From: Candidatus Scalindua sp.
GTDB taxonomy: Bacteria; Planctomycetota; Brocadiia; Brocadiales; Scalinduaceae
Assembly (NCBI GenBank): GCA_030748215.1
Contig: JASMMK010000060.1
Location: 1-64,000 of the forward strand
Length of the DNA stretch: 64,000 nt
Direction of reading: 5' to 3'
Of the stretch, positions 1 to 64,000 are shown in pieces; position 1 is the first letter of the stretch, and the number at the start of each line of letters is the position of its first letter. Position numbers and translations under genes: made by a program. The notes under the pieces were generated by a model. That model had not been told where the DNA came from. It saw only the letters and a program-made list of their open reading frames with translations, and ran no database searches.

Positions 1-232
1 CACTCCCACATGCACCCTCATAGTCACCATGGCCCAGGTGCGCTTGTAAGGCGTTTGAATTTATTTCCAATGTCTGTTCTGCAGGTGTGCCGGGTTTGTG
101 GCAGATAGTTACTTTTTCCGCCTGTGCGTGTTGAAGCGTGACGAGTAGCAAGCCTGCCAATATCGTGACAGTGCAGGTAACAAACGTATATGAACGCTTG
201 AAGAATCTATACCTTTTCATCTCTACATCCAT
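1..232 (-). CDS. Partial secreted small protein with CHKPG motif
   Basis: The reverse strand from an ATG at 232 (or 220) runs open off the window edge, giving 77 visible residues. A basic start (KRYRFFKR) and a hydrophobic stretch ending near AQA form a convincing signal peptide. The mature part begins with KVTICHKPGTPAEQT, followed by a segment ending ALQAHLGHGDYEGAC. This pattern of C-H-x-P-G then NAL-x-AH-x-x-HGD is, from family knowledge, a recurring extracellular module found alone or at the ends of large secreted proteins; its function is unknown to me. The paired Cys and His residues could bind metal or form disulphides, which is inference. The C-terminus lies outside the window, so total length is unknown. 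Confidence 0.7.
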   Translation of the reverse strand, partial: MDVEMKRYRFFKRSYTFVTCTVTILAGLLLVTLQHAQAEKVTICHKPGTPAEQTLEINSNALQAHLGHGDYEGACGS

Positions 233-265
233 GTATTTTTTTCAGGTGTTTTGTTATTCCACCCA

Positions 266-290
266 CCTGCCCGCCGGTTTGTTAGGCGGG
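266..290. repeat. GC-rich stem-loop repeat, copy 1
   Basis: CCCGCC and GGCGGG arms flank the loop GGTTTGTTA. A closely matching copy (CCGCC-AGTTTGTTA-GGCGG) lies at 41077-41104, so this is a dispersed intergenic stem-loop rather than a gene-specific terminator. No T tract follows on either strand. Confidence 0.6.
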
Positions 291-580
291 TACCATCCTG
301 GTACATCCCGGCACATCTCTACTATTCAGAAAACAATCATTCACAAGCAAAATGCAACAGGACAAAAACATGTAGAAAAAAAGTATATATAATACTTGCT
401 AGTACTCAACCGGACAAATTCGGGCATTAAACAGGTATGTTATCTGCCTGGTGTCTTCAGAAGTGAATTGTGGGAAACGAGTTACAGATAGCTAATGACT
501 ACTGGCATAAATAAAAAAGGACAAGAGGGTGAAGATTTACGATTTGGGATTTACGAATGACGATTGAAAAGGTGAAAGAT

Positions 581-610
581 AGGTTACGAGTTGCAGGTTA
601 CAAGTTGTAC
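581..610 (+). repeat. Heptad-type intergenic repeat, copy A
   Basis: Three to four degenerate units of about 7 bases fitting RNGTTRC are seen in a row (AGGTTAC, GAGTTGC, AGGTTAC, AAGTTGT). The same family recurs at 1337-1373, 1507-1545, 17316-17338, 17466-17505, 19024-19052 and 49248-49314. This copy has no visible inverted partner nearby. Confidence 0.6.
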
Positions 611-622
611 GAAAAAGAATTC

Positions 623-649
623 TCACGCAAAGGCGCTAAGAGCGCAAAG
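623..649 (+). repeat. CGCAAAGGCGC-type dispersed repeat
   Basis: The segment CACGCAAAGGCGCTAAG and following AGCGCAAAG resembles the ACCGCAAAGACGCGGAG element at 45189-45216. Both lie in gene-free DNA. Confidence 0.5.
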
Positions 650-722
650 TTTTAAAGGCTATTACTAATTTCTTAATATTTTATCTGTGCTTATCAGTGT
701 AAATCTGTGGCTAAATTTTCTT

Positions 723-762
723 TTCTTCGTGTCTTCGTGCCTTAGTGCCTTAGTGGCAAAAG
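723..762 (+). repeat. CTTCGTG/CTTAGTG short-period repeat
   Basis: A degenerate series of 8-9 base units (CTTCGTGT, CTTCGTGC, CTTAGTGC, CTTAGTGG) lies just upstream of the macrodomain gene. A related stretch, CTTCGTGGCTTTGTG, lies at 44649-44663. Confidence 0.5.
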
Positions 763-803
763 GATTGATTATCCGGGATTGAATAGTTAGAATAACAGGC
801 ATA

Positions 804-1337
804 ATGGAAAAGATGGTTGGGAAGACAAAACTGAGCCTGGTTCAGGGTGATATAACTCTGCAGGAGACTGAGGCAATAGTTAACGCCGCAAATACTACTC
901 TGCTTGGAGGTGGTGGTGTTGATGGCGCAATTCACCGTGCAGGTGGACCGAAGATTCTTGAAGAGTGCAAGGAGATTGTTGCAAAACAGGAAAGATGCCC
1001 TACGGGAGAGGCGGTAATAACTACCGGCGGGAATATGGCGACGAAATATGTGATACACACTGTGGGCCCTGTATGGTCGGGAGGGAATCGCAATGAAGAC
1101 CGGCTTCTTCGCAATGCCTATTACAACAGCCTGAACGTGGCAAAAGAGAACGGAATCAAGTCGATCTCGTTTCCATCTATCAGCACAGGAGTTTACAGGT
1201 TTCCAAAAGAGAGAGCAGTAAAGATTGCTCTTACAACAGTAAAAGAGTTTGTTCAGGAATACAACTTTGAAGAGGTCAGGTTTGTACTATTCAGCGAGAA
1301 TGACATGCGGATTTATGAAAATGAATTAAAAGATTAA
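804..1337 (+). CDS. Macrodomain protein (ADP-ribose / O-acetyl-ADP-ribose hydrolase family)
   Basis: The 177-residue product is a single macrodomain of the MacroD/YmdB type. Visible hallmarks are QGDIT (14-18), [20 protein letters not shown] (25-44), the TVGPVW segment and the [13 protein letters not shown] loop near 130, matching the conserved ADP-ribose-binding loops. By family knowledge these enzymes deacetylate O-acetyl-ADP-ribose or remove mono-ADP-ribose from proteins. The usual family length is about 170-180 residues, so it looks complete. The start could be the ATG at 804 or 813; no strong ribosome site separates them. It stands alone between two repeat-rich spacers, so context adds no function. 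Confidence 0.93.
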
Positions 1338-1545
1338 CAGGTTGCGGGTTACACGTTACATGTTACGAGTTGACGAAAAACGAAAGGCGGACACAGATTG
1401 AGGAATTAAGGGATTATAAAGAAGATATTTAACACAGAACAGATAAGAAAGAAGCATGAGGCAAAAAGCAAGAGTGTGCACGATCGTGCACATAGGTTTT
1501 AACTATACAACCTGTAACCTTAACCTGCAACTCGCAACTCGTAAT
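1337..1545. repeat. Heptad repeat pair B (inverted halves, about 130 bp apart)
   Basis: The left half (1337-1373) reads CAGGTTGCGGGTTACACGTT and onward in direct orientation. The right half (1507-1545) carries the same type of units in inverse orientation (AACCTGCAACTCGCAACTCG). The interior contains AGAAGCATGAG, which recurs inside the similarly built pair at 17316-17505. The layout resembles a small palindromic or MITE-like element without coding capacity. The right half abuts the stop of the tiny basic ORF at 1546. Confidence 0.5.
1475..1492. promoter_or_regulatory. Perfect 18-bp palindrome
   Basis: TGTGCACGATCGTGCACA is a perfect inverted repeat without spacer. It lies inside repeat pair B, downstream of the tatA block and macrodomain gene, which converge here. 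It could be a dimeric-protein site or simply part of the repeat element. Confidence 0.35.
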
Positions 1546-1641
1546 TTATCTCCCTCTCTGTTTCCCCTTATTTGGCTTTCTGCCGTGGTTTGCTTTTTTG
1601 CTGCGCCATTTGAGTTTGCCTCTTTTGTTACTTTGTGCCAT
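1546..1641 (-). CDS. 31-residue basic protein, bL37-like ribosomal candidate
   Basis: A complete ATG-TAA frame encodes 31 residues, 14 of them Lys or Arg. It begins MAQSNKRGKLKW and its core reads KKANHGRKPNKG. By family knowledge the actinobacterial small ribosomal protein bL37 carries a near-identical KANHGKRPN core in a similarly tiny, basic chain, so I propose a bL37-type ribosomal protein. The start lies 7 bases after the tatA stop on the same strand, and AAAGGA at the end of tatA sits about 12 bases upstream as a plausible ribosome site. It is too short for routine gene finders. The assignment rests on remembered similarity over about 10 residues, so it is a strong candidate rather than proven. 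Confidence 0.6.
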   Translation of the reverse strand: MAQSNKRGKLKWRSKKANHGRKPNKGKQRGR

Positions 1642-1648
1642 GAGATTC

Positions 1649-1915
1649 TTATCCTTTCATTTCTTTAGATTCTTCTTTGTTTTCTGTTTCTATCTTTTCA
1701 CCATTACCATTAGTTGATGCCAGCTTTTCCGGATTCTTCTCAACTGCATCATCCATCGCTTCTTCCACATCATCTTCTACGCCTTTTACACCTTTCTTAA
1801 ATTCAACAATACCTTTTCCCATGGACTTCATTACCTCCGGTAACCTTTTACCAAAGATGAGCAGAGCCACTATAAGGATTACAATCCATTCGATACCACC
1901 GGGCATACCAAACAT
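1649..1915 (-). CDS. tatA: Sec-independent translocase subunit TatA
   Basis: The 88-residue product has the TatA/E layout: a short N-terminal membrane helix (IEWIVILIVALLIF, about 8-21), the FGKRLPEV hinge, an amphipathic helix (MKSMGKGIVEFKKGVKG), then a charged acidic/lysine-rich tail. TatA oligomers form the pore that exports folded proteins with twin-arginine signals across the cytoplasmic membrane. GGGGAGG sits 6-7 bases before the ATG, fixing the start. No tatC or tatB is visible in the window. It follows rluD closely on the same strand (stop-to-start gap about 20 bases) and is followed by the tiny bL37-like frame, so the three are likely co-transcribed. Confidence 0.95.
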   Translation of the reverse strand: MFGMPGGIEWIVILIVALLIFGKRLPEVMKSMGKGIVEFKKGVKGVEDDVEEAMDDAVEKNPEKLASTNGNGEKIETENKEESKEMKG

Positions 1916-1934
1916 TTTTCTTCCTCCCCGTTAT

Positions 1935-2990
1935 TTAATTTAAAAGAGTCTTAATTTTTCTGAGTGTTGTAATCAAGTTACACATATCTTCCGGTATCTC
2001 AGCCGTAAATTCCAGTGCCTCATTAGTAACCGGATGAATAAATCCAATTTTATAAGCGTGCAGCGCCTGTCTCTCAATAATTGGATCGGTAACATTATTA
2101 CACAATTCTGCCTCTTTTGCAAGATTATGTATATCTTTGTCTGAAACCGGTTCCAACAGATCTTCAAGGCAGCACGTTTCACTATAGCCGTAAGCCGAAT
2201 CAGCAACTACAGGATGGCCAATAGTTTTCATATGTAGCCTGATCTGGTGCGTCCTGCCGGTTTCCAGAAAGACTTTAACCAGTGTAAAACCCGGGTAACG
2301 CTCCACTACTTCAAAAACAGATACTGCGTTTTTCCCGTTGTCATGGCGGATTGCCATTTTCTTTCTATCTTTTTTATCTTTGCCAATCGGCAGATCAATC
2401 CGATCAGAATCGAGTTCCGGCTCGCCTTTGACAACCGCAAGATACTCTTTAGCTACCGTCCTCTCTTCAAACTGCAGTGCCAGATGTTTGTGTACTTTCT
2501 CATCTTTCACTACCAGGATAGCGCCGCTCGTATCTCTATCCAGCCGGTGTACTATTCCCGGTCTCAAAGGACCATTGAACGAAGAGAGATTGTTGCAGTG
2601 AAACGCCAGGGCATTTACCAATGTTCCGCTTGCATGGCCACGCGCCGGATGTACTACAGTATCCGGTGATTTATTCAGGACCATCAAATATTCGTCTTCG
2701 TAAATAACATCAAGTGGAATATCTTCCGGAGTAATGTGGTCATCGCTCTCCGTCGGCAAATCTATGGAAATGACATCGTTCAGTTTTATCTCATAACTGC
2801 TTTTTACCGCAACATCATTTACTTTAACCGCCTCTTCCTTTATCAGCCGTTGAACATGACTACGTGAAAAGTCCTGCAGTCGTGAAACAAGGTATTTATC
2901 AATCCTCCTGGAAGAGAGCTTTTTTTTAACTACTAACTGGATTTGACCTGTCTCGTCTTCGTCCATTACAGCCACTCTATTTAAATTCAT
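1935..2990 (-). CDS. rluD: Ribosomal large subunit pseudouridine synthase, RluD type
   Basis: The 351-residue product has an N-terminal S4 RNA-binding domain (about 25-85) and a RluA-family catalytic domain. The signature HRLDRDTSG places the catalytic aspartate at position 151. Further family motifs are the ARGHASGTL loop and GRTHQIRLHM. RluD-type enzymes convert uridines in helix 69 of 23S rRNA to pseudouridine, while relatives act on other rRNA or tRNA sites, so exact specificity is inferred. An insertion of about 30 residues with two adjacent cysteines (near ETCCLEDLLEP) precedes the C-terminal part. The start at 2990 follows the previous stop by a few bases; an internal ATG at codon 9 is an alternative. 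Confidence 0.92.
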   Translation of the reverse strand: MNLNRVAVMDEDETGQIQLVVKKKLSSRRIDKYLVSRLQDFSRSHVQRLIKEEAVKVNDVAVKSSYEIKLNDVISIDLPTESDDHITPEDIPLDVIYEDEYLMVLNKSPDTVVHPARGHASGTLVNALAFHCNNLSSFNGPLRPGIVHRLDRDTSGAILVVKDEKVHKHLALQFEERTVAKEYLAVVKGEPELDSDRIDLPIGKDKKDRKKMAIRHDNGKNAVSVFEVVERYPGFTLVKVFLETGRTHQIRLHMKTIGHPVVADSAYGYSETCCLEDLLEPVSDKDIHNLAKEAELCNNVTDPIIERQALHAYKIGFIHPVTNEALEFTAEIPEDMCNLITTLRKIKTLLN

Positions 2991-2996
2991 AACTTA

Positions 2997-3653
2997 TTAT
3001 TCAAGATCTTCAAGCCGATACCTGGCCATTTTTGCGTAACCGCTTTCCGGGTAAGTGGCAACTATATCTTTGTACGCGGACACTGCTGATTGCGTTTGTC
3101 CCAGTTTTTCGTAGCATCTTCCGGTATCCAGCCCTACCTGCGCTCTAAGATATGTAGCTTCCGGATTCCTCGCAATCTGCTTGAACTGTTCTATAGCCTG
3201 ATTCAACTGTTTCTTCTCTTCAAGAACGTATCCTAAAGATTGCCTTATGACAGGGACTAACGGGTGGCTGCCATAACTGTTAATGAATTCCCTGTACGTA
3301 ACAATCGCATCATCATATTGTTTTATGCTGTACTGTGCGTTACCAAGTTCCGACAACAACCACGGAGTCGCACCAGTTGCAGACAGATTATCCTTTAGAA
3401 ATATATATTCTTTTATAGCGCCTTCAATCGCCTCTCTCTTCTTTTCGGGTCCCTCTTGTCGCGAAGTCGCCACTTCATAGTTCATTCTGTAGATCCGGCT
3501 CCAGACTTCACCAAGATCGTTAGCACCCTTCTGCTGATACAGATATGAAGGTACGCCGGCTGCGACAGCTACGCCAAGGCCAATGACTATCCACAACCAA
3601 TTAACTTCAAAAAACTTTATAAAGTTATTAAATCTCTCTCTTGCATTTTCCAT
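2997..3653 (-). CDS. Membrane-anchored tetratricopeptide repeat protein (YfgM-like)
   Basis: The 218-residue product has one N-terminal membrane helix (about 19-37, WLWIVIGLGVAVAAGVP) followed by three or more TPR-like helical pairs (for example QYSIKQYDDAIVTYREFINS and LNQAIEQFKQIARNPEATYL). This is the layout of YfgM-type ancillary SecYEG/periplasmic chaperone proteins and of related DUF2133/TPR_21 proteins; the specific role here is inferred. It sits immediately upstream of rluD on the same strand, almost touching it, so the two are probably translated from one message. No strong ribosome site precedes the ATG. Confidence 0.75.
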   Translation of the reverse strand: MENARERFNNFIKFFEVNWLWIVIGLGVAVAAGVPSYLYQQKGANDLGEVWSRIYRMNYEVATSRQEGPEKKREAIEGAIKEYIFLKDNLSATGATPWLLSELGNAQYSIKQYDDAIVTYREFINSYGSHPLVPVIRQSLGYVLEEKKQLNQAIEQFKQIARNPEATYLRAQVGLDTGRCYEKLGQTQSAVSAYKDIVATYPESGYAKMARYRLEDLE

Positions 3654-3678
3654 ATGATTTTGTAGTGCGTTATAATGT

Positions 3679-3716
3679 CGTAAACCGGCACCGGGAAGAA
3701 AGCCCCGGCATTTACG
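3679..3716. repeat. Imperfect inverted repeat upstream of TPR gene
   Basis: CGTAAA (3679-3684) pairs with TTTACG (3711-3716), with an inner CCGGG/CCCGG stem. It lies between tRNA-Arg and the TPR gene, both on the minus strand. In that direction a T8 run precedes rather than follows the hairpin, so it is not a standard terminator; it may be a leader hairpin. Confidence 0.35.
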
Positions 3717-3759
3717 AAAATGTTAAAAAAAATAAATTATATTATCTGTAAATTAGAAA

Positions 3760-3833
3760 TACGCCCGAGAGGATTCGAACCTCTGACCTACGATTTAGGA
3801 AACCGTTGCTCTATCCAGCTGAGCTACGGGCGC
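3760..3833 (-). tRNA. tRNA-Arg (anticodon CCT)
   Basis: The reverse strand folds into a standard cloverleaf: acceptor GCGCCCG/CGGGCGT (the first pair is G-U), D arm GCTC...GAGC, anticodon stem ACGGT/ATCGT with loop TTCCTAA, and T arm AGAGG-TTCGAAT-CCTCT. The anticodon CCT reads AGG, so this is an arginine tRNA. The discriminator base is A and CCA is not encoded (TTT follows), so the CCA end must be added after transcription. It stands between the apt terminator and the TPR gene. Confidence 0.96.
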
Positions 3834-3855
3834 TTTCAACTATTTATATCAAATT

Positions 3856-3889
3856 GAAAAAGGCCGACAATCAACATATATGCCGGCCT
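3856..3889 (-). terminator. Rho-independent terminator after apt
   Basis: Read on the minus strand, AGGCCG and CGGCCT form a 6-bp GC-rich stem around a 17-base loop, directly followed by TTTTT. It lies 28 bases past the apt stop and before tRNA-Arg, so it should end transcription of the cmk-rpsA-apt block. Confidence 0.6.
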
Positions 3890-3916
3890 CAATATCGAAC
3901 GCCCTGAATTATCACC

Positions 3917-4426
3917 TCAGTATTGAAGCAGAGAAAAGATATCATATTTGCTCAATTTATCTTTTCCATTCAGGAAACCCAGTTCGATTAAGAAAGCACA
4001 TCCCGTAATTTTACCGCCAAGCGATTCGACCAGCTCACAACTGGCAGCCATAGTTCCACCGGTTGCCAGGAGATCATCCATCATCAAAACGTTATCACCG
4101 GCTTTTACCGCGTCTTTATGTATCTCAAGCGTGTCAGTACCATACTCCAGGTCATATGTCATGCTTGCTGTTTCATATGGAAGTTTTCCCGGTTTTCTGA
4201 CCGGTACAAAACCCGCACCCAGGTTTATAGCGACTGCGGGGCCAAAAAGGAATCCCCTCGCCTCTGCACCCACGATTACATCAACTTTTTGATTCGCGTA
4301 GCGTTCAGAGAACTTGTCAACAACTTCCTTTAAACCCGCAGGATTTTGTAATACCGGGGTTATGTCCTTAAAAATGATTCCCTCTTTAGGAAAATCAGGA
4401 ATATCACGTATCAGTTCTTTAAGCAA
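3917..4426 (-). CDS. apt: Adenine phosphoribosyltransferase
   Basis: The 169-residue product matches APT over its full usual length. It opens LIRDIPDFPKEGIIFKDITP, the family's N-terminal signature, and has the PRPP-binding loop VLMMDDLLATGGT at 113-125. The enzyme salvages adenine to AMP using PRPP in the cytoplasm. The start is TTG, supported by AAAGGAAG about 9 bases upstream; no ATG lies close. It follows rpsA by about 30 bases on the same strand and is closed by a terminator, so it is likely the last gene of a cmk-rpsA-apt operon. Confidence 0.95.
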   Translation of the reverse strand: MLKELIRDIPDFPKEGIIFKDITPVLQNPAGLKEVVDKFSERYANQKVDVIVGAEARGFLFGPAVAINLGAGFVPVRKPGKLPYETASMTYDLEYGTDTLEIHKDAVKAGDNVLMMDDLLATGGTMAASCELVESLGGKITGCAFLIELGFLNGKDKLSKYDIFSLLQY

Positions 4427-4455
4427 AATCGTTCTTCCTTTCTTACTGCCGTAGT

Positions 4456-6219
4456 TTATGCGGTCTCTTCCTCAGTTTTTTCTTCAGCAGCAACTTCTTC
4501 CGGAGCGGCATTCTCTGTAACTTCTACATCAGCAGCCGGCTCTTCCTGTGCTTCGCTTTCCGGCGCTGGCTCCGGTGCACCCTCTACACCTTTAAGGCTC
4601 AGCCCTATCTTTCTTGCTTCCGGCTCTATCTTTACAATCTTTACATTCAATTCCTGCCCGATAGAGATAACACTTTCAAGTTTCTTAATCTTCTCTTTAG
4701 AAACTTCTGAAACATGTAATAACCCTTCCAGGCCATTACTGAGATCTATGAATGCACCAAAATCAGTCATCTTGGTAACCTTGCCTTGTACGACGTCACC
4801 AACATGGTATTTCTCCGGTATCTCTTTTTTCCATGGATCATCGGTGAGCTGTTTAATTCCCAATGATACTCTCTTTTTATCCTTATCGACTGATAGTATT
4901 TTGACCTCTATCATTTCACCTTTCTTAATTATTTCTGAAGGGTGTGTAACTTTCTTTGACCATGACATATCTGAAATGTGGAGAAGGCCGTCAATGCCTT
5001 CATCAATCTCTATAAAGGCACCGTAGTTAGTCAGGTTTCTGACCTTTCCTTTTATCGTAACTCCCGGTGGGTATTTCTCTTCAATATTCGTCCACGGATT
5101 CTGTTCAACCTGCTTGAGACTCAGAGAAATCTCTTCTTTATCTTTATTTATATTTAATACTACCGCCTCAACGGAATCGCCAATGGCAACTACATCTGAA
5201 GGATGGTTGATGCGCCTTGTCCAGGACATTTCGGAAATATGTACCAAACCTTCGATACCTGTTTCCAGTTTGACAAAAGCACCATATGACATAATATTTA
5301 CCACCTGGCCTTTGATCTTTGAGCCAATCGGATATTTCTCTTCCACGCTTGTCCATGGATTCTCTGTCTTCTGTTTTAATCCGAGAGAGACCTTATCCTT
5401 TACAGCATCAATATCAAGTATCTTAACATCAACCTCATCTCCGATTGCCAGCATCTCTGAAGGATGACTGATCCTGCCCCAACTCATATCTGTTATGTGA
5501 AGCAACCCGTCTATACCGCCAAGATCAATAAATGCACCAAAATCTGCAATATTTTTAACTTCGCCTTTGACAACCTGTTCTGCCTCAACACTATCCAGGA
5601 ATTCGCGTTTCTGTTTGTTTCGTTCTTCCTCTATAAGCTTCCTTCTGGATACAATTATGTTCTGTTGTACCTCATCTATCTTTAATATCTTACATGTAAC
5701 TTCAGTACCGATATATTCAGCAATCTCACCGGGAGGTTTGATATCGATTTGTGATGCTGGAAGAAAGATCGGAATACCTACATCAACCAGCAATCCGCCT
5801 TTTATCTTTCTTACAACTTTACCCGTTACGACATCACCTTCCTGATATTTATTAACTATTTTTTCCCAACCACGTATGCGGTCGGCTTTTCGTTTTGAAA
5901 TCTGTATCAGACCAGTATCATCTTCGAACGACTCAAGCATTACCTCTATATCAGCCCCGACTTCAACCTCTTCAGTATTATCAAATTCAGAAAGTGGGAC
6001 AATTCCCTCAGATTTATATCCGGTGTCTAATATCACATTGTTACCAATGACTCCTAAAACCCGGCCTCTCAGGATCGTTCCTAAATCAAAATTTTTGATT
6101 GAAGTATCAAATGCTGCTTCAATAGTTTCAAGACTGCCACTTCCTATTATCTTTTCCAGCTCCTGCTCAATTTCCTCTTGCTTGATATCGTACTTTTCTA
6201 ATACTAGTTTGTTAACCAT
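4456..6219 (-). CDS. rpsA: 30S ribosomal protein S1
   Basis: Six S1/OB-fold repeats are visible in order, each with the G-x-V...GAF-[IV] and GL-[LV]-H-[IV]-S core; the last four are best conserved, as usual for S1. The product is 587 residues with an acidic Glu/Ala-rich tail of about 40 residues. S1 binds mRNA leaders on the 30S subunit and helps initiation. The open frame extends 56 codons further upstream into cmk, but the ATG at 6219 is preceded by CGGAG about 10 bases away and begins MVNKLVLEKYD, so I take that start. cmk-rpsA adjacency is common in bacteria. Confidence 0.95.
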   Translation of the reverse strand: MVNKLVLEKYDIKQEEIEQELEKIIGSGSLETIEAAFDTSIKNFDLGTILRGRVLGVIGNNVILDTGYKSEGIVPLSEFDNTEEVEVGADIEVMLESFEDDTGLIQISKRKADRIRGWEKIVNKYQEGDVVTGKVVRKIKGGLLVDVGIPIFLPASQIDIKPPGEIAEYIGTEVTCKILKIDEVQQNIIVSRRKLIEEERNKQKREFLDSVEAEQVVKGEVKNIADFGAFIDLGGIDGLLHITDMSWGRISHPSEMLAIGDEVDVKILDIDAVKDKVSLGLKQKTENPWTSVEEKYPIGSKIKGQVVNIMSYGAFVKLETGIEGLVHISEMSWTRRINHPSDVVAIGDSVEAVVLNINKDKEEISLSLKQVEQNPWTNIEEKYPPGVTIKGKVRNLTNYGAFIEIDEGIDGLLHISDMSWSKKVTHPSEIIKKGEMIEVKILSVDKDKKRVSLGIKQLTDDPWKKEIPEKYHVGDVVQGKVTKMTDFGAFIDLSNGLEGLLHVSEVSKEKIKKLESVISIGQELNVKIVKIEPEARKIGLSLKGVEGAPEPAPESEAQEEPAADVEVTENAAPEEVAAEEKTEEETA

Positions 6220-6295
6220 TAAAAAAAATTCTCCGAAATATAAAGTTAATAAAACTGCTAAATAAAGTTTTAAATATAAAATAAAAGCTTTAGCA

Positions 6296-6964
6296 CTAAT
6301 TCTTCTGCTGCTCTTTGTTAATCTCTTTAACCAGGATATTAACAACATCTTCTGCTTCCAGAGTTGTTGTATCAAGGTAAAGGGCATCGGGTTCTCTTTT
6401 TAAAGGAGCATGCTCCCTTGTCGAATCCCTGTGGTCCCTCTGGGCAATATCTTCTATCATATTATCCAGACTACCATCACCGGCAAGAGCCCCGAGTTCA
6501 GAATGCCGCCTTTTCGCTCTCTCCTTAACGTCGGCATCCATGTAAATCTTTATATCCGCATCCTGAAAAACAACCGAACACATATCTCTGCCTTCAGCAA
6601 CAATATCTTTGCCACTTGCAAAGTCTCTCTGGAGTTCTACCATCTTTTTGCGGACAAAGTCCAGGCTGGATATATGATGAATGTTCTCTGTTACGGAGGG
6701 ATGTCTTATCTCTCTTGTTACGTCAACATCATCTACAAACACCTCTGACCCGTCAGCCGAACACTCTATCCTAATGCTGGTATCAGCTAACAGCTTACAG
6801 ACTCCTTCTTTGTCACTGAAATCAGCGCCTGAACTGCTGACTTTCCATGTAAACGCTCGATACATTGCACCACTATCAAGATACGTAAAGCCAAGACGCT
6901 CTGCTAACCCTTTTGCCGCTGTACTTTTACCAGACCCAGCCGGCCCATCGATCGCTATGATCAA
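6296..6964 (-). CDS. cmk: Cytidylate kinase
   Basis: The 222-residue product begins IIAIDGPAGSGKST, the CMP-kinase P-loop, and contains YLDSGAMYRA and the AEGRDMCSVVF segment, where most family members have GRD-[IM]-GTVVFP. It phosphorylates CMP and dCMP in the cytoplasm. The start is TTG at 6964, preceded by TTGGAGG with 6 bases of spacing, which decides it. Length is normal. It is directly upstream of rpsA on the same strand (gap about 76 bases), an arrangement conserved in many bacteria, and probably shares its transcript. Confidence 0.95.
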   Translation of the reverse strand: MIIAIDGPAGSGKSTAAKGLAERLGFTYLDSGAMYRAFTWKVSSSGADFSDKEGVCKLLADTSIRIECSADGSEVFVDDVDVTREIRHPSVTENIHHISSLDFVRKKMVELQRDFASGKDIVAEGRDMCSVVFQDADIKIYMDADVKERAKRRHSELGALAGDGSLDNMIEDIAQRDHRDSTREHAPLKREPDALYLDTTTLEAEDVVNILVKEINKEQQKN

Positions 6965-7071
6965 CAGGTACCTCCAATATTTATTGTGTTAAGTCCTTCG
7001 AATAATCGAATTCTCCTTTATAACAAAGCGTATTTGCTAATGCAAGGCATTTTTATGCTGTTATTATCACA

Positions 7072-7668
7072 CTACTTAGCTGATATCTTCTCTATTTTCT
7101 TCAATTTCTGCTCAAATGCCAGTGCGACGTCCCGGGACTTTATGATTACGGACGCTTCATGGTTCTTTTTCAGTGCGCTATAAGTCCAGTTAGTGCTTCC
7201 TACAATAGTTATATATCTGTCAATAACCATCACTTTGCTGTGAGTCACCCTGTTTTCACTGTCATAAAACACTGGAACACCGGCACTTAGAAGCAAATCG
7301 TATGTATATTCGCTCTTTCTCTCTAATATGTCTCTTTTTTTGCCTTTTTCCCAGAATTTGACATTCTGATCAAAAACAACCAGAACCTTCACACCCCTCT
7401 TATGTGCATTAATGAGATCAAGGACCAGTTGATATTCATCTCCGCCCGAATGCCTTTTGTCCAGCTTTGCCATGGACATTACACATAATATGGACTTTTT
7501 GGCATTCGTAAATGCCTTGTGGACAGCCGGATAATACTCTTCATTAATAAGAGGGGTGACATCATCTGCAGGCAGAGAACAGGCAGGTTTTATTCCGCAC
7601 AACAAACCTGAAACAGTGAAAATGATGGTAAATATTAATATGGTAGTTATTTTGTTGTTTTCCTGCAT
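7072..7668 (-). CDS. Exported single-HKD phospholipase D-family nuclease
   Basis: The 198-residue product has an N-terminal hydrophobic export segment (about 9-29, possibly a lipobox-like GLLCG) and one PLD catalytic motif: H143, K145 and D150 in THSKVMVID, followed by GSTNWTYSA. One HKD motif and this length match the Nuc/PLDc_2 group, which works as a homodimer, rather than two-motif phospholipases. Family members cleave nucleic acids or phosphodiesters; the export signal points to a periplasmic role. AGGAAG precedes the ATG. It directly follows mtaB (15-base gap) on the same strand but has no obvious functional link to it. Confidence 0.85.
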   Translation of the reverse strand: MQENNKITTILIFTIIFTVSGLLCGIKPACSLPADDVTPLINEEYYPAVHKAFTNAKKSILCVMSMAKLDKRHSGGDEYQLVLDLINAHKRGVKVLVVFDQNVKFWEKGKKRDILERKSEYTYDLLLSAGVPVFYDSENRVTHSKVMVIDRYITIVGSTNWTYSALKKNHEASVIIKSRDVALAFEQKLKKIEKISAK

Positions 7669-7682
7669 TCCTGGCTTCCTTA

Positions 7683-9017
7683 TTATTGTTTACTAGTTCC
7701 CATAACGAACTGAGGTGAAACCCTCTCCACGTAAACATCTACAATTTTATTCATTAACTCATCAGGGCCGTCAAACAGGACTTTTATATATCTATCCGAG
7801 TAACCACACAGTTTTCCCGTCTTCCTGTCTCTCGTATTTTCTACGAGTATACCTGTATCCCTGCCGACGAACAGATTCATGTATCTTTGAGAGGTTTCTG
7901 CTGCCAGGGATTCAAGCTCTTTTTTCCGTTCCTTAATAACAGGAGACTTGCAATGACCCGGCATTTTAGCGGCAGGGGTATCTTCGCGCGGACTGTAGGG
8001 GAAGATGTGTGCCCTGCTGAATCCGGCCTGTTCACAGAGCCTCATTGTATTTTCAAAGTGCTCCCTCTTCTCTCCGGGAAAACCGACCAGTACGTCTGTT
8101 GATATCGATGGCAATTCCAACCTCTCTTTAATCCTTTCCACTGTTTTGAGGTATTGGGCAGCATTATATTTCCTGTTCATCCTCTTCAATATATAATCAT
8201 CTCCACTCTGCAGAGGCAGGTGAAAGTGAGGGCAGACACTGTCCGAATCTGCAATAAGATCAATCAAATCATCAGTAACCTCATTCACTTCTATCGAGCT
8301 TAGCCTGATACGCTCTAAACCCGGCAGAGTTTGCAGCTCGCTCAACACATCTATTATGTTTTGTTGATATCCAGTCTCCTTGCCATACGCACCCAGATGA
8401 ATACCGGTAAGTACAATCTCCTTATAACCATTGCTTACCAGCTGTTCCGCTTCAAAAAGGATGTCGTCTATCTTCTTGCTTGTGACCTTGCCTCTGACAT
8501 AAGGGATGATACAGTATGAGCAGAAGATATCGCATCCGTCTTCAATCTTGAGAAATGCTCTTGTGTGGCCGTCAAACTTACTGACCTGCAGGTCGAAGGC
8601 AGACTCATTACGTCGAAGCTTCTTAGTGCGGGGATCTCTTATATTACTGGAAACCGGCGTTGAGTTATTATCCGGAACAAACCCGTTCTTTACGAATTCG
8701 ATTATCTTGCTCTCCCTGCCCTTTTCAAAGACATAGCCGACACCTTCTATCGTCCTTATCGCATCTGCATCCGATTCGGCGTAGCAGCCTGTGACTATGA
8801 CGGTAGCGTCCGGGTTGTTCCGTATTACTTTCCTGATCTGCTGGCGTGACTTATCGTCACTCGTGGATGTAACCGTGCACGTATTTATGACACACAAATC
8901 AACAGGAACGGTCGAAGGAGCCTCTTCATATCCGCTTGACATGATAGCCTCTCTTAACGCCTGAGTCTCGTACTGGTTTACTTTACATCCCAGAGTGATA
9001 AAGCTGCAGGTTTTCAT
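7683..9017 (-). CDS. mtaB: tRNA t6A37 methylthiotransferase
   Basis: The 444-residue product has the methylthiotransferase layout: an N-terminal UPF0004 domain with cluster cysteines C11, C47 and C78, a radical SAM domain with C162-x3-C166-x2-C169 (GCDIFCSYCIIPYVRG), and a C-terminal TRAM-like region. The opening TLGCKVNQYE and the spacing favour MtaB (formation of ms2t6A on tRNA) over MiaB or RimO. Length is normal. It lies upstream of the PLD nuclease on the same strand. No strong ribosome site is next to the ATG. Confidence 0.93.
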   Translation of the reverse strand: MKTCSFITLGCKVNQYETQALREAIMSSGYEEAPSTVPVDLCVINTCTVTSTSDDKSRQQIRKVIRNNPDATVIVTGCYAESDADAIRTIEGVGYVFEKGRESKIIEFVKNGFVPDNNSTPVSSNIRDPRTKKLRRNESAFDLQVSKFDGHTRAFLKIEDGCDIFCSYCIIPYVRGKVTSKKIDDILFEAEQLVSNGYKEIVLTGIHLGAYGKETGYQQNIIDVLSELQTLPGLERIRLSSIEVNEVTDDLIDLIADSDSVCPHFHLPLQSGDDYILKRMNRKYNAAQYLKTVERIKERLELPSISTDVLVGFPGEKREHFENTMRLCEQAGFSRAHIFPYSPREDTPAAKMPGHCKSPVIKERKKELESLAAETSQRYMNLFVGRDTGILVENTRDRKTGKLCGYSDRYIKVLFDGPDELMNKIVDVYVERVSPQFVMGTSKQ

Positions 9018-9075
9018 AACTTAGGAAAATTTCCTTCTATTTAAATCAATCATTCGACTTGATATACAAATTAAC

Positions 9076-9104
9076 TTGACACCATATTACGACAGACATA
9101 GACT
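9076..9104 (+). promoter_or_regulatory. Candidate sigma-70 promoter
   Basis: A perfect TTGACA (9076-9081) is followed after 17 bases by TAGACT (9099-9104). A TATAAT at 9104-9109 is also present but at 22-base spacing. It lies in the divergent gap between mtaB and the DUF362 gene and would drive the plus-strand accessory block. Confidence 0.4.
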
Positions 9105-9200
9105 ATAATTCAATGTTAAACTTCATGGAACTATTTATGTGATATAGCGATAGACAAAAAATTTAAATATGCACACAAAAGCATATATGCGGAGAACAAT

Positions 9201-10154
9201 ATGACAAATCCGAATAAGGTTTCAGTAGTAAAATGTACAGACTATTCTAAAGAAGATGTACGCAGCGCAGTGGATAAAACATTCTCTTATTTTGGAGGGA
9301 TTGAAAACGTCATCAAAAAAGGATCGAAGGTGCTGCTGAAGCCAAACTTCTTAAAGGAGAGCAGCCCGAGAAAATGCATAGTTACGCATCCTGCTGTTAT
9401 AGAGGCAGTAGCAGAATCAGTTCTCGAAACAGGCTCAATCCCAATCATAGGAGACAGCCCTGCATTTGGCTCAGTGGCAAAAGTGGCAAAACGTATAGGA
9501 CTGGATAAATTTGCGGAAAAGAATGGTATTGATATCATCGAACTGGATAAGCCCAGAAAAGTATCCATTAATTGTGGAGGTAAGGACTTTTCCCTGACCG
9601 TCTCCGGCAAGGCGCTGGATGTGGATGCCATAATCAACCTTCCCAAGCTTAAGGCCCATGTCCAGGTTTACTTTACCGCAGGAGTCAAGAACCTGTATGG
9701 GTGTGTCAGCGGCAAGCAGAAGGCGTGGAGGCATTTACAGGCAAAAAACAATCTTGAATGGTATACCGAAATGCTGATTGCTAATTACCAGTTGGTCAAA
9801 CCGGTATTCACTATCGTTGACGCTATCACGGCCATGGAAGAGAAAGGGCCTACCGGCGGAAAGCCCAAAGACGTTTCACTGCTTGTCGGTGGGATAGACG
9901 TCATCGCAGTTGATAGAGTGGTTACAGAACTGCTTTCAGTTCGACCGGATGATGTTCCCATACTCAGGGCAGCAAAAAGGCTGGGAATAGGTGAGCAGGA
10001 TCTATCAAAAATAGAAATTGCCGGTGAAGAGCTCTCTTCTGTCAAAGTACACGACTTTATCTTCCCCGAACTATTACCAATAGGCTTTGATTTCATTCGA
10101 GTAGTAAAGAGTCTTATCAGGCATCTATGGCTTAAGAACGTTGGCAAAGCATAG
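9201..10154 (+). CDS. DUF362 family protein
   Basis: The 317-residue product matches the DUF362 family: an early LLKPNFL motif, THPAVIEAV, and the segment FTAGVKNLYGCVSGKQKAWRH typical of these proteins. The biochemical role is not established; relatives often sit near redox or polysaccharide genes, sometimes fused to ferredoxin domains, which this one lacks. GGAG 8 bases before the ATG and a candidate promoter upstream support the start. Its last codons overlap the remains of a carbamoyltransferase gene in another frame, so its 3' end adjoins a deletion junction. The C-terminus looks natural in composition, but I cannot tell whether it is original. Confidence 0.85.
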   Translation: MTNPNKVSVVKCTDYSKEDVRSAVDKTFSYFGGIENVIKKGSKVLLKPNFLKESSPRKCIVTHPAVIEAVAESVLETGSIPIIGDSPAFGSVAKVAKRIGLDKFAEKNGIDIIELDKPRKVSINCGGKDFSLTVSGKALDVDAIINLPKLKAHVQVYFTAGVKNLYGCVSGKQKAWRHLQAKNNLEWYTEMLIANYQLVKPVFTIVDAITAMEEKGPTGGKPKDVSLLVGGIDVIAVDRVVTELLSVRPDDVPILRAAKRLGIGEQDLSKIEIAGEELSSVKVHDFIFPELLPIGFDFIRVVKSLIRHLWLKNVGKA

Positions 10155-10996
10155 CCGCTTATCTACATAAGAAAACCGGGGAGAAAAATTTGTGTATTGC
10201 AGGTGGTGTTGGCCTGAACTGTTCAATGAACTCCAGGATACTGCAGGATTCTCCTTTCGAAAATGTCTTTGTACAGCCTTCAACGCATGACGCCGGCACG
10301 GCACTTGGCGCTGCCTATTATATTTACAATACCATGCTGGGGAATGACAGGAATTTTGTTATCAACCACGCATACTGGGGACCTGAATATTCAGTTGAAG
10401 AGATAAAGGCCGAACTCGATCTTGATAAGCTGAAGTACACACACCACCAGGACATTTCAAAAAAGTGTGCTGAATTAATAAATGATGGAAAGATTATCGG
10501 ATGGTTCCAGGGAAGAGCAGAATGGGGCCCGCGCGCATTGGGTAACAGAAGTATACTGGCAAACGCGACAAGCAGCGAAATGCAGGACATAGTTAACAAG
10601 TATGTTAAACACAGGGAAGATTTCCGTCCTTTTGCGCCTGCGGTATTAAAAGAGTCGTCCGGAGACTTCTTTGACTTTAATCATGAGTCACCCTTCATGC
10701 TCTTTATCTGTGATGTTAAGCCGGAAAAGAGAAAACTGATTCCCGCTGTTACCCATACAGACGGAACCGCAAGGGTTCAAACGGTTGATCAGAAGTACAA
10801 TAAACTTTTCTATGATGTTATTAAAAATTTTGGAGAGATCAACGGTATCCCTATTGTACTTAACACTTCATTTAATGTGGCAGGAGAGCCTGTAGTTACT
10901 ACGCCAAAAGAGGCTATCCGCTGTTTTTTCTCTACCGGTATAGACTGCTTGATTATGGGAAACTACTTAGTAGAAAAAGATGATTCAACTACGTAA
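10136..10996 (+). pseudogene. Carbamoyltransferase remnant (C-terminal half only)
   Basis: From about 10148 the frame reads SIAAYLHKKTGEKNLCIAGG and continues with the VGLNCSMN core, then the whole Carbam_trans_C domain (GRAEWGPRALGNRSILA, HREDFRPFAPAV, NTSFN). Complete NodU/CmcH-type carbamoyltransferases are roughly 550-600 residues; here the first 300 or so, including the N-terminal ATP-binding part, are absent. Similarity begins upstream of the only usable start (TTG at 10190) and overlaps the end of the DUF362 gene, with a stop just before it. This looks like an internal deletion. A GGGGAG 6 bases before the TTG could let the fragment be translated, but catalysis would not be expected. 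Confidence 0.75.
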
Positions 10997-12143
10997 TTTA
11001 AAAAGTAACCTTGCCAAATCAATTATCCAGCCCGCTTATGCATGGAAGGCATTTAAACAGCGGCTGCTATCTTATGCATCCTACACAATTCACGATGGAT
11101 ACAGCCATTATCCGGAAACGGTTGATCTATTCCTCACTTACCGGTGCAACCTTAGATGCAAGATGTGCGGCCAGTGGGGCCCCTCCGGAACATCCAGGGA
11201 GTTGTCACCTAAAGAGCTAAAGGACGAGCTATCACTTGATGAAATAGATAAAATTATAAACGACATAAAGACATTCAAACCAAACGTAACACTCTTTGGC
11301 GGAGAACCCCTGTTGTATTCAAATTGGAAGAAAGTAGTATCCCGCATAAAGGAAGAGGGTATGCGCTGCAATATAATTACCAATGGAATATTATTGGAAA
11401 AGCATGCGGACGCTATAATTGATCTTGGTGTTGACGAAATTATCTTTTCACTGGATGGCCCGCGCGAAGTACATGATAAGGTACGAGGCGCAAAAGGCAC
11501 ATTTGACAAGGCAGTCAAAGGCCTCAGATTAATTAGAGATATTAAAAAGAAGACCGGGCTAAATAAGCCTGTCGTAAATATCTCCAGCACAATATTTGAG
11601 ATTAATTACAAACGGCTTGATGAGTTGATCAGTATCGCAGAGGGGCTAACGGCGAGCTCAATCACATTCCATCATCTGATATTTCTGAGCAAAGAGATGT
11701 ATCGACAGCACAATAAAATCTTTAAGAGCTACTACAGGATGGTTTGTAAAGATTGGAAAGGTTTTGTGAGGGACAGCCTGCCTGATATTGATGTTGAGTT
11801 TCTTATCCGAAAAAAAGAGGAGATCGACAAGAAAGATTCTAAAGTGCAGATTGCCTTTTACCCGAATTTCACAAATGAAGAGATCAGGAAATATTATACC
11901 GAGTTTGATTTTACCTCTTCCGGATATGGCAAAAAATGTATCAGCCCGTGGATGGTCTCTTATATATTCCCAGATGGTACGGTACGGCCCTGCCAGTCGC
12001 TGAATTTCTCTCCCGGCAACGTAAAGGATGAATCCTTCCGTAAAATATGGAATAATGAAAAATACATGCGCTTTAGAAAAATCACAAAAAAAGAGAAGAG
12101 ATATCCGGCATGTACAAGATGTACAGAATTATATAGATTTTAA
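10980..12143 (+). CDS. Radical SAM/SPASM protein
   Basis: The 387-residue product has a radical SAM cluster motif C56-x3-C60-x2-C63 (TYRCNLRCKMCGQWG), a GGEPL motif, and a C-terminal SPASM-like region with several cysteines (KKCISPWM, RPCQSLN, ACTRCTELYRF). Such enzymes use S-adenosylmethionine radicals and auxiliary clusters to modify peptides or small molecules; the substrate is unknown. It overlaps the end of the carbamoyltransferase remnant by 17 bases, so they were once translationally coupled. The setting among polysaccharide-type genes suggests a role in surface-glycan or cofactor chemistry (inference). It appears intact. Confidence 0.9.
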   Translation: MIQLRNLKSNLAKSIIQPAYAWKAFKQRLLSYASYTIHDGYSHYPETVDLFLTYRCNLRCKMCGQWGPSGTSRELSPKELKDELSLDEIDKIINDIKTFKPNVTLFGGEPLLYSNWKKVVSRIKEEGMRCNIITNGILLEKHADAIIDLGVDEIIFSLDGPREVHDKVRGAKGTFDKAVKGLRLIRDIKKKTGLNKPVVNISSTIFEINYKRLDELISIAEGLTASSITFHHLIFLSKEMYRQHNKIFKSYYRMVCKDWKGFVRDSLPDIDVEFLIRKKEEIDKKDSKVQIAFYPNFTNEEIRKYYTEFDFTSSGYGKKCISPWMVSYIFPDGTVRPCQSLNFSPGNVKDESFRKIWNNEKYMRFRKITKKEKRYPACTRCTELYRF

Positions 12144-12213
12144 CCGGTCTATATAATATATTATTCATCATCTTCAGGAAGATTATAATTAATATACTAT
12201 TACTGACAAAATA

Positions 12214-12687
12214 ATGTATAGAAAAAAGAGCCTCTACTCAACTTTTGTCCTGACCGTATTTACCTGTCTGTTCCTGAACAGCTCAAGTCTATTTGTAAAT
12301 ACCTCTTATGCTGAGCAGTACAAACTCATACCAAGTGTTATCCATATACACACAACAATTGGCAATGGAGAGAACACGCCGGAGGAGATTGTTGAGCTTG
12401 CGCGAAAAAGCGGTATAAAAGTCGTGATTTTCACCGAACATGACACAATGAAATGGATTTATGGAGTCCCCCCACTAAAGAAGATTATTCAGAAGGTAGT
12501 TGATCAAAATTCAATTCAAAAATATGGTGCCGCAAATTATATCAATACAATAGAAGAGTTAAATAAAAAATATCCGGATATGGTTCTTCTCCATGGCGCA
12601 GAGTCTATCCCATTTTACTATTGGAAAGGAAGTTATTTTAAGAAGAACCTTGCATTAGTAAGAGGTAATGAGCACATCCGGAAGTAG
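12214..12687 (+). pseudogene. Exported PHP-domain protein, 5' fragment
   Basis: This 157-residue frame has a signal peptide (about 8-33), then the PHP metal-binding start SVIHIHTTIGNG and VIFTEHD, typical of PHP phosphoesterase-like proteins. It ends at a TAG just after a segment reading RGNEHIRK. The same DNA read one frame over yields AHPEVDKAMEQEGI, which is how this family normally continues after a much longer linker. I infer a deletion with frame change at about 12670, so this is the N-terminal part of a broken gene. Confidence 0.7.
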
Positions 12688-13373
12688 ATAAAGCTATGGA
12701 ACAAGAGGGTATTAATATAATATCGTCATCATACGAGGATGATCTCCTTAATACTTTCGATTATACAGGTATAGCAGTTTTCAGTGAGGGCATGAGGAAC
12801 GTTGGCCCGCCGGGTGGAATCTGGGACAAGCTTTTACTCCAGTATTGTGCAGGAATGAGACAGAGGCCGGTATGGGCGATTGGAGAGGTAGACTATAAGG
12901 GGCATGGATTTGATATAGCTGAAACACAAACAGTCTTACTGATAAAGGAAAAAAACTATGAGAACATAATGTATGCACTGGCTACCGGTAAGATGTATGC
13001 TGCCATGGGAGATGCTAATAAACTTACCTTAAACAGTTTCGTTGTCGAAGACACAAGCAGTGACAAGCTGGCATTTATGGGTGATGATATAGAACTTACT
13101 GGAAAACCCCGCATAAGGATAGTTGTAACTGTTGACAAAACAGACAAGTCATCTGCATATAACAAAAGAGGTTTCAAAATAGATTTGATAAGAAACGGAT
13201 CAGTTATTAAAACATTTGACGCCGATGATTCGATAGATATTGCTTACGACGATGATTACTATAATCCGGGCGAAAAGGTCTATTACCGGCTTGCGGTGGA
13301 TACGAGCTATCTGTTCAGAGGTATAGTAACCAACCCTGTTTTTGTTACGTTCAAAGAAAAAGAAATACAATAA
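12672..13373 (+). pseudogene. PHP-domain protein, 3' fragment
   Basis: This frame is +2 relative to the 5' fragment. It opens directly after a TGA with AHPEVDKAMEQEGI, whose His is a typical PHP metal ligand, and continues through PGGIWDKLLLQYC and WAIGEVDYKGHGFD to a beta-rich C-terminal part. The first ATG is at 12696. Together the two parts lack perhaps 50 residues expected between them, consistent with an internal deletion rather than a one-base error. The downstream part alone would lack the export signal and half of the metal site. Confidence 0.7.
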
Positions 13374-13423
13374 GGGTTTAATTGTAACTCATAAAATCAC
13401 CTGCCGGAAACCTGGAAAAGAAA

Positions 13424-14101
13424 ATGCTTATAGCAATTCATCAACCGCAATACCTTCCCTGGCTGGGCTATCTTGATAAAATTGACAAGACAGATGTATT
13501 TGTAATATTAGACAATGTCCAATTTAAAAAAAATGAGTGGCAGAACCGCAACAGGATAAAAACCGCTCAGGGCTGCCAGTGGATAACAGTTCCTGTCTTA
13601 TACCGTTTTCCGGAAAAAATTAATGAAGTGAGGATTAACAACAAGGAAAACTGGGGGAGGAAGCACCTTCAGGCATTTATTACCAACTACTCGAAAGCGC
13701 CCTGTTATGACAATTACATAAGTTTTTTTGAAGATATTTTCAGCCGCAACTGGGAACGTCTTGTCGATATTAACGTTGAGATTATCAAATTTTTAATAAC
13801 AACTCTTAATCTCAAAACCAGACTTGTTATGGCATCCGATTTAGAATTGAGAGAAGGATCTACAGAACGCTTAATCGATATCTGCAAGACGTTGGGAGGC
13901 CAAAAATACCTTGCAGGGAAGGACGGTAATAAATATATGAATTTAGAGCTGTTCGATGAAGAAGGTATTGAGGTAATTTTTCAGGATTTCAAACATCCTG
14001 AATATAATCAGCTATTTGGAAATTTTGAACCTTACATGTCAGCCGTTGACCTGTTGTTCAACTGTGGAGATAATAGCCTTGAAATATTAAGAGGTAATTA
14101 A
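13424..14101 (+). CDS. WbqC family protein
   Basis: The 225-residue product matches WbqC-like proteins from start to end: IAIHQPQYLPWLGYLDKI at the N-terminus, then DNVQFKKNEWQNRNRIK, and a C-terminal FKHPEYNQLFGNFEPYMSA. By family knowledge these occur in O-antigen, capsule and glycan gene clusters and are proposed to take part in amino-sugar modification; the exact reaction is uncertain. It sits 4 bases before the next glycosyltransferase, so the two are likely co-translated. It is intact, in contrast to both the preceding PHP gene and the GT-TPR gene further on. Confidence 0.85.
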   Translation: MLIAIHQPQYLPWLGYLDKIDKTDVFVILDNVQFKKNEWQNRNRIKTAQGCQWITVPVLYRFPEKINEVRINNKENWGRKHLQAFITNYSKAPCYDNYISFFEDIFSRNWERLVDINVEIIKFLITTLNLKTRLVMASDLELREGSTERLIDICKTLGGQKYLAGKDGNKYMNLELFDEEGIEVIFQDFKHPEYNQLFGNFEPYMSAVDLLFNCGDNSLEILRGN

Positions 14102-14104
14102 GAC

Positions 14105-15337
14105 ATGAAGAAAAAACAGAGTAGTAAATATAATGTTGTCGTAGGAATACCCTCATATAATGAATCTGATTCTATCTCTTACGTAACCAAAATCGTAGAT
14201 GAAGGACTTGGTGAGTATTTTTCTGACAAAAAAAGTATTATTGTCAATGTAGATAGCAATAGTCCGGATAATACAAAAGAAGCTTTTCTGGACACTAAAA
14301 CCCATATAGAAAAAAAATACATCAGCACTGCTCATGGTATTCGAGGTAAAGGTAATAATATTTTAAACCTGTTCAATTTCGCAATAAAAGTACGCGCTGA
14401 AGTTGTAATTATTGTAGACGCAGATCTCAAATCAATAACAAAAGAGTGGATTGAGTATCTTGGCAGGCCCGTTGTTGACGGCTATGACTACGTAATACCA
14501 CTCTATTCAAGGCATCAGTTTGACGGTACTATCACAAACCACATATGTTATCCCGCCATGTTTGGTATGTTTTCCATGGACATCCGACAGCCTATAGGTG
14601 GAGAGTTTGCGTTTTCCCCGAAACTCATAAAGTATCTGCTAAAACAACCGTGGGCCGAAAGCACCAGGCAGTATGGAATAGATATCTTTATGTCTATGAA
14701 CGCTGTTCTCGGAGGTTTTAAAATCTGCCAGAGTGGTCTGGGGACAAAGATCCATAAGGCAAGTGCTCCTAAACTGGGCATCATGTTTGAACAGGTAATC
14801 GAAACTTTACTGACCGTACTTGTGCAGAATAAGGAAGCCTGGACGATCAGAAATAACGGTAATTTTTTTGTACCTGATACATTTGGCTTAAAGGATCTGG
14901 CAGAACCGCAAGAGCTGGACATCAACATCCTTGACCTGAAAGAAAAAGCCCTGGCGGAATACAGTAAATATCAGACTGACATTAAAGAGCTTTTAGAACC
15001 GTATGCATTTTCAAGAATACATGAGATGTTTAAGGTGGAAGTTTTTGACCTGACTATCCTGCTATGGAGCCAGGTTTTCTATAGCCTCGTATACCGGTAT
15101 GATATCTCAAAGAGCAGTAAAGAGAGAAAGAATATAATTAACAGCCTGAAACCACTCTATTTTGCGAGAAGTCTCAGCTTTAACTACCATACCTGGAAGT
15201 ACAATGTCAAATATTCAGAAATGGAGATCAGGAAATCCGCACTGGGCTTCGCATCACAAAAGTATTATCTATGGGGATTGTATAGCCAGGGAAATCATCT
15301 GAAGTCAGGTATAACGAAGAAAACAAAAAAAACATAA
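14105..15337 (+). CDS. GT-A glycosyltransferase, GT2/GT81-like
   Basis: The 410-residue product opens with VVVGIPSYNESDSI, the nucleotide-sugar fold, and has a DAD metal motif (VDADLKSITKEWI). Further segments RHQFDGTITNHICYP, QPIGGEFAFS and YGIDIFMS resemble the glucosyl/mannosyl-glycerate synthase branch (GT81 and related GT2). It may transfer a hexose to glycerate, phosphoglycerate or a polysaccharide; acceptor and sugar are not determined. It lies directly after the WbqC-like gene. The second, better-conserved GpgS candidate at 34070 is a different, only distantly similar protein. Confidence 0.8.
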   Translation: MKKKQSSKYNVVVGIPSYNESDSISYVTKIVDEGLGEYFSDKKSIIVNVDSNSPDNTKEAFLDTKTHIEKKYISTAHGIRGKGNNILNLFNFAIKVRAEVVIIVDADLKSITKEWIEYLGRPVVDGYDYVIPLYSRHQFDGTITNHICYPAMFGMFSMDIRQPIGGEFAFSPKLIKYLLKQPWAESTRQYGIDIFMSMNAVLGGFKICQSGLGTKIHKASAPKLGIMFEQVIETLLTVLVQNKEAWTIRNNGNFFVPDTFGLKDLAEPQELDINILDLKEKALAEYSKYQTDIKELLEPYAFSRIHEMFKVEVFDLTILLWSQVFYSLVYRYDISKSSKERKNIINSLKPLYFARSLSFNYHTWKYNVKYSEMEIRKSALGFASQKYYLWGLYSQGNHLKSGITKKTKKT

Positions 15338-15450
15338 ACGGTTAGTCTTAGATCCTACTCTTTATTAAGAGCTTTTATATTGTACATTATTGAAGCCACA
15401 GGCTTCCTGCCTTGTGTCAGTGTCATTACGATTAATTTTTTCCACAAAAA

Positions 15451-16203
15451 ATGATGGACTATAATCCAACTCTGTCGCTCTGTATGATTGTGAAAAATGA
15501 GGAAGAAAATCTTTCTGCCTGTTTAGAGAGTGTTAAGGACTATGTCGACGAAATAATCATCGTAGACACCGGATCAACTGACAGGACTACTGAGATCGCT
15601 GAAAGATTCGGTGCCAGAGTATACTTTCATCCCTGGGAGAATAGTTTTAGTAAGGCAAGGAACCTTTCAATAAAGTATGCAACATGTGACTGGATAATTT
15701 TTCTAGATGCTGATGAGGAGATTGAAAAGGAGGATGCCCACAAGCTTAAAGAATCTATCAAAGATAAGGATGCAAATATACTCTTTCTACAATTAAGCCG
15801 CAAAACCTGTGATGGTAAAATCATACCTGTTGCCGGTATGGCAAGGATGTTCAAGAACCATCTCGGCCTGCACTTCAAGGGTGTTGTCCATGAAATACTC
15901 TCACATGATGATGATACATTTGAAAGCAGGAAAAAAATAGCAAATGTTAAAATGTATCATTATGGATATGATCAGAATGAAGAAGAGATGGAAGGGAAAT
16001 TTGTCAGAGATTCGACGTTACTAAAAGAACAGATTCGTAACGATCCTCAGAAACCACTTAATCACCAATACCTTGCTATCTGTTATCTCAAAATGAAAAA
16101 ATATGATGAGTGCTTATTGTCTGCACTGGAAGCAATCAGGCTTTATGAATTGAATAACAGTAGCTCAGAATACAGGGGTCCTTGCATACAATATTGCAAG
16201 TAA
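15451..16203 (+). pseudogene. Family 2 glycosyltransferase with TPR tail, 5' part
   Basis: The frame encodes an intact GT2 catalytic domain: LSLCMIVKNEEENLSACLES, VDTGSTDRT and the FLDADEEIE metal motif, as in SunS-like or TPR-fused transferases. After the first TPR it shifts out of frame near the GGGG at 16174-16177 and stops at 16203. Reading one base fewer there restores a smooth TPR continuation (VLAYNIASNAFYNKKDLANA). The catalytic part could still be made alone. A one-base homopolymer difference may also be a sequencing error, which should be kept in mind. Confidence 0.75.
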
Positions 16204-17020
16204 TGCCTTTTATAACAAGAAGGACCTGGCTAATGCGGAGAAATATGCACTGAAAGCACTTGATATTTGTCATGATTACCTGGACGCCTATGAAACACTC
16301 TCTTCCATCTACTTCCAACTTAATAGAAATGATGAATTTCTCAATGCAACAAATAAGTTTTTAGATTTACTGGACTCAATAAGGTCAGACCCGTCAAGAG
16401 TTACGGATACACCTTATCTTTCGTCTCAGAACGAGTGGCGCGCACATGTACGTTTAGCAATTAACAGTTTTCTACATGGTAATGAGAGTGAAGGGATTCG
16501 ATCGTTAAATGAAGCTGTGAATAGTACGGATAAGAGATGGATGCCCTATCTGGCTATTGGAAAATATTTTGTTGAACAGAACAATCCTGAATTAGCAGAA
16601 AAATTCATTAATGACGGATTAAAATATAATTTTGCAGATAAGGATTATCTATACGGTATTGTCGAGTTGTATGAAAAGTCTATGTTGACAGATAAAGCCT
16701 TGTTGTATTTAAAGAAGATTCTTAATGACTATCCTGATGATATTGCTCAACAATTTCAACAGGGTCTCATCTTCTTTAAGGATGATAAGCATAGTGAAGC
16801 TATAAACAGGTTTAAATCAATTATCAGCAAAGACGCGGGGCATATCGATGCTCTTTTTCACCTGGGTATGACATATGAAAAAAAGGGAGATCATGAAGGG
16901 GCAAAGGAGATCTACAATAAAATATTAAAAACAAAACCTGACAACCCGGAAACACTGGTCAGGCTGGGTTCGCTGTATTTAAGCGAGCCTGATTATGTTA
17001 AGGCTAAGGAGTGCTTTTAA
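16173..17020 (+). pseudogene. GT-TPR gene, middle part (TPRs, shifted frame)
   Basis: Frame +1 relative to the 5' part. It carries at least five TPR units (for example YNKKDLANAEKYALKALDI and KKGDHEGAKEIYNKILKTKP). The first ATG is far inside at 16517 without a strong ribosome site, supporting origin as the continuation of the upstream glycosyltransferase. It ends with YVKAKECF and an in-frame TAA at 17018-17020. Confidence 0.75.
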
Positions 17021-17305
17021 AATATAATAAGGTTAAACATATATTTGTTGGAAGCCCACCTCGCACTGAGCAGGATCTATGTGTCTCTTAACGATATTGA
17101 AGGTTGCATAAAAAGCTGTGATGAATTGTTGAAGTGTTTGAAATTGCCGGGAAATCTAACAATTGATAGCATCTCTGACCTGGGCAATATTTATATTAAC
17201 ATTGGGGTTGCTCTCAAAAAACAGAACCAGGAACTATTATCCAAACTCTCATTTGAGATCGCCTATGATTTAGATCCCACCTTGCAATCAGGCAAAACTC
17301 CCTGA
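17021..17305 (+). pseudogene. GT-TPR gene, 3' part after in-frame TAA
   Basis: In the same frame as the middle part, the sequence continues immediately after the TAA as NIIRLNIYLLEAHLALSRIY and one or two more TPRs, ending at a TGA at 17305. The stop therefore interrupts what was one frame. This is a second, independent lesion in the same gene, and it is not a homopolymer indel, so it favours true gene decay. Confidence 0.7.
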
Positions 17306-17315
17306 GCAGAAAAAA

Positions 17316-17505
17316 GGTAACGAACGAGTTGCGGGTTAAGAAGCATGAGTCATTAGTGTCAATTAGTGTCTGTTTTTTTACCTATAATATTGTTTTCCTT
17401 TGCACCCTCTTGTCCTCGGCGCCTTTTGTCCGGGGAAGCGTCTTTGCGAGATGAATTTTTTTGTATAACGTGCAACTCGCAACATGTAACCCGTAACGCC
17501 CTGTT
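17316..17505. repeat. Heptad repeat pair C (inverted halves)
   Basis: The left half (17316-17338) reads GTAACGAACGAGTTGCGGGT and the right half (17466-17505) carries the inverse, CAACTCGCAACATGTAACCC. The interior starts with AGAAGCATGAG, as in pair B, and has TCTTGTCCTCGG/CGTCTTTGCGAG motifs of the second repeat type. The element lies between the broken GT-TPR gene and the NodT-type gene. No coding capacity is seen. Confidence 0.5.
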
Positions 17506-17599
17506 ATAACTCATCCCTTGCTCATGACGATAGATTCTGGTAGACTAAACAGTTTGGAACTTGCTCATAATTGTATATCCCTTAACTATAGGATTGCCC

Positions 17600-19024
17600 A
17601 TGAGAAACCTTCAAAAGTGTTATGTTCTGAAATGGATTCCTTTATCAGCATTGGCCTTGATCCTGCTTCAGGGTTGTGTCACCGTAGGACCGGAGTATTC
17701 AACCCCAAAACTAAAGATACAGGATGAATGGAACCAGGCAATAACAGATGATTTCTCTGATGGAGAAGCAAGCCTGCAAACCTGGTGGACTGTTTTCAAC
17801 GACCCTGTTCTTGACAGCTTAATCGAACGGGCCGGCCAGGGCAGTCTCAAATTGAGAGAAGCCTACGCCAGGATTACTGAGACACGTGCTGTAAGGGGAA
17901 TTAAGGAGAGCGAAAGATCACCAAATGTAAATGTCTCAGGTTCTGCCACTAAGAGCAGCATCGACACTAAACAGAACTCAACAACAGTAGATTCCGCCCA
18001 GTTTGGAGGAGATGCTTCATGGGAAATAGATTTCTGGGGAAGGATCAGTCGTTCCGTAGAATCTGCAGACGCCAGCCTTGAAGCTTCAATTGAAGATTAC
18101 CGGGACGTACTGGTCCTGCTCTTCGCTGATGTGGCATCTAATTACATAGAAGTTCGTAAACTTCAGAATCAAATCCAATCCCTCCAAATGAACATTGAAG
18201 CTCAGCGCAAGACGGTTGAGATCACACAGAGTCGTGTTGAGGCAGGACTCACATCTGCGCTTGATGTCATGCAGGCAGAGCTGAATCTTACGAGAACAGA
18301 ATCTAATTTGCCTTCCCTCCAAAAACTGCTTGTACAGGCGATTAACCGGATCAGTGTGCTGCTGGGAAAACAGCCCGGAACACTCCAAACGGAACTGGAG
18401 CAGACCGCACCTATTCCAAACCCGACAAAAAAAGTTTCGATTGGTGTACCTGCAAACCTGCTGCGGCAGCGGCCCGATATCCGCAAGGCAGAGAGGGAAC
18501 TTGCCGCCCAGACGGCATTGATAGGTGTAGCGACTGCAGAACTCTATCCGCGTTTCTCTTTAAGTGGCTCCTTTTCACTGAAGGCAACCGATCTTGGATC
18601 GAACGCTACAACTTTTGGAATAGGACCAACTATGCAATGGAATGTCTTTTCCGGAGGAAGGATCAGGAACCAGATAAAGGTGGAAGATGCCCGCACAGAA
18701 CAGGCACTGGCCCGATATGAACAACAGGTATTGGATGCACTTGAAGATGTAGAAAATGCACTGGTTTCATACAGAAGAGAGAGGGAACGCATGGAAAAAC
18801 TGGAGTTTTCTGTCATAGAAGCAGAAAAATCTGTCGAGCTTGTCAAATTCCGATACACGAGCGGCTTAGCCGATTTTCAAGATGTACTTGATATGCAGAG
18901 GTCCCTGTATGAGCAGCAGGATCAGTACGTGGAGAGCGAAGGGATCATGATACAGAATTTAATACGGCTCTATAAAGCCCTGGGTGGTGGATGGAATCCG
19001 GATATTGAACTGGAAGAAACTTAG
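17600..19024 (+). CDS. RND efflux outer-membrane lipoprotein, NodT/OprM family
   Basis: From the ATG at 17600 the product is 474 residues. It has a lipoprotein signal with lipobox LLQGC (Cys about 25), then VTVGPEYSTPKL, a standard opening of NodT/OprM proteins, and two TolC-like repeats rich in long helices (RAVRGIKESERSP; LLRQRPDIRKAERELAAQTA; SGLADFQDVLDMQRSLYEQ). It forms trimeric outer-membrane channels for RND or other pumps. AGGA 9 bases upstream decides this start over the in-frame codon at 17561. No pump genes adjoin it; the RND pair at 55-59 kb lacks its own channel and may use this one (inference). Confidence 0.93.
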   Translation: MRNLQKCYVLKWIPLSALALILLQGCVTVGPEYSTPKLKIQDEWNQAITDDFSDGEASLQTWWTVFNDPVLDSLIERAGQGSLKLREAYARITETRAVRGIKESERSPNVNVSGSATKSSIDTKQNSTTVDSAQFGGDASWEIDFWGRISRSVESADASLEASIEDYRDVLVLLFADVASNYIEVRKLQNQIQSLQMNIEAQRKTVEITQSRVEAGLTSALDVMQAELNLTRTESNLPSLQKLLVQAINRISVLLGKQPGTLQTELEQTAPIPNPTKKVSIGVPANLLRQRPDIRKAERELAAQTALIGVATAELYPRFSLSGSFSLKATDLGSNATTFGIGPTMQWNVFSGGRIRNQIKVEDARTEQALARYEQQVLDALEDVENALVSYRRERERMEKLEFSVIEAEKSVELVKFRYTSGLADFQDVLDMQRSLYEQQDQYVESEGIMIQNLIRLYKALGGGWNPDIELEET

Positions 19025-19052
19025 GGTTACTAGTTACGGGTTGCGAGTTGTG
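19024..19052 (+). repeat. Heptad-type repeat, copy D
   Basis: GGGTTACTAGTTACGGGTTG and following CGAGTTG fit the RNGTTRC unit. It begins at the stop codon of the NodT-type gene and ends just past the 3' end of the truncated secreted protein on the other strand. Confidence 0.5.
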
Positions 19053-19057
19053 AATTA

Positions 19058-19639
19058 TTAATGACTAATTATGATTGAGAGATTTAGGGATTGAAGCTTG
19101 AAAAAACCGGCCATTTCCTCAGTTACTCTATACTCTGTGTTACCCGTAAACCGCTCACCTTCCGGCTCAAAAAACCTACCGACTCCCTTTGGAATTCCGT
19201 TAACTGTATCGACCGGATGGATGACAAGATCACGCGCCCCTCTGAGTGGGCTCATGGCCGCTTGTTCTGCAGCATCGCGGAAAGCTTTTGTCTTCTTTAT
19301 CTCCTGTAAAGCTGCTATGGCGAGAATCTCTTGAATACGAATTCGCAGCATATCCTCACCAATCACTTCAAATTGGCCATATGCAGTCGAGATTGTGAAT
19401 CGATTAGTAAAATCATAGGTAGCCACCTCCTCCATTACCTTAAAATGATCTCCTTCAAGGAGTTCCGGTGGTAGTATCTCACTTGCTTTTAAGATACCAG
19501 GTGTTTCATATCCGCTTGTTGCAGTTTGTTGACCCAGGCAGAGAGATGGTAAGAAATGTATACTTAGCACAGACAAAACAATGCACGTTGCCAGGTTAAT
19601 TTTACTGAATATAGACTGTTTTATACCTGTTGTATTCAT
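19058..19639 (-). CDS. Secreted protein of unknown function, probably 3'-truncated
   Basis: The 193-residue product has a signal peptide (about 13-36) and a mature part reading ASEILPPELLEGDHFKV, then TISTAYGQFEVIGEDMLRIR, IQEILAIAALQEIKKT and GARDLVIHPVDTVNGIPKGV. This order of segments resembles a family of larger exported bacterial proteins of unknown function that continue well beyond this point. Here the last 30 residues (after RFFEPEGERF) look unrelated and run into intergenic repeat DNA, so I suspect loss of the C-terminal half. It is not possible to assign a reaction. Confidence 0.6.
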   Translation of the reverse strand: MNTTGIKQSIFSKINLATCIVLSVLSIHFLPSLCLGQQTATSGYETPGILKASEILPPELLEGDHFKVMEEVATYDFTNRFTISTAYGQFEVIGEDMLRIRIQEILAIAALQEIKKTKAFRDAAEQAAMSPLRGARDLVIHPVDTVNGIPKGVGRFFEPEGERFTGNTEYRVTEEMAGFFKLQSLNLSIIISH

Positions 19640-19720
19640 CTGTATAGTCCTTTCTTATCTTTAAATAACTATATTAAGATTATGACTATGTACTGATTAC
19701 AGGCAGGGAACCGTTTCAAT

Positions 19721-20890
19721 TCATGCCTGACTATCCTCATATAACGGAGACATTGCTCTCAACCTCTTTATGATTGGAGGAACCGTCTCTAATACATATT
19801 CAATTTGTGCTTCGGAATTATCTATTCCCAGACTGAAGAGTATTGAACCCTGAGCGACCGCGTCCTCTACTCCAATTGAGCTCAAAACATGTGATGATTT
19901 TAATGACCGGGAAGTGCACGCAGAACCGGAAGATACAGCTATCCCTTTCATATCCAGAAACAGAAGTATTGACTCTCCCTCAACATACTCAATACTGATG
20001 TTTATATTGTTTGGCAATCGTTTTTCAGGATGGCCATTCAGATGAATACTATCTACTGAACTCATCAGGCCGTTTAACAGCTTGTCACGTAGAGGTTTTA
20101 TTGCATCTCTACGCACATCCATCTCTTTTTTTGCCAACTCTGCGGCTTTACCCATACCCACTATTCCGGGTATATTCTCCGTACCGGCTCGACGCCCGCC
20201 TTCCTGCACACCCCCTTCTATAAAAGGAACAATCCTTGTTTTCTCTCTCAGGTATAGCGCACCTGCACCCGGTGGACCGTAGAACTGGTTACCTGCCAGG
20301 CTTATGGCATCAGCCATCATTGCGTCAACATCTACAGGCACATAACCTGCAGAGGCCACGGCATCAACATGAAAGGTGATACCTTTCTCCTTAACAATTT
20401 TCCCGATCTCTTCAATCGGCTCAATAGTACCTATTTCACTATTTGCATGCATTATCGAGACGAGAGCAGTTTCCGGTGTTATTGCCTTTGCAACATCTTC
20501 CGGATCTATCATGCCGTATTTATCAACCGGTACATGCGTAACCTCAAAACCCATTTTCCTCAGTTTTTTCAGCGGATTAAGTATTGAAAAATGTTCTATC
20601 TCTGATGTGATGATGTGTTTGCCCTTCTTTTTATTTGCCGTTGCAAGCCCCCTGATGGCAAAATTATTCGCTTCACTCCCACTTGATGTAAATATTATCT
20701 CCTCAGCTTTTGCTCCTATAAGTGATGCAACCTCACCCCTTGCACTCGTTACCGCTTTACCTGCAACCTGTCCGAAATGGTGCAGGTTTGACGGATTACC
20801 ATAGGTGTTTTTTATGGCATCTACCATTGCCTCTACAACCAGTGGATGTGTTGGCGTACAAGACGCATGATCAAGATATATTTTTTCCAA
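19721..20890 (-). CDS. Cysteine desulfurase homologue lacking the PLP lysine
   Basis: The protein aligns over its length with NifS/IscS: IYLDHASCTPTHP, FTSSGSEANNFA, ITSEIEHFSIL (cofactor-stacking His), HVDAVASAG, and the active-site cysteine loop SSGSACTS. Where the family has S-A/S-H-K-x-x-GPKG, this protein has AGNQFYGPPGAGALY, so Gln replaces the Schiff-base lysine (codon at 20285-20287). The PLP-contacting Asn and Gln are also changed (ANSEIG; DAVAS). Ordinary PLP chemistry is therefore doubtful. The start is TTG at 20890, with AAAGGAG 8 bases upstream; the GTG at 20899 overlaps that site. It follows uvrD on the same strand. Confidence 0.88.
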   Translation of the reverse strand: MEKIYLDHASCTPTHPLVVEAMVDAIKNTYGNPSNLHHFGQVAGKAVTSARGEVASLIGAKAEEIIFTSSGSEANNFAIRGLATANKKKGKHIITSEIEHFSILNPLKKLRKMGFEVTHVPVDKYGMIDPEDVAKAITPETALVSIMHANSEIGTIEPIEEIGKIVKEKGITFHVDAVASAGYVPVDVDAMMADAISLAGNQFYGPPGAGALYLREKTRIVPFIEGGVQEGGRRAGTENIPGIVGMGKAAELAKKEMDVRRDAIKPLRDKLLNGLMSSVDSIHLNGHPEKRLPNNINISIEYVEGESILLFLDMKGIAVSSGSACTSRSLKSSHVLSSIGVEDAVAQGSILFSLGIDNSEAQIEYVLETVPPIIKRLRAMSPLYEDSQA

Positions 20891-20912
20891 TTTTCTCACT
20901 CCTTTATATTTA

Positions 20913-23144
20913 TTATCGGCAGGAACCTTCTACCTTTTCTAAATTTGCATATTCCAGTGCCAGCTTCTTCATACCTACTCTATTAAAATCAACATGTACT
21001 GTGTCAGAAGATGGGGCTATCTTTACAACTCTCCCACGACCAAAAATTTCGTGTTTTACTATGTCACCTGAAACTAGCTCGACACTCTCCTGAGGTTCAT
21101 CAATCTGGAATACCGGTAACTCATCATAATCGTCCCCTCCTGCATCATATTGATAATCATCCTCATCTGCCGAATCTCTGTATCCCGTTGCCGGTTCAGT
21201 ACGCAGTTTATCACCGTAAGAATTATAGATTGTTCTATCAATCTCTTCAACAAAATCTACAGGCATCTCGCTTAAAAATCTTGAAGGAACACACGCAGAG
21301 CGCTGTCCGAATTTTGACCGGTATCTGGCGTGGACCAGAAACAGATCCTTCTGGGCCCTCGTAATGCCCACATAGCACAATCGACGCTCCTCCTCAACAT
21401 CATCATCTGAATCCTTTGATTGAGAATGAGGCAGTAGCCCTTCCTCCAGTCCAGCCATGAAGACAATCGGAAATTCCAGACCCTTTGCTGCATGCAGCGT
21501 CATCAGGGTAACAGTATCTGCGGCATCATCCCATTTGTCAATATCTGCAATCAGTGACACCTCTTCTAAGAAACCCTGGAGCGAACCATCCGGATTTGAA
21601 GTGTCATATTCACTGGCAGCATTTACCAGCTCTTCAATATTTTCCAACCGCTCCTCGCTGTCACCTTCGTAAGATTGAACCAGATAATCTACATATCCGA
21701 TTTTCTCGATAACCTCTTTTACAAATCCCATTACCGGATAGGTTTGGATAGTATGTAGTTCAGAAATAATATCCCGGAAACCTTTTACTGTATTGGAGCT
21801 TTTTCCTTTGATCTCCTTAATCTCCTGAACCCTGGATATCGCCTCTATCATATTTGCGTTATTCAGCCCCGCCCATTCTCTTAATCGTTTTATAGTTGTG
21901 GCCCCGATGCCTCTTGCAGGAATATTTACAACTCTTTCAAATGACAGATCATCATCTGGGTTAGCACAGAGCTTGAGGTAAGAGAGGACATCTTTGATCT
22001 CTTTTCTCTTGAAGAATGCAACACTACCCACGATTGAATAGGGTATTCCTTCACGCAGCATGCAGGTTTCCAACACACGTGACTGTGCATTTGTGCGGTA
22101 GAAAACAGCCATATCGGAATGTCTATTTCCGTTTTTTATAAATTCAATAATATTTGCTGCTATCTCCTTCGACTCAACATTCTCGTCCTCACAATGGACA
22201 ATCCTTACCTTGCTCCCTTCGCTATTCTCCGTCCAGAGGGATTTCGATTTCCGCGATATGTTGTTGTTGATTATTTCCGAAGCGACGTGAAGGATGTTCT
22301 TCGTTGAACGATAGTTCTGTTCCAACCTGACAGTCTTTGTATCAGGATAGTCCTTTTCAAAATTGAGTATATTCCGTATGTTGGCACCGCGCCAGCCATA
22401 GATAGATTGATCTGGGTCTCCGGTTGCACAAATATTTTCATACCTCTGCGCCAGCAGTTGAGTGATTGCGTATTGCGCATGGTTTGTATCCTGATACTCA
22501 TCAATAAGGATATACCTGAATTTATCCTGGTATTTCTCCAACACTTCAGGAAATTTTTTAAACAGATGCACGACCTTGAAAAGCAGGTCGTCAAAGTCCA
22601 GTGCATTATTTGCCTCAAGATATTTCTGATATTTGGTGTATACCTTTGAAACAACATCATTGTAATAACCCGACTTATACTCAGCAAATTCTTCTGCTGA
22701 CAGCAACTCGTTCTTTGCGTTACTGATAGATGCTGCAACTGCACCCGGCCGCCAGTTAGTAGTGTCCAGTTTCAGCTCATTCATAACATCCTTTATACAC
22801 TTGGCCTGATCCCCGGAATCATATATGCTGAAGTTTCTGGTAAATTCCAGATGTTCAATTTCACTACGCAATATCCTTGAACACATGGCATGAAAAGTTG
22901 AGATCCACATACCCCTGAGATCGAGGAACTCACCCAGCCGCTCTTTCATCTCATTGGCGGCTTTATTAGTGAAAGTTATGGACAGAATATTTGACGGATC
23001 AGTCCCCTGCTCAACAAGATATCCTACCCTGCGTGTAATCACCCTCGTCTTACCACTGCCGGCACCTGCGATCACTAGCAAAGGACCGTCTATATGTGTA
23101 ATCGCCTCTTTTTGAGATTCAGTTACGTTGTCTAATATATTCAT
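20913..23144 (-). CDS. pcrA: UvrD/PcrA-type DNA helicase
   Basis: The product of about 743 residues carries the SF1A helicase motifs in order: Q-motif VTESQKEAI, motif I AGAGSGKTRVI, motif Ia SITFTNKAANEM, motif II DEYQDTNHAQ, motif III GDPDQSIYGWRGA, motif V TLHAAKGLEFPIVF and motif VI RRLCYVGITRA. It unwinds DNA in mismatch and excision repair and displaces recombinase or polymerase. The C-terminus has an acidic Tyr/Asp-rich linker then a Tudor-like end (VKHEIFGRGRVVKI) as in PcrA. The ATG at 23144 is preferred over an upstream GTG at 23162. It precedes the NifS-like gene on the same strand. Confidence 0.95.
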   Translation of the reverse strand: MNILDNVTESQKEAITHIDGPLLVIAGAGSGKTRVITRRVGYLVEQGTDPSNILSITFTNKAANEMKERLGEFLDLRGMWISTFHAMCSRILRSEIEHLEFTRNFSIYDSGDQAKCIKDVMNELKLDTTNWRPGAVAASISNAKNELLSAEEFAEYKSGYYNDVVSKVYTKYQKYLEANNALDFDDLLFKVVHLFKKFPEVLEKYQDKFRYILIDEYQDTNHAQYAITQLLAQRYENICATGDPDQSIYGWRGANIRNILNFEKDYPDTKTVRLEQNYRSTKNILHVASEIINNNISRKSKSLWTENSEGSKVRIVHCEDENVESKEIAANIIEFIKNGNRHSDMAVFYRTNAQSRVLETCMLREGIPYSIVGSVAFFKRKEIKDVLSYLKLCANPDDDLSFERVVNIPARGIGATTIKRLREWAGLNNANMIEAISRVQEIKEIKGKSSNTVKGFRDIISELHTIQTYPVMGFVKEVIEKIGYVDYLVQSYEGDSEERLENIEELVNAASEYDTSNPDGSLQGFLEEVSLIADIDKWDDAADTVTLMTLHAAKGLEFPIVFMAGLEEGLLPHSQSKDSDDDVEEERRLCYVGITRAQKDLFLVHARYRSKFGQRSACVPSRFLSEMPVDFVEEIDRTIYNSYGDKLRTEPATGYRDSADEDDYQYDAGGDDYDELPVFQIDEPQESVELVSGDIVKHEIFGRGRVVKIAPSSDTVHVDFNRVGMKKLALEYANLEKVEGSCR

Positions 23145-23203
23145 GTCCAAATATTTTACCACGGAATATTCACGGAGTTACACTGATTTACTCACACTTC
23201 TCC

Positions 23204-23848
23204 TCACTTCTTCTGCGCAATCAAACTCACCACTGATTTATTCTCTGCAATCTCACCTTCTCTATAATAGAGAATACGAAAATCTCTGAATGAATCGAGG
23301 AGCTCATTGTGCTTTAACAGGTAGGCTGGGTTTTTGGGTCCGGGTGCATCTTTTCCATATTTCAGCTGGTCTATGGAGTATGTCTCAATCATAACCATGC
23401 CTCCATTTTTCAGGCCTTCCTTGATCTGCGGAATGAGATCTCTCTGAGTGTAATAGAAACATGTAATGAGATCATACGTATTAACAGGTATCTTGTACTC
23501 TTCCAGATCAGCTGCAAATGCATTCAGTGTCACACTACTTTCCCGGGCGAGAAGCCTGGCCTTCTCAACAGCCTTCTCGGAAATATCGCAACCGTCAACG
23601 TCAAATCCATTCCCGGCAAGAAATACAGCATTTCTCCCTTCTCCCATAGCCAGTACCAGGGCCTTGCCTCTGACCAGTAAACCAAGTTTCTCCTTCAGGA
23701 ACTTTAACGGTTCTTTACCGTATAGATATTCACCGGTATCGTAACGTTTGTTCCATCTACTCTTATCATCTTCACTGGCATTAGCAATCTGGCCAAAACA
23801 GAAGGACAATAGAGAGAGAATTATTGTGGAGATTAATGTCATTTTCAT
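23204..23848 (-). CDS. Class I SAM methyltransferase with signal peptide
   Basis: The 214-residue product opens with a clear export signal (about 4-24, LISTIILSLLSFCFGQIANA), followed by RWNKRYDTGEYLYGKEPLKF and a Rossmann methyltransferase core (ALVLAMGEGRNAVFLAGNGF, CDISEKAVEKA, ADLEEY). The latter part resembles TehB/UbiE-like small methyltransferases. Export is odd, as SAM is cytoplasmic. Either the segment is a membrane anchor, or the protein acts in a compartment with SAM, or the fold has another role. No matching partner gene adjoins it. Confidence 0.82.
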   Translation of the reverse strand: MKMTLISTIILSLLSFCFGQIANASEDDKSRWNKRYDTGEYLYGKEPLKFLKEKLGLLVRGKALVLAMGEGRNAVFLAGNGFDVDGCDISEKAVEKARLLARESSVTLNAFAADLEEYKIPVNTYDLITCFYYTQRDLIPQIKEGLKNGGMVMIETYSIDQLKYGKDAPGPKNPAYLLKHNELLDSFRDFRILYYREGEIAENKSVVSLIAQKK

Positions 23849-23990
23849 ACAAAATGGGACTGCTTATTCACAAGCGGGAAAGACGTTATTATCTGTTTGG
23901 AGAGATGATAATCTTATTGAGGCCAAGATTGATAAGCAAATAGAGCCAGATGATGGATTGCCACTAGTTAAATACTGCCCGGTGCGATGT

Positions 23991-24437
23991 CTAAAACTCC
24001 GGTACGTTGACCCTCTGCCTCAACTCTTCTGCACTTTCTAACATCCTTGCCTGTCGCTCCTTAATTGATATTGGATCTAATTCTTCTAAATTATAACTTA
24101 TAACCTGATCATCTTTTATTTCAAATGGCCATACTATCTCGGAGAAGAAATCCAGAGGAAAGATTTCGTAAACAGGCGCCTTAATCTTTTCAAATGCTAT
24201 TGTCCGTTCATGGGTAAGCACACCATCCTCATCCTTTCTCTCTATCATTATTTTCCTGGTACCATAAAACGTAAATGGAACTGTAACAGGACTCTCTCCA
24301 ATAAGCTTATTATCAAGATACACCAAAGCATTACTGGGATTTGTTTTAACAGTTATTGTTCTGGTTACACAACCGGAAAAAGCAAAAACCGCAGCGACGA
24401 GGATCAGAAAACGGAAGGATCGAATTGTTTTTATCAT
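23991..24437 (-). CDS. PEGA-domain lipoprotein
   Basis: The product has a lipoprotein signal ending FAFSGC and then a PEGA-type beta module: TRTITVKTNPSNALVYLDNK, LIGESPVTVPFTFYGTRKI. PEGA domains are small surface or S-layer-type modules named for this pattern. The remaining 90 residues contain no known motif. The ATG at 24437 is preferred; an in-frame GTG at 24461 is possible, and AGGG lies before the ATG at long spacing. It has no operon partner in view. Confidence 0.75.
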   Translation of the reverse strand: MIKTIRSFRFLILVAAVFAFSGCVTRTITVKTNPSNALVYLDNKLIGESPVTVPFTFYGTRKIMIERKDEDGVLTHERTIAFEKIKAPVYEIFPLDFFSEIVWPFEIKDDQVISYNLEELDPISIKERQARMLESAEELRQRVNVPEF

Positions 24438-24566
24438 GACAATGTTTACCCTATAAACCACAAGTTAAAAATATTTTATAAATTTCAGTCTGTTTTTCAG
24501 ATATCTTAATCTCTTATCCATATGACAAATTAAGAGAAACGAACTTACCATACACTTATAAATAGA

Positions 24567-26093
24567 CTATCCCCTTTTTCTATCGCGTGGATAGAACAGT
24601 GAAGTTTCAGGCGCAGTATATGAATGCAAATCATGGACTGACCCTTCCCCCTGAGCGGAAGGGGACCTGGCTTCAAAAGCAAGAGTGCCATCATAAATCC
24701 CGTTATGCAGATCTTTTATTGTCTTGTAACCAATAGTTTGCAATGCATGCAGTAAGCTTTTGATAATATATTCGCCAAAATGAGCAACTGAGCCTTTATC
24801 AACTACCGTACCGGATACTCCCTGAGCAATTTTAATCTTATCATCACTTGAATAATATCTCTTGTCACCACCTTTATCCATCGCCTCTAAAGATGCCATA
24901 CCTCTATATTTCTTTAACCTGACACCGCTTTCATAATAGTAGTCACCCGGAGCTTCATTCGTACCGGCGAGCAAAGCACCAAGCATTACGTTACTTGCCC
25001 CTAACGAGAGAGCCTTAACGATGTACCCTATGTTAGCAACCCCTCCATCCGCAATTACCGGTATTCCCGCATACTCTCTCGCAAACTTTGCACAGTGGTA
25101 AACCGCAGATCCCTGCGCCCTGCCGACTGCCATAGTGTCCTGTGTAATGCAGATAGAACCAGCCCCCATACCTATACGAAGAGCATCAACACCTTTATCA
25201 ATAAGGGATTTACATTGTTTGGCCGTTACAACGTTTCCACCGACAACCTCTACTTCGGGATAATTTTTCTTTATATACTCTATCATATGATGCTGGTAAA
25301 TTGAATCTCCCTGGGAAGCGTCAATCACTACCACATCCACCCCGGCATCTGCTAACTCTTTGAGCCTCTCCTTGTCCTCGTCTCGTGTTGAAATTGCTGC
25401 TCCTACCAACAACTGCTTTTCTTTATTCTTCGAAGCTAAAGGAAAATCCTTATTTTTTAGCAGATCCGACCTGCTCATTAAGGACACCAGACGGCCATCT
25501 TTATCCACTAAAGGCAGCTTACCTTTCTTGGACTCTTTGAGTATTTTATTCCCTTCCTTAAGAGAAATACCAGCAGTTGCCGTAATAAGCTGATCAACCA
25601 TAACTTCTCGTAACTTCTTTGTTCTATCTAATTCAAAATCTATATCTCTCCGCGTAACGATACCTATTAATTTAGTTTTTGATGTCCCGTCTTCAGTTAT
25701 TGGTATACCGGAAAACCCGTAAGTCTCTTTAATATCGTCAACATCTGAAATGGTGTTTTCAGGACTGAGAGTTACCGGATCGGTAATGAAGCCGTTTTCA
25801 TATCTCTTTACCAGCCTGACTTCCCTGGTCTGCTCTTCAATTGTATTGTTGTAATGTATTATACCAATCCCGCCCAGAAGGGCCAGATAGATGGCCATTT
25901 TTGACTCAGTTACCGTATCCATCGGAGAACTGACAAGCGGTCTTCTTATCTTCAGATTCCTTGTAAGGTTTGTTTCCAGATCAACATCTTCAATAGAAAA
26001 ACCTATATGACCCGGCAGCAGGATAAAATCACTGTATGTCATCCCTCCGCCGTCACCGAAGAACTCTTCCGCACTAAATCCATTTTCTGGCAT
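24567..26093 (-). CDS. guaB: IMP dehydrogenase, eukaryote-like type
   Basis: The 508-residue product has the IMPDH TIM barrel with two CBS domains inserted (about 105-225). The catalytic loop is [10 protein letters not shown] with Cys315, followed by [21 protein letters not shown] and the KKYRGM substrate loop. It oxidises IMP to XMP, the committed step to GMP. Notably, CITQ and many other segments ([32 protein letters not shown]) resemble animal and fungal IMPDH rather than the CTTR-type of most bacteria. It is followed by no guaA here. priA is 10 bases upstream on the same strand, likely co-transcribed. Confidence 0.96.
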
Positions 26094-26103
26094 TTTATAT
26101 CAC

Positions 26104-28356
26104 CTATAGTAACATATAAGGATCCACATCTATCATCATCTGGACCTTTTTAGAATTTCTATTTTCGCTTTCAATGCTTGTTAAAATTGTATGCAGGTTT
26201 TTAAAACTATCCGCCTTAACTATTAAGTGCCATCTATAGTTATCTTTAACCTTAACAATCGGAGCTGGTGCAGGGCCTAAAACTCCAACCTTGTCTTTAC
26301 GCAAACCCGCCAGAAGCGAACCGCCGGACAATTTTATTGTATTCATTAGCCTCTCAGCAACTTCCGAGGCTTTTTCCTTAACATCCTGATCTCTTTTTCC
26401 TCGTAATACAACTCTGGCCAATCTTCCATATGGAGGATAATAAAGTTGCTTTCTATATTCAAGCTCTTTTTTGGCAAATCCATCATAGTCATGTGTTGCA
26501 GCATGCGTAATGCTGTAATGGTCAGGATTAAAGGTTTGGACGATAACCTTGCCTCCTTTTGAGCCTCTTCCTGTTCTTCCCGCAACCTGACATAGCAACT
26601 GGAACGTTTTTTCACTTGCCCGAAAATCAGGCAGATTGACAATCGTGTCCGCAGAAAGCACTCCAACTAAAGTAACATTTGGAAAGTCAAGGCCTTTTGC
26701 TATCATTTGGGTGCCTAAAAGGATATCTATTTCGCCACGACGAAAAGCGCTTAAAGCCTTTTCGTGAGAATCCCTCCCCCTCATTGTATCGCTATCCATC
26801 CTCAGAAGATTGTGCCTGGGAAATCTGGCCCTGATCAGCTCCTCCATCCTCTCAGTACCAAAACCCGTAAAACGTATACCCGGAGAACAGCAGTCAGGAC
26901 ATTCTCCCGGGACAGGTTCTTCCGAAAAGCAATAATGGCATATTACCGCATTTTTCCTCTTATGAAATGTAAGGGATATGTCACATCTTTTGCATTTTAA
27001 TACAAATCCACATCTTCTACAACTTATAAAAGGCGAAAACCCGCGTCTGTTTAAAAGTAACAGCACCTGCTCTTTTTTAGAAAGGCACTTCTTCATACTA
27101 AGCTCAAGATAATCCGATATCGGCTTCTGCCCTTTACCTCCAAATATCTCACGCCGCATATCAATTACTTCCACCCTGGGAAAAGGTTTATGCCCTACCC
27201 TATTCTTCAATGCTACACATTCGTACTTACCAATATCTGTATTATAAAAACTCTCAAGAGAAGGCGTTGCAGAGCCAAGTACAACCACTGCATTTTCATA
27301 TGCCGCCCTGACTACACTCACATCGCGGGCGTTATAACGCGGAGAGGTGTCCTGCTTGAATGTATTCTCGTGCTCTTCATCAATTACGATAAGCCCCACA
27401 TCTTCTAAAGGGGCAAATATTGCAGAACGGGCACCAACAACAACATCCGCATTGCCACTCTTAATATCCCACCATTGATCACTTCTCTGCCGCTCGGTCA
27501 AACTGCTATGCAAGACGGCTACTCTATCAAAACGGGATTTGAACCTTTCAATAGTTTGTGGCGTGAGAGATATTTCAGGAACCAGAACTATGGCCTTCAT
27601 CCCTAAAGTAACTACTTCTGAGATCGTCTGAAGATAGACCTCTGTCTTGCCGCTTCCTGTAACACCTTTCAGTAAAACGACACTATGCTTTCTCTCTTTT
27701 ATTTTTCTCCTGATAAGCCTGATTGCCACTTCCTGCTCTTCGGTCGAAGAGAAATGAGATGTTTTTATGAAGTGTTTTCCTGCAAAGATGGAATCGCTTA
27801 CTTCTCTTTTATCAAGGGTAATAAAACCTCGATCTCTAAGCCTGTTAACACTATCCATTTTGCACTCGCTGATACTTGCTAATTCCGGAAATGTGATCTC
27901 GCCTGTTTCAGCAAGAACCTCCAGCACTTTTGCCTGCTTTGGTGCTCTTTTTTTGATCGTGGAAATCATCTCTTCTACAGAGACTCCATCTGTACATAGT
28001 CTTATAACGCTTACCGTTCTGGATTTAATACCCTTCCTTACCACAGAGGGTAAAAAGGATTCCAGCGCTTCTCCCAAGCCACAAAAATAGAAATTAGCCA
28101 TCCATTCCGCAACTCCCAACATTTTGGAATTCAAGATAGGTGTTGTGTCAATTACGTGTGTTATGTCCTTTAGCGTCTTTACGTCTGATGTATTGGTCAG
28201 CCCGACACAATACCCCACAACGGTCCTCCTCCCGAAAGGAACCTTAACCCTTTTACCGATTTCTACATGATTTACTAAGGATGGTGGGATTTTGTAGTGA
28301 AATTTTTTATTGAGAGGGATATCCAGGACTACTTCGGCGAAATTCCCATAAGCCAT
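26104..28356 (-). CDS. priA: Primosomal replication restart helicase PriA
   Basis: The 750-residue product matches PriA: an N-terminal DNA-binding region (VVLDIPLNKKFHYKIP), Walker A GVTGSGKTEVYL, DEEH motif, VVGARSAIFAP, the paired zinc-binding cysteine segment (CRRCGFVLKCKRC...CHYC...CPDC) and the C-terminal helicase half with QMIAKGLDFPNV and QVAGRTGRG. It reloads the replisome at stalled forks. Length is normal. Its end touches guaB, so the two probably form one transcript. Confidence 0.96.
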   Translation of the reverse strand: MAYGNFAEVVLDIPLNKKFHYKIPPSLVNHVEIGKRVKVPFGRRTVVGYCVGLTNTSDVKTLKDITHVIDTTPILNSKMLGVAEWMANFYFCGLGEALESFLPSVVRKGIKSRTVSVIRLCTDGVSVEEMISTIKKRAPKQAKVLEVLAETGEITFPELASISECKMDSVNRLRDRGFITLDKREVSDSIFAGKHFIKTSHFSSTEEQEVAIRLIRRKIKERKHSVVLLKGVTGSGKTEVYLQTISEVVTLGMKAIVLVPEISLTPQTIERFKSRFDRVAVLHSSLTERQRSDQWWDIKSGNADVVVGARSAIFAPLEDVGLIVIDEEHENTFKQDTSPRYNARDVSVVRAAYENAVVVLGSATPSLESFYNTDIGKYECVALKNRVGHKPFPRVEVIDMRREIFGGKGQKPISDYLELSMKKCLSKKEQVLLLLNRRGFSPFISCRRCGFVLKCKRCDISLTFHKRKNAVICHYCFSEEPVPGECPDCCSPGIRFTGFGTERMEELIRARFPRHNLLRMDSDTMRGRDSHEKALSAFRRGEIDILLGTQMIAKGLDFPNVTLVGVLSADTIVNLPDFRASEKTFQLLCQVAGRTGRGSKGGKVIVQTFNPDHYSITHAATHDYDGFAKKELEYRKQLYYPPYGRLARVVLRGKRDQDVKEKASEVAERLMNTIKLSGGSLLAGLRKDKVGVLGPAPAPIVKVKDNYRWHLIVKADSFKNLHTILTSIESENRNSKKVQMMIDVDPYMLL

Positions 28357-28476
28357 TACAATATAAGTCCTTACAAATTTTTTGAATTGTAGTAATATCG
28401 CAGAATAGTATCACAATTATAATAAAGTGTCAAGATAAGCATAGATGTGCAAGCATATTATCCTTGCTTTACCGTC

Positions 28477-28499
28477 TCAATATTTCTATAAAATATTGA
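28477..28499. repeat. 9-bp inverted repeat in the priA/amidase gap
   Basis: TCAATATTT and AAATATTGA form perfect 9-base arms around CTATA in the divergent gap between priA and the amidase. The AT-rich stem is weak as a terminator; an operator is possible. No clear promoter hexamer pair was found nearby. Confidence 0.35.
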
Positions 28500-28605
28500 T
28501 TTTAAGGGACTTTTTCAGGTACATAAGCATAAGTCTTTTAATAAGCCCACACCCTGAAAGAGAATATTATTATTCCTCTATGCCTTGCTTTAACTAAACA
28601 ACACT

Positions 28606-29217
28606 ATGAAGATAGTTGAATGGCATGTCATAACAGTCTCGGTTGCTATGTTTGTAGCAGCAACGGGGCTTTTCGTCTACCTACCATTTATCAGTATTAA
28701 TAAGGAACCCACAGTTACCATTGCTATTAACATTGATGAATTGTGCAGGGTAGATGTAGAAGAGAACAAATGGAAATATGTAGTATTGCATCACAGTGCT
28801 ACAGACGAAGGAAATGCTGATAACTTTGATAAATATCACAGAGATACGAAAAAGTGGGAGCACGGCTTAGCCTATCACTTCGTCATCGGGAACGGAAACG
28901 GTTCGGGCAATGGTGAGATTGAAGTAGGTGATAGATGGAAGAGACAGATTCATGGCGCGCACACCGCTAATATGGACCTTAATCGAATTTCTATCGGCAT
29001 CTGTCTTGTCGGGAATTTCGAAGCGGACAACGAACCCACAAACAACCAGCTTGCATCTCTCGTAAGCCTGGTCACTTATTTTTCTGAAAAATATCACATC
29101 CCTAAATCACGCATCGTTAGACATAGCCAGGTCCTTCAAAAAGGTACCGCATGTCCCGGAAAAAACTTTCCTTACAAACAATTTATTAATGAAGTAAGTT
29201 CGTTACATCCACTATAA
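28606..29217 (+). CDS. Membrane-anchored N-acetylmuramoyl-L-alanine amidase (PGRP/Amidase_2)
   Basis: The 203-residue product has an N-terminal membrane anchor or signal (about 9-29) and a type 2 amidase domain. Zinc ligands of the T7-lysozyme type are visible: H62 in VVLHHSAT, H173 in IVRHSQV and C183 in GTACPGKNFP. The segment LAYHFVIGNGNG carries the conserved Tyr-His pair. It should cleave the bond between muramic acid and the stem peptide in the periplasm. It is a single plus-strand gene between two minus-strand blocks. Confidence 0.9.
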   Translation: MKIVEWHVITVSVAMFVAATGLFVYLPFISINKEPTVTIAINIDELCRVDVEENKWKYVVLHHSATDEGNADNFDKYHRDTKKWEHGLAYHFVIGNGNGSGNGEIEVGDRWKRQIHGAHTANMDLNRISIGICLVGNFEADNEPTNNQLASLVSLVTYFSEKYHIPKSRIVRHSQVLQKGTACPGKNFPYKQFINEVSSLHPL

Positions 29218-29248
29218 ATACACAGCGAAGCCGTCATTCGCCATGTCC

Positions 29249-29620
29249 TTATTCGTCATCGAATAAGACATTTATTTTGTTTGCCAATTCTAGTAATTTA
29301 TACGGTTTGTTAATGATAAAATCTACCTTCAAAGTATTTATCTCTGCAGATGAGTATTTGTCGAACGAACCCGTGGAAATACCTATCTTAGGCACTTTAT
29401 CTAACTCATTCAGTGCTGTTATTACATCGTATCCCGTTACATCAGGCATGTTCAAATCACATATCACCAGGTCAAAATTCTCTCTTCTTGCCAACTCAAT
29501 AGCCTCAGCCCCATTACCAACAGCCTTGACTATATGGCCCACTCTTGAAAAGAATATATCCAGTATATTGCAGATTTTTTCTTCATCATCTACCACGAGA
29601 ATGCTGAGCCCATTAGCCAT
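29249..29620 (-). CDS. Single-domain response regulator (CheY-like)
   Basis: The 123-residue product is one receiver domain: acidic pair D11-D12 (VVDDEEK), phosphoacceptor D55 (LVICDLNMPDV), a Ser/Thr switch in GISTGS and a Lys in INKPYKL. There is no output domain, so it must act through protein contact. It lies 15 bases after the histidine kinase gene on the same strand and is presumably its partner. Confidence 0.92.
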   Translation of the reverse strand: MANGLSILVVDDEEKICNILDIFFSRVGHIVKAVGNGAEAIELARRENFDLVICDLNMPDVTGYDVITALNELDKVPKIGISTGSFDKYSSAEINTLKVDFIINKPYKLLELANKINVLFDDE

Positions 29621-29635
29621 TTTATCCGGGCTAGA

Positions 29636-30511
29636 TTATAATGATATTTTCTGCTGTCTATTTTCATTATTAATCGGCAGACTCAGGGTCACTGCTGTAC
29701 CCCTTCCCTCCTCACTTTCTACCTCTATCTTACCACCATGTCTTTTTATTATACTATAAGCAACACCCAAACCCAGCCCTGTTCTTTCTGATCTCCTGGT
29801 AGTGAAAAACGGATCGAACATCTGATTCTTTACCTCTTCGGACATACCCAGGCCTGTATCAGAGATTTTCACAAATACCGTGTCCTCATTACTCCATGTA
29901 CTAAATGAGATACTACCGCCATCAGGCATTGCATCCAGCGCATTGTTTACTATATTTATAAACACCTCTCTTAACTCTGTGGGATCACAAAATACTCCAG
30001 GTATTCTTTTCATGCCGTTTCTGTCTATTTTATATTTCATCTCCGTGAAATGAGCTATATTTTTCCATCCTGGCATTGTAGAGTCCATCACCTCAACTAT
30101 TAATTGCTTTAAATCAAAAAAGAGGTACTCGGAAGTATCTTTATCTGTTTTTGCAAAAGTAATCATACTTCTAACTATTCCAGCCCCCCTGTCACTAGCT
30201 TTCTCAATATTATGCAACCCTTTTTTCAATTCCTTTTTATTCTCAAAACTGTCTTCCATCACCTCAGCACTGCCATGAACGATTGCAAGAATATTGTTAA
30301 ACTCATGGGCAACTCCGGCTACTACAGTTCTAAGAGAATTCATTTTTTCTAACTGCAATGAATTCTCTCTCCTCTTCTCACGTTTGACAGCTTTTTCCAA
30401 GGCTAAAACAGAAAAAAGGAAATTCCCATTTGTGTCTACCACAGGTATGGCAACCATATATTTCGAATCAAACATGCCATCTTTTCTTATTAATAATAAG
30501 CCCCGTTCCAT
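29636..30511 (-). CDS. Sensor histidine kinase, catalytic part (3' part of a frameshifted gene)
   Basis: The frame holds the kinase core: phosphoacceptor H69 in VAGVAHEFNNILA, N box NIVNNALDAMPDGG, G boxes VKISDTGLGMSEEV and RTGLGLGVAYSII. Its first 40 residues (RKDGMFDSKYMVAIPVVDTN) look like the second half of a PAS domain. The first half of that domain is at the end of the next gene upstream, in a different frame. I infer that both were one protein of about 560 residues and that an extra A in the run at 30482-30485 separates them. Confidence 0.85.
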   Translation of the reverse strand: MERGLLLIRKDGMFDSKYMVAIPVVDTNGNFLFSVLALEKAVKREKRRENSLQLEKMNSLRTVVAGVAHEFNNILAIVHGSAEVMEDSFENKKELKKGLHNIEKASDRGAGIVRSMITFAKTDKDTSEYLFFDLKQLIVEVMDSTMPGWKNIAHFTEMKYKIDRNGMKRIPGVFCDPTELREVFINIVNNALDAMPDGGSISFSTWSNEDTVFVKISDTGLGMSEEVKNQMFDPFFTTRRSERTGLGLGVAYSIIKRHGGKIEVESEEGRGTAVTLSLPINNENRQQKISL

Positions 30512-31337
30512 CCTTTATAAAACCCTCCATACCTTTCTGAAAAGCATCATAGTACCTATCCGGAACAATCATCTTATGTAAATTTTTTCCAATTACCTCT
30601 TCTCTAGAGTAACCAAACATCCTTTCAGCAGCCTCATTCCAGAATGAAACTTTTCCTTCATCATCCATCATGATTATGGTATCAAAAGCCGAAGATGCTA
30701 TTTTTTGGATTTTCTCCACGTTTTCCTGCAGTACATCCTCAACCTGCTCACGCCTGATGATTTCATTTAATAGTTTTGTGTTTTTCTCCTTCAGTTTTTT
30801 TGTACGCTCGATCACGTGCGCTTCAAGGTATTTGTTGAATAAAGTCAGCTTTTCTTCCATCCGTTTACGTTGCGTGATATCTTCTTTAACCGCAACAAAA
30901 TGGGTAATAGCACCTTCACTGTTTCTGACAGGAGAGATGGATGCAGATTCCCAGTAAAGCTCGCCATTCTTCTTCTTATTACAAAATTCTCCATGCCACT
31001 CTTTACCCGACATAATGGCCTTCCATAAACGTTCGTATTCTTCAGGAGAGGTTTTATCTGTTTTTAATATGCGTGGATTTTGTCCAATTGCCTCTTCTGT
31101 ACTGTAACCTGTAAGTTGCGTAAACTTGGGATTGACATATTCAATATTGCCTTTGATATCTGTAATCACAATCGTACATGGGTTTTGTTCAACTGCGCAG
31201 GACAATATCTTGAGTTGTTCCTCTAAATGCTTATTCTCTGTGTTATTTTTTTTCTGGTCTGAATTATTTAGTGCGTTTGAGGCGGATGAAATAATTCGTG
31301 ATAACTTGTCTAACAAAGCCTGAAGTGGTTTTTGCAT
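30468..31337 (-). CDS. PAS sensor part of the same histidine kinase (5' part)
   Basis: The 289-residue frame has a complete PAS-PAC pair (CTIVITDIKGNIEYVNPKFT to HFVAVKEDITQRKRME), a coiled-coil linker, and the first half of a second PAS (FDTIIMMDDEGKVSFWNEAA to YYDAFQKGMEGFIKDGTG), then ends in unrelated residues. The rest of that PAS is found in the overlapping downstream frame. Removing one A in the AAAA at 30482-30485 would join them as NKKDGMFDSKY. A sequencing error is possible. Alone, this part could not autophosphorylate. Confidence 0.85.
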   Translation of the reverse strand: MQKPLQALLDKLSRIISSASNALNNSDQKKNNTENKHLEEQLKILSCAVEQNPCTIVITDIKGNIEYVNPKFTQLTGYSTEEAIGQNPRILKTDKTSPEEYERLWKAIMSGKEWHGEFCNKKKNGELYWESASISPVRNSEGAITHFVAVKEDITQRKRMEEKLTLFNKYLEAHVIERTKKLKEKNTKLLNEIIRREQVEDVLQENVEKIQKIASSAFDTIIMMDDEGKVSFWNEAAERMFGYSREEVIGKNLHKMIVPDRYYDAFQKGMEGFIKDGTGLIINKKRWHV

Positions 31338-31390
31338 ATAAACTTTTTTCCTATATACTATCTAGAAAAGTTCGGATTATCATGAAAAGA

Positions 31391-32722
31391 CTAATCTATT
31401 AAAGATATCATTATATCCATAACATTGGTCATTGTCGGGCCGGTAACAATGTGCTCTCTGGTCTTTTTGAAAAAATTATAAGAATCGTTATTATTTAGGA
31501 ACTCTTCCGGTTTCTGACTAAGTTTCTCCCTGGCACCCTTACAAGTATTATAGTCAACAATTGCGCCGGTGGCGTCTGTCGGCCCGTCAGTACCATCAGT
31601 ACCGGCACTTAATATCACTACACCTTCACATCCTTCTATCTCCATGGCTGCAGAGAGCGCAAATTCCTGGTTTCTGCCACCCTTTCCCTTCCCCTTTATC
31701 GTAACGGTTGTTTCACCTCCTGCAATTATACACGCCGGTTTAGGGACAGGTGTTCCTGTACAACTGACCTCTTTAGCAATTGCTGCAAAGAATTTGGCAA
31801 TTTCCCTGCTTTCACCTTCTACCAGAGAGGAGAGAACTATCGTATTATATCCCAGATCTTTAGCTTTCTCTTCAGCTGCATCCAATGCTATTTTGTTAGA
31901 ACCGACAATCACATTTTGAGTATTATCAAATATCTCATTTCCGGTTTTAGGAGTTTCTTCTACCTTCCCCATCTTTCCACTCCTGAGAAACTGGTAAACG
32001 CTATTCAGTATTTTCTCTTCCAGTGAATACTTTCGAATAATTTTATAAGCATCTTCAAAAGTGCTTTCATCCGGTACGGTAGGGCCGGATGCTATAATAT
32101 CCATCGGGTCTCCAACAACATCAGATAGCATCAGTGTGATAAGTGTTGAAGGGTATGCAGCCTTTGCAAGCTGTCCACCTTTTACAGACGATAAATGTTT
32201 TCTTACCGTATTGATCTCATCAATCGAAGCACCGCATTCGAATAGTTTCGCAGAGACAATTTGTATGCCCGGTAAAGTTATCTCTTTATGTGGCTGCACA
32301 AGTAAGGCTGATCCTCCACCGGAGATAAGGCAGATAATCAGGTCTTTTTCTCCAGTCTTGGATAGAAGCCTGAGAATATTAGAAGTACCTCTTACACTGT
32401 CTTTGTCAGGAATGGGATGTGACGCTTCGACAGTTTCAATTTTCTTGAGAGGCAAGCTATGATTATATTTCACTACAATGAGGCCATCATCTATTTTATC
32501 ACCAAGAAGGTCTTCCATGGCTTTAGCCATTGGCGCACAAGCCTTTCCGCCGCCGACAACATAGATATTCTCATAATTATCGAGATCATATTCTCTCTCT
32601 TCTACCATAAGTGTAGAATCCCGAATACTCACTTTCTTCTTCACTAACTGATTCGGATCTAATGTCCCAAGTACGTGTTCAAAGATTTCATTAGCGTGTT
32701 TTCTGAGATTAGGCATTTTCAC
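31391..32722 (-). CDS. Glycerate kinase, MOFRL family (glycerate 2-kinase)
   Basis: The 443-residue product matches the GckA/TtuD group: an N-terminal DUF4147 domain with VVGGGKACAPMAKAMED and CLISGGGSALL, then a MOFRL C-terminal domain (GGETTVTIKGKGKGGRNQEF, AGTDGTDGPTDATGA). It phosphorylates D-glycerate to 2-phosphoglycerate. The start is GTG at 32722 or the ATG two codons on. The block FprA-GpgS-GpgP lies just upstream on the same strand, so its glycerate could come from glucosylglycerate turnover (inference). Confidence 0.92.
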   Translation of the reverse strand: MKMPNLRKHANEIFEHVLGTLDPNQLVKKKVSIRDSTLMVEEREYDLDNYENIYVVGGGKACAPMAKAMEDLLGDKIDDGLIVVKYNHSLPLKKIETVEASHPIPDKDSVRGTSNILRLLSKTGEKDLIICLISGGGSALLVQPHKEITLPGIQIVSAKLFECGASIDEINTVRKHLSSVKGGQLAKAAYPSTLITLMLSDVVGDPMDIIASGPTVPDESTFEDAYKIIRKYSLEEKILNSVYQFLRSGKMGKVEETPKTGNEIFDNTQNVIVGSNKIALDAAEEKAKDLGYNTIVLSSLVEGESREIAKFFAAIAKEVSCTGTPVPKPACIIAGGETTVTIKGKGKGGRNQEFALSAAMEIEGCEGVVILSAGTDGTDGPTDATGAIVDYNTCKGAREKLSQKPEEFLNNNDSYNFFKKTREHIVTGPTMTNVMDIMISLID

Positions 32723-32824
32723 TTTAAGAATATTTTACAATAAATTTTAAAGTTAATGCAGGATGGACCGAACAAAGCGAACCCATCAAAAGCCTGACCA
32801 AGGGTATTAAATTGAAGTGATATC

Positions 32825-34009
32825 TTATTTCTGTTTCAGGGCGATTACAAACTCTTTTCCAAATTCCTGGCACTCTTTCAATGTTTTGTCTTCCAGAATT
32901 AATTTTACTCTTAAGGAAGGTTTATGAAGCTTTATGTGCAACCCGCTTAGTCTATCCTCAACCATTTTCGTAGCTTCACCACTCCAGCCGTAAGAGCCGA
33001 AAGCAGCCCCCAATTTAATTTTGAATTTGACGGAGGAGAGAAGGGCAAGCGCGTCCCAGACAGGTCTAGGAGCGTCCCCAACAATTGTTGGAGATCCGAC
33101 AATTATGCCATCTGCCTTTTCAATAGCATCCCTGACAAATTGATAATCGGTATCATTTACATCTAACATTTTAAAATTCGCACCTCCCTCTGAAACCCCT
33201 TTGGCAATAGCTTCTGCCATCTTTTTAGTGTTTCCGTATATACTGGCATACAGAATCAAAATATTCTTTGTCGCATCTGCCTGGCTCTGGCTCCAGCGAC
33301 GATAGCTTTCAATGTATTTCCGAGGATTTTCCCGTATGATCGGCCCATGTGCGGTAGCAATAATATCTACGTCTAACTCCTCAATCTTCTCAATAGCCTT
33401 AAGGACATACGGTTTAAACGGACGCATTATGCTGTCATAGTAGTAGTGGAAATTAGAATCGAAATCACCAACCAGATCATCAAACATCCTTTCATCACAA
33501 TAATGTGCACCAAACGCATCACATGTAAAAAGGATCCTCTCTTGATCTAAATAGGTGAAAACTGTATCCGGCCAATGCAGATACGGTGCAGGAAAGAACT
33601 TTAACTTGCAAGTACCCAGATCTATCTCAGGACACTCATCAATAGTTGACAGATTAAAGGGTGTATTGAGTATCTCTTTCAGTAGATGCCCGCCGGCTTT
33701 TGAAGCTATAATTTTCGCATTACATGCGTATTTTAATAGCTCTGGAAGTGCGCCTGTATGATCAGGCTCTGTATGACTTACAATGATATAATCAATGTCC
33801 GCAAGATCAACCTGTGAATTAATTCTTGAAATAAACTCTGTTGTGAAAGGCTCTTTAACCGTATCTATTAATGCAGTCTTCTCATCCTTGATTAAATATG
33901 AGTTATAAGTAGTCCCGTGATCAGTCCTGAAAATCAGATCAAATATTCTCATTTCAGGGTCTAATGCTCCAACCCAATAAATATTATCTTTTATTTTCAA
34001 ACCGTCCAT
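32825..34009 (-). CDS. Flavodiiron protein (FprA type)
   Basis: The 394-residue product has an N-terminal metallo-beta-lactamase-like diiron domain with H79-x-E81-x-D83 (SHTEPDHTG), further His ligands (ATAHGP), and a C-terminal flavodoxin domain (ILYASIYGNTKKMAEAIAKG, GSPTIVGDAPRPVWDAL, FGSYGWSGEATKM). Such enzymes reduce O2 or NO to water or N2O in anaerobes. It has no attached rubredoxin. It lies about 60 bases after GpgS on the same strand with no obvious metabolic link. Confidence 0.95.
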   Translation of the reverse strand: MDGLKIKDNIYWVGALDPEMRIFDLIFRTDHGTTYNSYLIKDEKTALIDTVKEPFTTEFISRINSQVDLADIDYIIVSHTEPDHTGALPELLKYACNAKIIASKAGGHLLKEILNTPFNLSTIDECPEIDLGTCKLKFFPAPYLHWPDTVFTYLDQERILFTCDAFGAHYCDERMFDDLVGDFDSNFHYYYDSIMRPFKPYVLKAIEKIEELDVDIIATAHGPIIRENPRKYIESYRRWSQSQADATKNILILYASIYGNTKKMAEAIAKGVSEGGANFKMLDVNDTDYQFVRDAIEKADGIIVGSPTIVGDAPRPVWDALALLSSVKFKIKLGAAFGSYGWSGEATKMVEDRLSGLHIKLHKPSLRVKLILEDKTLKECQEFGKEFVIALKQK

Positions 34010-34069
34010 TTTTTATATCTTTTCGAATAGTTCTTTATAGAATAAATTCAAGTCACAAATCTAAAACTC

Positions 34070-35278
34070 CTATTTATTATCTTTCTCAACAGCGTCAACA
34101 AGTTTTTCAAAAAAATCAGGTATTGCCGAATTCACCCTGCTCCAGTTCGGAATAAGTGGTGAATCAGTCGGATCTTCAAGGAATTGATCTCCACTCATTT
34201 TTAGTCCATTAGCAAAAGCTTCAACAGCCTTTGTCTCAAGATGTCTGTCGAAAAATAGTCCGTTTATCGCTGAATCAGTTTCATATTTTTCAATAAAAGC
34301 CTGGGCTGTCCTTAAATATGTAGTTCTCAGTGTTCTGAAGAAACCGTCATTAAATATTATGCCGGTACTTGCCAGGGTGGTGAAGATGGTCCTGGTGATG
34401 TCCATACTCATCTTCATTAATCCTGTTGTAATATCTACTTCAGAGAGAGGTTGGTGTTTATGTTCGTACGACTCACATATATCTACCTGACATATTCTCT
34501 TTTTGGAACAGTTCCTGTATATCTCTGCCAACACACCTACCTCCAGACCCCAGTCACCGGGAATTCTGTTTACCCTTGCCAGGTCTGCCAACATAGAAAA
34601 TTCTCCTGCCAGAATATATCTAAAACTATCCATGTATTTCAGAAAATCAAGATCCCCCAGCAGTCGACGTAGGGTCCGCAACAGAGGGGTTACAAAGAGC
34701 CTGGTTACCCGGCCATGCATTCGATCGGTAATGCGGCTATAATATCCTTTGCAGAATTCAAAATCCAGATTGTGATTTACAACCGGGTAACATAATCTTG
34801 CAAGGAACTCTTTGCTATATGTCTGAACGTCACAGTCATGCAACACAATTACCTTTGATTTTTCACTCGCCAGAACATAACCATAAGCCATCCATGCAGA
34901 CCTACCCTTACCATCGGCACCTGCAGAGACGTTTTTTTCATCAAGCAGTTTATAAAGCTTCTTCATCCTGGTACCATCATTCCACATCAATGTTACGTCC
35001 TGAGGCAAAACAGAAAAGAATTTCTTCGCATATTTAAATTGCTCCTTGTCAAACCTTCCCATGGTGACAACAATCTGTTTTAAGTACTTAACTTCCTTTA
35101 ACACATTAATAATTTTGGGTAATGCAGTACCTTCCAACTCAGCAAAAATTGTAGGTAATACAAGAGCAATTGGCCTCAGGCGTGAGAGTTTTTTTATTTC
35201 GGACTCCAATTTGGCAATGTCCCTGTTGCCGAATCTGTGTAGTGTTGTAATTTCGCCTGACTGATGAAAATCACCCAT
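34070..35278 (-). CDS. Glucosyl-3-phosphoglycerate synthase-like glycosyltransferase
   Basis: The 402-residue product resembles GpgS (GT81): LVLPTIFAELEGTALPKIIN, the GKGRSAWMAYG loop, DCD metal motif (D148, D150 in VLHDCDVQTYS), and a late GDWGLEVGVLAEIYRNC segment typical of this branch. It would transfer glucose from NDP-glucose to 3-phosphoglycerate. The phosphatase-type gene immediately upstream on the same strand supports this. GGGAGG before the ATG decides the start. Mannosyl specificity is an alternative that cannot be excluded. Confidence 0.82.
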   Translation of the reverse strand: MGDFHQSGEITTLHRFGNRDIAKLESEIKKLSRLRPIALVLPTIFAELEGTALPKIINVLKEVKYLKQIVVTMGRFDKEQFKYAKKFFSVLPQDVTLMWNDGTRMKKLYKLLDEKNVSAGADGKGRSAWMAYGYVLASEKSKVIVLHDCDVQTYSKEFLARLCYPVVNHNLDFEFCKGYYSRITDRMHGRVTRLFVTPLLRTLRRLLGDLDFLKYMDSFRYILAGEFSMLADLARVNRIPGDWGLEVGVLAEIYRNCSKKRICQVDICESYEHKHQPLSEVDITTGLMKMSMDITRTIFTTLASTGIIFNDGFFRTLRTTYLRTAQAFIEKYETDSAINGLFFDRHLETKAVEAFANGLKMSGDQFLEDPTDSPLIPNWSRVNSAIPDFFEKLVDAVEKDNK

Positions 35279-35356
35279 AATATAAACCTCCCACTTAATT
35301 TGAGTCCTGACAAATTAATTAGCAACGATGTACCTGAAAGGACAGCCCGCCAATTA

Positions 35357-36175
35357 TTATTTTCCAAACAAACCTATAATCGCTTTATTCCAACCGGCCG
35401 GTCCGATACCATCAGCATATGTAAGGTCATCAACCTTTATACGCTCTTCATAGTTCCCCAATTCTTTCCTTACAAGGAACTTCTTATCTACTGCTTCCAA
35501 CATCGGAAGATCATTTAAACTATCCCCCAGGCCAACAGTTAATATTTCTGCATCCGGATAATTTTTTCTGAAAATGTCTACCAGGATATTAACGGCTTTT
35601 CCCTTATCATTTTCACCCATAAGGTACGCAAACCTTGCACCTTCGGTGTAATTGAAGTCTGATGAGTTGATTACATCACGAAACTTCTTGACATCCTCTT
35701 CACCGCCATCAATAATGAACGGTAGTGAATACTCCTTCTTTTGAGCAAGCAAAGCTTCTTCCACACTCAAACCGGTCAACTCAACAATTTCATCTACTGT
35801 AAATTCAGCGATACTTTTTGCACTGATACCGGTTTTTCTTCTAATCTCTTCAAAGCTATTTTTCAGAATTTGGTATTCAGAACCGATCTCCACTACTAAA
35901 AAACCGTTATCAGTTCTATCAAACTCGCACTCCAGACCATACTTTTCAGGAATGTATATAGCCCCTCCGTTTTCTAGTATAAAGGGCTCATTATTTGATA
36001 GTTTGTCGCGATAGATCAATATTTCGTCTCTTGATTTACTGGAACACAAAACAAGATGAACACCTTTCTCCCTGAGAGACTTCAACGCTTTTTCTGCCTC
36101 ACTGTGCGAGTAGGTACTATGGTCCAGCAACGTACCATCTAAATCGGTAAAAACTATTTTTATTTCGTTATTCAT
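35357..36175 (-). CDS. HAD phosphatase, mannosyl/glucosyl-3-phosphoglycerate phosphatase type
   Basis: The 272-residue product has HAD motif I FTDLDGTLLDHSTYS (D11, D13), CSSKSRDEI, a type IIB cap and motif IV GLGDSLNDLPML. These details match the MPGP/YedP group, which removes phosphate from mannosyl- or glucosyl-3-phosphoglycerate. Its place beside the GpgS-like gene makes glucosyl-3-phosphoglycerate the likely substrate, giving glucosylglycerate, a known compatible solute. AGAGGA lies upstream of the ATG. Confidence 0.87.
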   Translation of the reverse strand: MNNEIKIVFTDLDGTLLDHSTYSHSEAEKALKSLREKGVHLVLCSSKSRDEILIYRDKLSNNEPFILENGGAIYIPEKYGLECEFDRTDNGFLVVEIGSEYQILKNSFEEIRRKTGISAKSIAEFTVDEIVELTGLSVEEALLAQKKEYSLPFIIDGGEEDVKKFRDVINSSDFNYTEGARFAYLMGENDKGKAVNILVDIFRKNYPDAEILTVGLGDSLNDLPMLEAVDKKFLVRKELGNYEERIKVDDLTYADGIGPAGWNKAIIGLFGK

Positions 36176-36220
36176 ATTTATATAAATCCTCTTTTTCTAA
36201 GGCAAGCATTTCAACACTGA

Positions 36221-37129
36221 TTATAGCATTACTTTACAACTTATATCAAAAGATATATCCAAAGCCCTGGCAGAGTGTGTAATCATACCAACCGATATTC
36301 TGTCCACTCCGGCCTTAGCATATTCTTCAACATTCTCGATGGCAATATTACCAGACGCTTCTGTCAATATCGCCCTGCTTGTACATGCATCACGACTATT
36401 TTCAAGCTCCTTAACAATTTCTACGGCTTCATTTATTTTTGAAGGAGCCATATTGTCAAACAGAATTATGTCAACACCGGCATCAACCATCTCCTTGATC
36501 TGACATAAATCTTCCACTTCTACTTCTATGAGTACTTCATTTGCGACCTGCTCTCTGGCCTTTTTTACAAGACTGCCTATATTACCGTTTTCTTTTTCCG
36601 GCTCCATAATTTCGAGATGATTATCTTTTATCAGAACCTGGTCATACAGCCCCATTCTATGATTGGTGCCACCACCAATTTTAACAGCATATTTTTCCAT
36701 GTAGCGCCACCCGGGAGTTGTCTTCCGCGTATCCAAAATCCGGGTTTTATATCCCCTGACCTTTTCCGCAAACCTGTTAGTCTCCGTTGCAATGCCGGAA
36801 AGCCTCTGCAAAAAATTAAGTACCAGCCTTTCTGCCGACAACAGTGACAACGTTAAGCCCTTAACACTTGCAATTACTGAACCTTTTTCAACTCTTGATC
36901 CATCTTCAATATTTACTTTGAAAATCAAATCCTTATCTATCTGTGAAAGGACGTATCCTGCAACCGGCAAGCCCGCAACGATACCAGCCTCTTTCGTTAT
37001 CAATACACCTTCTGATTCAGAACCTTCTGGAATGAATATCCTGGAAGTGATATCCCCTGTACCAATATCTTCCTTTATCGCCAGTTGAACAATGTCTTTT
37101 ATTTTTTCTAAATCAAATTCTGTCTGCAT
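36221..37129 (-). CDS. nadC: Nicotinate-nucleotide pyrophosphorylase (carboxylating)
   Basis: The 302-residue product has the quinolinate phosphoribosyltransferase layout: IKEDIGTGDITSR, ERLVLNFLQRLSGIAT, DTRKTTPGWR, KIGGGTNHRMGLYD, IKDNHLEI, VEVEDL, ILFDNM and the final ASGNIAIENVEEYAKAGVD. It makes nicotinate mononucleotide from quinolinate and PRPP in NAD synthesis. Length is normal. It lies between uvrB and the GpgP-like gene on the same strand with short gaps; nadA and nadB are not in the window. Confidence 0.96.
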   Translation of the reverse strand: MQTEFDLEKIKDIVQLAIKEDIGTGDITSRIFIPEGSESEGVLITKEAGIVAGLPVAGYVLSQIDKDLIFKVNIEDGSRVEKGSVIASVKGLTLSLLSAERLVLNFLQRLSGIATETNRFAEKVRGYKTRILDTRKTTPGWRYMEKYAVKIGGGTNHRMGLYDQVLIKDNHLEIMEPEKENGNIGSLVKKAREQVANEVLIEVEVEDLCQIKEMVDAGVDIILFDNMAPSKINEAVEIVKELENSRDACTSRAILTEASGNIAIENVEEYAKAGVDRISVGMITHSARALDISFDISCKVML

Positions 37130-37152
37130 GTTTGCAAACTCCAGCCATCATG

Positions 37153-39153
37153 TTAATTCGTGTAATTCGTACCTACAGCCTCGGCCCCAATATCCGACTG
37201 CAATTTCAGTACCCTGTCTCGTAGTTCCGCTGCCTTTTCAAAGTTGAGATCGCTGGCAGCCTGTAGCATCTCTTCTTCAAGCTCTCTTATATATTCCTGG
37301 GTAATGTATTCAGCCTCATCTTCTTTAACCATCTGCCTTGCAATCTTTTTTGAAGCACTCTCATCTTCAATACTTTTTCTAATTCCCTTTCGAATAGTCT
37401 GTGGTGTGATGTTATTCTGTTTATTATGTTCAAGCTGAATATTACGCCTTCGCTCAGTTTCATCCATAGCCTTCTGCATGGACTGAGTCACTCCATCAGC
37501 GTATAATATAACCTCCGCATTCACGTTTCTTGCAGTCCGCCCTATTGTCTGTACGAGAGATGTTTCGGAACGAAGGAACCCCTCCTTATCAGCATCCAAT
37601 ATTGCCACCAATGATACCTCAGGCAGATCGAGCCCTTCTCTTAACAGGTTTACCCCGACAACGACGTCAAACTTTCCAAGCCGAAGGTCCTTAAGTATCT
37701 CTACCCGCTCAATAGCATTAAATTCCGAGTGCAGATACATCCCTTTAAGACCCTCTTCCTTTATGTATTCACTCAAATCTTCCGCAAGCCGCTTGGTTAA
37801 TGTTGTTACAAGCACACGCTCTTTTTTATCGGCTCTCACCCTGATCTGCTGCAGAAGATCTTTAACCTGGGTCTTTGCAGGTAATATCCTTACTATTGGG
37901 TCCAGAAGCCCTGTCGGCCGAATTATCTGCTCAACAACCTTACCATTGCACTTATTTAACTCGTACTCTGAAGGAGTCGCTGATACCAATAAAACCTGTT
38001 TAACTAATGATTCCCATTCATCGAAACGTAATGGTCTGTTATCCAAAGCGGAAGGAAGCCTGAAACCATATTTCACAAGAGTCTCTTTCCGTGACCTGTC
38101 CCCCGCGTACATTCCTCTAATCTGCGGAATCGCCACATGAGACTCATCAACAACCATGAGGAAATCATCAGGAAAATAATCAAGTAGTGAAAACGGTCGA
38201 TCTCCCGGTGCACGGCCACTGATATGGCGGGAATAGTTTTCAATGCCATGGCAATAGCCTATCTCTGACAGCATCTCCATATCATAACGAGTTCTTGCCT
38301 CCAGGCGCTGTGCCTCAAAATCCTTATTTTGAGAACGCAGCTCCTTCAGCCATTCATCAAGCTCCATTTCAATAGATTCAATAACACCCTCAATCTTACC
38401 CTCCGGCATTACAAAATGTTTGGCCGGATATATAGAGATATCTTCCATCTCCTCTAGTTTATTTCCTGACACCGGATCAATAATCGAAAGACCATCTACT
38501 TCATCACCAAATAGTTCTATTCGATAGGCGAATTTTTCATATGCCGGATATACATCTATCACATCACCATTAACGCGAAACACACCACGTTCAAACTTAA
38601 TATCACTTCTTTCGTAAAGTATGTTAACGAGTTTCAAGAGCAGCGTATCCCGCTCTATCTCCTGCCCCTTTTTTAACTGCACATACATCTCCCGATACTC
38701 CTCCGGAGAACCCAGACCGTAAATACACGAAACACTTGACACCAATATCACGTCCTTACGTGACATAAGTGCGCTTGTAGCTGCCAGGCGAAGGCGATCT
38801 ATCTCCTGGTTTATTGTAGCCTCTTTTTCAATATAGATATCCCTCTGTGGGATATAAGCCTCCGGCTGATAATAATCATAATAACTTACAAAATACCCCA
38901 CCGCATTTTCCGGAAAGTACTCCTTGAATTCACTGTAAAGCTGTGCGGCGAGAGTTTTGTTGTGGGACATTACGAGAGTAGGTTTACCCAGATTCTTTAT
39001 AACATTTGCCATGGTGAAAGTCTTTCCTGAACCTGTTACCCCCATGAGAGCCTGGTTATTTTCACCTGATTCAAAAGCCTTTGTTATTCTTTTTATCGCC
39101 TCGGGCTGGTCACCCTGCGGTTCATATTCTGCTGATAATTTGAAGATAGACAT
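37153..39153 (-). CDS. uvrB: UvrABC system protein B
   Basis: The 666-residue product opens FKLSAEYEPQGDQPEAI, with Walker A GVTGSGKTFTMAN (38-50), the beta-hairpin YYDYYQPEAYIPQRD, DESH box, TLTKRLAEDLSEYI, LLREGLDLPEVSLVAILDAD and QTIGRTARN, and a C-terminal UVR motif (AASDLNFEKAAELRDRVLKL). It verifies DNA damage and loads UvrC in nucleotide excision repair. Length is normal. No ribosome site is evident; a hairpin lies 10 bases before the ATG. uvrA and uvrC are not in the window, but mfd is. Confidence 0.97.
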   Translation of the reverse strand: MSIFKLSAEYEPQGDQPEAIKRITKAFESGENNQALMGVTGSGKTFTMANVIKNLGKPTLVMSHNKTLAAQLYSEFKEYFPENAVGYFVSYYDYYQPEAYIPQRDIYIEKEATINQEIDRLRLAATSALMSRKDVILVSSVSCIYGLGSPEEYREMYVQLKKGQEIERDTLLLKLVNILYERSDIKFERGVFRVNGDVIDVYPAYEKFAYRIELFGDEVDGLSIIDPVSGNKLEEMEDISIYPAKHFVMPEGKIEGVIESIEMELDEWLKELRSQNKDFEAQRLEARTRYDMEMLSEIGYCHGIENYSRHISGRAPGDRPFSLLDYFPDDFLMVVDESHVAIPQIRGMYAGDRSRKETLVKYGFRLPSALDNRPLRFDEWESLVKQVLLVSATPSEYELNKCNGKVVEQIIRPTGLLDPIVRILPAKTQVKDLLQQIRVRADKKERVLVTTLTKRLAEDLSEYIKEEGLKGMYLHSEFNAIERVEILKDLRLGKFDVVVGVNLLREGLDLPEVSLVAILDADKEGFLRSETSLVQTIGRTARNVNAEVILYADGVTQSMQKAMDETERRRNIQLEHNKQNNITPQTIRKGIRKSIEDESASKKIARQMVKEDEAEYITQEYIRELEEEMLQAASDLNFEKAAELRDRVLKLQSDIGAEAVGTNYTN

Positions 39154-39162
39154 ATTATATAA

Positions 39163-39187
39163 AATTGCATCGCTTCGCTATGCAATT
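39163..39187. repeat. 8-bp stem hairpin upstream of uvrB
   Basis: AATTGCAT and ATGCAATT flank CGCTTCGCT. In the uvrB direction the stem is followed by TTTATATAAT and then the start codon. It lies in a degenerate spacer (GAAGATTGAAGGATTGAAG follows), so it may be a dispersed repeat placed in the leader. Attenuation is a possibility only. Confidence 0.4.
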
Positions 39188-39249
39188 GAAGATTGAAGGA
39201 TTGAAGAATTCCAGATATATAAATCAGAGTTAATTAGTGTAAAATCGTG

Positions 39250-39283
39250 CCCGCCCCCGTCCGAACGGATTCATCCGGGCGGG
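39250..39283. repeat. GC-rich inverted repeat between uvrB and AI-2E gene
   Basis: CCCGCCC and GGGCGGG form a 7-bp GC stem, with a smaller CCGTTCGGA-type fold inside. It lies just past the AI-2E gene stop on that gene's strand but lacks a T tract, so its use as terminator is weak. Confidence 0.45.
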
Positions 39284-39298
39284 TAATCTGGCTGGAAC

Positions 39299-40546
39299 CT
39301 ATTTAGATATTTTTTTCTTGTTAGTTCGTGTCTGGCTACCCTTATAAAGCTTTGTATCTTTATATTTAACAATCCCCTCGTCAATCAGTACTTTCACTAC
39401 CGATGCAATTGGCACGGCAAGTAAAAGACCCAGGAACCCTAATATTTGACCACAGATCAAGATTGCCAGTATGATAGCCACCGGATGTAATCCCAGTTTG
39501 TCACCTACAATTTTTGGCGTCATTACCGTACCTTCCAGAAATTGTCCGATGCCAAAAACCAGTCCTACAAGCAGTATATGGGTGATATCCTGATACTGAA
39601 TAAAGGCGAGGATGATAGCAGGTATCAGTCCAAGCCCTATTCCAACATAAGGTATCATATTCCCAAACCCACCTACAAGAGCCAGTAGAAAAGACATTGG
39701 GATACCTATGACAGTAAGACCTATACCATAAATGATAGAGAGGATAGCGCAAACCGCCATCTGTCCCCTGAAGAACGCTTTAAGGTTTTCATCAATCTTG
39801 CTTACAATACCGGATATCTTCTCTTTCTGTGATACCGGCAGCAACCCCTCACCCTTTGACATAGCTATATCAAAATCCTTCAGGAGATATACCATAACAA
39901 CCCCGAATACCACAACGTTCATGACTATTCCAAAGAAACCAAACGTACTGTAGAATACATTTTTTACAATTCCCAATGCAAAGTTCATGGCTTCCGGCAC
40001 ATACTTTTTCATCTTAAGTACAGGATCAGGAATACCATATTTTGTGCCAACTGGTTCTTTAGCTGCAACCTCCTTTACCCTTTGTTCTTGCGGTTTGCCA
40101 TCTTCTATTTCTTTTTCATCAGTTGCCTGGTTTTGCAGTTTTGATTTAAGGAATGTCCCAACTTCGGTATCACCATATTCCTCAATTACTTTTACTACTT
40201 TTTCCTGGTATTTTGGATATTGCTCTTTTAACGCAGTCCCGACACGTTGAATACCGGTAACCGTTTTGGGAACCGTATATGTTAATAATCCTCCCATAAC
40301 CAGAAATACAAGGGTTAACAATATGGCAACTGCCATACCACGCGGTATACGTATTTCTGCGAATATTTTCTTTCTCTCTTCGATAAAATCAACTGCAGGA
40401 TCAAAGATATACGCGACAGTAAAGGCGAGGAAAAATGATATCAGGATGCCTTTCAGGAAATAACATAATGTGAAAAAGAGTGCAAATGCAAAGAATATTG
40501 CCAATGCCCTTATCCACACATTTTCAAAGATTTTCTGTTTTTCCAT
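39299..40546 (-). CDS. AI-2E family transporter (UPF0118)
   Basis: The 415-residue product has about eight membrane helices and the family pattern: a hydrophobic start (AIFFAFALFFTLCYFL), a central soluble domain, then VGGFGNMIPYVGIGLGLIPA and LEGTVMTPKIVGDKLGLHP with GLLLAVPIASVVKVL. Members act as exporters, in some cases Na+/H+ antiporters; the name from autoinducer-2 is historical and the substrate here is unknown. An insertion rich in Lys/Glu (about 140-175) sits in the soluble domain. AGGAG lies before the ATG. Confidence 0.9.
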   Translation of the reverse strand: MEKQKIFENVWIRALAIFFAFALFFTLCYFLKGILISFFLAFTVAYIFDPAVDFIEERKKIFAEIRIPRGMAVAILLTLVFLVMGGLLTYTVPKTVTGIQRVGTALKEQYPKYQEKVVKVIEEYGDTEVGTFLKSKLQNQATDEKEIEDGKPQEQRVKEVAAKEPVGTKYGIPDPVLKMKKYVPEAMNFALGIVKNVFYSTFGFFGIVMNVVVFGVVMVYLLKDFDIAMSKGEGLLPVSQKEKISGIVSKIDENLKAFFRGQMAVCAILSIIYGIGLTVIGIPMSFLLALVGGFGNMIPYVGIGLGLIPAIILAFIQYQDITHILLVGLVFGIGQFLEGTVMTPKIVGDKLGLHPVAIILAILICGQILGFLGLLLAVPIASVVKVLIDEGIVKYKDTKLYKGSQTRTNKKKISK

Positions 40547-40607
40547 AAATCAGCTCCTTTTAGTGGTTTGTTTTTAATAAAAATTCACCGCTAAGATGAG
40601 TTTTTAC

Positions 40608-40976
40608 TTATTGAACAAAAACAAGGTCTTTAATCTTCTTTACCGTTTCTATCCCTATACCATTAACACCACACAACTGTTCTATATTTTCAAACCCATC
40701 GGACTTCTTTCGGTAATCAACAATTGCCCTGGCCTTTTTCTCACCAATTCCGGGCAGGATTATAAGTTCGTACCATTCCGCCCTATTCAAGTCAATCTTT
40801 AATTTTATGGATTCAGAATCACTATCTACAACCTCAGTCTCCGGAAGCCACCAATGTTGATCTGATGCGTATTTGATCCCTGTTCCGATTAAGAGTGTAG
40901 TTATGAGGAAAAGTGTGGCAAGTGATTCCTTCCTTGAAAATTCAAAAATCTTTAATGGTCCCGGCAGTTCGGACAT
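40608..40976 (-). CDS. ComEA-like helix-hairpin-helix protein
   Basis: The product of about 122 residues has one N-terminal membrane helix (LATLFLITTLLIGTGI) and a C-terminal ComEA helix-hairpin-helix domain: IDLNRAEWYELIILPGIGEKKARAIVD in two parts (LNRAEW..LIILPGIGE; INGIGIETVKKIKDL-like end). Such proteins bind double-stranded DNA at the cell surface during uptake, though many small homologues have no tested role. The ATG at 40976 and a TTG at 41003 are both possible starts; neither has a good ribosome site. Confidence 0.85.
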   Translation of the reverse strand: MSELPGPLKIFEFSRKESLATLFLITTLLIGTGIKYASDQHWWLPETEVVDSDSESIKLKIDLNRAEWYELIILPGIGEKKARAIVDYRKKSDGFENIEQLCGVNGIGIETVKKIKDLVFVQ

Positions 40977-41076
40977 TACGTTAGTAAGTATATGAAATAA
41001 CAAGGTCTTACATATCTATAAAGGTACATGAAATTTTAGTTATTTACTACCTTCGGTCAAGCAAATTCCACAATTC

Positions 41077-41104
41077 CTGCCTGTCCGCCAGTTTGTTAGG
41101 CGGG
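41077..41104. repeat. GC-rich stem-loop repeat, copy 2
   Basis: CCGCC-AGTTTGTTA-GGCGG matches the copy at 266-290 in stem and loop. It lies in the divergent gap between the ComEA-like gene and the UDP-sugar pyrophosphorylase gene. Confidence 0.6.
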
Positions 41105-41188
41105 AATTCCTCGATCCCTGAATTCCTTAATTGCAGTCGAAATCTTTTGCCTTGAACTACATAAGGACGTACTGTAGAATTTTTGCTT

Positions 41189-42643
41189 ATGGAGGAAAAC
41201 CATCTTAAACTTACAGATATCAGGACAGAAAACGAGTCTGACAAACGTCTTGTTGAGAAGGTTTTCTCCTATAAGCAGGAGCATGTCTTCAGGTGGTGGA
41301 ACGATCTTTCGGCAAATGACCAGAAAAACCTTTTAAACCATTTAAGAACTCTTGATTTTGAACTACTCCAGGATCTTATTGAAAAGCACATCGAAGGAAG
41401 TACGCTTACAAACCCAAAGACAACAATCCTGGAACCACCGATAATCATCCCGATTCCAGATAGCGATTCACAAAAAGCACACGCCGCAGAGGCGAAGGAA
41501 ATTGGAGAAAAAGCATTAAGGGCCGGTAAGGTTGCTGTCGTCACAGTTGCCGGAGGACTGGGAACGCGATTAGGAGCTGACAGGCCGAAAGGTACGCTTC
41601 CAATAAGTCCCATTAAGGGCAAGAGTATCTTCCAATTGCACGCTGAAAAAATACAAGCCGTTATGAAAAAGTATGACACAGTCACTCCGTGGTATATTAT
41701 GACGAGTAAAAATAATGAAGAGATGACACACGATTTTTTTGAAGAAAACCGTTACTTCGGTTTAAATTCTGACAATGTCTCTCTCTTCACACAGGGCGAA
41801 CTTCCTGTGATAGATCTTCAAGGTAGATTACTAATGGATTCAAAAAGCAGTATCGTAACCAGCCCAAATGGCCATGGAGGAACTCTGCTCGCCCTGAAAG
41901 AGAGAGGTGTGTTGTCCAGTATGAACAGTCGTGGTATCAAACACATCTTTTATCATCAGGTTGATAACATATTGATAAAGATTGCCGACCCTGTCTATTT
42001 AGGATATCATATTAGTGCTGGAGCTAAGATGTCTCCGAAAGTGGTACGAAAGACTGATCCAGATGAGAAGGTAGGCATTGTCGGCATAAGAGACGGGCAC
42101 CTGGACACAATAGAATACAGCGAACTGAGTGACGAGGAGAAGCATGCGCTTAATCCGGATGGAACTCTCAAGTTTGGTATGGGAAACCCTGCCATCTATC
42201 TGCTTGATGTAGATTTTGTTGAGAAGATTAATGAAAGCCATTTTGCGTTACCTTATCATAAGGCAGTAAAAAAGGTACCATGCATAGATGGAGATGGTTG
42301 TGAAATGAAACCGGCCGAAAATAACGCAACCAAATTTGAGATGTTCATCTTTGATGCACTCAAGCATGCGGATAAGTCTATAATTATGGAAGTGGTGCGT
42401 GAAAATGAGTTTTCTCCGGTAAAAAATGCAACAGGTAAAGACTCTCCGGACAGTGCGAAGCAGAGCATGATAAATATGTTTGGCAGATGGCTGGCAGAGG
42501 CAGGTATTGAAGTTCCAACGGATAGAACTGGAAACGTAGCGGGTGCTATTGAGGTTAACCCGCTTTATGCCCTGGACTCTGAAGAGCTGAAGGGAAAAAT
42601 TGATCCAAAAGTTGTTTTCAATGGTGAGTTGAATTTACAATAA
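41189..42643 (+). CDS. UDP-sugar pyrophosphorylase, AGX1/UAP-like
   Basis: The product of about 484 residues is of the eukaryotic UDPGP type, not the bacterial GlmU type. It has the nucleotide loop [50 protein letters not shown] and [13 protein letters not shown]. These fit UDP-N-acetylglucosamine or UDP-hexose pyrophosphorylases. It makes UDP-sugars from sugar-1-phosphate and UTP. pgi follows after about 30 bases, consistent with sugar-nucleotide supply. The ATG at 41189 is preferred over a TTG at 41183. Substrate choice cannot be told from motifs. Confidence 0.9.
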
Positions 42644-42674
42644 GTTATCAAATACAATCATTAAGGAACTCTAT

Positions 42675-44339
42675 ATGTTGAAAAAAATTAATCCTACGGA
42701 TACTCAAAGCTGGAAGAGCCTCATCGATCATTTCAAAGAGATGAAGTGTGTTCATATGAAAGATCTGTTTGCCAATGATCCCGACAGATTTAAAAAATAT
42801 TCCATTAGATTTAATGGAATTCTTGTCGATTATTCAAAAAACATAATAACAGAGGACACACTGAATCTATTACTTAAATTAACTGATGATGTTGGTTTGA
42901 GAGATGCACTTAATAATATGTTCAATGGAAAAAAGATAAATGAGACCGAGGATAGAGCCGTTTTGCATACAGCTTTAAGGAATAGAATAAACAGCCCTGT
43001 TTACGTTAATGGTAAAGATGTAATGCCGGAAGTAAAAGCTGTTTTAAGTAAGATGAAAGATTTTTCAGAAAAGATCATTTCTGGAGAGTGTAAGGGTTTT
43101 ACCGGTAAAAAGATCACTGATATTGTAAATATCGGAATCGGGGGTTCTGATCTGGGACCGGTAATGGTAACGGAATGTCTGCGGCCTTATGCAAAGGAAG
43201 ACATGAAAGTTCACTTTGTTTCAAATGTTGATGGAACTCATATTACAGAGACACTGAAACCACTGAATCCGGAAACCACTCTGTTCTTGATTGCTTCTAA
43301 GACCTTTACCACTCAGGAGACAATGACAAATGCCTTTTCTGCAAGAGAATGGTTCCTGAAATGCGCAAAAGATCATGCATACGTTGCAAAACATTTTGTG
43401 GCGTTATCAACAAACATAGAAAAGGTGGAAGAGTTCGGTATTGACAAAGACAATATGTTCGTATTCTGGGACTGGGTCGGCGGCCGCTATTCACTCTGGT
43501 CTGCAATCGGCCTCTCTATAGCGTGCTATATTGGATATGAGAATTATGCTGAATTGCTGCAGGGCGCCTTTGAAATGGACAGCCATTTTAGAGAAACTCC
43601 ATTCGAAAGAAACATTCCTGTTCTCCTGGCCTTAATAGGAATATGGTACAACAATTTCTTTGGCGCACAGACAGAAGTAATCCTGCCCTACGACCAGTAT
43701 CTGCACAGATTTCCGGCATATTTCCAGCAGGGGAATATGGAGAGTAACGGAAAATCTGTAGATAGAGACGGGAACAAAATTAATTATGAGACAGGTCCTG
43801 TCATTTGGGGAGAACCCGGAACAAATGGCCAGCACGCCTTTTATCAATTAATCCATCAAGGAACAAAGATAATTCCGGCAGATTTCCTTGCACCCGCAAT
43901 CAGCCATAACCGGCTCGGAGAACATCACAATATTTTATTATCAAACTTCTTCGCACAGACAGAGGCCCTCCTTAATGGAAAGACAAAAGAGGAGGTTATC
44001 GAAGAGTTGAAAAGAGATGGCAAGAGTGATGACGAAATACAGAAACTCTATCCACACAAAGTCTTTGAGGGTAACAGACCAACGAATTCAATCCTGTTCA
44101 ACAAATTAACTCCGAGAGCTTTAGGCAGTTTAATAGCGATGTATGAGCATAAGATATTTGTTCAGGGAGTGATCTGGAATATCTTCAGTTTTGATCAATG
44201 GGGTGTCGAACTTGGCAAGCAACTGGCAAAGAAAATACTACCGGAGCTAGGAGATGACAAACAAGTTGATTCCCACGACTCTTCTACAAACGGGTTAATA
44301 AATACATTCAAAGAGATGAGAGAATCAGAAGAGCAATAA
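42675..44339 (+). CDS. pgi: Glucose-6-phosphate isomerase
   Basis: The 554-residue product matches PGI over its full length. Signatures: [67 protein letters not shown], and the C-terminal [15 protein letters not shown] with catalytic residues. It interconverts glucose- and fructose-6-phosphate. It forms a two-gene unit with the UDP-sugar pyrophosphorylase gene. The cloverleaf-like element begins right after its stop. Confidence 0.97.
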
Positions 44340-44342
44340 TGT

Positions 44343-44398
44343 GGAGTGCATCATCCGTGATGATACCTTTCAAATCAGTGACACGGTCACTGCACTCC
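44343..44398. repeat. Cloverleaf-like inverted-repeat element after pgi
   Basis: GGAGTGCA (44343-44350) pairs with TGCACTCC (44391-44398). Inside are two further perfect hairpins: ATCATC-CGT-GATGAT (44350-44364) and CAGTGAC-ACG-GTCACTG (44376-44392). They form a three-way junction, with one or two bases shared between stems. A7 follows on the plus strand, which is the wrong polarity for a plus-strand terminator, and the T7 precedes rather than follows the fold on the minus strand. It lies between converging genes. Confidence 0.6.
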
Positions 44399-44412
44399 AA
44401 AAAAATACTTGC

Positions 44413-44631
44413 TTACTCCGCAGGCCAGGAAGCATCGTCCTTCTCTTCCGCAAAATAACAGAACCGATCCCACGTAAATTCTTTATTGGATATGGGACAG
44501 CGTAGGGTAACCTTGCGCTCGGCAACATCAGCAACCTCCCAATCGCCCTCGCGATTTGACCCCTCAATCCTTATCTTTTGACCCACCTGAAACGGGTATG
44601 GTTTGAAAATTGTCACCTTGTGCTTGACCAC
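44413..44631 (-). CDS. Small conserved-looking hypothetical protein (72 aa)
   Basis: The frame starts at GTG with AGGAGG 6 bases upstream, an unusually strong ribosome site that decides the start. The product has a beta-rich pattern (VTIFKPYPFQVGQKIRIEG, WEVADVAERKVTLRCP) and an aromatic/acidic tail (WDRFCYFAEEKDDASW). The opening resembles small SH3-like barrels, but I do not recognise a family. It is followed by the cloverleaf element. Confidence 0.7.
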   Translation of the reverse strand: MVKHKVTIFKPYPFQVGQKIRIEGSNREGDWEVADVAERKVTLRCPISNKEFTWDRFCYFAEEKDDASWPAE

Positions 44632-44644
44632 ATATTCCTCCTTT

Positions 44645-44672
44645 GTGCTCTTCGTGGCTTTGTGTGATTTAT
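44645..44672. repeat. CTTCGTGGCTTTGTG-type dispersed repeat
   Basis: GTGCTCTTCGTGGCTTTGTG in the gap upstream of the 72-residue gene resembles the series at 723-762. Its role is unknown. Confidence 0.4.
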
Positions 44673-44678
44673 TATAAA

Positions 44679-45149
44679 TTAATCAAATTTTGTAGTGTCA
44701 ATTAAATCTTCTATTCTCTTAGCATGGTCCTTATCAAATCCGACCAGGTTATCAAAAACTTTTATTGCTTTCTCATCCGCTTTATCTGAAACTGTCTGTT
44801 GAAAAAAGAATTCAAGAGATGCCTGCTCCAACTCAAGGGCATAAGAGTATGCCTCCTTTTTATCCGGCATCTTCCCTTTGCACTCTGCTATTTTTGTTTC
44901 CAGCTTATCATTTGTCTCCTTTAATTCTTTTATATCCATGTCCAGTATTGCATCAGGAAACAGGTCTTGTTCCAAGAGCAATTCAAGTCCGCTTTCCAGG
45001 ATTTTAGCATGATGCTCCTCTTCTTCACTGAGCATTTGCCAGAAGAGCTTATCATCTTTAAAGTACGTTGCACATAACGCATAAAAGGAACCAATGTTTC
45101 TTTCCACTCTGATCGCTTCGTTAAAAAGAGGCGTATATTGATTTTCCAT
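44679..45149 (-). CDS. Ferritin-like diiron protein (rubrerythrin-like, no rubredoxin)
   Basis: The product of about 156 residues is a four-helix bundle with ligand-like repeats: E near AIRVERNIGSFY, EEEEHHAKI, LELEQASLEFFFQQ and DKDHAKRIEDL. This fits the erythrin-vacuolar-iron-transport/rubrerythrin group. No CxxC rubredoxin end is present. It may detoxify peroxide or bind iron (inference). The ATG at 45149 has GGGAG upstream; a TTG two codons earlier is less likely. Confidence 0.8.
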   Translation of the reverse strand: MENQYTPLFNEAIRVERNIGSFYALCATYFKDDKLFWQMLSEEEEHHAKILESGLELLLEQDLFPDAILDMDIKELKETNDKLETKIAECKGKMPDKKEAYSYALELEQASLEFFFQQTVSDKADEKAIKVFDNLVGFDKDHAKRIEDLIDTTKFD

Positions 45150-45188
45150 AAACAATCTCCCAACCTGAACAAGTCAGAAAAAGGATTC

Positions 45189-45216
45189 ACCGCAAAGACG
45201 CGGAGAACGCAAAGTT
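45189..45216 (+). repeat. ACCGCAAAGACGCGGAG dispersed repeat
   Basis: The motif TTCACCGCAAAGACGCGGAG and following AACGCAAAG resembles the copy at 623-649. It lies upstream of the ferritin-like gene on the other strand. Confidence 0.5.
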
Positions 45217-45269
45217 TCAAATATTAATGGTTGTTCTCTTCATTACTAATTTTATTGCATATAGAACCA

Positions 45270-45599
45270 CTAATTATCGGGAATTTCATCAATCTTGGCG
45301 GCAAGAATGAAATCACTTTCTGTCAAGCCGTCAATCTTGTGAGTGCACATGGTAATACTGACTTTTCCCCATGTCAGAAAAATATCAGGATGATGCCCCT
45401 GCTCCTCCGCAACATCTCCCACCTTGTTCACAAAAGCAAGTGCCTTTACGAAGTTGGAAAACTTGTATGCCTTGGCAATATGATGTTCTTCAACCACATC
45501 CCATCCGTCCACCTGTTTTTCAAGTTTCTCTAACTCCTCGCCTTTTAAAGGTGGTACTCCCCCTTTACAGGGTACACACTCTTTCTTTGAAAGTGACAT
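45270..45599 (-). CDS. Pterin-4a-carbinolamine dehydratase family protein
   Basis: The 109-residue product matches PCD/DCoH, with motif EEQGHHPDIFLTWGKVSITM and THKIDGLTESDFILAAKID. The family dehydrates 4a-hydroxytetrahydropterin or, in some bacteria, supports molybdopterin enzymes. An N-terminal CxxC-type pair (CVPCKGG) is present. AAAGGAG precedes the ATG. It lies 28 bases after the YdcF-like gene on the same strand. Confidence 0.93.
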   Translation of the reverse strand: MSLSKKECVPCKGGVPPLKGEELEKLEKQVDGWDVVEEHHIAKAYKFSNFVKALAFVNKVGDVAEEQGHHPDIFLTWGKVSITMCTHKIDGLTESDFILAAKIDEIPDN

Positions 45600-45627
45600 C
45601 TTCGGCTCCTTTCGTAAAAAAATGATC

Positions 45628-46425
45628 CTACTGCTGACCTCTGAGTCTAGCCCAAGTCAGTCCTAAATATTCATGAATAGCCAGTTCTGTTTTATAAAGA
45701 TTCCCTGTACTCGGGAAAAAAGAGTAAAAAATTGGCCTTTTTCCATCTCTGATGCTATGGCCGACAGGAGATGGGATCGGATTCATACCAAGCTTTTTAA
45801 AGAGGGCCATTGATCTTGGTATATGCGAAGCTGTTGTTACTAATACAAATGGCTCATTGCCAACTATAGGTTTAATAAACAGTGCTTCATCTCTGGTATC
45901 TTGTGATTTGGATTCAAGAATTATATCTCTTTCAGGTACTCCTATTTCCCTGGCAACACGTGCCATTATTTCCGCTTCTGAAACCGGATCAAATACAGCA
46001 CCTCCCGACAAAAGAAGTTTTGAGCCCGGATATTTTCTATATATTCGAATTCCTTCTATTAATCTGACCAGTGAACCTTTGCCTAGCTGGCTTAGAAGTG
46101 GTAATTCAGGATCTGAAGTGTGCCCTCCACCGAGAACGACAATAAATTTAACCTCGGATTTGTCGTCTGTTTCTGTTACTGCCAGTGAGCTATTAATTTC
46201 AAACTTACCGTATTGCCTTTCAAGCGGCCGGAGAAGTCTATTTGTAAGAATACTGTAGCTGAACAGAGTCAAGATAACCAAGCCAACCGACACCAGTACC
46301 TTTCCTACTTTCTGTTTAGTCGTAAACCATAACAGGTATAGACCCACAAAAGAGAACAAAAGGCTTATAGGTAATGGATATATAAAGGCTGGAATAATCT
46401 TCTTAAGAATAAACATTAAATTCAT
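45628..46425 (-). CDS. YdcF/ElyC family DUF218 membrane protein
   Basis: The 265-residue product has two N-terminal membrane helices (about 10-30 and 36-60) and a DUF218 domain: FIVVLGGGHTSDPE, RLIEGIRIYRKYPGSKLLLSGG (in two parts), ESKSQDTRDEA, and VTTASHIPRSMALFKKLGM. ElyC-like members support envelope stability and lipid-carrier recycling in E. coli; the role here is inferred. It is a likely partner in the small minus-strand set that follows. Confidence 0.88.
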   Translation of the reverse strand: MNLMFILKKIIPAFIYPLPISLLFSFVGLYLLWFTTKQKVGKVLVSVGLVILTLFSYSILTNRLLRPLERQYGKFEINSSLAVTETDDKSEVKFIVVLGGGHTSDPELPLLSQLGKGSLVRLIEGIRIYRKYPGSKLLLSGGAVFDPVSEAEIMARVAREIGVPERDIILESKSQDTRDEALFIKPIVGNEPFVLVTTASHIPRSMALFKKLGMNPIPSPVGHSIRDGKRPIFYSFFPSTGNLYKTELAIHEYLGLTWARLRGQQ

Positions 46426-46599
46426 ACTAATGCTAACTATTTACAAAATCAATACTTATTTCCAGCAATTTTTCTCTCATAATAATATCAAATACATGGG
46501 TTACAACTTGACATTACATGATGGCAGGTGTATTTTAAGAAACCGTTAAAAAACGGGACATTCAGCCCCGGAAGAAACCCAATATATAAGGAAAATAAG

Positions 46600-49227
46600 A
46601 TGCCTTTTTCAACCCCTATGATGAAACAATATATGAGTATCAAAAGTAAAAACGAGGATGCTCTGTTGTTTTTTCGCATGGGGGATTTTTATGAAATGTT
46701 CCATGATGACGCCAGGATCGCCGCAAAGGTTCTGGGTATTACATTGACTTCAAGGTCCAAGGGTGAAAAGGCCATGCCCATGGCCGGCATACCCTATCAT
46801 GCAGCCGGTTCTTACATCCCGAAGCTGATAAAAGCAGGGTACAAAGTTGCCGTTTGTGAACAGATGCAAAATGGCACTGAAAAAAATGATTCTAAAGCGG
46901 GCGCGAAAGGAATTGTTGAACGAGACGTCGTCAGGATTATCACACCCGGTACACTTACCGAAGATACGATGCTGGAGGATAAAGACAACAATTATCTTTT
47001 GTCTCTTTTTATACATGATAACAAGGCCGGTTTGTCCTGGGTAGATATTTCCACCGGAGAATTCATGGTCCAGGATATTGATAAGTGTTACTTGCTAGAT
47101 GAGTTGTCGAGGATAAATCCGTCTGAGTGCATTCTTCCTGAAAATATTACATTTAAAGAGTTTGATCTTTCTGAAAGAATATCTGCGGATTTCAACGCAA
47201 TGGTTACACGCCGTTCAGACTGGGAGTTTTCACGCGATACCGCATATCAAAAACTTATTGGCCATTTTTGCACTGCTTCACTGGAGGGATTTGGATGTGA
47301 AGATATTGGCCCATCTCTCAGCTCGGCAGGGGCGTTGATTAACTACCTTGACGAGACGCAGAAAACATCCCTGAAGCATATTAATAAGATCGAAAAGTTT
47401 TCAAGCCATAACCGCCTGATCCTGGACCATTCCACACAACTGAGCCTGGAACTGGTCAAGACTTCTAGGACACATCAGAAAGAAGGCTCCTTATTGGGAG
47501 TAATGGACCAGACAAAGACCCCTATGGGAGGAAGGTTGATAAAGAGTTGGCTGGTAAGCCCACTTAGTGTATCCGAGGATATAAATATCAGACAGGATGG
47601 AGTTGAGGAGTTATATAATAATAAAAACCTGTGCATGGAGATTTGCGAACTGCTCAAAGACGTTTATGATATTGAAAGAATATCTGCGAAGATCAGCTTT
47701 GGCCGCGCCAATGCGAGAGATCTGATTTCACTGAAACAATCACTATCACTTCTGCCAAAAATAAAATTGGCTATTTCCTCCTGCAATTCGTCTATTCTGA
47801 AACTTTGCCATGAGACACTGGATCTTATGGAAGAACCAAAGGTACTCATAAGTACCGCGATAGTGTCTGACCCACCGCATTCGGTCCGTGATGGCGGGAT
47901 GATACGCGAGGGCTACGATCACGACCTGGATGAGTTGAGGAATATAAGCAAAAACGGAAAAACCTGGATTGCCGGTTTCCAGGCAAAGGAGACAGAAAGA
48001 ACGGGTATAAGTTCATTAAAGATAGGATACAATAAAGTATTCGGATACTATCTCGAAGTCACAAATGTTCATAAAGAGAGGGTCCCGGAAACGTATATTC
48101 GCAAACAGACCCTTAAACACGCCGAGAGGTACATAACACCAGAACTCAAGGAATATGAGACGAAGGTGCTTACCGCGGATGACAGAGCGAAGGATCTGGA
48201 ATACGAGTACTTTCAAAAGATCAGGGATGAGGTCGCCACTTATACTGAGCGCTTACAGAAGATGGCAGATGTTATTGCTCATTTAGACGTCCTTTCAACA
48301 CTTGCAAACATAGCTGCCGAGAACGGATACACAAGACCTGAAATATCGGATGGACTCGGCCTCAGGGTTGTTGATGGCAGGCACCCCGTCCTGGACAAAA
48401 CATTAATGGCTGAAAAGTTTGTGCCCAATGATATTGGCATTAACGGGACAGACAAACAGATCATGGTCATCACAGGGCCAAACATGGCAGGAAAAAGCAC
48501 ATATATTCGTCAGGTAGCTCTACTCGTACTCATGGCACAGATGGGTAGTTTTATTCCGGCAAAAGAGGCAACAATAGGAGTAGTAGATCGAATATTCACA
48601 AGAGTAGGAGCAATGGACGAACTGGCAAAAGGCCAGAGCACATTTATGGTGGAGATGAACGAAGCCGCAAACATATTAAATAACGCGACAAAACGCAGCC
48701 TGATTATTCTTGATGAAGTTGGCCGTGGAACCAGCACTTTTGATGGCGTAAGTATCGCGTGGGCATTAACAGAATATATATACGAACACCTGAAAGCCAG
48801 AACACTGTTTGCCACTCATTATCACGAACTGGCCGAACTGGCCCTGCTCTTTCCTGGTATCAGGAACTACAACATTGCAGTCAGGGAGTGGGAAGATGAG
48901 ATAATCTTCCTGAGAAAGATTATCGAGGGCAGCGCTGACAAAAGTTATGGAATCCATGTCGCAAGGCTGGCCGGGATGCCCAACGAGGTAATTCAAAGGG
49001 CCAGGGTGATACTTACCAATCTTGAAGCCGGGACACTGGATGTAGACGGCAAACCTAAGTTTGCAACAATTAAGAGCAAAGAAGAAAATAAGCCAAAACA
49101 ACTTTCCCTTTTTAATCCACCTCAGAACTCAGTGATTGAGGAGATAAGGAATCTGGACACGTCGAAAATCACGCCAATGGAAGCACTCAATAAACTTCAC
49201 AAGCTGAAAGAGAAGCTGGAAGAGTAG
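46600..49227 (+). CDS. mutS: DNA mismatch repair protein MutS
   Basis: From ATG 46600 the product is 875 residues, starting MPFSTPMMKQYMSIKSKNED and carrying the mismatch-binding FFRMGDFYEMF (F-x-E). Later motifs: GPNMAGKSTYIRQVAL (Walker A), DEVGRGTSTFDG (Walker B), FATHYHELAEL. AAGGA 9 bases upstream decides the start; the frame extends 24 codons further to a GTG. It recognises mismatches; mutL is not in the window. Confidence 0.97.
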   Translation: MPFSTPMMKQYMSIKSKNEDALLFFRMGDFYEMFHDDARIAAKVLGITLTSRSKGEKAMPMAGIPYHAAGSYIPKLIKAGYKVAVCEQMQNGTEKNDSKAGAKGIVERDVVRIITPGTLTEDTMLEDKDNNYLLSLFIHDNKAGLSWVDISTGEFMVQDIDKCYLLDELSRINPSECILPENITFKEFDLSERISADFNAMVTRRSDWEFSRDTAYQKLIGHFCTASLEGFGCEDIGPSLSSAGALINYLDETQKTSLKHINKIEKFSSHNRLILDHSTQLSLELVKTSRTHQKEGSLLGVMDQTKTPMGGRLIKSWLVSPLSVSEDINIRQDGVEELYNNKNLCMEICELLKDVYDIERISAKISFGRANARDLISLKQSLSLLPKIKLAISSCNSSILKLCHETLDLMEEPKVLISTAIVSDPPHSVRDGGMIREGYDHDLDELRNISKNGKTWIAGFQAKETERTGISSLKIGYNKVFGYYLEVTNVHKERVPETYIRKQTLKHAERYITPELKEYETKVLTADDRAKDLEYEYFQKIRDEVATYTERLQKMADVIAHLDVLSTLANIAAENGYTRPEISDGLGLRVVDGRHPVLDKTLMAEKFVPNDIGINGTDKQIMVITGPNMAGKSTYIRQVALLVLMAQMGSFIPAKEATIGVVDRIFTRVGAMDELAKGQSTFMVEMNEAANILNNATKRSLIILDEVGRGTSTFDGVSIAWALTEYIYEHLKARTLFATHYHELAELALLFPGIRNYNIAVREWEDEIIFLRKIIEGSADKSYGIHVARLAGMPNEVIQRARVILTNLEAGTLDVDGKPKFATIKSKEENKPKQLSLFNPPQNSVIEEIRNLDTSKITPMEALNKLHKLKEKLEE

Positions 49228-49247
49228 AAATAAACAGAGTGAGGTTT

Positions 49248-49314
49248 CGGGTTACGAGTTACAGGTTACGAGTTAAACCAAGACTATCTCCTGTTACCTG
49301 TAACGCGTAACCCG
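49248..49314. repeat. Heptad repeat hairpin, copy E
   Basis: GGGTTACGAGTTACAGG (49249-49265) and CCTGTAACGCGTAACCC (49297-49313) pair over 18 positions with one mismatch (counting flanking C/G). The units follow RNGTTRC. It fills the gap between mutS and the next gene, whose ATG at 49323 lies 9 bases after the fold and has no ribosome site. Confidence 0.65.
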
Positions 49315-49322
49315 TAAAAAAT

Positions 49323-50954
49323 ATGAAAATTAAATCATTCACAATTCCAAAGGAGAACAGAGAGATATTCATAGAACCGGCATATGAAGATATTCACAGC
49401 TTGATTGATTTAAATAAGGAGAGGTTTCAATCCTACGATTTTAATATAAACGGCATACCTTTTTCTCAATTCCGGGAACAGGTTCGTTCCACAACTTTGA
49501 AAGAAGCCGGAGAGTACAGTGAAAAAATATGGACTCTCTGTTCAAACCTGAATATAGCTTGCACAGAAAATGTATCCAGTATTAAAAATTCTTATACTCC
49601 GGAAAAAGAGATAATTCAAACCGGACACTCCCCTGCCCTTGCACACCCTGGTGTATTGATAAAGCACAGCCTTGTAAATAGCATTGCAAAGAAGGCGGAT
49701 GGTATCGGAATAAATATGGTCGTTGATAATGATGCCGGTAATGATAATTGCCTGAGCATTCCTGACATAAACGATCTTGATGCATCTATAGAGAAAATGG
49801 AATACCATCCCGGACTTCGCAATCTTGCCTTTGAAGAGATCAGATATGCGGATTCGACTCAACTACCGACCCTTAAAGAACGTGTTTTTAAGTCTCTGCA
49901 TAATTCTGATATGAAGAAGACGTTTGAGGATTTTATGAATGTAGCAATAACGCTTTCAGGAGAAACACTGCAATTCAGTGATCTGTTTACATTTGCAAGG
50001 CATGCTTTTTTGACAAGATTCGGGATCAACAATATGGAAGTCCCAGTTTCTCATATCAGTGAGACTGATCCCTTTCTCAATTTCTTTCTGCACATAACAG
50101 CGAATTTAAAACGTTTTATAGATATCTATAACGCAAAGCTCAGAGAGTATCGTAAATTGAGGAAGATAAGTTCAGAGGCTAATCCATTGCCTGATTTGAT
50201 GGAGAAAGGGTTTGTAGTTGAAATGCCGTTCTGGATGTGGAAAAGAGACGAACCGAGAAAAAGTATCTTTGCATCTGTAGCAAACGACAGTCGTATAAGC
50301 ATAATATGTGAGAACAAAATTGTTGAGCATTTTGATTTTGGTGGAAGGAACGGATCAACGAAAAACCTGGAGAGGCTGAAAACATTGATAAGTAATGGAA
50401 CCAAGATACGCCCAAAGGCGATAGCTACCACCATGTACTCAAGGCTCTTCTTTTCTGACCTGTTTGTTCACGGAATTGGCGGTGCAAAATACGATCTGAT
50501 TACCGACGAAATTATGAGAGAGTTTTTTGGCGTAGAGCCACCGGAATATACAACAATCTCAGCAACCCTGCACCTGCCATACAAACCATTTGACGTTTCC
50601 GATGCAAACATTAATAAGCTGAAACATGTTATCAAGGATATGGGCTATAATCCGGACAGATATGCATCCGGAGAAATTTTGGAAGATGGCGGGATGATCT
50701 CTTTGATAAACGAAAAAAATGATCTGATAGCTAAAACGTCACACGATTCCAAAGAAAAGCATCTGGCTTTCGACAGGATAAAACAGCTTAATAGCCTGAT
50801 GAAAGATAAGATCAGGCCTCTAATTAATATGAAAGAGAAGGAGATGGAAGATTTGGAGAAAAAAATAAAGTATAATTCTATTGTAACAAACAGGGATAAC
50901 CCGTTTTGTCTCTATCCAGAGTCAATGCTGCGGGAACTGTTCAAATCAAGTTAA
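49323..50954 (+). CDS. BshC-like protein of unknown function (543 aa)
   Basis: A 543-residue soluble protein without signal or membrane segments. Segments IQTGHSPALAHPGVLIKHSL and VVDNDAGNDN recall the TGQQPGLFGGPLYTxxK and EDHD regions of BshC, the cysteine-adding enzyme of bacillithiol synthesis. A later RLFFSDLFVHGIGGAKYD recalls its PLxQD...VGGPGE region. The similarity is by eye and partial. It could be a BshC-related enzyme with a different substrate. No bshA or bshB is in the window. The start has no clear ribosome site because the repeat hairpin occupies it. Confidence 0.65.
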   Translation: MKIKSFTIPKENREIFIEPAYEDIHSLIDLNKERFQSYDFNINGIPFSQFREQVRSTTLKEAGEYSEKIWTLCSNLNIACTENVSSIKNSYTPEKEIIQTGHSPALAHPGVLIKHSLVNSIAKKADGIGINMVVDNDAGNDNCLSIPDINDLDASIEKMEYHPGLRNLAFEEIRYADSTQLPTLKERVFKSLHNSDMKKTFEDFMNVAITLSGETLQFSDLFTFARHAFLTRFGINNMEVPVSHISETDPFLNFFLHITANLKRFIDIYNAKLREYRKLRKISSEANPLPDLMEKGFVVEMPFWMWKRDEPRKSIFASVANDSRISIICENKIVEHFDFGGRNGSTKNLERLKTLISNGTKIRPKAIATTMYSRLFFSDLFVHGIGGAKYDLITDEIMREFFGVEPPEYTTISATLHLPYKPFDVSDANINKLKHVIKDMGYNPDRYASGEILEDGGMISLINEKNDLIAKTSHDSKEKHLAFDRIKQLNSLMKDKIRPLINMKEKEMEDLEKKIKYNSIVTNRDNPFCLYPESMLRELFKSS

Positions 50955-50960
50955 ACTCTT

Positions 50961-50997
50961 GACTCCGCTCAGAATAACGTCACACTGAACGGAGTCG
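50961..50997. repeat. CTCCGCTCAG/CTGAACGGAG inverted repeat
   Basis: GACTCCGCTCAG pairs with CTGAACGGAGTC with one mismatch. It belongs to a widely dispersed stem-loop type (related to TCATTCTGAGTGAAGCGAGG at 55249-55268). It lies between the converging BshC-like and OmpA-family genes. Confidence 0.6.
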
Positions 50998-51034
50998 AAG
51001 CATTATCAATAAAAAATTTCAATATATTTTAAAA

Positions 51035-52300
51035 TTATTTCATAGGTATCAATTCAGCCCTTCTATTCAAAGCTCGTCCCTCTTTTGTAACGTTATCAGC
51101 TATCGGCTTTGAAAGTCCATGTCCCATTGAAGTGATTCGTGATTCATCAATACCTTTTTTAACCAGGTAAGCCTTTATTGACTCTGCCCTTTTCTTAGAC
51201 AAATCCAGGTTATATTTCTCTGAACCGATATTATCTGTATGCCCTTCTACCCTTATATTCAGATCAGGAGTATTTTTCAAAATATCGATAATATTGTCCA
51301 GATTTGAATTAAACTGAGGTTTTACATCCCACTTTTTATAATCAAACTTCACTCCTTTGACGACCCAGCAACCCCGGTCATCGACAATAGCCCCTTTCGG
51401 AGTATTCATACATACGTCAATATCATCAGTAACACCATCACCATCACTGTCTCCGGCACACCCTACAGCATCAACTTCAATTCCGGGAGGAGTACCCGGA
51501 CATTCATCTTCTTCATCCGGGACACCATCTCCATCACTGTCCTTTGCAAGGAACACTTTTCTTACAAAATTCTCCATACCTTCGCTTGTTGCAACGTCAT
51601 CAGCTGTTACAGAAAAACCGCATCCCATTTCTGAAGCGATTTTATCCATAAATTCCTTACTTTCCGTCTTACTTCCCACCCAAATCGTATAAAGACACGT
51701 TCTGTCTCCGAATTGATTTTTCAGGGTTTTAACTTTCATGAGAGGGTCATCATTCAACTTTTCACCATCACTTACGACAATTACAGCACTTTTACCTTCA
51801 GTAGAACCCAAAATTTTACTTGTTTCTCCAATGGCAAGCCCGGCAGGACTGTGCCCCCCTGGAGTTATAATACTTTGTAAAGCATATTCCAAATCAGATC
51901 TGGAATATGCAGTCGGCCCGTATACGGCCTCTGTCAGTTTTCCCTTCGCGGCAAAACCATAGCCAAATCTCTGAAGTGTTCCCTGGATCTCCATCTCAGG
52001 AATAGTATTATTCATTCGACTAACAATATCTTTGGCAATCATAAACCGGGAATATCGTTCGGCAACCTCATCCTCGTAAATGGTACCCATAGACGATGAT
52101 GAATCCAGTACTATAATAAAGCTGTCAACCTTTTGCACATATCCCTCAGTTTGAAGCTCTTGAGACTGGACTTGAGATTGAAATTCATCCATTCTCATAA
52201 GATCCAAACCCTTTAAGTCCAAACTCTTTAATTGAAAACAACCGGTTTGTAACGAAATAAATATCGCTATACATGCAAATAGTGACAGTTTTCTTTTCAT
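51035..52300 (-). CDS. Lipoprotein with vWA, TSP3 and OmpA domains
   Basis: The 421-residue product has a lipobox LQTGC, a von Willebrand A domain with the metal site DSSSSMG (about 67-73) and SDGEKL, two thrombospondin type 3 calcium repeats (DSDGDGVPDEEDECPG; DSDGDGVTDDIDVC), and a C-terminal OmpA peptidoglycan-binding domain (VEGHTDNIGSEKYNLDLSKK). It should attach the outer membrane to the wall, with the vWA part binding an unknown ligand. AGGGAA precedes the ATG. Confidence 0.93.
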   Translation of the reverse strand: MKRKLSLFACIAIFISLQTGCFQLKSLDLKGLDLMRMDEFQSQVQSQELQTEGYVQKVDSFIIVLDSSSSMGTIYEDEVAERYSRFMIAKDIVSRMNNTIPEMEIQGTLQRFGYGFAAKGKLTEAVYGPTAYSRSDLEYALQSIITPGGHSPAGLAIGETSKILGSTEGKSAVIVVSDGEKLNDDPLMKVKTLKNQFGDRTCLYTIWVGSKTESKEFMDKIASEMGCGFSVTADDVATSEGMENFVRKVFLAKDSDGDGVPDEEDECPGTPPGIEVDAVGCAGDSDGDGVTDDIDVCMNTPKGAIVDDRGCWVVKGVKFDYKKWDVKPQFNSNLDNIIDILKNTPDLNIRVEGHTDNIGSEKYNLDLSKKRAESIKAYLVKKGIDESRITSMGHGLSKPIADNVTKEGRALNRRAELIPMK

Positions 52301-52594
52301 TGAGTATTCCCTTAAAAAGATTATAGCCGAGTTCTATATATGTGTGAAAAAATACAGATAGTTACTTCTCTTATAATCTACCATATCAGCGCATTGTAAA
52401 GATTTATACAAAAAGGTCAAGCCTGCTTTTATTCCATTCGCCTACTTACTACTAAGAGTTCAAGAATTACATTTAATTTTATAACTATGGATGGTATAAA
52501 GAATAGTCAAAGAAAGGAATGAAATAGTAGCAATATTTCTTAAAAAAATGGGAATTGGGTGTTTTATTAACATTAAAGAAAAAGGAGATTAATT

Positions 52595-53095
52595 ATGGAA
52601 CCGGTAAACGTCTTTCTTGACATTGAAACAGATGGTGAAGCACTGGGACGGATAGTGATTGAGTTGCACGCGGATGTTGCACCAATTACAGTAGAAAATT
52701 TTCGTGCTTTGTGCACAGGAGAAAAAGGATACGGGTACAAGGAAAGCACGTTTCATAGAATCATTCCAGATTTCATGATCCAGGGTGGCGATTTTACGAA
52801 TCATAACGGAACAGGCGGAAAGTCAATCTACGGATCAAAATTCGACGATGAAAACTTCACACTCAAGCACACCGAACCGGGGCTTTTGTCAATGGCAAAT
52901 GCGGGCCCCAACACAAACGGTTCACAATTTTTTATCACCACAGCCATTACACCCTGGCTTGACTCCAAACATGTAGTCTTTGGCAAGGTGACCGATGGCA
53001 TGGATGTAGTCAGAAAGGTTGAGGCGCTGGGATCACGGATGGGTGAGCCATCGAAGCAAGTCACCATTAGTGATTGCGGTGAACTAAAAGATTAA
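52595..53095 (+). CDS. ppiB: Peptidyl-prolyl isomerase, cyclophilin type
   Basis: The 166-residue product matches cyclophilin [36 protein letters not shown] (catalytic Arg), [33 protein letters not shown], and [15 protein letters not shown]. No signal peptide, so cytoplasmic. AAAGGAG 9 bases upstream fixes the start. The close match to eukaryotic cyclophilin A is common in bacteria. Confidence 0.97.
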
Positions 53096-53185
53096 ATAAG
53101 TGCCTAGAACACCTGCCTGCCAACAGGCGCTACGGCGGTGATAAACAACAGGATTGTAATGTCTGAGGATGTAAGTGTTTTTCTC

Positions 53186-53809
53186 TTATGAACGCACTAC
53201 CTTCTCGAATAGCTTCTTTATTATCACTATTATTTTGTTGTATAAAGGTTGGGTAGAAATAAGATCGATTGCAGGAAATCCGTATTTTATTTCCCCTATA
53301 TCTTCGAAATCTAATTTTTGCAAATCAACACTAGATCTCTTAACAACAATGTACTTCTCTTGGACTAATTTAGAATTATCTGATGAGTCATAAAAAGAAG
53401 AATATATTTCCTTGGAAGAAGAGATGAAATCTCTACCCCAGTTGTCTGCCAACAGTTTATTTATTTCTGAAATATCGTAGCCCTGGTGGAACCAGATTAA
53501 ATATTGCTTTATAGGCCTTCCGCTGGAATCTAAATAATTATCGTCTATGAAGTAACTTGCAATGAACTGAAAAAATTCAGATTGATGATCATCACCCGGC
53601 ACAACAAGTTTTCCTATAATATTCTTTGGATCCCTGCCTGGCTCACAATTAGAAAATACTTCGTTAAAGACCGGGAACCATCCATCAATGGAAGGAGACT
53701 CAGGAGAAGTTATGAATTGATAATCCTGGTCCCTACTTCTGGACCTCCAGAGCAGATGATTTAATTTGATTTTCACGTTGGCATTATGGGTTTGCATTGT
53801 CTTGATCAT
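53186..53809 (-). CDS. Small partner protein of a GTPase (unknown family)
   Basis: The product of about 207 residues has no motif I recognise. Visible features are an N-terminal beta-like start (NANVKIKLNHLLWRSRSRDQ), an aromatic-rich core (QYLIWFHQGYDISEINKLL) and a basic C-terminus with a hydrophobic patch (PLYNKIIVIIKKLFEKV). Its start (53809 or 53797) lies inside the end of the GTPase gene, so translation is coupled. The pair is probably a two-gene functional unit; the effect on the GTPase is unknown. Confidence 0.65.
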   Translation of the reverse strand: MIKTMQTHNANVKIKLNHLLWRSRSRDQDYQFITSPESPSIDGWFPVFNEVFSNCEPGRDPKNIIGKLVVPGDDHQSEFFQFIASYFIDDNYLDSSGRPIKQYLIWFHQGYDISEINKLLADNWGRDFISSSKEIYSSFYDSSDNSKLVQEKYIVVKRSSVDLQKLDFEDIGEIKYGFPAIDLISTQPLYNKIIVIIKKLFEKVVRS

Positions 53810-54896
53810 CACTTTGCTTTCGATAAAATGCATGCTGAGCCGCACTACTGATTAATTCTAATTTCATTGCCGCGACAGCAGCGTCTGTTTTCTCCCCCTT
53901 TTGCACAGCCTTAGTCATTTTTTCCCGGAAAAAGTCTTCTCCTTTATCAAGCCCCTCATGAATATGCATGGACTTAATCAAATGTGATACTAATTGATAT
54001 TTCTTTGGAAGAAAGTTATCAATTTTATCTATAGAGCCCATTAAGCCCTGCAGTTTTCGGAATATTCCCGCAAAAGGGCCATAAACTTGTTTTCTGCTTA
54101 TCTTTTGTGCACACTCAGTTAAAATGCCCAATAACACAACCGGGGCTATTAGCTGAAGACCAATGTATTGATGGCTGTTTATAACCTTCTTCCCTTCACC
54201 CTTTGCAGATGAAATCAGCATAAATTGACAGCCAAAGTCTTCCGAATCAACAGCTTTTTTAAGGCCTTCTAACTGGTCATTGGTATCAGCAACAATTTTA
54301 TTACAAATATCTTCTGCGGTAATATTATCCGGAAGGATATCCGCTTTTGATATAGCAATAACCCACTGTTTTGGAAAAGCATCTATTGGCTTGCCCTCAC
54401 CTGCCAGACAATCCTTAATTTGCCTGATCTCGTTTTTAAACTGATCAAAAATATAATGCACGTAGGCTGTTCCGCGCTTATTATATTGCTCACCATCTAT
54501 AAGCAGGATACCGGCGTGACTTTGAAGTAAATTACGAAATGTCTCTCTGCGAGCCACTGCTTCGCTTTCATCTTTAGGGGTGTTTTCCCACCAACCACCG
54601 GGGTAGTCATACCATACTATTTTAAAGCTGGGATCAGTTAGTTCATGCACCTTGAAGCCAAAACAGTATTCCTCAAAAGTATCTGTGCCGAGTGGGAAAT
54701 CCCCTTCCTCCATTTTATAGTATCTTGATAACAGCCTATTGCCTGCCGATGTATCTTCAACCGTTAGATGATAACCATGCCTTTCCTCAAAGCCGGTTTT
54801 TTGTTGATTGCCGTAATAACTTGCAAGCAAGGATGTTTTGCCCGAAGAACTGGGCCCAAACAGTGCAATTCGTACCTCCTCTTGGGTTCTACTCAC
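53784..54896 (-). CDS. P-loop GTPase, TRAFAC-like
   Basis: The 370-residue product has a full set of GTPase motifs: G1 GPSSSGKT (14-21), G3 WYDYPGG (D97-G100), G4 SKAD (183-186), G5 SSAKG (229-233). The C-terminal 130 residues are helical (IGLQLIAPVVLLGILTECAQ may associate with membranes). It resembles DO-GTPase and conflict-system GTPases rather than Era/Der or signal-recognition types. GTG start with AAAGGAG upstream. It overlaps the small partner gene, indicating coupling. Confidence 0.8.
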   Translation of the reverse strand: MSRTQEEVRIALFGPSSSGKTSLLASYYGNQQKTGFEERHGYHLTVEDTSAGNRLLSRYYKMEEGDFPLGTDTFEEYCFGFKVHELTDPSFKIVWYDYPGGWWENTPKDESEAVARRETFRNLLQSHAGILLIDGEQYNKRGTAYVHYIFDQFKNEIRQIKDCLAGEGKPIDAFPKQWVIAISKADILPDNITAEDICNKIVADTNDQLEGLKKAVDSEDFGCQFMLISSAKGEGKKVINSHQYIGLQLIAPVVLLGILTECAQKISRKQVYGPFAGIFRKLQGLMGSIDKIDNFLPKKYQLVSHLIKSMHIHEGLDKGEDFFREKMTKAVQKGEKTDAAVAAMKLELISSAAQHAFYRKQSDDQDNANP

Positions 54897-55252
54897 AATA
54901 TTCTCCTTTCAGGTTAGATTAATCTGAAACTTAAGATTCATGAATGCCGATCTAATACAGTATATGACAAGATCAAAGATATGGGGTCTTCTCCTTGATC
55001 ATAAATCTTTATTGAGAGATTACGTTATACAATCCGGCAAAACATGGACACTATTTATTTGAGAATGTATCTCTGGTAAGACAGTTCATGTATTTTACAT
55101 TTAAAGTAAAAATAAACTATATTAGAGATTTATCCGCATAATGCTGTGGATAAATACTTATGCAATTTAGATGTGATTTGATGGAATGATAAATATACAT
55201 ATCATTAAAGTCAAGAAAAAATGAGGAGACAGTATGAAATCATCTGATTTTG
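54897..55252. other. Gene-free AT-rich gap with paired DnaA-box-like sites
   Basis: No gene is supported here. The gap lies upstream of the GTPase gene and downstream of the RND permease. It includes TTATCCGCA and TGTGGATAA in inverted orientation (55130-55153), an AATGATA/TATCATT inverted repeat (55185-55206), and a tiny plus-strand frame (55234-55290) with GAGGAG upstream, which falls in a dispersed repeat and is not credited. Confidence 0.55.
55130..55153. promoter_or_regulatory. Inverted pair of DnaA-box-like sites
   Basis: TGTGGATAA (55145-55153) is a perfect reverse of the TTATCCACA DnaA box; TTATCCGCA (55130-55138) differs at one base. They are 6 bases apart in inverse orientation. 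A DnaA-controlled promoter for the GTPase gene, or a titration site, are possibilities. Confidence 0.4.
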
Positions 55253-58200
55253 TCATTCTGAGTGAAGCGAGGGATTTTCTTTTGATTTGAATCTCCACAA
55301 ATGTTTTTTGAGTCTATTTTTGCTCGAAGCAATATTTTCTCGCCACATCAGGGCAGAGGGAGTAACAACAAGCGTCAAGACTGTTGAAAAACTGAGACCG
55401 AAAACAATTGCTGTTGAGAGTTGTACCCACCATTGTGTCGAGGGTGCTCCAAAACTGGTTTTACTCGATATAAAATCAATATTCATCTGCAGGACCATAG
55501 GCATAAGTCCGATAACCGTCGTAATCGTTGTCAGCAAAACTGGTCGGAGACGCTGTGCTCCGGTGCGCAGGATAATCTCGCGAATATTCATGCTATCGCC
55601 ATATTGGCGACGCAAATGATCAAACGTATCAATCAGCACGATATTGTTATTCACGATAATTCCGGCCAGGGCGATTACTCCAACGCCGGTCATAACAATG
55701 CCGAATGGTTGACCGGTTACCATCAAGCCTATCATCACTCCAATTGTTGACATGATTACAGCCGACAGAATCAAGAAGGCACTGTAGAAACTGTTAAACT
55801 GAGTGACCAGAATTATTGCCATCAAAAGCAGGGCAACGATAAAAGCTTTAGTCAAAAAAGATTGTGAATTGCGCTGGTCCTCGTCCTGCCCTTTAAATGT
55901 GATTTCTACTTCCGGATCAAGTTTATCGAGATTATTGCCCAACCATCCTTTTATCTGTTCAACCTTTGCATTAATATTTATTTCAGGTGGCAAATCTGCC
56001 TTTACAGTCACAATTCGCCTTTGACCAGAGCGATAGATCACACCTACGGCAGGCTGTGCAGAACGATTAACAAAGCTGTTAATCGGAACTGATCCGCCAG
56101 GTCCCTCAATACGAACGCGGTCCAGTTGGTCCAGTGTCCGCTGTCCAATGCCGTGACGAATTACAATATCTATTTCATCATCACTGTCATCCGGCCGGTA
56201 TTCAGCTACCTTCAAACCGTTTGTTATCATGCGAATGTAATAGCCGATGATAGTGATGTCCATCCCGAATTTTGCAGCCTGTGCCCTGTCAACTTCCAGC
56301 TCCCATTCGATTCCGGGAAGCGGCCTTGTATCTTCAATATCCCGGAAATCACCCAGCTCCTCCAGGATGTCCAGTACCTGCACCGTTGCAGGTTCCAGCT
56401 TATCCGGAAAGCGAGAGGAAATTTGAATTTCTACGGCTTTGCCCGCAACTGGGCCCTCTTCCTGCTCACGGGTCTCGACAGAAATCCCGGCCAGACTACT
56501 CGTTTTTTCTCTGATTTCATTTAAAATTGCATTTGCCGATTTGCGTGTATCCCAATCAGTAAACTCAATCTGTATTTGTCCAATTACGTCCTCTGCCAGA
56601 TCTGAACCTTTCTGTTTTGATGTCCCAATTCGCGAGTACATGGTTTCTATGCCATCAACTTCTAGGATCAGATCTTCCACCTCTTTGACCAATTTATCCT
56701 GTTCGTAAATAGACAGATTTCCTCTTGCACGGATCAGGACAGACGCAAAATCAGGTTCGATATTTGGAAAAAATTCAACACCCTTTCCAAACTTCATGTA
56801 AGCAGACTGAACACCAATCAGCAACGCCAGAGCCAGAAGGAGTATCCGTCCGGGGCGTTTCAACGCAACTTCCAACACAGAAAGATACCATCCGGTGAAA
56901 CCTGTAATTGTTTTGAGATCTCCATCTTCCGATGCAGTCAACATCTGCATCATCTTCGGGTCACTGGCGGCGCCGGGCTTGCCATACAAAGCCCCCAGTG
57001 TCGGAACAAAGATAAGCGCCATGAGCATAGATGAAGCCAGGACCGCAATCAGAGTGATCGGCATATATTTCATGAACTCTCCAACAATACCCGGCCAGAA
57101 CAGTAGCGGTGCGAACGCCGCCAATGTAGTTGCCGTTGAAGATATGATTGGCCATGCCATTCGTCTGGCCGCTTCACCGTAAGCCTTGTCCCTCGCGATC
57201 CCTTCCGACAGTTTCCTGTCTGCGTATTCCGTAACGACAATGGCACCATCGACTAGCATTCCAATTGAAAGGGTGAGGGAAAAGAGTACAACGATATTTA
57301 CTGTCAGGCCCATCGCATAGATAACGAAAATACCTGTTAAAAAAGCGCATGGAATAGCAATTCCGACAAGTGTTGCAGTACGAACTCCTAGTGCAAAGAT
57401 GACCACTATCATCACCAGAATAATTGCGCTGATCACATTATTCTGCAAATCAAGCAGCATTGTTTTGATTGTCTCCGACTCGTCCTGCGTAAAAGAGACT
57501 TCGACACCCTGTGGCCAATGCGCACCCTCCTCCGCGACGATCTTTCGCACTGCCTTTACCGTGTCTATAATGTTTTCTCCCGAACGTTTAACCACTTCAA
57601 GCGCGATTGCCCGCTCCCCGAGTAGACGCGCAATACTTTCAGGATCTTTGTAGGTTCGGCGAATTTCCGCAATATCACGGACCTTGATGACAGAATCGTC
57701 ATCCACACGCAACGGCATATTCAAGACATCATGCACGGTTTCGAAAAGGCCCGGCACCTTGATTGCAAAACGTCCGGCACCTGTATCCAGATTACCTGCA
57801 GCAACAAGACGATTGGACACCTCAAACAAATTCATGATGTCGTTACCATTTAATGCATAGCTCTCAAGCAACTCCGGTTTTATGATGATCTCAACAAGCT
57901 CTTCTCTGTCACCTGCGATATTTACATCCAGCACGGAAGGAATTGCCTCTATTCTATCCTGTAGACTCTGTGCCAGCTTCAACAATGCACGTTCCGGCAT
58001 GTTACCCGAAAGCGTAACGACCAGAACCGGAAACAGGCTGAAATTTACCTCTGTAACGCTTGGTTCTTCAACATCGTCCGGCAATTCAGGCCTGGCCTGA
58101 TCCACGGCCTTCTGTACATCATCCAGGGCTTTGTCCTTATTGAACCCTGCCTGAAATTCCAGCAGAACAAATCCCCCACCCTGATAAGCAGTGGATTTCA

Positions 58201-58432
58201 TCTCCTTTACGCCTTCAATAGTTGACAGTTCCTGCTCCATAGGGCGCAGTAGCAATCTTTCGGAATCGTCAGGAGAAATTCCTTCCAGAGACATGGAGAT
58301 ATAAATTTGCGGGATGTCAATATCCGGTGAAGACTCTTTAGCTATATCGATATAAGCATACGTTCCGACAACAAGCAGCAAAATCAATATTGAAATGACA
58401 GTACGGCTGTGGCGAATAGACGCATTAATCAT
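55253..58432 (-). CDS. RND efflux permease
   Basis: The 1059-residue product has the AcrB/HAE-type plan: 12 membrane helices, two large periplasmic loops, LVDGAIVVTEYADRK in TM4 with the proton-relay acid, VPTLGALYG, and TM10-11 GVGVIALAGIIVNNNIVLIDT. It exports drugs or other compounds with a periplasmic adaptor and an outer-membrane channel. The ATG overlaps the TGA of the adaptor's extended frame (ATGA). The last residues (ENPSLHSE) are encoded by a dispersed repeat. No channel gene adjoins; the NodT-type gene at 17600 is a candidate. Confidence 0.95.
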   Translation of the reverse strand: MINASIRHSRTVISILILLLVVGTYAYIDIAKESSPDIDIPQIYISMSLEGISPDDSERLLLRPMEQELSTIEGVKEMKSTAYQGGGFVLLEFQAGFNKDKALDDVQKAVDQARPELPDDVEEPSVTEVNFSLFPVLVVTLSGNMPERALLKLAQSLQDRIEAIPSVLDVNIAGDREELVEIIIKPELLESYALNGNDIMNLFEVSNRLVAAGNLDTGAGRFAIKVPGLFETVHDVLNMPLRVDDDSVIKVRDIAEIRRTYKDPESIARLLGERAIALEVVKRSGENIIDTVKAVRKIVAEEGAHWPQGVEVSFTQDESETIKTMLLDLQNNVISAIILVMIVVIFALGVRTATLVGIAIPCAFLTGIFVIYAMGLTVNIVVLFSLTLSIGMLVDGAIVVTEYADRKLSEGIARDKAYGEAARRMAWPIISSTATTLAAFAPLLFWPGIVGEFMKYMPITLIAVLASSMLMALIFVPTLGALYGKPGAASDPKMMQMLTASEDGDLKTITGFTGWYLSVLEVALKRPGRILLLALALLIGVQSAYMKFGKGVEFFPNIEPDFASVLIRARGNLSIYEQDKLVKEVEDLILEVDGIETMYSRIGTSKQKGSDLAEDVIGQIQIEFTDWDTRKSANAILNEIREKTSSLAGISVETREQEEGPVAGKAVEIQISSRFPDKLEPATVQVLDILEELGDFRDIEDTRPLPGIEWELEVDRAQAAKFGMDITIIGYYIRMITNGLKVAEYRPDDSDDEIDIVIRHGIGQRTLDQLDRVRIEGPGGSVPINSFVNRSAQPAVGVIYRSGQRRIVTVKADLPPEININAKVEQIKGWLGNNLDKLDPEVEITFKGQDEDQRNSQSFLTKAFIVALLLMAIILVTQFNSFYSAFLILSAVIMSTIGVMIGLMVTGQPFGIVMTGVGVIALAGIIVNNNIVLIDTFDHLRRQYGDSMNIREIILRTGAQRLRPVLLTTITTVIGLMPMVLQMNIDFISSKTSFGAPSTQWWVQLSTAIVFGLSFSTVLTLVVTPSALMWRENIASSKNRLKKHLWRFKSKENPSLHSE

Positions 58433-58584
58433 AACAGGCCATCTCCATCAGCCACTACCGGCTGGACAGTCTGGCCGTGGGACACAAAGTCCTGCCCCAC
58501 CGTAATTAATCTAATGCTATCCGGAAGCCCGAGAATCCACATATAATCAGAAGTGTCTGATAAAATCGTTACAGGAACAAATCA
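58429..58584 (-). other. Adaptor 3' extension beyond an in-frame TGA
   Basis: The MFP frame hits TGA at 58582-58584, then stays open for 50 more codons in the same frame, reading FVPVTILSDTSDYMWILGLP and ending QPVVADGDGLL at a TGA that overlaps the permease ATG. This is what a complete adaptor C-terminus looks like. A nonsense change (for example CGA or AGA to TGA), readthrough or a sequencing error would all fit. Confidence 0.75.
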
Positions 58585-59511
58585 CACTTTGTTCTGAGTG
58601 TCCACAATCTTTACTCCGATCTGACCCACGTCATTCAGAGACAGAACAGAGGGTGAGATTTTGTGCGCCGTTTTTCTTTCTGTAGAAATCCTGACTTTTG
58701 CCGTCAGGCCATCCTTAATTAAATAATCAGGATTAGGAGTCGAAATTTCTACACGGAATGTTCTTGTAGTTGGGTCTGCGACAGGAGCAATATAGCTTAC
58801 GTTGCCCGTAACAGTATCACCGTTATAAAATCCTGCAGAAGCTTCCTGCCCCAGCCTGATATTAGAAATATTGCGCTCTGAAATAAATACTACCAGTTCA
58901 ATCGGGTCCATATCTACAATCGTATACATTGTGTCACCAATCGAAACATAATCACCTACTTCAATTATCTGATCGTAAATCAATCCTTTAAAAGGCGCTT
59001 TTATTTCTGTGTTTTCCTGCGCGATTACAGCCTTTGTCAATTCGGCACGTGCCGTTTCCAGATCAGCAAGGGATCGTGTTAATGTGGCCTTTGAATTGAA
59101 TCCCTCGTCTTCCAATGATTTGGCCGCATCATATTCAATCTGTCTTTGTGTAAATCTCTGCTTTGCTTCTATTACTTTGGCTTCCCGGTCACTCAATTCA
59201 ATTCTTGCGATAATCTCATGTTCTTCGACACGAGCACCTTTCTCTTTCAGAAGCACCTGAAGCTGTCCTTTGGTTTTGGCCTTAATTTCAACGGTGCGCG
59301 ATGCATTAGTGCGTCCTGTTACAACAATATCATTTGCATACGGCTGTGCCACAATATCCCTGACACGAACTTCTGCAACTTTTGTGGTCGAGCCTGCTCC
59401 CGCCACAGGCCCTTTGCCATTTCCTCCAGCTCCAGAGAAAAAAATACCGGACAAAATCCAAATCAATGCTACTCCAGATATACCTGCCGCTATATATTTT
59501 GAAGACTTCAT
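58582..59511 (-). CDS. RND periplasmic adaptor (membrane fusion protein), cut by in-frame TGA
   Basis: The 309-residue product has a signal or anchor (about 7-29), then a HlyD/AcrA-type fold: VTGRTNASRTVEIKAKTKGQ (lipoyl half), a helical hairpin (EAKQRFTQRQIEYDAAKSL), IKAPFKGLIYDQIIEVGDYV and a beta-barrel GLTAKVRIST. It joins the permease to an outer-membrane channel. It ends at TGA while the same frame carries a natural C-terminus for 50 more codons. AAAGGA precedes the ATG. Confidence 0.93.
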   Translation of the reverse strand: MKSSKYIAAGISGVALIWILSGIFFSGAGGNGKGPVAGAGSTTKVAEVRVRDIVAQPYANDIVVTGRTNASRTVEIKAKTKGQLQVLLKEKGARVEEHEIIARIELSDREAKVIEAKQRFTQRQIEYDAAKSLEDEGFNSKATLTRSLADLETARAELTKAVIAQENTEIKAPFKGLIYDQIIEVGDYVSIGDTMYTIVDMDPIELVVFISERNISNIRLGQEASAGFYNGDTVTGNVSYIAPVADPTTRTFRVEISTPNPDYLIKDGLTAKVRISTERKTAHKISPSVLSLNDVGQIGVKIVDTQNKV

Positions 59512-59602
59512 ATTGATCCTTTAAACATTATTTTCGTTGTAATAATCAAGAAGCACAGAATTATTTCAGTATTTACATTTATCCCATTCTAGAGGAAATG
59601 AG

Positions 59603-59620
59603 GTCACCTTGCAAGGTGAC
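59603..59620. promoter_or_regulatory. Perfect 18-bp palindrome, candidate operator
   Basis: GTCACCTTGCAAGGTGAC reads identically on both strands. It lies 91 bases before the adaptor's start and 160 before mfd's, in the divergent gap. Perfect palindromes of this size beside efflux operons are typical sites for dimeric repressors (TetR, MarR or MerR types); no such gene is in the window. Confidence 0.5.
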
Positions 59621-59779
59621 TTTATCATTAACTTCACAAATTACTATTGATTGAAAAGATTAGATTTCCGCAAACAAACTATATAGTGGAAGTTCACCCA
59701 CCAAAAAAAGCATAATCCTTTTACATTCACCTGAGCATAAACTCTTGCCCGGCTACAAAAAGGGAAGTATAATTTCTTT

Positions 59780-62700
59780 GTGAAGAACATGCTTAAGCTT
59801 ATTCATAAAGACGAAAAGTATCAACAGATAGCTGGCAACCTGATATCCGGAAAGGATTGTCATGTTCAGGGATTATGGGGCTCTTCGGCTGCTTTTCTGA
59901 TTGCCGGCCTGGCAAGCGACAAGGACCTTCCCAGAAAAGGCGAGATACTCTTTGTAACCTCCGGTATAGAGGAGGCGGAAGAGGCCGTTGAGGATCTAAA
60001 TGTTTTTCTTCATGAAAGCCCTCTATTTTTCCCTGTATCAGATGATGCAATCTCTGTTGAATCACTTCCTGATACTAACACCTATGTTCAGCAAATTAAT
60101 GTTATGTATAAGCTGTTATCAGGTAATTGCAAATCTACCTGCAAGATTATCATTGCCCCGATCCAGTCGCTCTTACAACATGTTCCACCGCCGGAAGCAA
60201 TAGAAAAGAATATACTCACAATCAAGATCGGGCAGGAGTGCGAACAGGAGTTTATTGTAGAATGGTTGATTAAAGGTGGTTTTGAGCGAGCGGGTATAGT
60301 TGAACTGCCCGGAGAGTTCAGCCTGAGAGGAGGAATTATCGATATCTTTCCATTCTCTTCCCTGAACGAATACGAGCAGAATAACGATGTCTCGACAGGT
60401 AATAGGACAGGTAAAATGCCTTATCGCATTGAGTTCTTTGGGGATGAAATTGACTCTATCCGTATGTTTAACATAGAGACACAACTGTCAGCAAAGAAAG
60501 TAAATGAGTGTAAAATACTTGGTGGACAGACTGAGCAGATAAATGTGTCTGCTCAGTCAGAAACCAAGATATCTCCGTCAAAAAAGTCTGGCAGGAAGAG
60601 AAGCAAGTTCAGTTCTCTTATTGATTACATACCAAAAGAGTCCTGGATCATCTTTAAGGAATTTGAAAATATAGAAAGTAAGGCGGAGCACATAACCGAC
60701 AACTTGCAATCTTACGACAAAATTTTCTCATTCACTCGTATCTTAGAATCATGCAAAGATTTAAGGAGGATATATCTTTCCCGGTTAACACTTAAACGTG
60801 AAAATACATTCTCATTTAACATAAAGGCCCTGGATTATTTTGACCACGATGTCGATAACTCAATTCAAAAGATCGGAGAGATAAAAACCTCTTACAAAAA
60901 CACCATAATATTCTGTAGTAATCAGGCTGAAGAGCAGAGGCTGAACGAACTTCTGTCACCAGACATTAATTCGCAACCAGCCTCACGCAAGACAAAACCA
61001 AAAAGATCAAAGAAGATTGCAGATAAACGTTCTCCTTCCGATCGTGTAGAGTATCAAATCGGGCATCTCAACCACGGTTTTTTATTTGAGGATATCTCAA
61101 CCGCGTTTCTTACACATCATGAAATATTCCGCCGATACCGGCTGAGAAGAGAGCCAAAGAGCCTAATTCCGTCAAAGGCAATTGATTCTTTTCTTGATTT
61201 AGCCGTGGGAGACCTGGTAGTACATGCGAGTCACGGCATAGCAAGGTTTCTGGGAATGCAAATACTTAATAGTGACAGTGAGTCAGGTAGTTGCGGTGAA
61301 TTCCTTACACTTGAGTTCGACGAAGGAGCAAAGGTCTATGTGCCTGCAACAAAGATTGAGTTAGTGCAGAAATACATATCCGGCTCTGAGCGTAAGCCAA
61401 AGTTAAGTAAATTGGGCAATCGAACATGGGAAAGAAAAAAACAGATAGCAACAGCAGCCGTTCAGGACATGGCAACCGAACTCATTTCCATGCAGGCAAT
61501 CAGAGAAGCAAAACAGGGCATTGCCTACCCGAAAGATTCTGAATGGCAGAGAAAGTTTGAGTCGGAATTTATTTATCAGGAGACAGCAGATCAGCTACAG
61601 GTTGTCAGCGATATTAAGAGTGACATGGAATCATCAAAACCGATGGACAGACTCATCTGTGGAGATGTGGGATATGGAAAAACAGAGATTGCGATAAGAG
61701 CAGCATTTAAAACCGTAATGTATGGAAAACAGGTAGCCGTCCTGGTACCGACAACTTTACTGGCTCAGCAGCATTACAGGACATTTGTTGACAGAATGGC
61801 AGACTATCCCGTTAATATTGAAGTATTAAGCAGATTTAAAACCCGAAAAGAGCAAAAGGAAATACTGGAGGATTTAAAGGAGGGAAATGTAGACATTGTA
61901 ATCGGAACGCACAGATTGGTCCAAAAAGATGTTACCTTCAAGGATGTCGGATTGATAGTTATAGATGAGGAACAAAGATTTGGCGTAGCACATAAGGAGA
62001 AGCTGAAGAAGCTGAGAGAATCGGTTGATGTCCTCACGTTAACGGCAACTCCAATCCCACGCACGTTGCATCTATCCCTTCTGGGCATAAGAGATATTTC
62101 GTCTTTGAATACGGCACCACAGGACAGACAATCAATACAAACAAATTTATTGCGTTTTGATTCTGAGGTAATAAGAAACGCTATCCTCCATGAATTGAAT
62201 CGTGATGGGCAAGTGTATTTTGTACACAATCGTGTAAGAAATATAAATCGTATTGCAGAAACCATCGGGAAGATAGTCCCGGAAGCAAGCATTACTGTCG
62301 CTCATGGGCAAATGCCGGAAGGAGTCCTGGAGGAGAAAACGTCAGATTTTATTAATGGAAAATCAGATATCCTTGTATCTACGACAATAATAGAATCCGG
62401 CCTCGACATTCCAAATGTAAATACAATATTTATCAACGAAGCTGATATTTTTGGTTTAGCCGATTTGCATCAGTTGCGTGGCAGGGTTGGGCGCTATAAG
62501 CACCGTGCTTATGCCTATCTCTTATTGCCAAGAAACAGGCCGGTTACACCGGAAGCTGAAAAAAGATTAAAGGCAATTATTGATTTTTCTGAACTTGGAG
62601 CGGGCTTTAAAATTGCAATGCGAGATCTTGAAATTCGGGGAACAGGAAATATTCTAGGCATAGAACAACATGGACATATTGCCGCGGTCGGCTACGAAAT

Positions 62701-63184
62701 GTTTTGCAGACTACTTGAAATTGTGATTCGTAAGGCTAAAAATGAGCCGGTTCAGGACTACAATGATATCCACATAAACTTAAACCTGGAATCATACCTA
62801 CCGGACAACTATATCCCTGATATGAAATTGAAAATAGAAATATACAGGAAGATTAACCGTCTATCCTCTACACACGAAATCGAGGAGATGGAAAAAGAGC
62901 TTGCTGATAGATTCGGCCCAATACCTGAATATGTTAAAAACCTGTTAATAGAATGCGAAATAAGAGTAGCTGCACAAGCTTCTCATATCCTTTCGCTAAT
63001 ACGAGTAGACGGTACTCTTTTGCTTCAAGTAGAAAACCTACAAAAAGCAGAAACACTCTTTAAAAATGCAAAAAAAATGGTAAAGGTGGTTGCAAGCAAT
63101 GAACTGCATCTTACACTACCTCGAAAGAGGATGTCACCTTATGATACGGCAGGTTTTGTGAAAAACTTGTTAATTTCAAAATAA
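59780..63184 (+). CDS. mfd: Transcription-repair coupling factor
   Basis: The 1134-residue product has the Mfd layout: N-terminal UvrB-like part (LPGEFSLRGGIIDIFPFSS), the CarD-like RNA-polymerase-binding domain (GDLVVHASHGIARFLG), then a RecG-like translocase: Walker A GDVGYGKTEIAIRAA, DEEQRFGV, TATPIPRTLHLSLL, STTIIESGLDIPN, and QLRGRVGRYKHRAYAY, and a C-terminal TRCF domain. It removes stalled RNA polymerase at damage and recruits UvrA. A Lys/Arg-rich insertion (KTKPKRSKKIADKRS) precedes the CarD-like part. The GTG at 59780 or ATG at 59789 may start it. Confidence 0.96.
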   Translation: MKNMLKLIHKDEKYQQIAGNLISGKDCHVQGLWGSSAAFLIAGLASDKDLPRKGEILFVTSGIEEAEEAVEDLNVFLHESPLFFPVSDDAISVESLPDTNTYVQQINVMYKLLSGNCKSTCKIIIAPIQSLLQHVPPPEAIEKNILTIKIGQECEQEFIVEWLIKGGFERAGIVELPGEFSLRGGIIDIFPFSSLNEYEQNNDVSTGNRTGKMPYRIEFFGDEIDSIRMFNIETQLSAKKVNECKILGGQTEQINVSAQSETKISPSKKSGRKRSKFSSLIDYIPKESWIIFKEFENIESKAEHITDNLQSYDKIFSFTRILESCKDLRRIYLSRLTLKRENTFSFNIKALDYFDHDVDNSIQKIGEIKTSYKNTIIFCSNQAEEQRLNELLSPDINSQPASRKTKPKRSKKIADKRSPSDRVEYQIGHLNHGFLFEDISTAFLTHHEIFRRYRLRREPKSLIPSKAIDSFLDLAVGDLVVHASHGIARFLGMQILNSDSESGSCGEFLTLEFDEGAKVYVPATKIELVQKYISGSERKPKLSKLGNRTWERKKQIATAAVQDMATELISMQAIREAKQGIAYPKDSEWQRKFESEFIYQETADQLQVVSDIKSDMESSKPMDRLICGDVGYGKTEIAIRAAFKTVMYGKQVAVLVPTTLLAQQHYRTFVDRMADYPVNIEVLSRFKTRKEQKEILEDLKEGNVDIVIGTHRLVQKDVTFKDVGLIVIDEEQRFGVAHKEKLKKLRESVDVLTLTATPIPRTLHLSLLGIRDISSLNTAPQDRQSIQTNLLRFDSEVIRNAILHELNRDGQVYFVHNRVRNINRIAETIGKIVPEASITVAHGQMPEGVLEEKTSDFINGKSDILVSTTIIESGLDIPNVNTIFINEADIFGLADLHQLRGRVGRYKHRAYAYLLLPRNRPVTPEAEKRLKAIIDFSELGAGFKIAMRDLEIRGTGNILGIEQHGHIAAVGYEMFCRLLEIVIRKAKNEPVQDYNDIHINLNLESYLPDNYIPDMKLKIEIYRKINRLSSTHEIEEMEKELADRFGPIPEYVKNLLIECEIRVAAQASHILSLIRVDGTLLLQVENLQKAETLFKNAKKMVKVVASNELHLTLPRKRMSPYDTAGFVKNLLISK

Positions 63185-63299
63185 ATTGAGTAATTTGGTA
63201 GAAAAACTATCTGAAGATGATAGATGACAGTCCATCTACATGATTGTATACTATGCCTTACTATTAACCTACAATTAACAGTGCAGGAGGAAATAACTC

Positions 63300-64000
63300 T
63301 TGAAAATTCTAAAATTATGTCTGGCCTTTTTTGTTATGCAACTGTTTTACGTGCATCAGATAAGCGCTGAAAATTTAAATGCCGTTCGTGTTATAGTTAA
63401 CGGTGAAATAATTACAGAGCTTGACATCCAAATGCGAGCTTATGAAGCATTCAGAATTGCCGCACAAAAATACTCCAAAGCAGGACTGGAATCAAAAAAA
63501 CAAGAGATAATTGAGAATGCCCTTGACGAATTAATTGATAGAAAAATACTTGTACAGGAAGCAGAGAAACTTTTGATTGAGACTCCTGAGCTGGAAGAAC
63601 AGATTGAAAAAAGTGTTGATGAATTCGAGAAAGGTGCCGTTGACCAAGTAGGCTCTGTCTACAAATATTATGAATTGGCCAATAAACAGGGATTCAACCC
63701 TCTTAAGAAAAGAACCGAACTAAGGAAAGATCTATTAATCGAAGAAATTATGCGTGCGAATGTTTATAGAAAAATAGTAGTTACACCAAAAGCAATTAAA
63801 CGCTATTATCAGAATCACATTGATGAATTTTCAATGAAAGGCAGTACAAGCTTCAGACATATATTGATAAAGCGTTCAAGTTATGATTCAGATGAAGAGG
63901 CAAAAAAAATAGCAGAAGATCTATTAAACAGATTGAAAAATGACGAAGACTTCGAGGCTTTGGCAAAAGAATACTCACGTGGACCGCATGCCGGCAGAGG
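63300..64000 (+). CDS. SurA/PrsA-like periplasmic peptidyl-prolyl isomerase (partial)
   Basis: Runs off the right edge after 233 codons. It starts at TTG, with AGGAGG 9 bases upstream. A signal peptide (about 5-22) is followed by NAVRVIVNGEIITELDIQMR, the SurA_N-type helical domain, and the start of a parvulin domain (FRHILIKRSSYD, FEALAKEYSRGPHAGRG). It should act as an outer-membrane-protein chaperone. It lies about 115 bases past mfd. Confidence 0.92.
   Translation, partial: MKILKLCLAFFVMQLFYVHQISAENLNAVRVIVNGEIITELDIQMRAYEAFRIAAQKYSKAGLESKKQEIIENALDELIDRKILVQEAEKLLIETPELEEQIEKSVDEFEKGAVDQVGSVYKYYELANKQGFNPLKKRTELRKDLLIEEIMRANVYRKIVVTPKAIKRYYQNHIDEFSMKGSTSFRHILIKRSSYDSDEEAKKIAEDLLNRLKNDEDFEALAKEYSRGPHAGR

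Follow-up and report, generated by a model that had tools for sequence, protein, structure and literature searches.

A conserved 31-codon gene next to tatA in Candidatus Scalindua probably encodes a divergent bL37-type ribosomal protein

The window analyzed here, a stretch of 64,000 nucleotides from Candidatus Scalindua sp. (contig JASMMK010000060.1), contains a real, strongly conserved gene of only 31 codons at positions 1546 to 1641 of the minus strand. Its product is most probably a divergent bL37-type ribosomal protein, homologous to bL37 and working as bL37 does; on the basis of sequence comparisons, we place the probability of this reading at about 0.87. The subfamily to which the protein belongs has the core LxWRSK[KR]ANHG and is referred to here as the W-form. 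It lies outside both curated bL37 models, and its range is wider than the literature states. The W-form is best explained as a third subfamily of bL37, to be added to the actinobacterial subfamily and to the Pirellula-type subfamily of planctomycetes.

RESULTS

The 31-codon frame is a conserved gene

The frame is complete from ATG to TAA, as the initial annotation had described, and encodes MAQSNKRGKLKWRSKKANHGRKPNKGKQRGR. This product contains 13 Lys/Arg residues (8 K and 5 R) rather than the 14 originally counted, and the core that had been singled out, KKANHGRKPNKG, is present at residues 15 to 26. Also as described, the start codon lies 7 nt past the stop codon of tatA on the same strand (gap, 1642 to 1648); the tatA assignment (1649 to 1915, minus strand) is supported by a match to Pfam TatA_B_E (PF02416; E = 1e-13). 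A Shine-Dalgarno-like AAAGGA (1652 to 1657, minus strand) is located within the last tatA codons and ends 10 nt before the ATG, and ATGAAAGG(A/G/T)TAA is preserved at 15/15 Scalindua-family loci.

Since the first 6 kb of the window contains dozens of open reading frames (ORFs) of comparable length, ORF length is by itself meaningless, and it is conservation that lifts this frame above chance. In a six-frame search, 54 of 59 related genomes proved to encode the protein, covering 22 of the 23 genera of the order, and internal stops were absent from nearly all of the 54 frames. Among the 15 distinct coding sequences of the Scalindua family, pN was 0.075 and pS was 0.564 (pN/pS, 0.13), the mark of purifying selection, and the differences at codon positions 1, 2, and 3 numbered 247, 333, and 1,050, respectively. 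Within the same family, the Shine-Dalgarno sequence and the start codon are preserved, and the sequence 3' of the stop codon is largely unconserved. The suggestion that a real gene was hidden here, for which frame conservation in relatives and a bias toward synonymous change had been named as checks, is thus borne out by both. Because short frames are common, it could be argued that this one is open by chance or that a conserved DNA or RNA element, and no protein, is encoded here; we consider this explanation already refuted by the third-position-biased change and the low pN/pS, as well as by the retention of the protein sequence in unrelated neighborhoods across phyla, many with Shine-Dalgarno sites.

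The second gene upstream (1935 to 2990, minus strand; S4 and PseudoU_synth_2 domains) encodes an rluD-type rRNA pseudouridine synthase. The order rluD-tatA-ORF, with tatA adjoining the ORF, is common to Scalindua and Brocadia loci, and co-transcription and translational coupling of tatA and the bL37-like gene are probable. Outside these two groups, the gene neighbors of the ORF vary; at one other planctomycete locus, rluD is its direct neighbor. The differing neighbors elsewhere show that the ORF sequence is retained on its own account and does not belong to an adjacent gene. In Brocadia-type loci (e.g., L164, L165, and L190), the KP of the core is replaced by MG (KRANHGKMGCKGRRVG), so that these members read GKMGCKG; the change is lineage specific and affects a site occupied by proline in bL37.

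Direct comparison with curated models places the protein outside them

The curated cutoffs are 30 bits for NF047428 (actinobacterial bL37) and 40 bits for NF047429 (planctomycete bL37). The bL37 HMM comparison proposed in the initial annotation fell short: the Scalindua protein scored 9.3 bits against NF047428 (E = 1.3), with residues 13 to 24 aligned to model positions 12 to 23, and had no match to NF047429 at E ≤ 10. A search of the window's genome with NF047429 likewise returned no match. Weak direct scores are expected from a chain of only about 30 residues; since neither model's cutoff is reached, we regard the protein as a member of a divergent homologous subfamily and not as an equivalog member. 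Pfam searches gave no match for the 31-residue ORF or for 10 diverse homologues. When the single ORF was compared to PDB with phmmer, it matched designed Bagel proteins through KLKW, a match that we judged spurious. AlphaFold2 modeling of the lone peptide (pLDDT, 66) produced only a short low-confidence helix at residues 12 to 17.

Profiles, shuffling, and intermediate forms connect the protein to bL37

Profiles built without actinobacterial sequences were searched against 177,635 PDB sequences. The bL37 chains ranked at places 2 to 5, and with a wider profile they ranked at places 2 and 4 to 7, at E values of 0.4 to 3. Individual E values in these searches (0.14 to 3) are weak because the peptides are so short. 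First place in both rankings was taken by the Tetrahymena mitoribosomal protein mL102, which contains KKANHGARPC, and one chance phospholipase was also near the top. In a shuffle control with the multiphylum profile A4, 0 of 20,000 shuffled M. tuberculosis or M. smegmatis bL37 sequences reached the real score.

Chloroflexota genomes encode forms that are intermediate in sequence between actinobacterial bL37 and the Scalindua type. One of these, L251 (MASTRRRKLRKLRMKKANHGKRPNAG), matched NF047428 at 28.4 bits (E = 1.4e-6) and our own family profile at E = 6.5e-6; against PDB, it matched only bL37 chains (E = 0.002 to 0.01). The Thermoflexus W-form scored 20.9 bits against NF047428 (E = 2.9e-4). 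The Chloroflexota forms L249, L251, L252, and L253 are bL37 forms of 26 to 27 residues that lie just below the NCBI cutoff (28.4 of 30 bits for L251), and they have probably been left unnamed by annotation.

These results bear on whether the KANHG core could be a convergent feature of a basic peptide unrelated to actinobacterial bL37 by descent, as has been proposed for Coxiella CLaSP. The alignable core is only about 10 residues long, direct bL37 scores are weak, and convergent fillers of the bL37 pocket are known. Against convergence stand the shuffle test, the Chloroflexota forms that match both sides at E values of about 1e-6, and a single-copy pattern that is the same across phyla, and we judge it improbable. 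In the wide sense of a bL37 superfamily, understood as short basic chains that share the KANHG[KR]xP core, descent, and one conserved copy, the Scalindua product carries the core at residues 16 to 23, the shuffle test and the bridging forms argue for descent, and one copy is conserved. The initial claim of likeness to bL37 holds by profile search, shuffling, and intermediates; membership in NF047428 or NF047429 fails at the curated cutoffs.

The W-form is a single-copy gene found in several phyla

A profile of sequences from the window's order (A1), searched across Planctomycetota, found relatives, most of which are short chains with few residues beyond a K-[KR]-A-N-[HKR]-G core. A degenerate DNA pattern for L-x-W-R-x-K-[KR]-A-N-H-G was then run on 85,000 species genomes and gave at least 116 matching stretches, so that the range described here is a lower bound. 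Those stretches that were read among the matches listed were open frames of 24 to 48 residues, many with Shine-Dalgarno sites. Among the matches listed, the W-form occurs in Planctomycetota, Omnitrophota, Chloroflexota, Aerophobetes, and Hinthialibacteria, a range of several phyla where the initial annotation had considered a single lineage. The Omnitrophota forms are typically 26 amino acids long (e.g., MSKKKRRGKLNWRSKKANHGTKPNKG). Matches at E ≤ 0.001 were found in 19 of 97 sampled Omnitrophota genomes and 10 of 151 sampled Chloroflexota genomes; in these phyla, therefore, the form either is patchy or has diverged past the reach of the profile.

Every planctomycete genome with a match had exactly one (65/65), as did 10/10 genomes of other phyla or Brocadia. 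The W-form was present in 45 of 246 genomes and the NF047429 form in 65 of 246, with no co-occurrence (hypergeometric P = 2e-7, phylogeny ignored); the two forms have complementary distributions over planctomycete families. Three NF047429-type sequences are part of the seed of the wide profile A3, and the hits of this profile coincide in position with the NF047429 genes.

DISCUSSION

Relation to known bL37 proteins

Actinobacterial bL37 (NF047428; 5O60 chain 3, 7KGB chain v, and 8CRX chain V) is, like the Scalindua protein, tiny and very basic. Both have an M-A-K/R-rich start, and to within a few residues the [K]KANHG[KR][KR]PN segment is equally far from it. Two features set the Scalindua protein apart from actinobacterial bL37: an L-K-W-R-S block that precedes the motif, with about 3 additional residues (WRS), and a C-terminal tail with GKQRGR, about 7 residues long in all. 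Planctomycete bL37 (NF047429; MAKTQRKLKKANHGRRPASAKARKQKRKHIKF) shares with it the phylum, the core, the single copy, and a basic C-terminal tail, whereas the W-R-S block is missing and the tail differs. Tetrahymena mL102 (6Z1P chain AQ) is also a large-subunit protein and resembles the bL37-type core in its KANHG stretch, yet it is a eukaryotic protein of 109 residues that reaches the A-site tRNA, and its relation to the Scalindua protein is one of motif likeness and not of established homology. mL102 sits between the central protuberance and the L7/L12 stalk (PMC7326499).

Published descriptions confine bL37 to Actinobacteria or mycobacteria (PMC5876184, PMC10618245, PMC13392368), and we found no account of planctomycete or Chloroflexota bL37 in the openly accessible, non-preprint literature. 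The presence of bL37 in planctomycetes is only partly new, since NCBIfam NF047429 already models other planctomycete families. Thus, the proposal that bL37-type proteins extend to this lineage is sustained by the presence of a homologous subfamily, and the novelty resides in that divergent subfamily and in its cross-phylum range. A homologous subfamily in anammox planctomycetes, Omnitrophota, and Chloroflexota would make bL37 a cross-phylum ribosome part and bears on the evolution of the pocket behind the peptidyl-transferase center. For annotators, the motif L-x-W-R-S-K-[KR]-A-N-H-G offers a handle on a gene that is easily missed because of its small size and on a subfamily that is mostly unannotated so far.

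Proposed role on the ribosome

In M. smegmatis and C. acnes, bL37 is a 24-residue chain consisting of a helix followed by a C-terminal loop. It is buried in a pocket formed by H39, H40, H41/H42, H72, H89, and the 5S tip, and its suggested function is to support H89 near the peptidyl-transferase center (PMC5876184, PMC10085706). By homology, we infer ribosome binding, a binding site, and a stabilizing role for the Scalindua protein. Its basic N-terminal part and K[KR]ANHG[RK]xP segment would thread into a 23S/5S rRNA pocket walled by H39, H40, the H41/H42 junction, H72, H89, and the 5S rRNA tip. As a constitutive structural component of the 50S subunit, the protein would there neutralize the charge of phosphates and support H89 on its buried side, behind the peptidyl-transferase center.

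Occupancy of this pocket is no proof of descent, because unrelated peptides fill it as well. In Borrelia, it is filled by an extension of uL30 (PMC10618245), and in Coxiella, it is filled by the unrelated peptide CLaSP, which its authors suggest is convergent (PMC13392368). Both the Borrelia extension, which is N terminal, and CLaSP are thus reported in the same pocket as bL37, and a relation to KANHG is not reported for either.

The protein might instead be ribosome linked and act elsewhere, either as an assembly factor or by binding rRNA at a different 50S site; KANHG would then serve only as a generic RNA-binding element. The bL37-type binding position is itself a prediction, the ORF adjoins the gene of an rRNA-modifying enzyme, and the C-terminal tail extends beyond bL37. 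Among the best-ranked PDB sequences, however, the motif occurs only in bL37 and a mitoribosomal large-subunit protein, apart from the chance phospholipase; moreover, the intermediates grade into bL37, and the W-form and the planctomycete bL37 form are mutually exclusive. We therefore consider action at another site unlikely, though somewhat less so than convergence, and favor the bL37-type reading.

The uL30 question and the age of bL37

uL30 (PF00327) was undetected in 39/39 genomes of the window's order, including the Scalindua genome itself, in all 10 Omnitrophota-type genomes tested, and in one Aerophobetes genome tested. The ORF has no PF00327 match of its own. These absences, together with the position of uL30 next to the bL37 pocket and the Borrelia precedent, could suggest that the bL37-like protein substitutes for a uL30 lost in the order. 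In Chloroflexota and Hinthialibacteria, however, uL30 occurs together with the bL37-like gene, as it does with bL37 in Actinobacteria, and about 30 residues are too few to replace the uL30 fold. The gene is thus not simply a uL30 substitute, and we dropped this very improbable reading on the co-occurrence in Chloroflexota.

A broader and more tentative possibility, which we hold to be somewhat less probable than its opposite, is that bL37 is an ancient, patchily lost component of the bacterial 50S subunit with quickly diverging forms of 24 to 48 residues, possibly kept in the mitoribosome as mL102. Such a history would span Actinobacteria, Chloroflexota, Planctomycetota, Omnitrophota, and others. 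If it is true, the loss of uL30 from many lineages that keep bL37 would speak against bL37 having split from a longer uL30, an idea for which test lineages are now at hand.

Flanking elements

A gene for a macro-domain protein (804 to 1337) is convergent with the bL37-like gene and neighbors it in several Scalindua genomes. Between these two genes lies a perfect 16-bp palindrome, GTGCACGATCGTGCAC (1476 to 1491), which has one further copy in the Scalindua genome (C19:54092-54107); a reversed control sequence has none. A dispersed intergenic repeat around ACGAGTTGCRGGTTA has 7 matches in the window, compared with 0.09 expected (sites at 586 to 600, 1337 to 1351, 1521 to 1542, 17324, 17466, and 49254), and two of these matches lie directly past the stop codon of the bL37-like gene.
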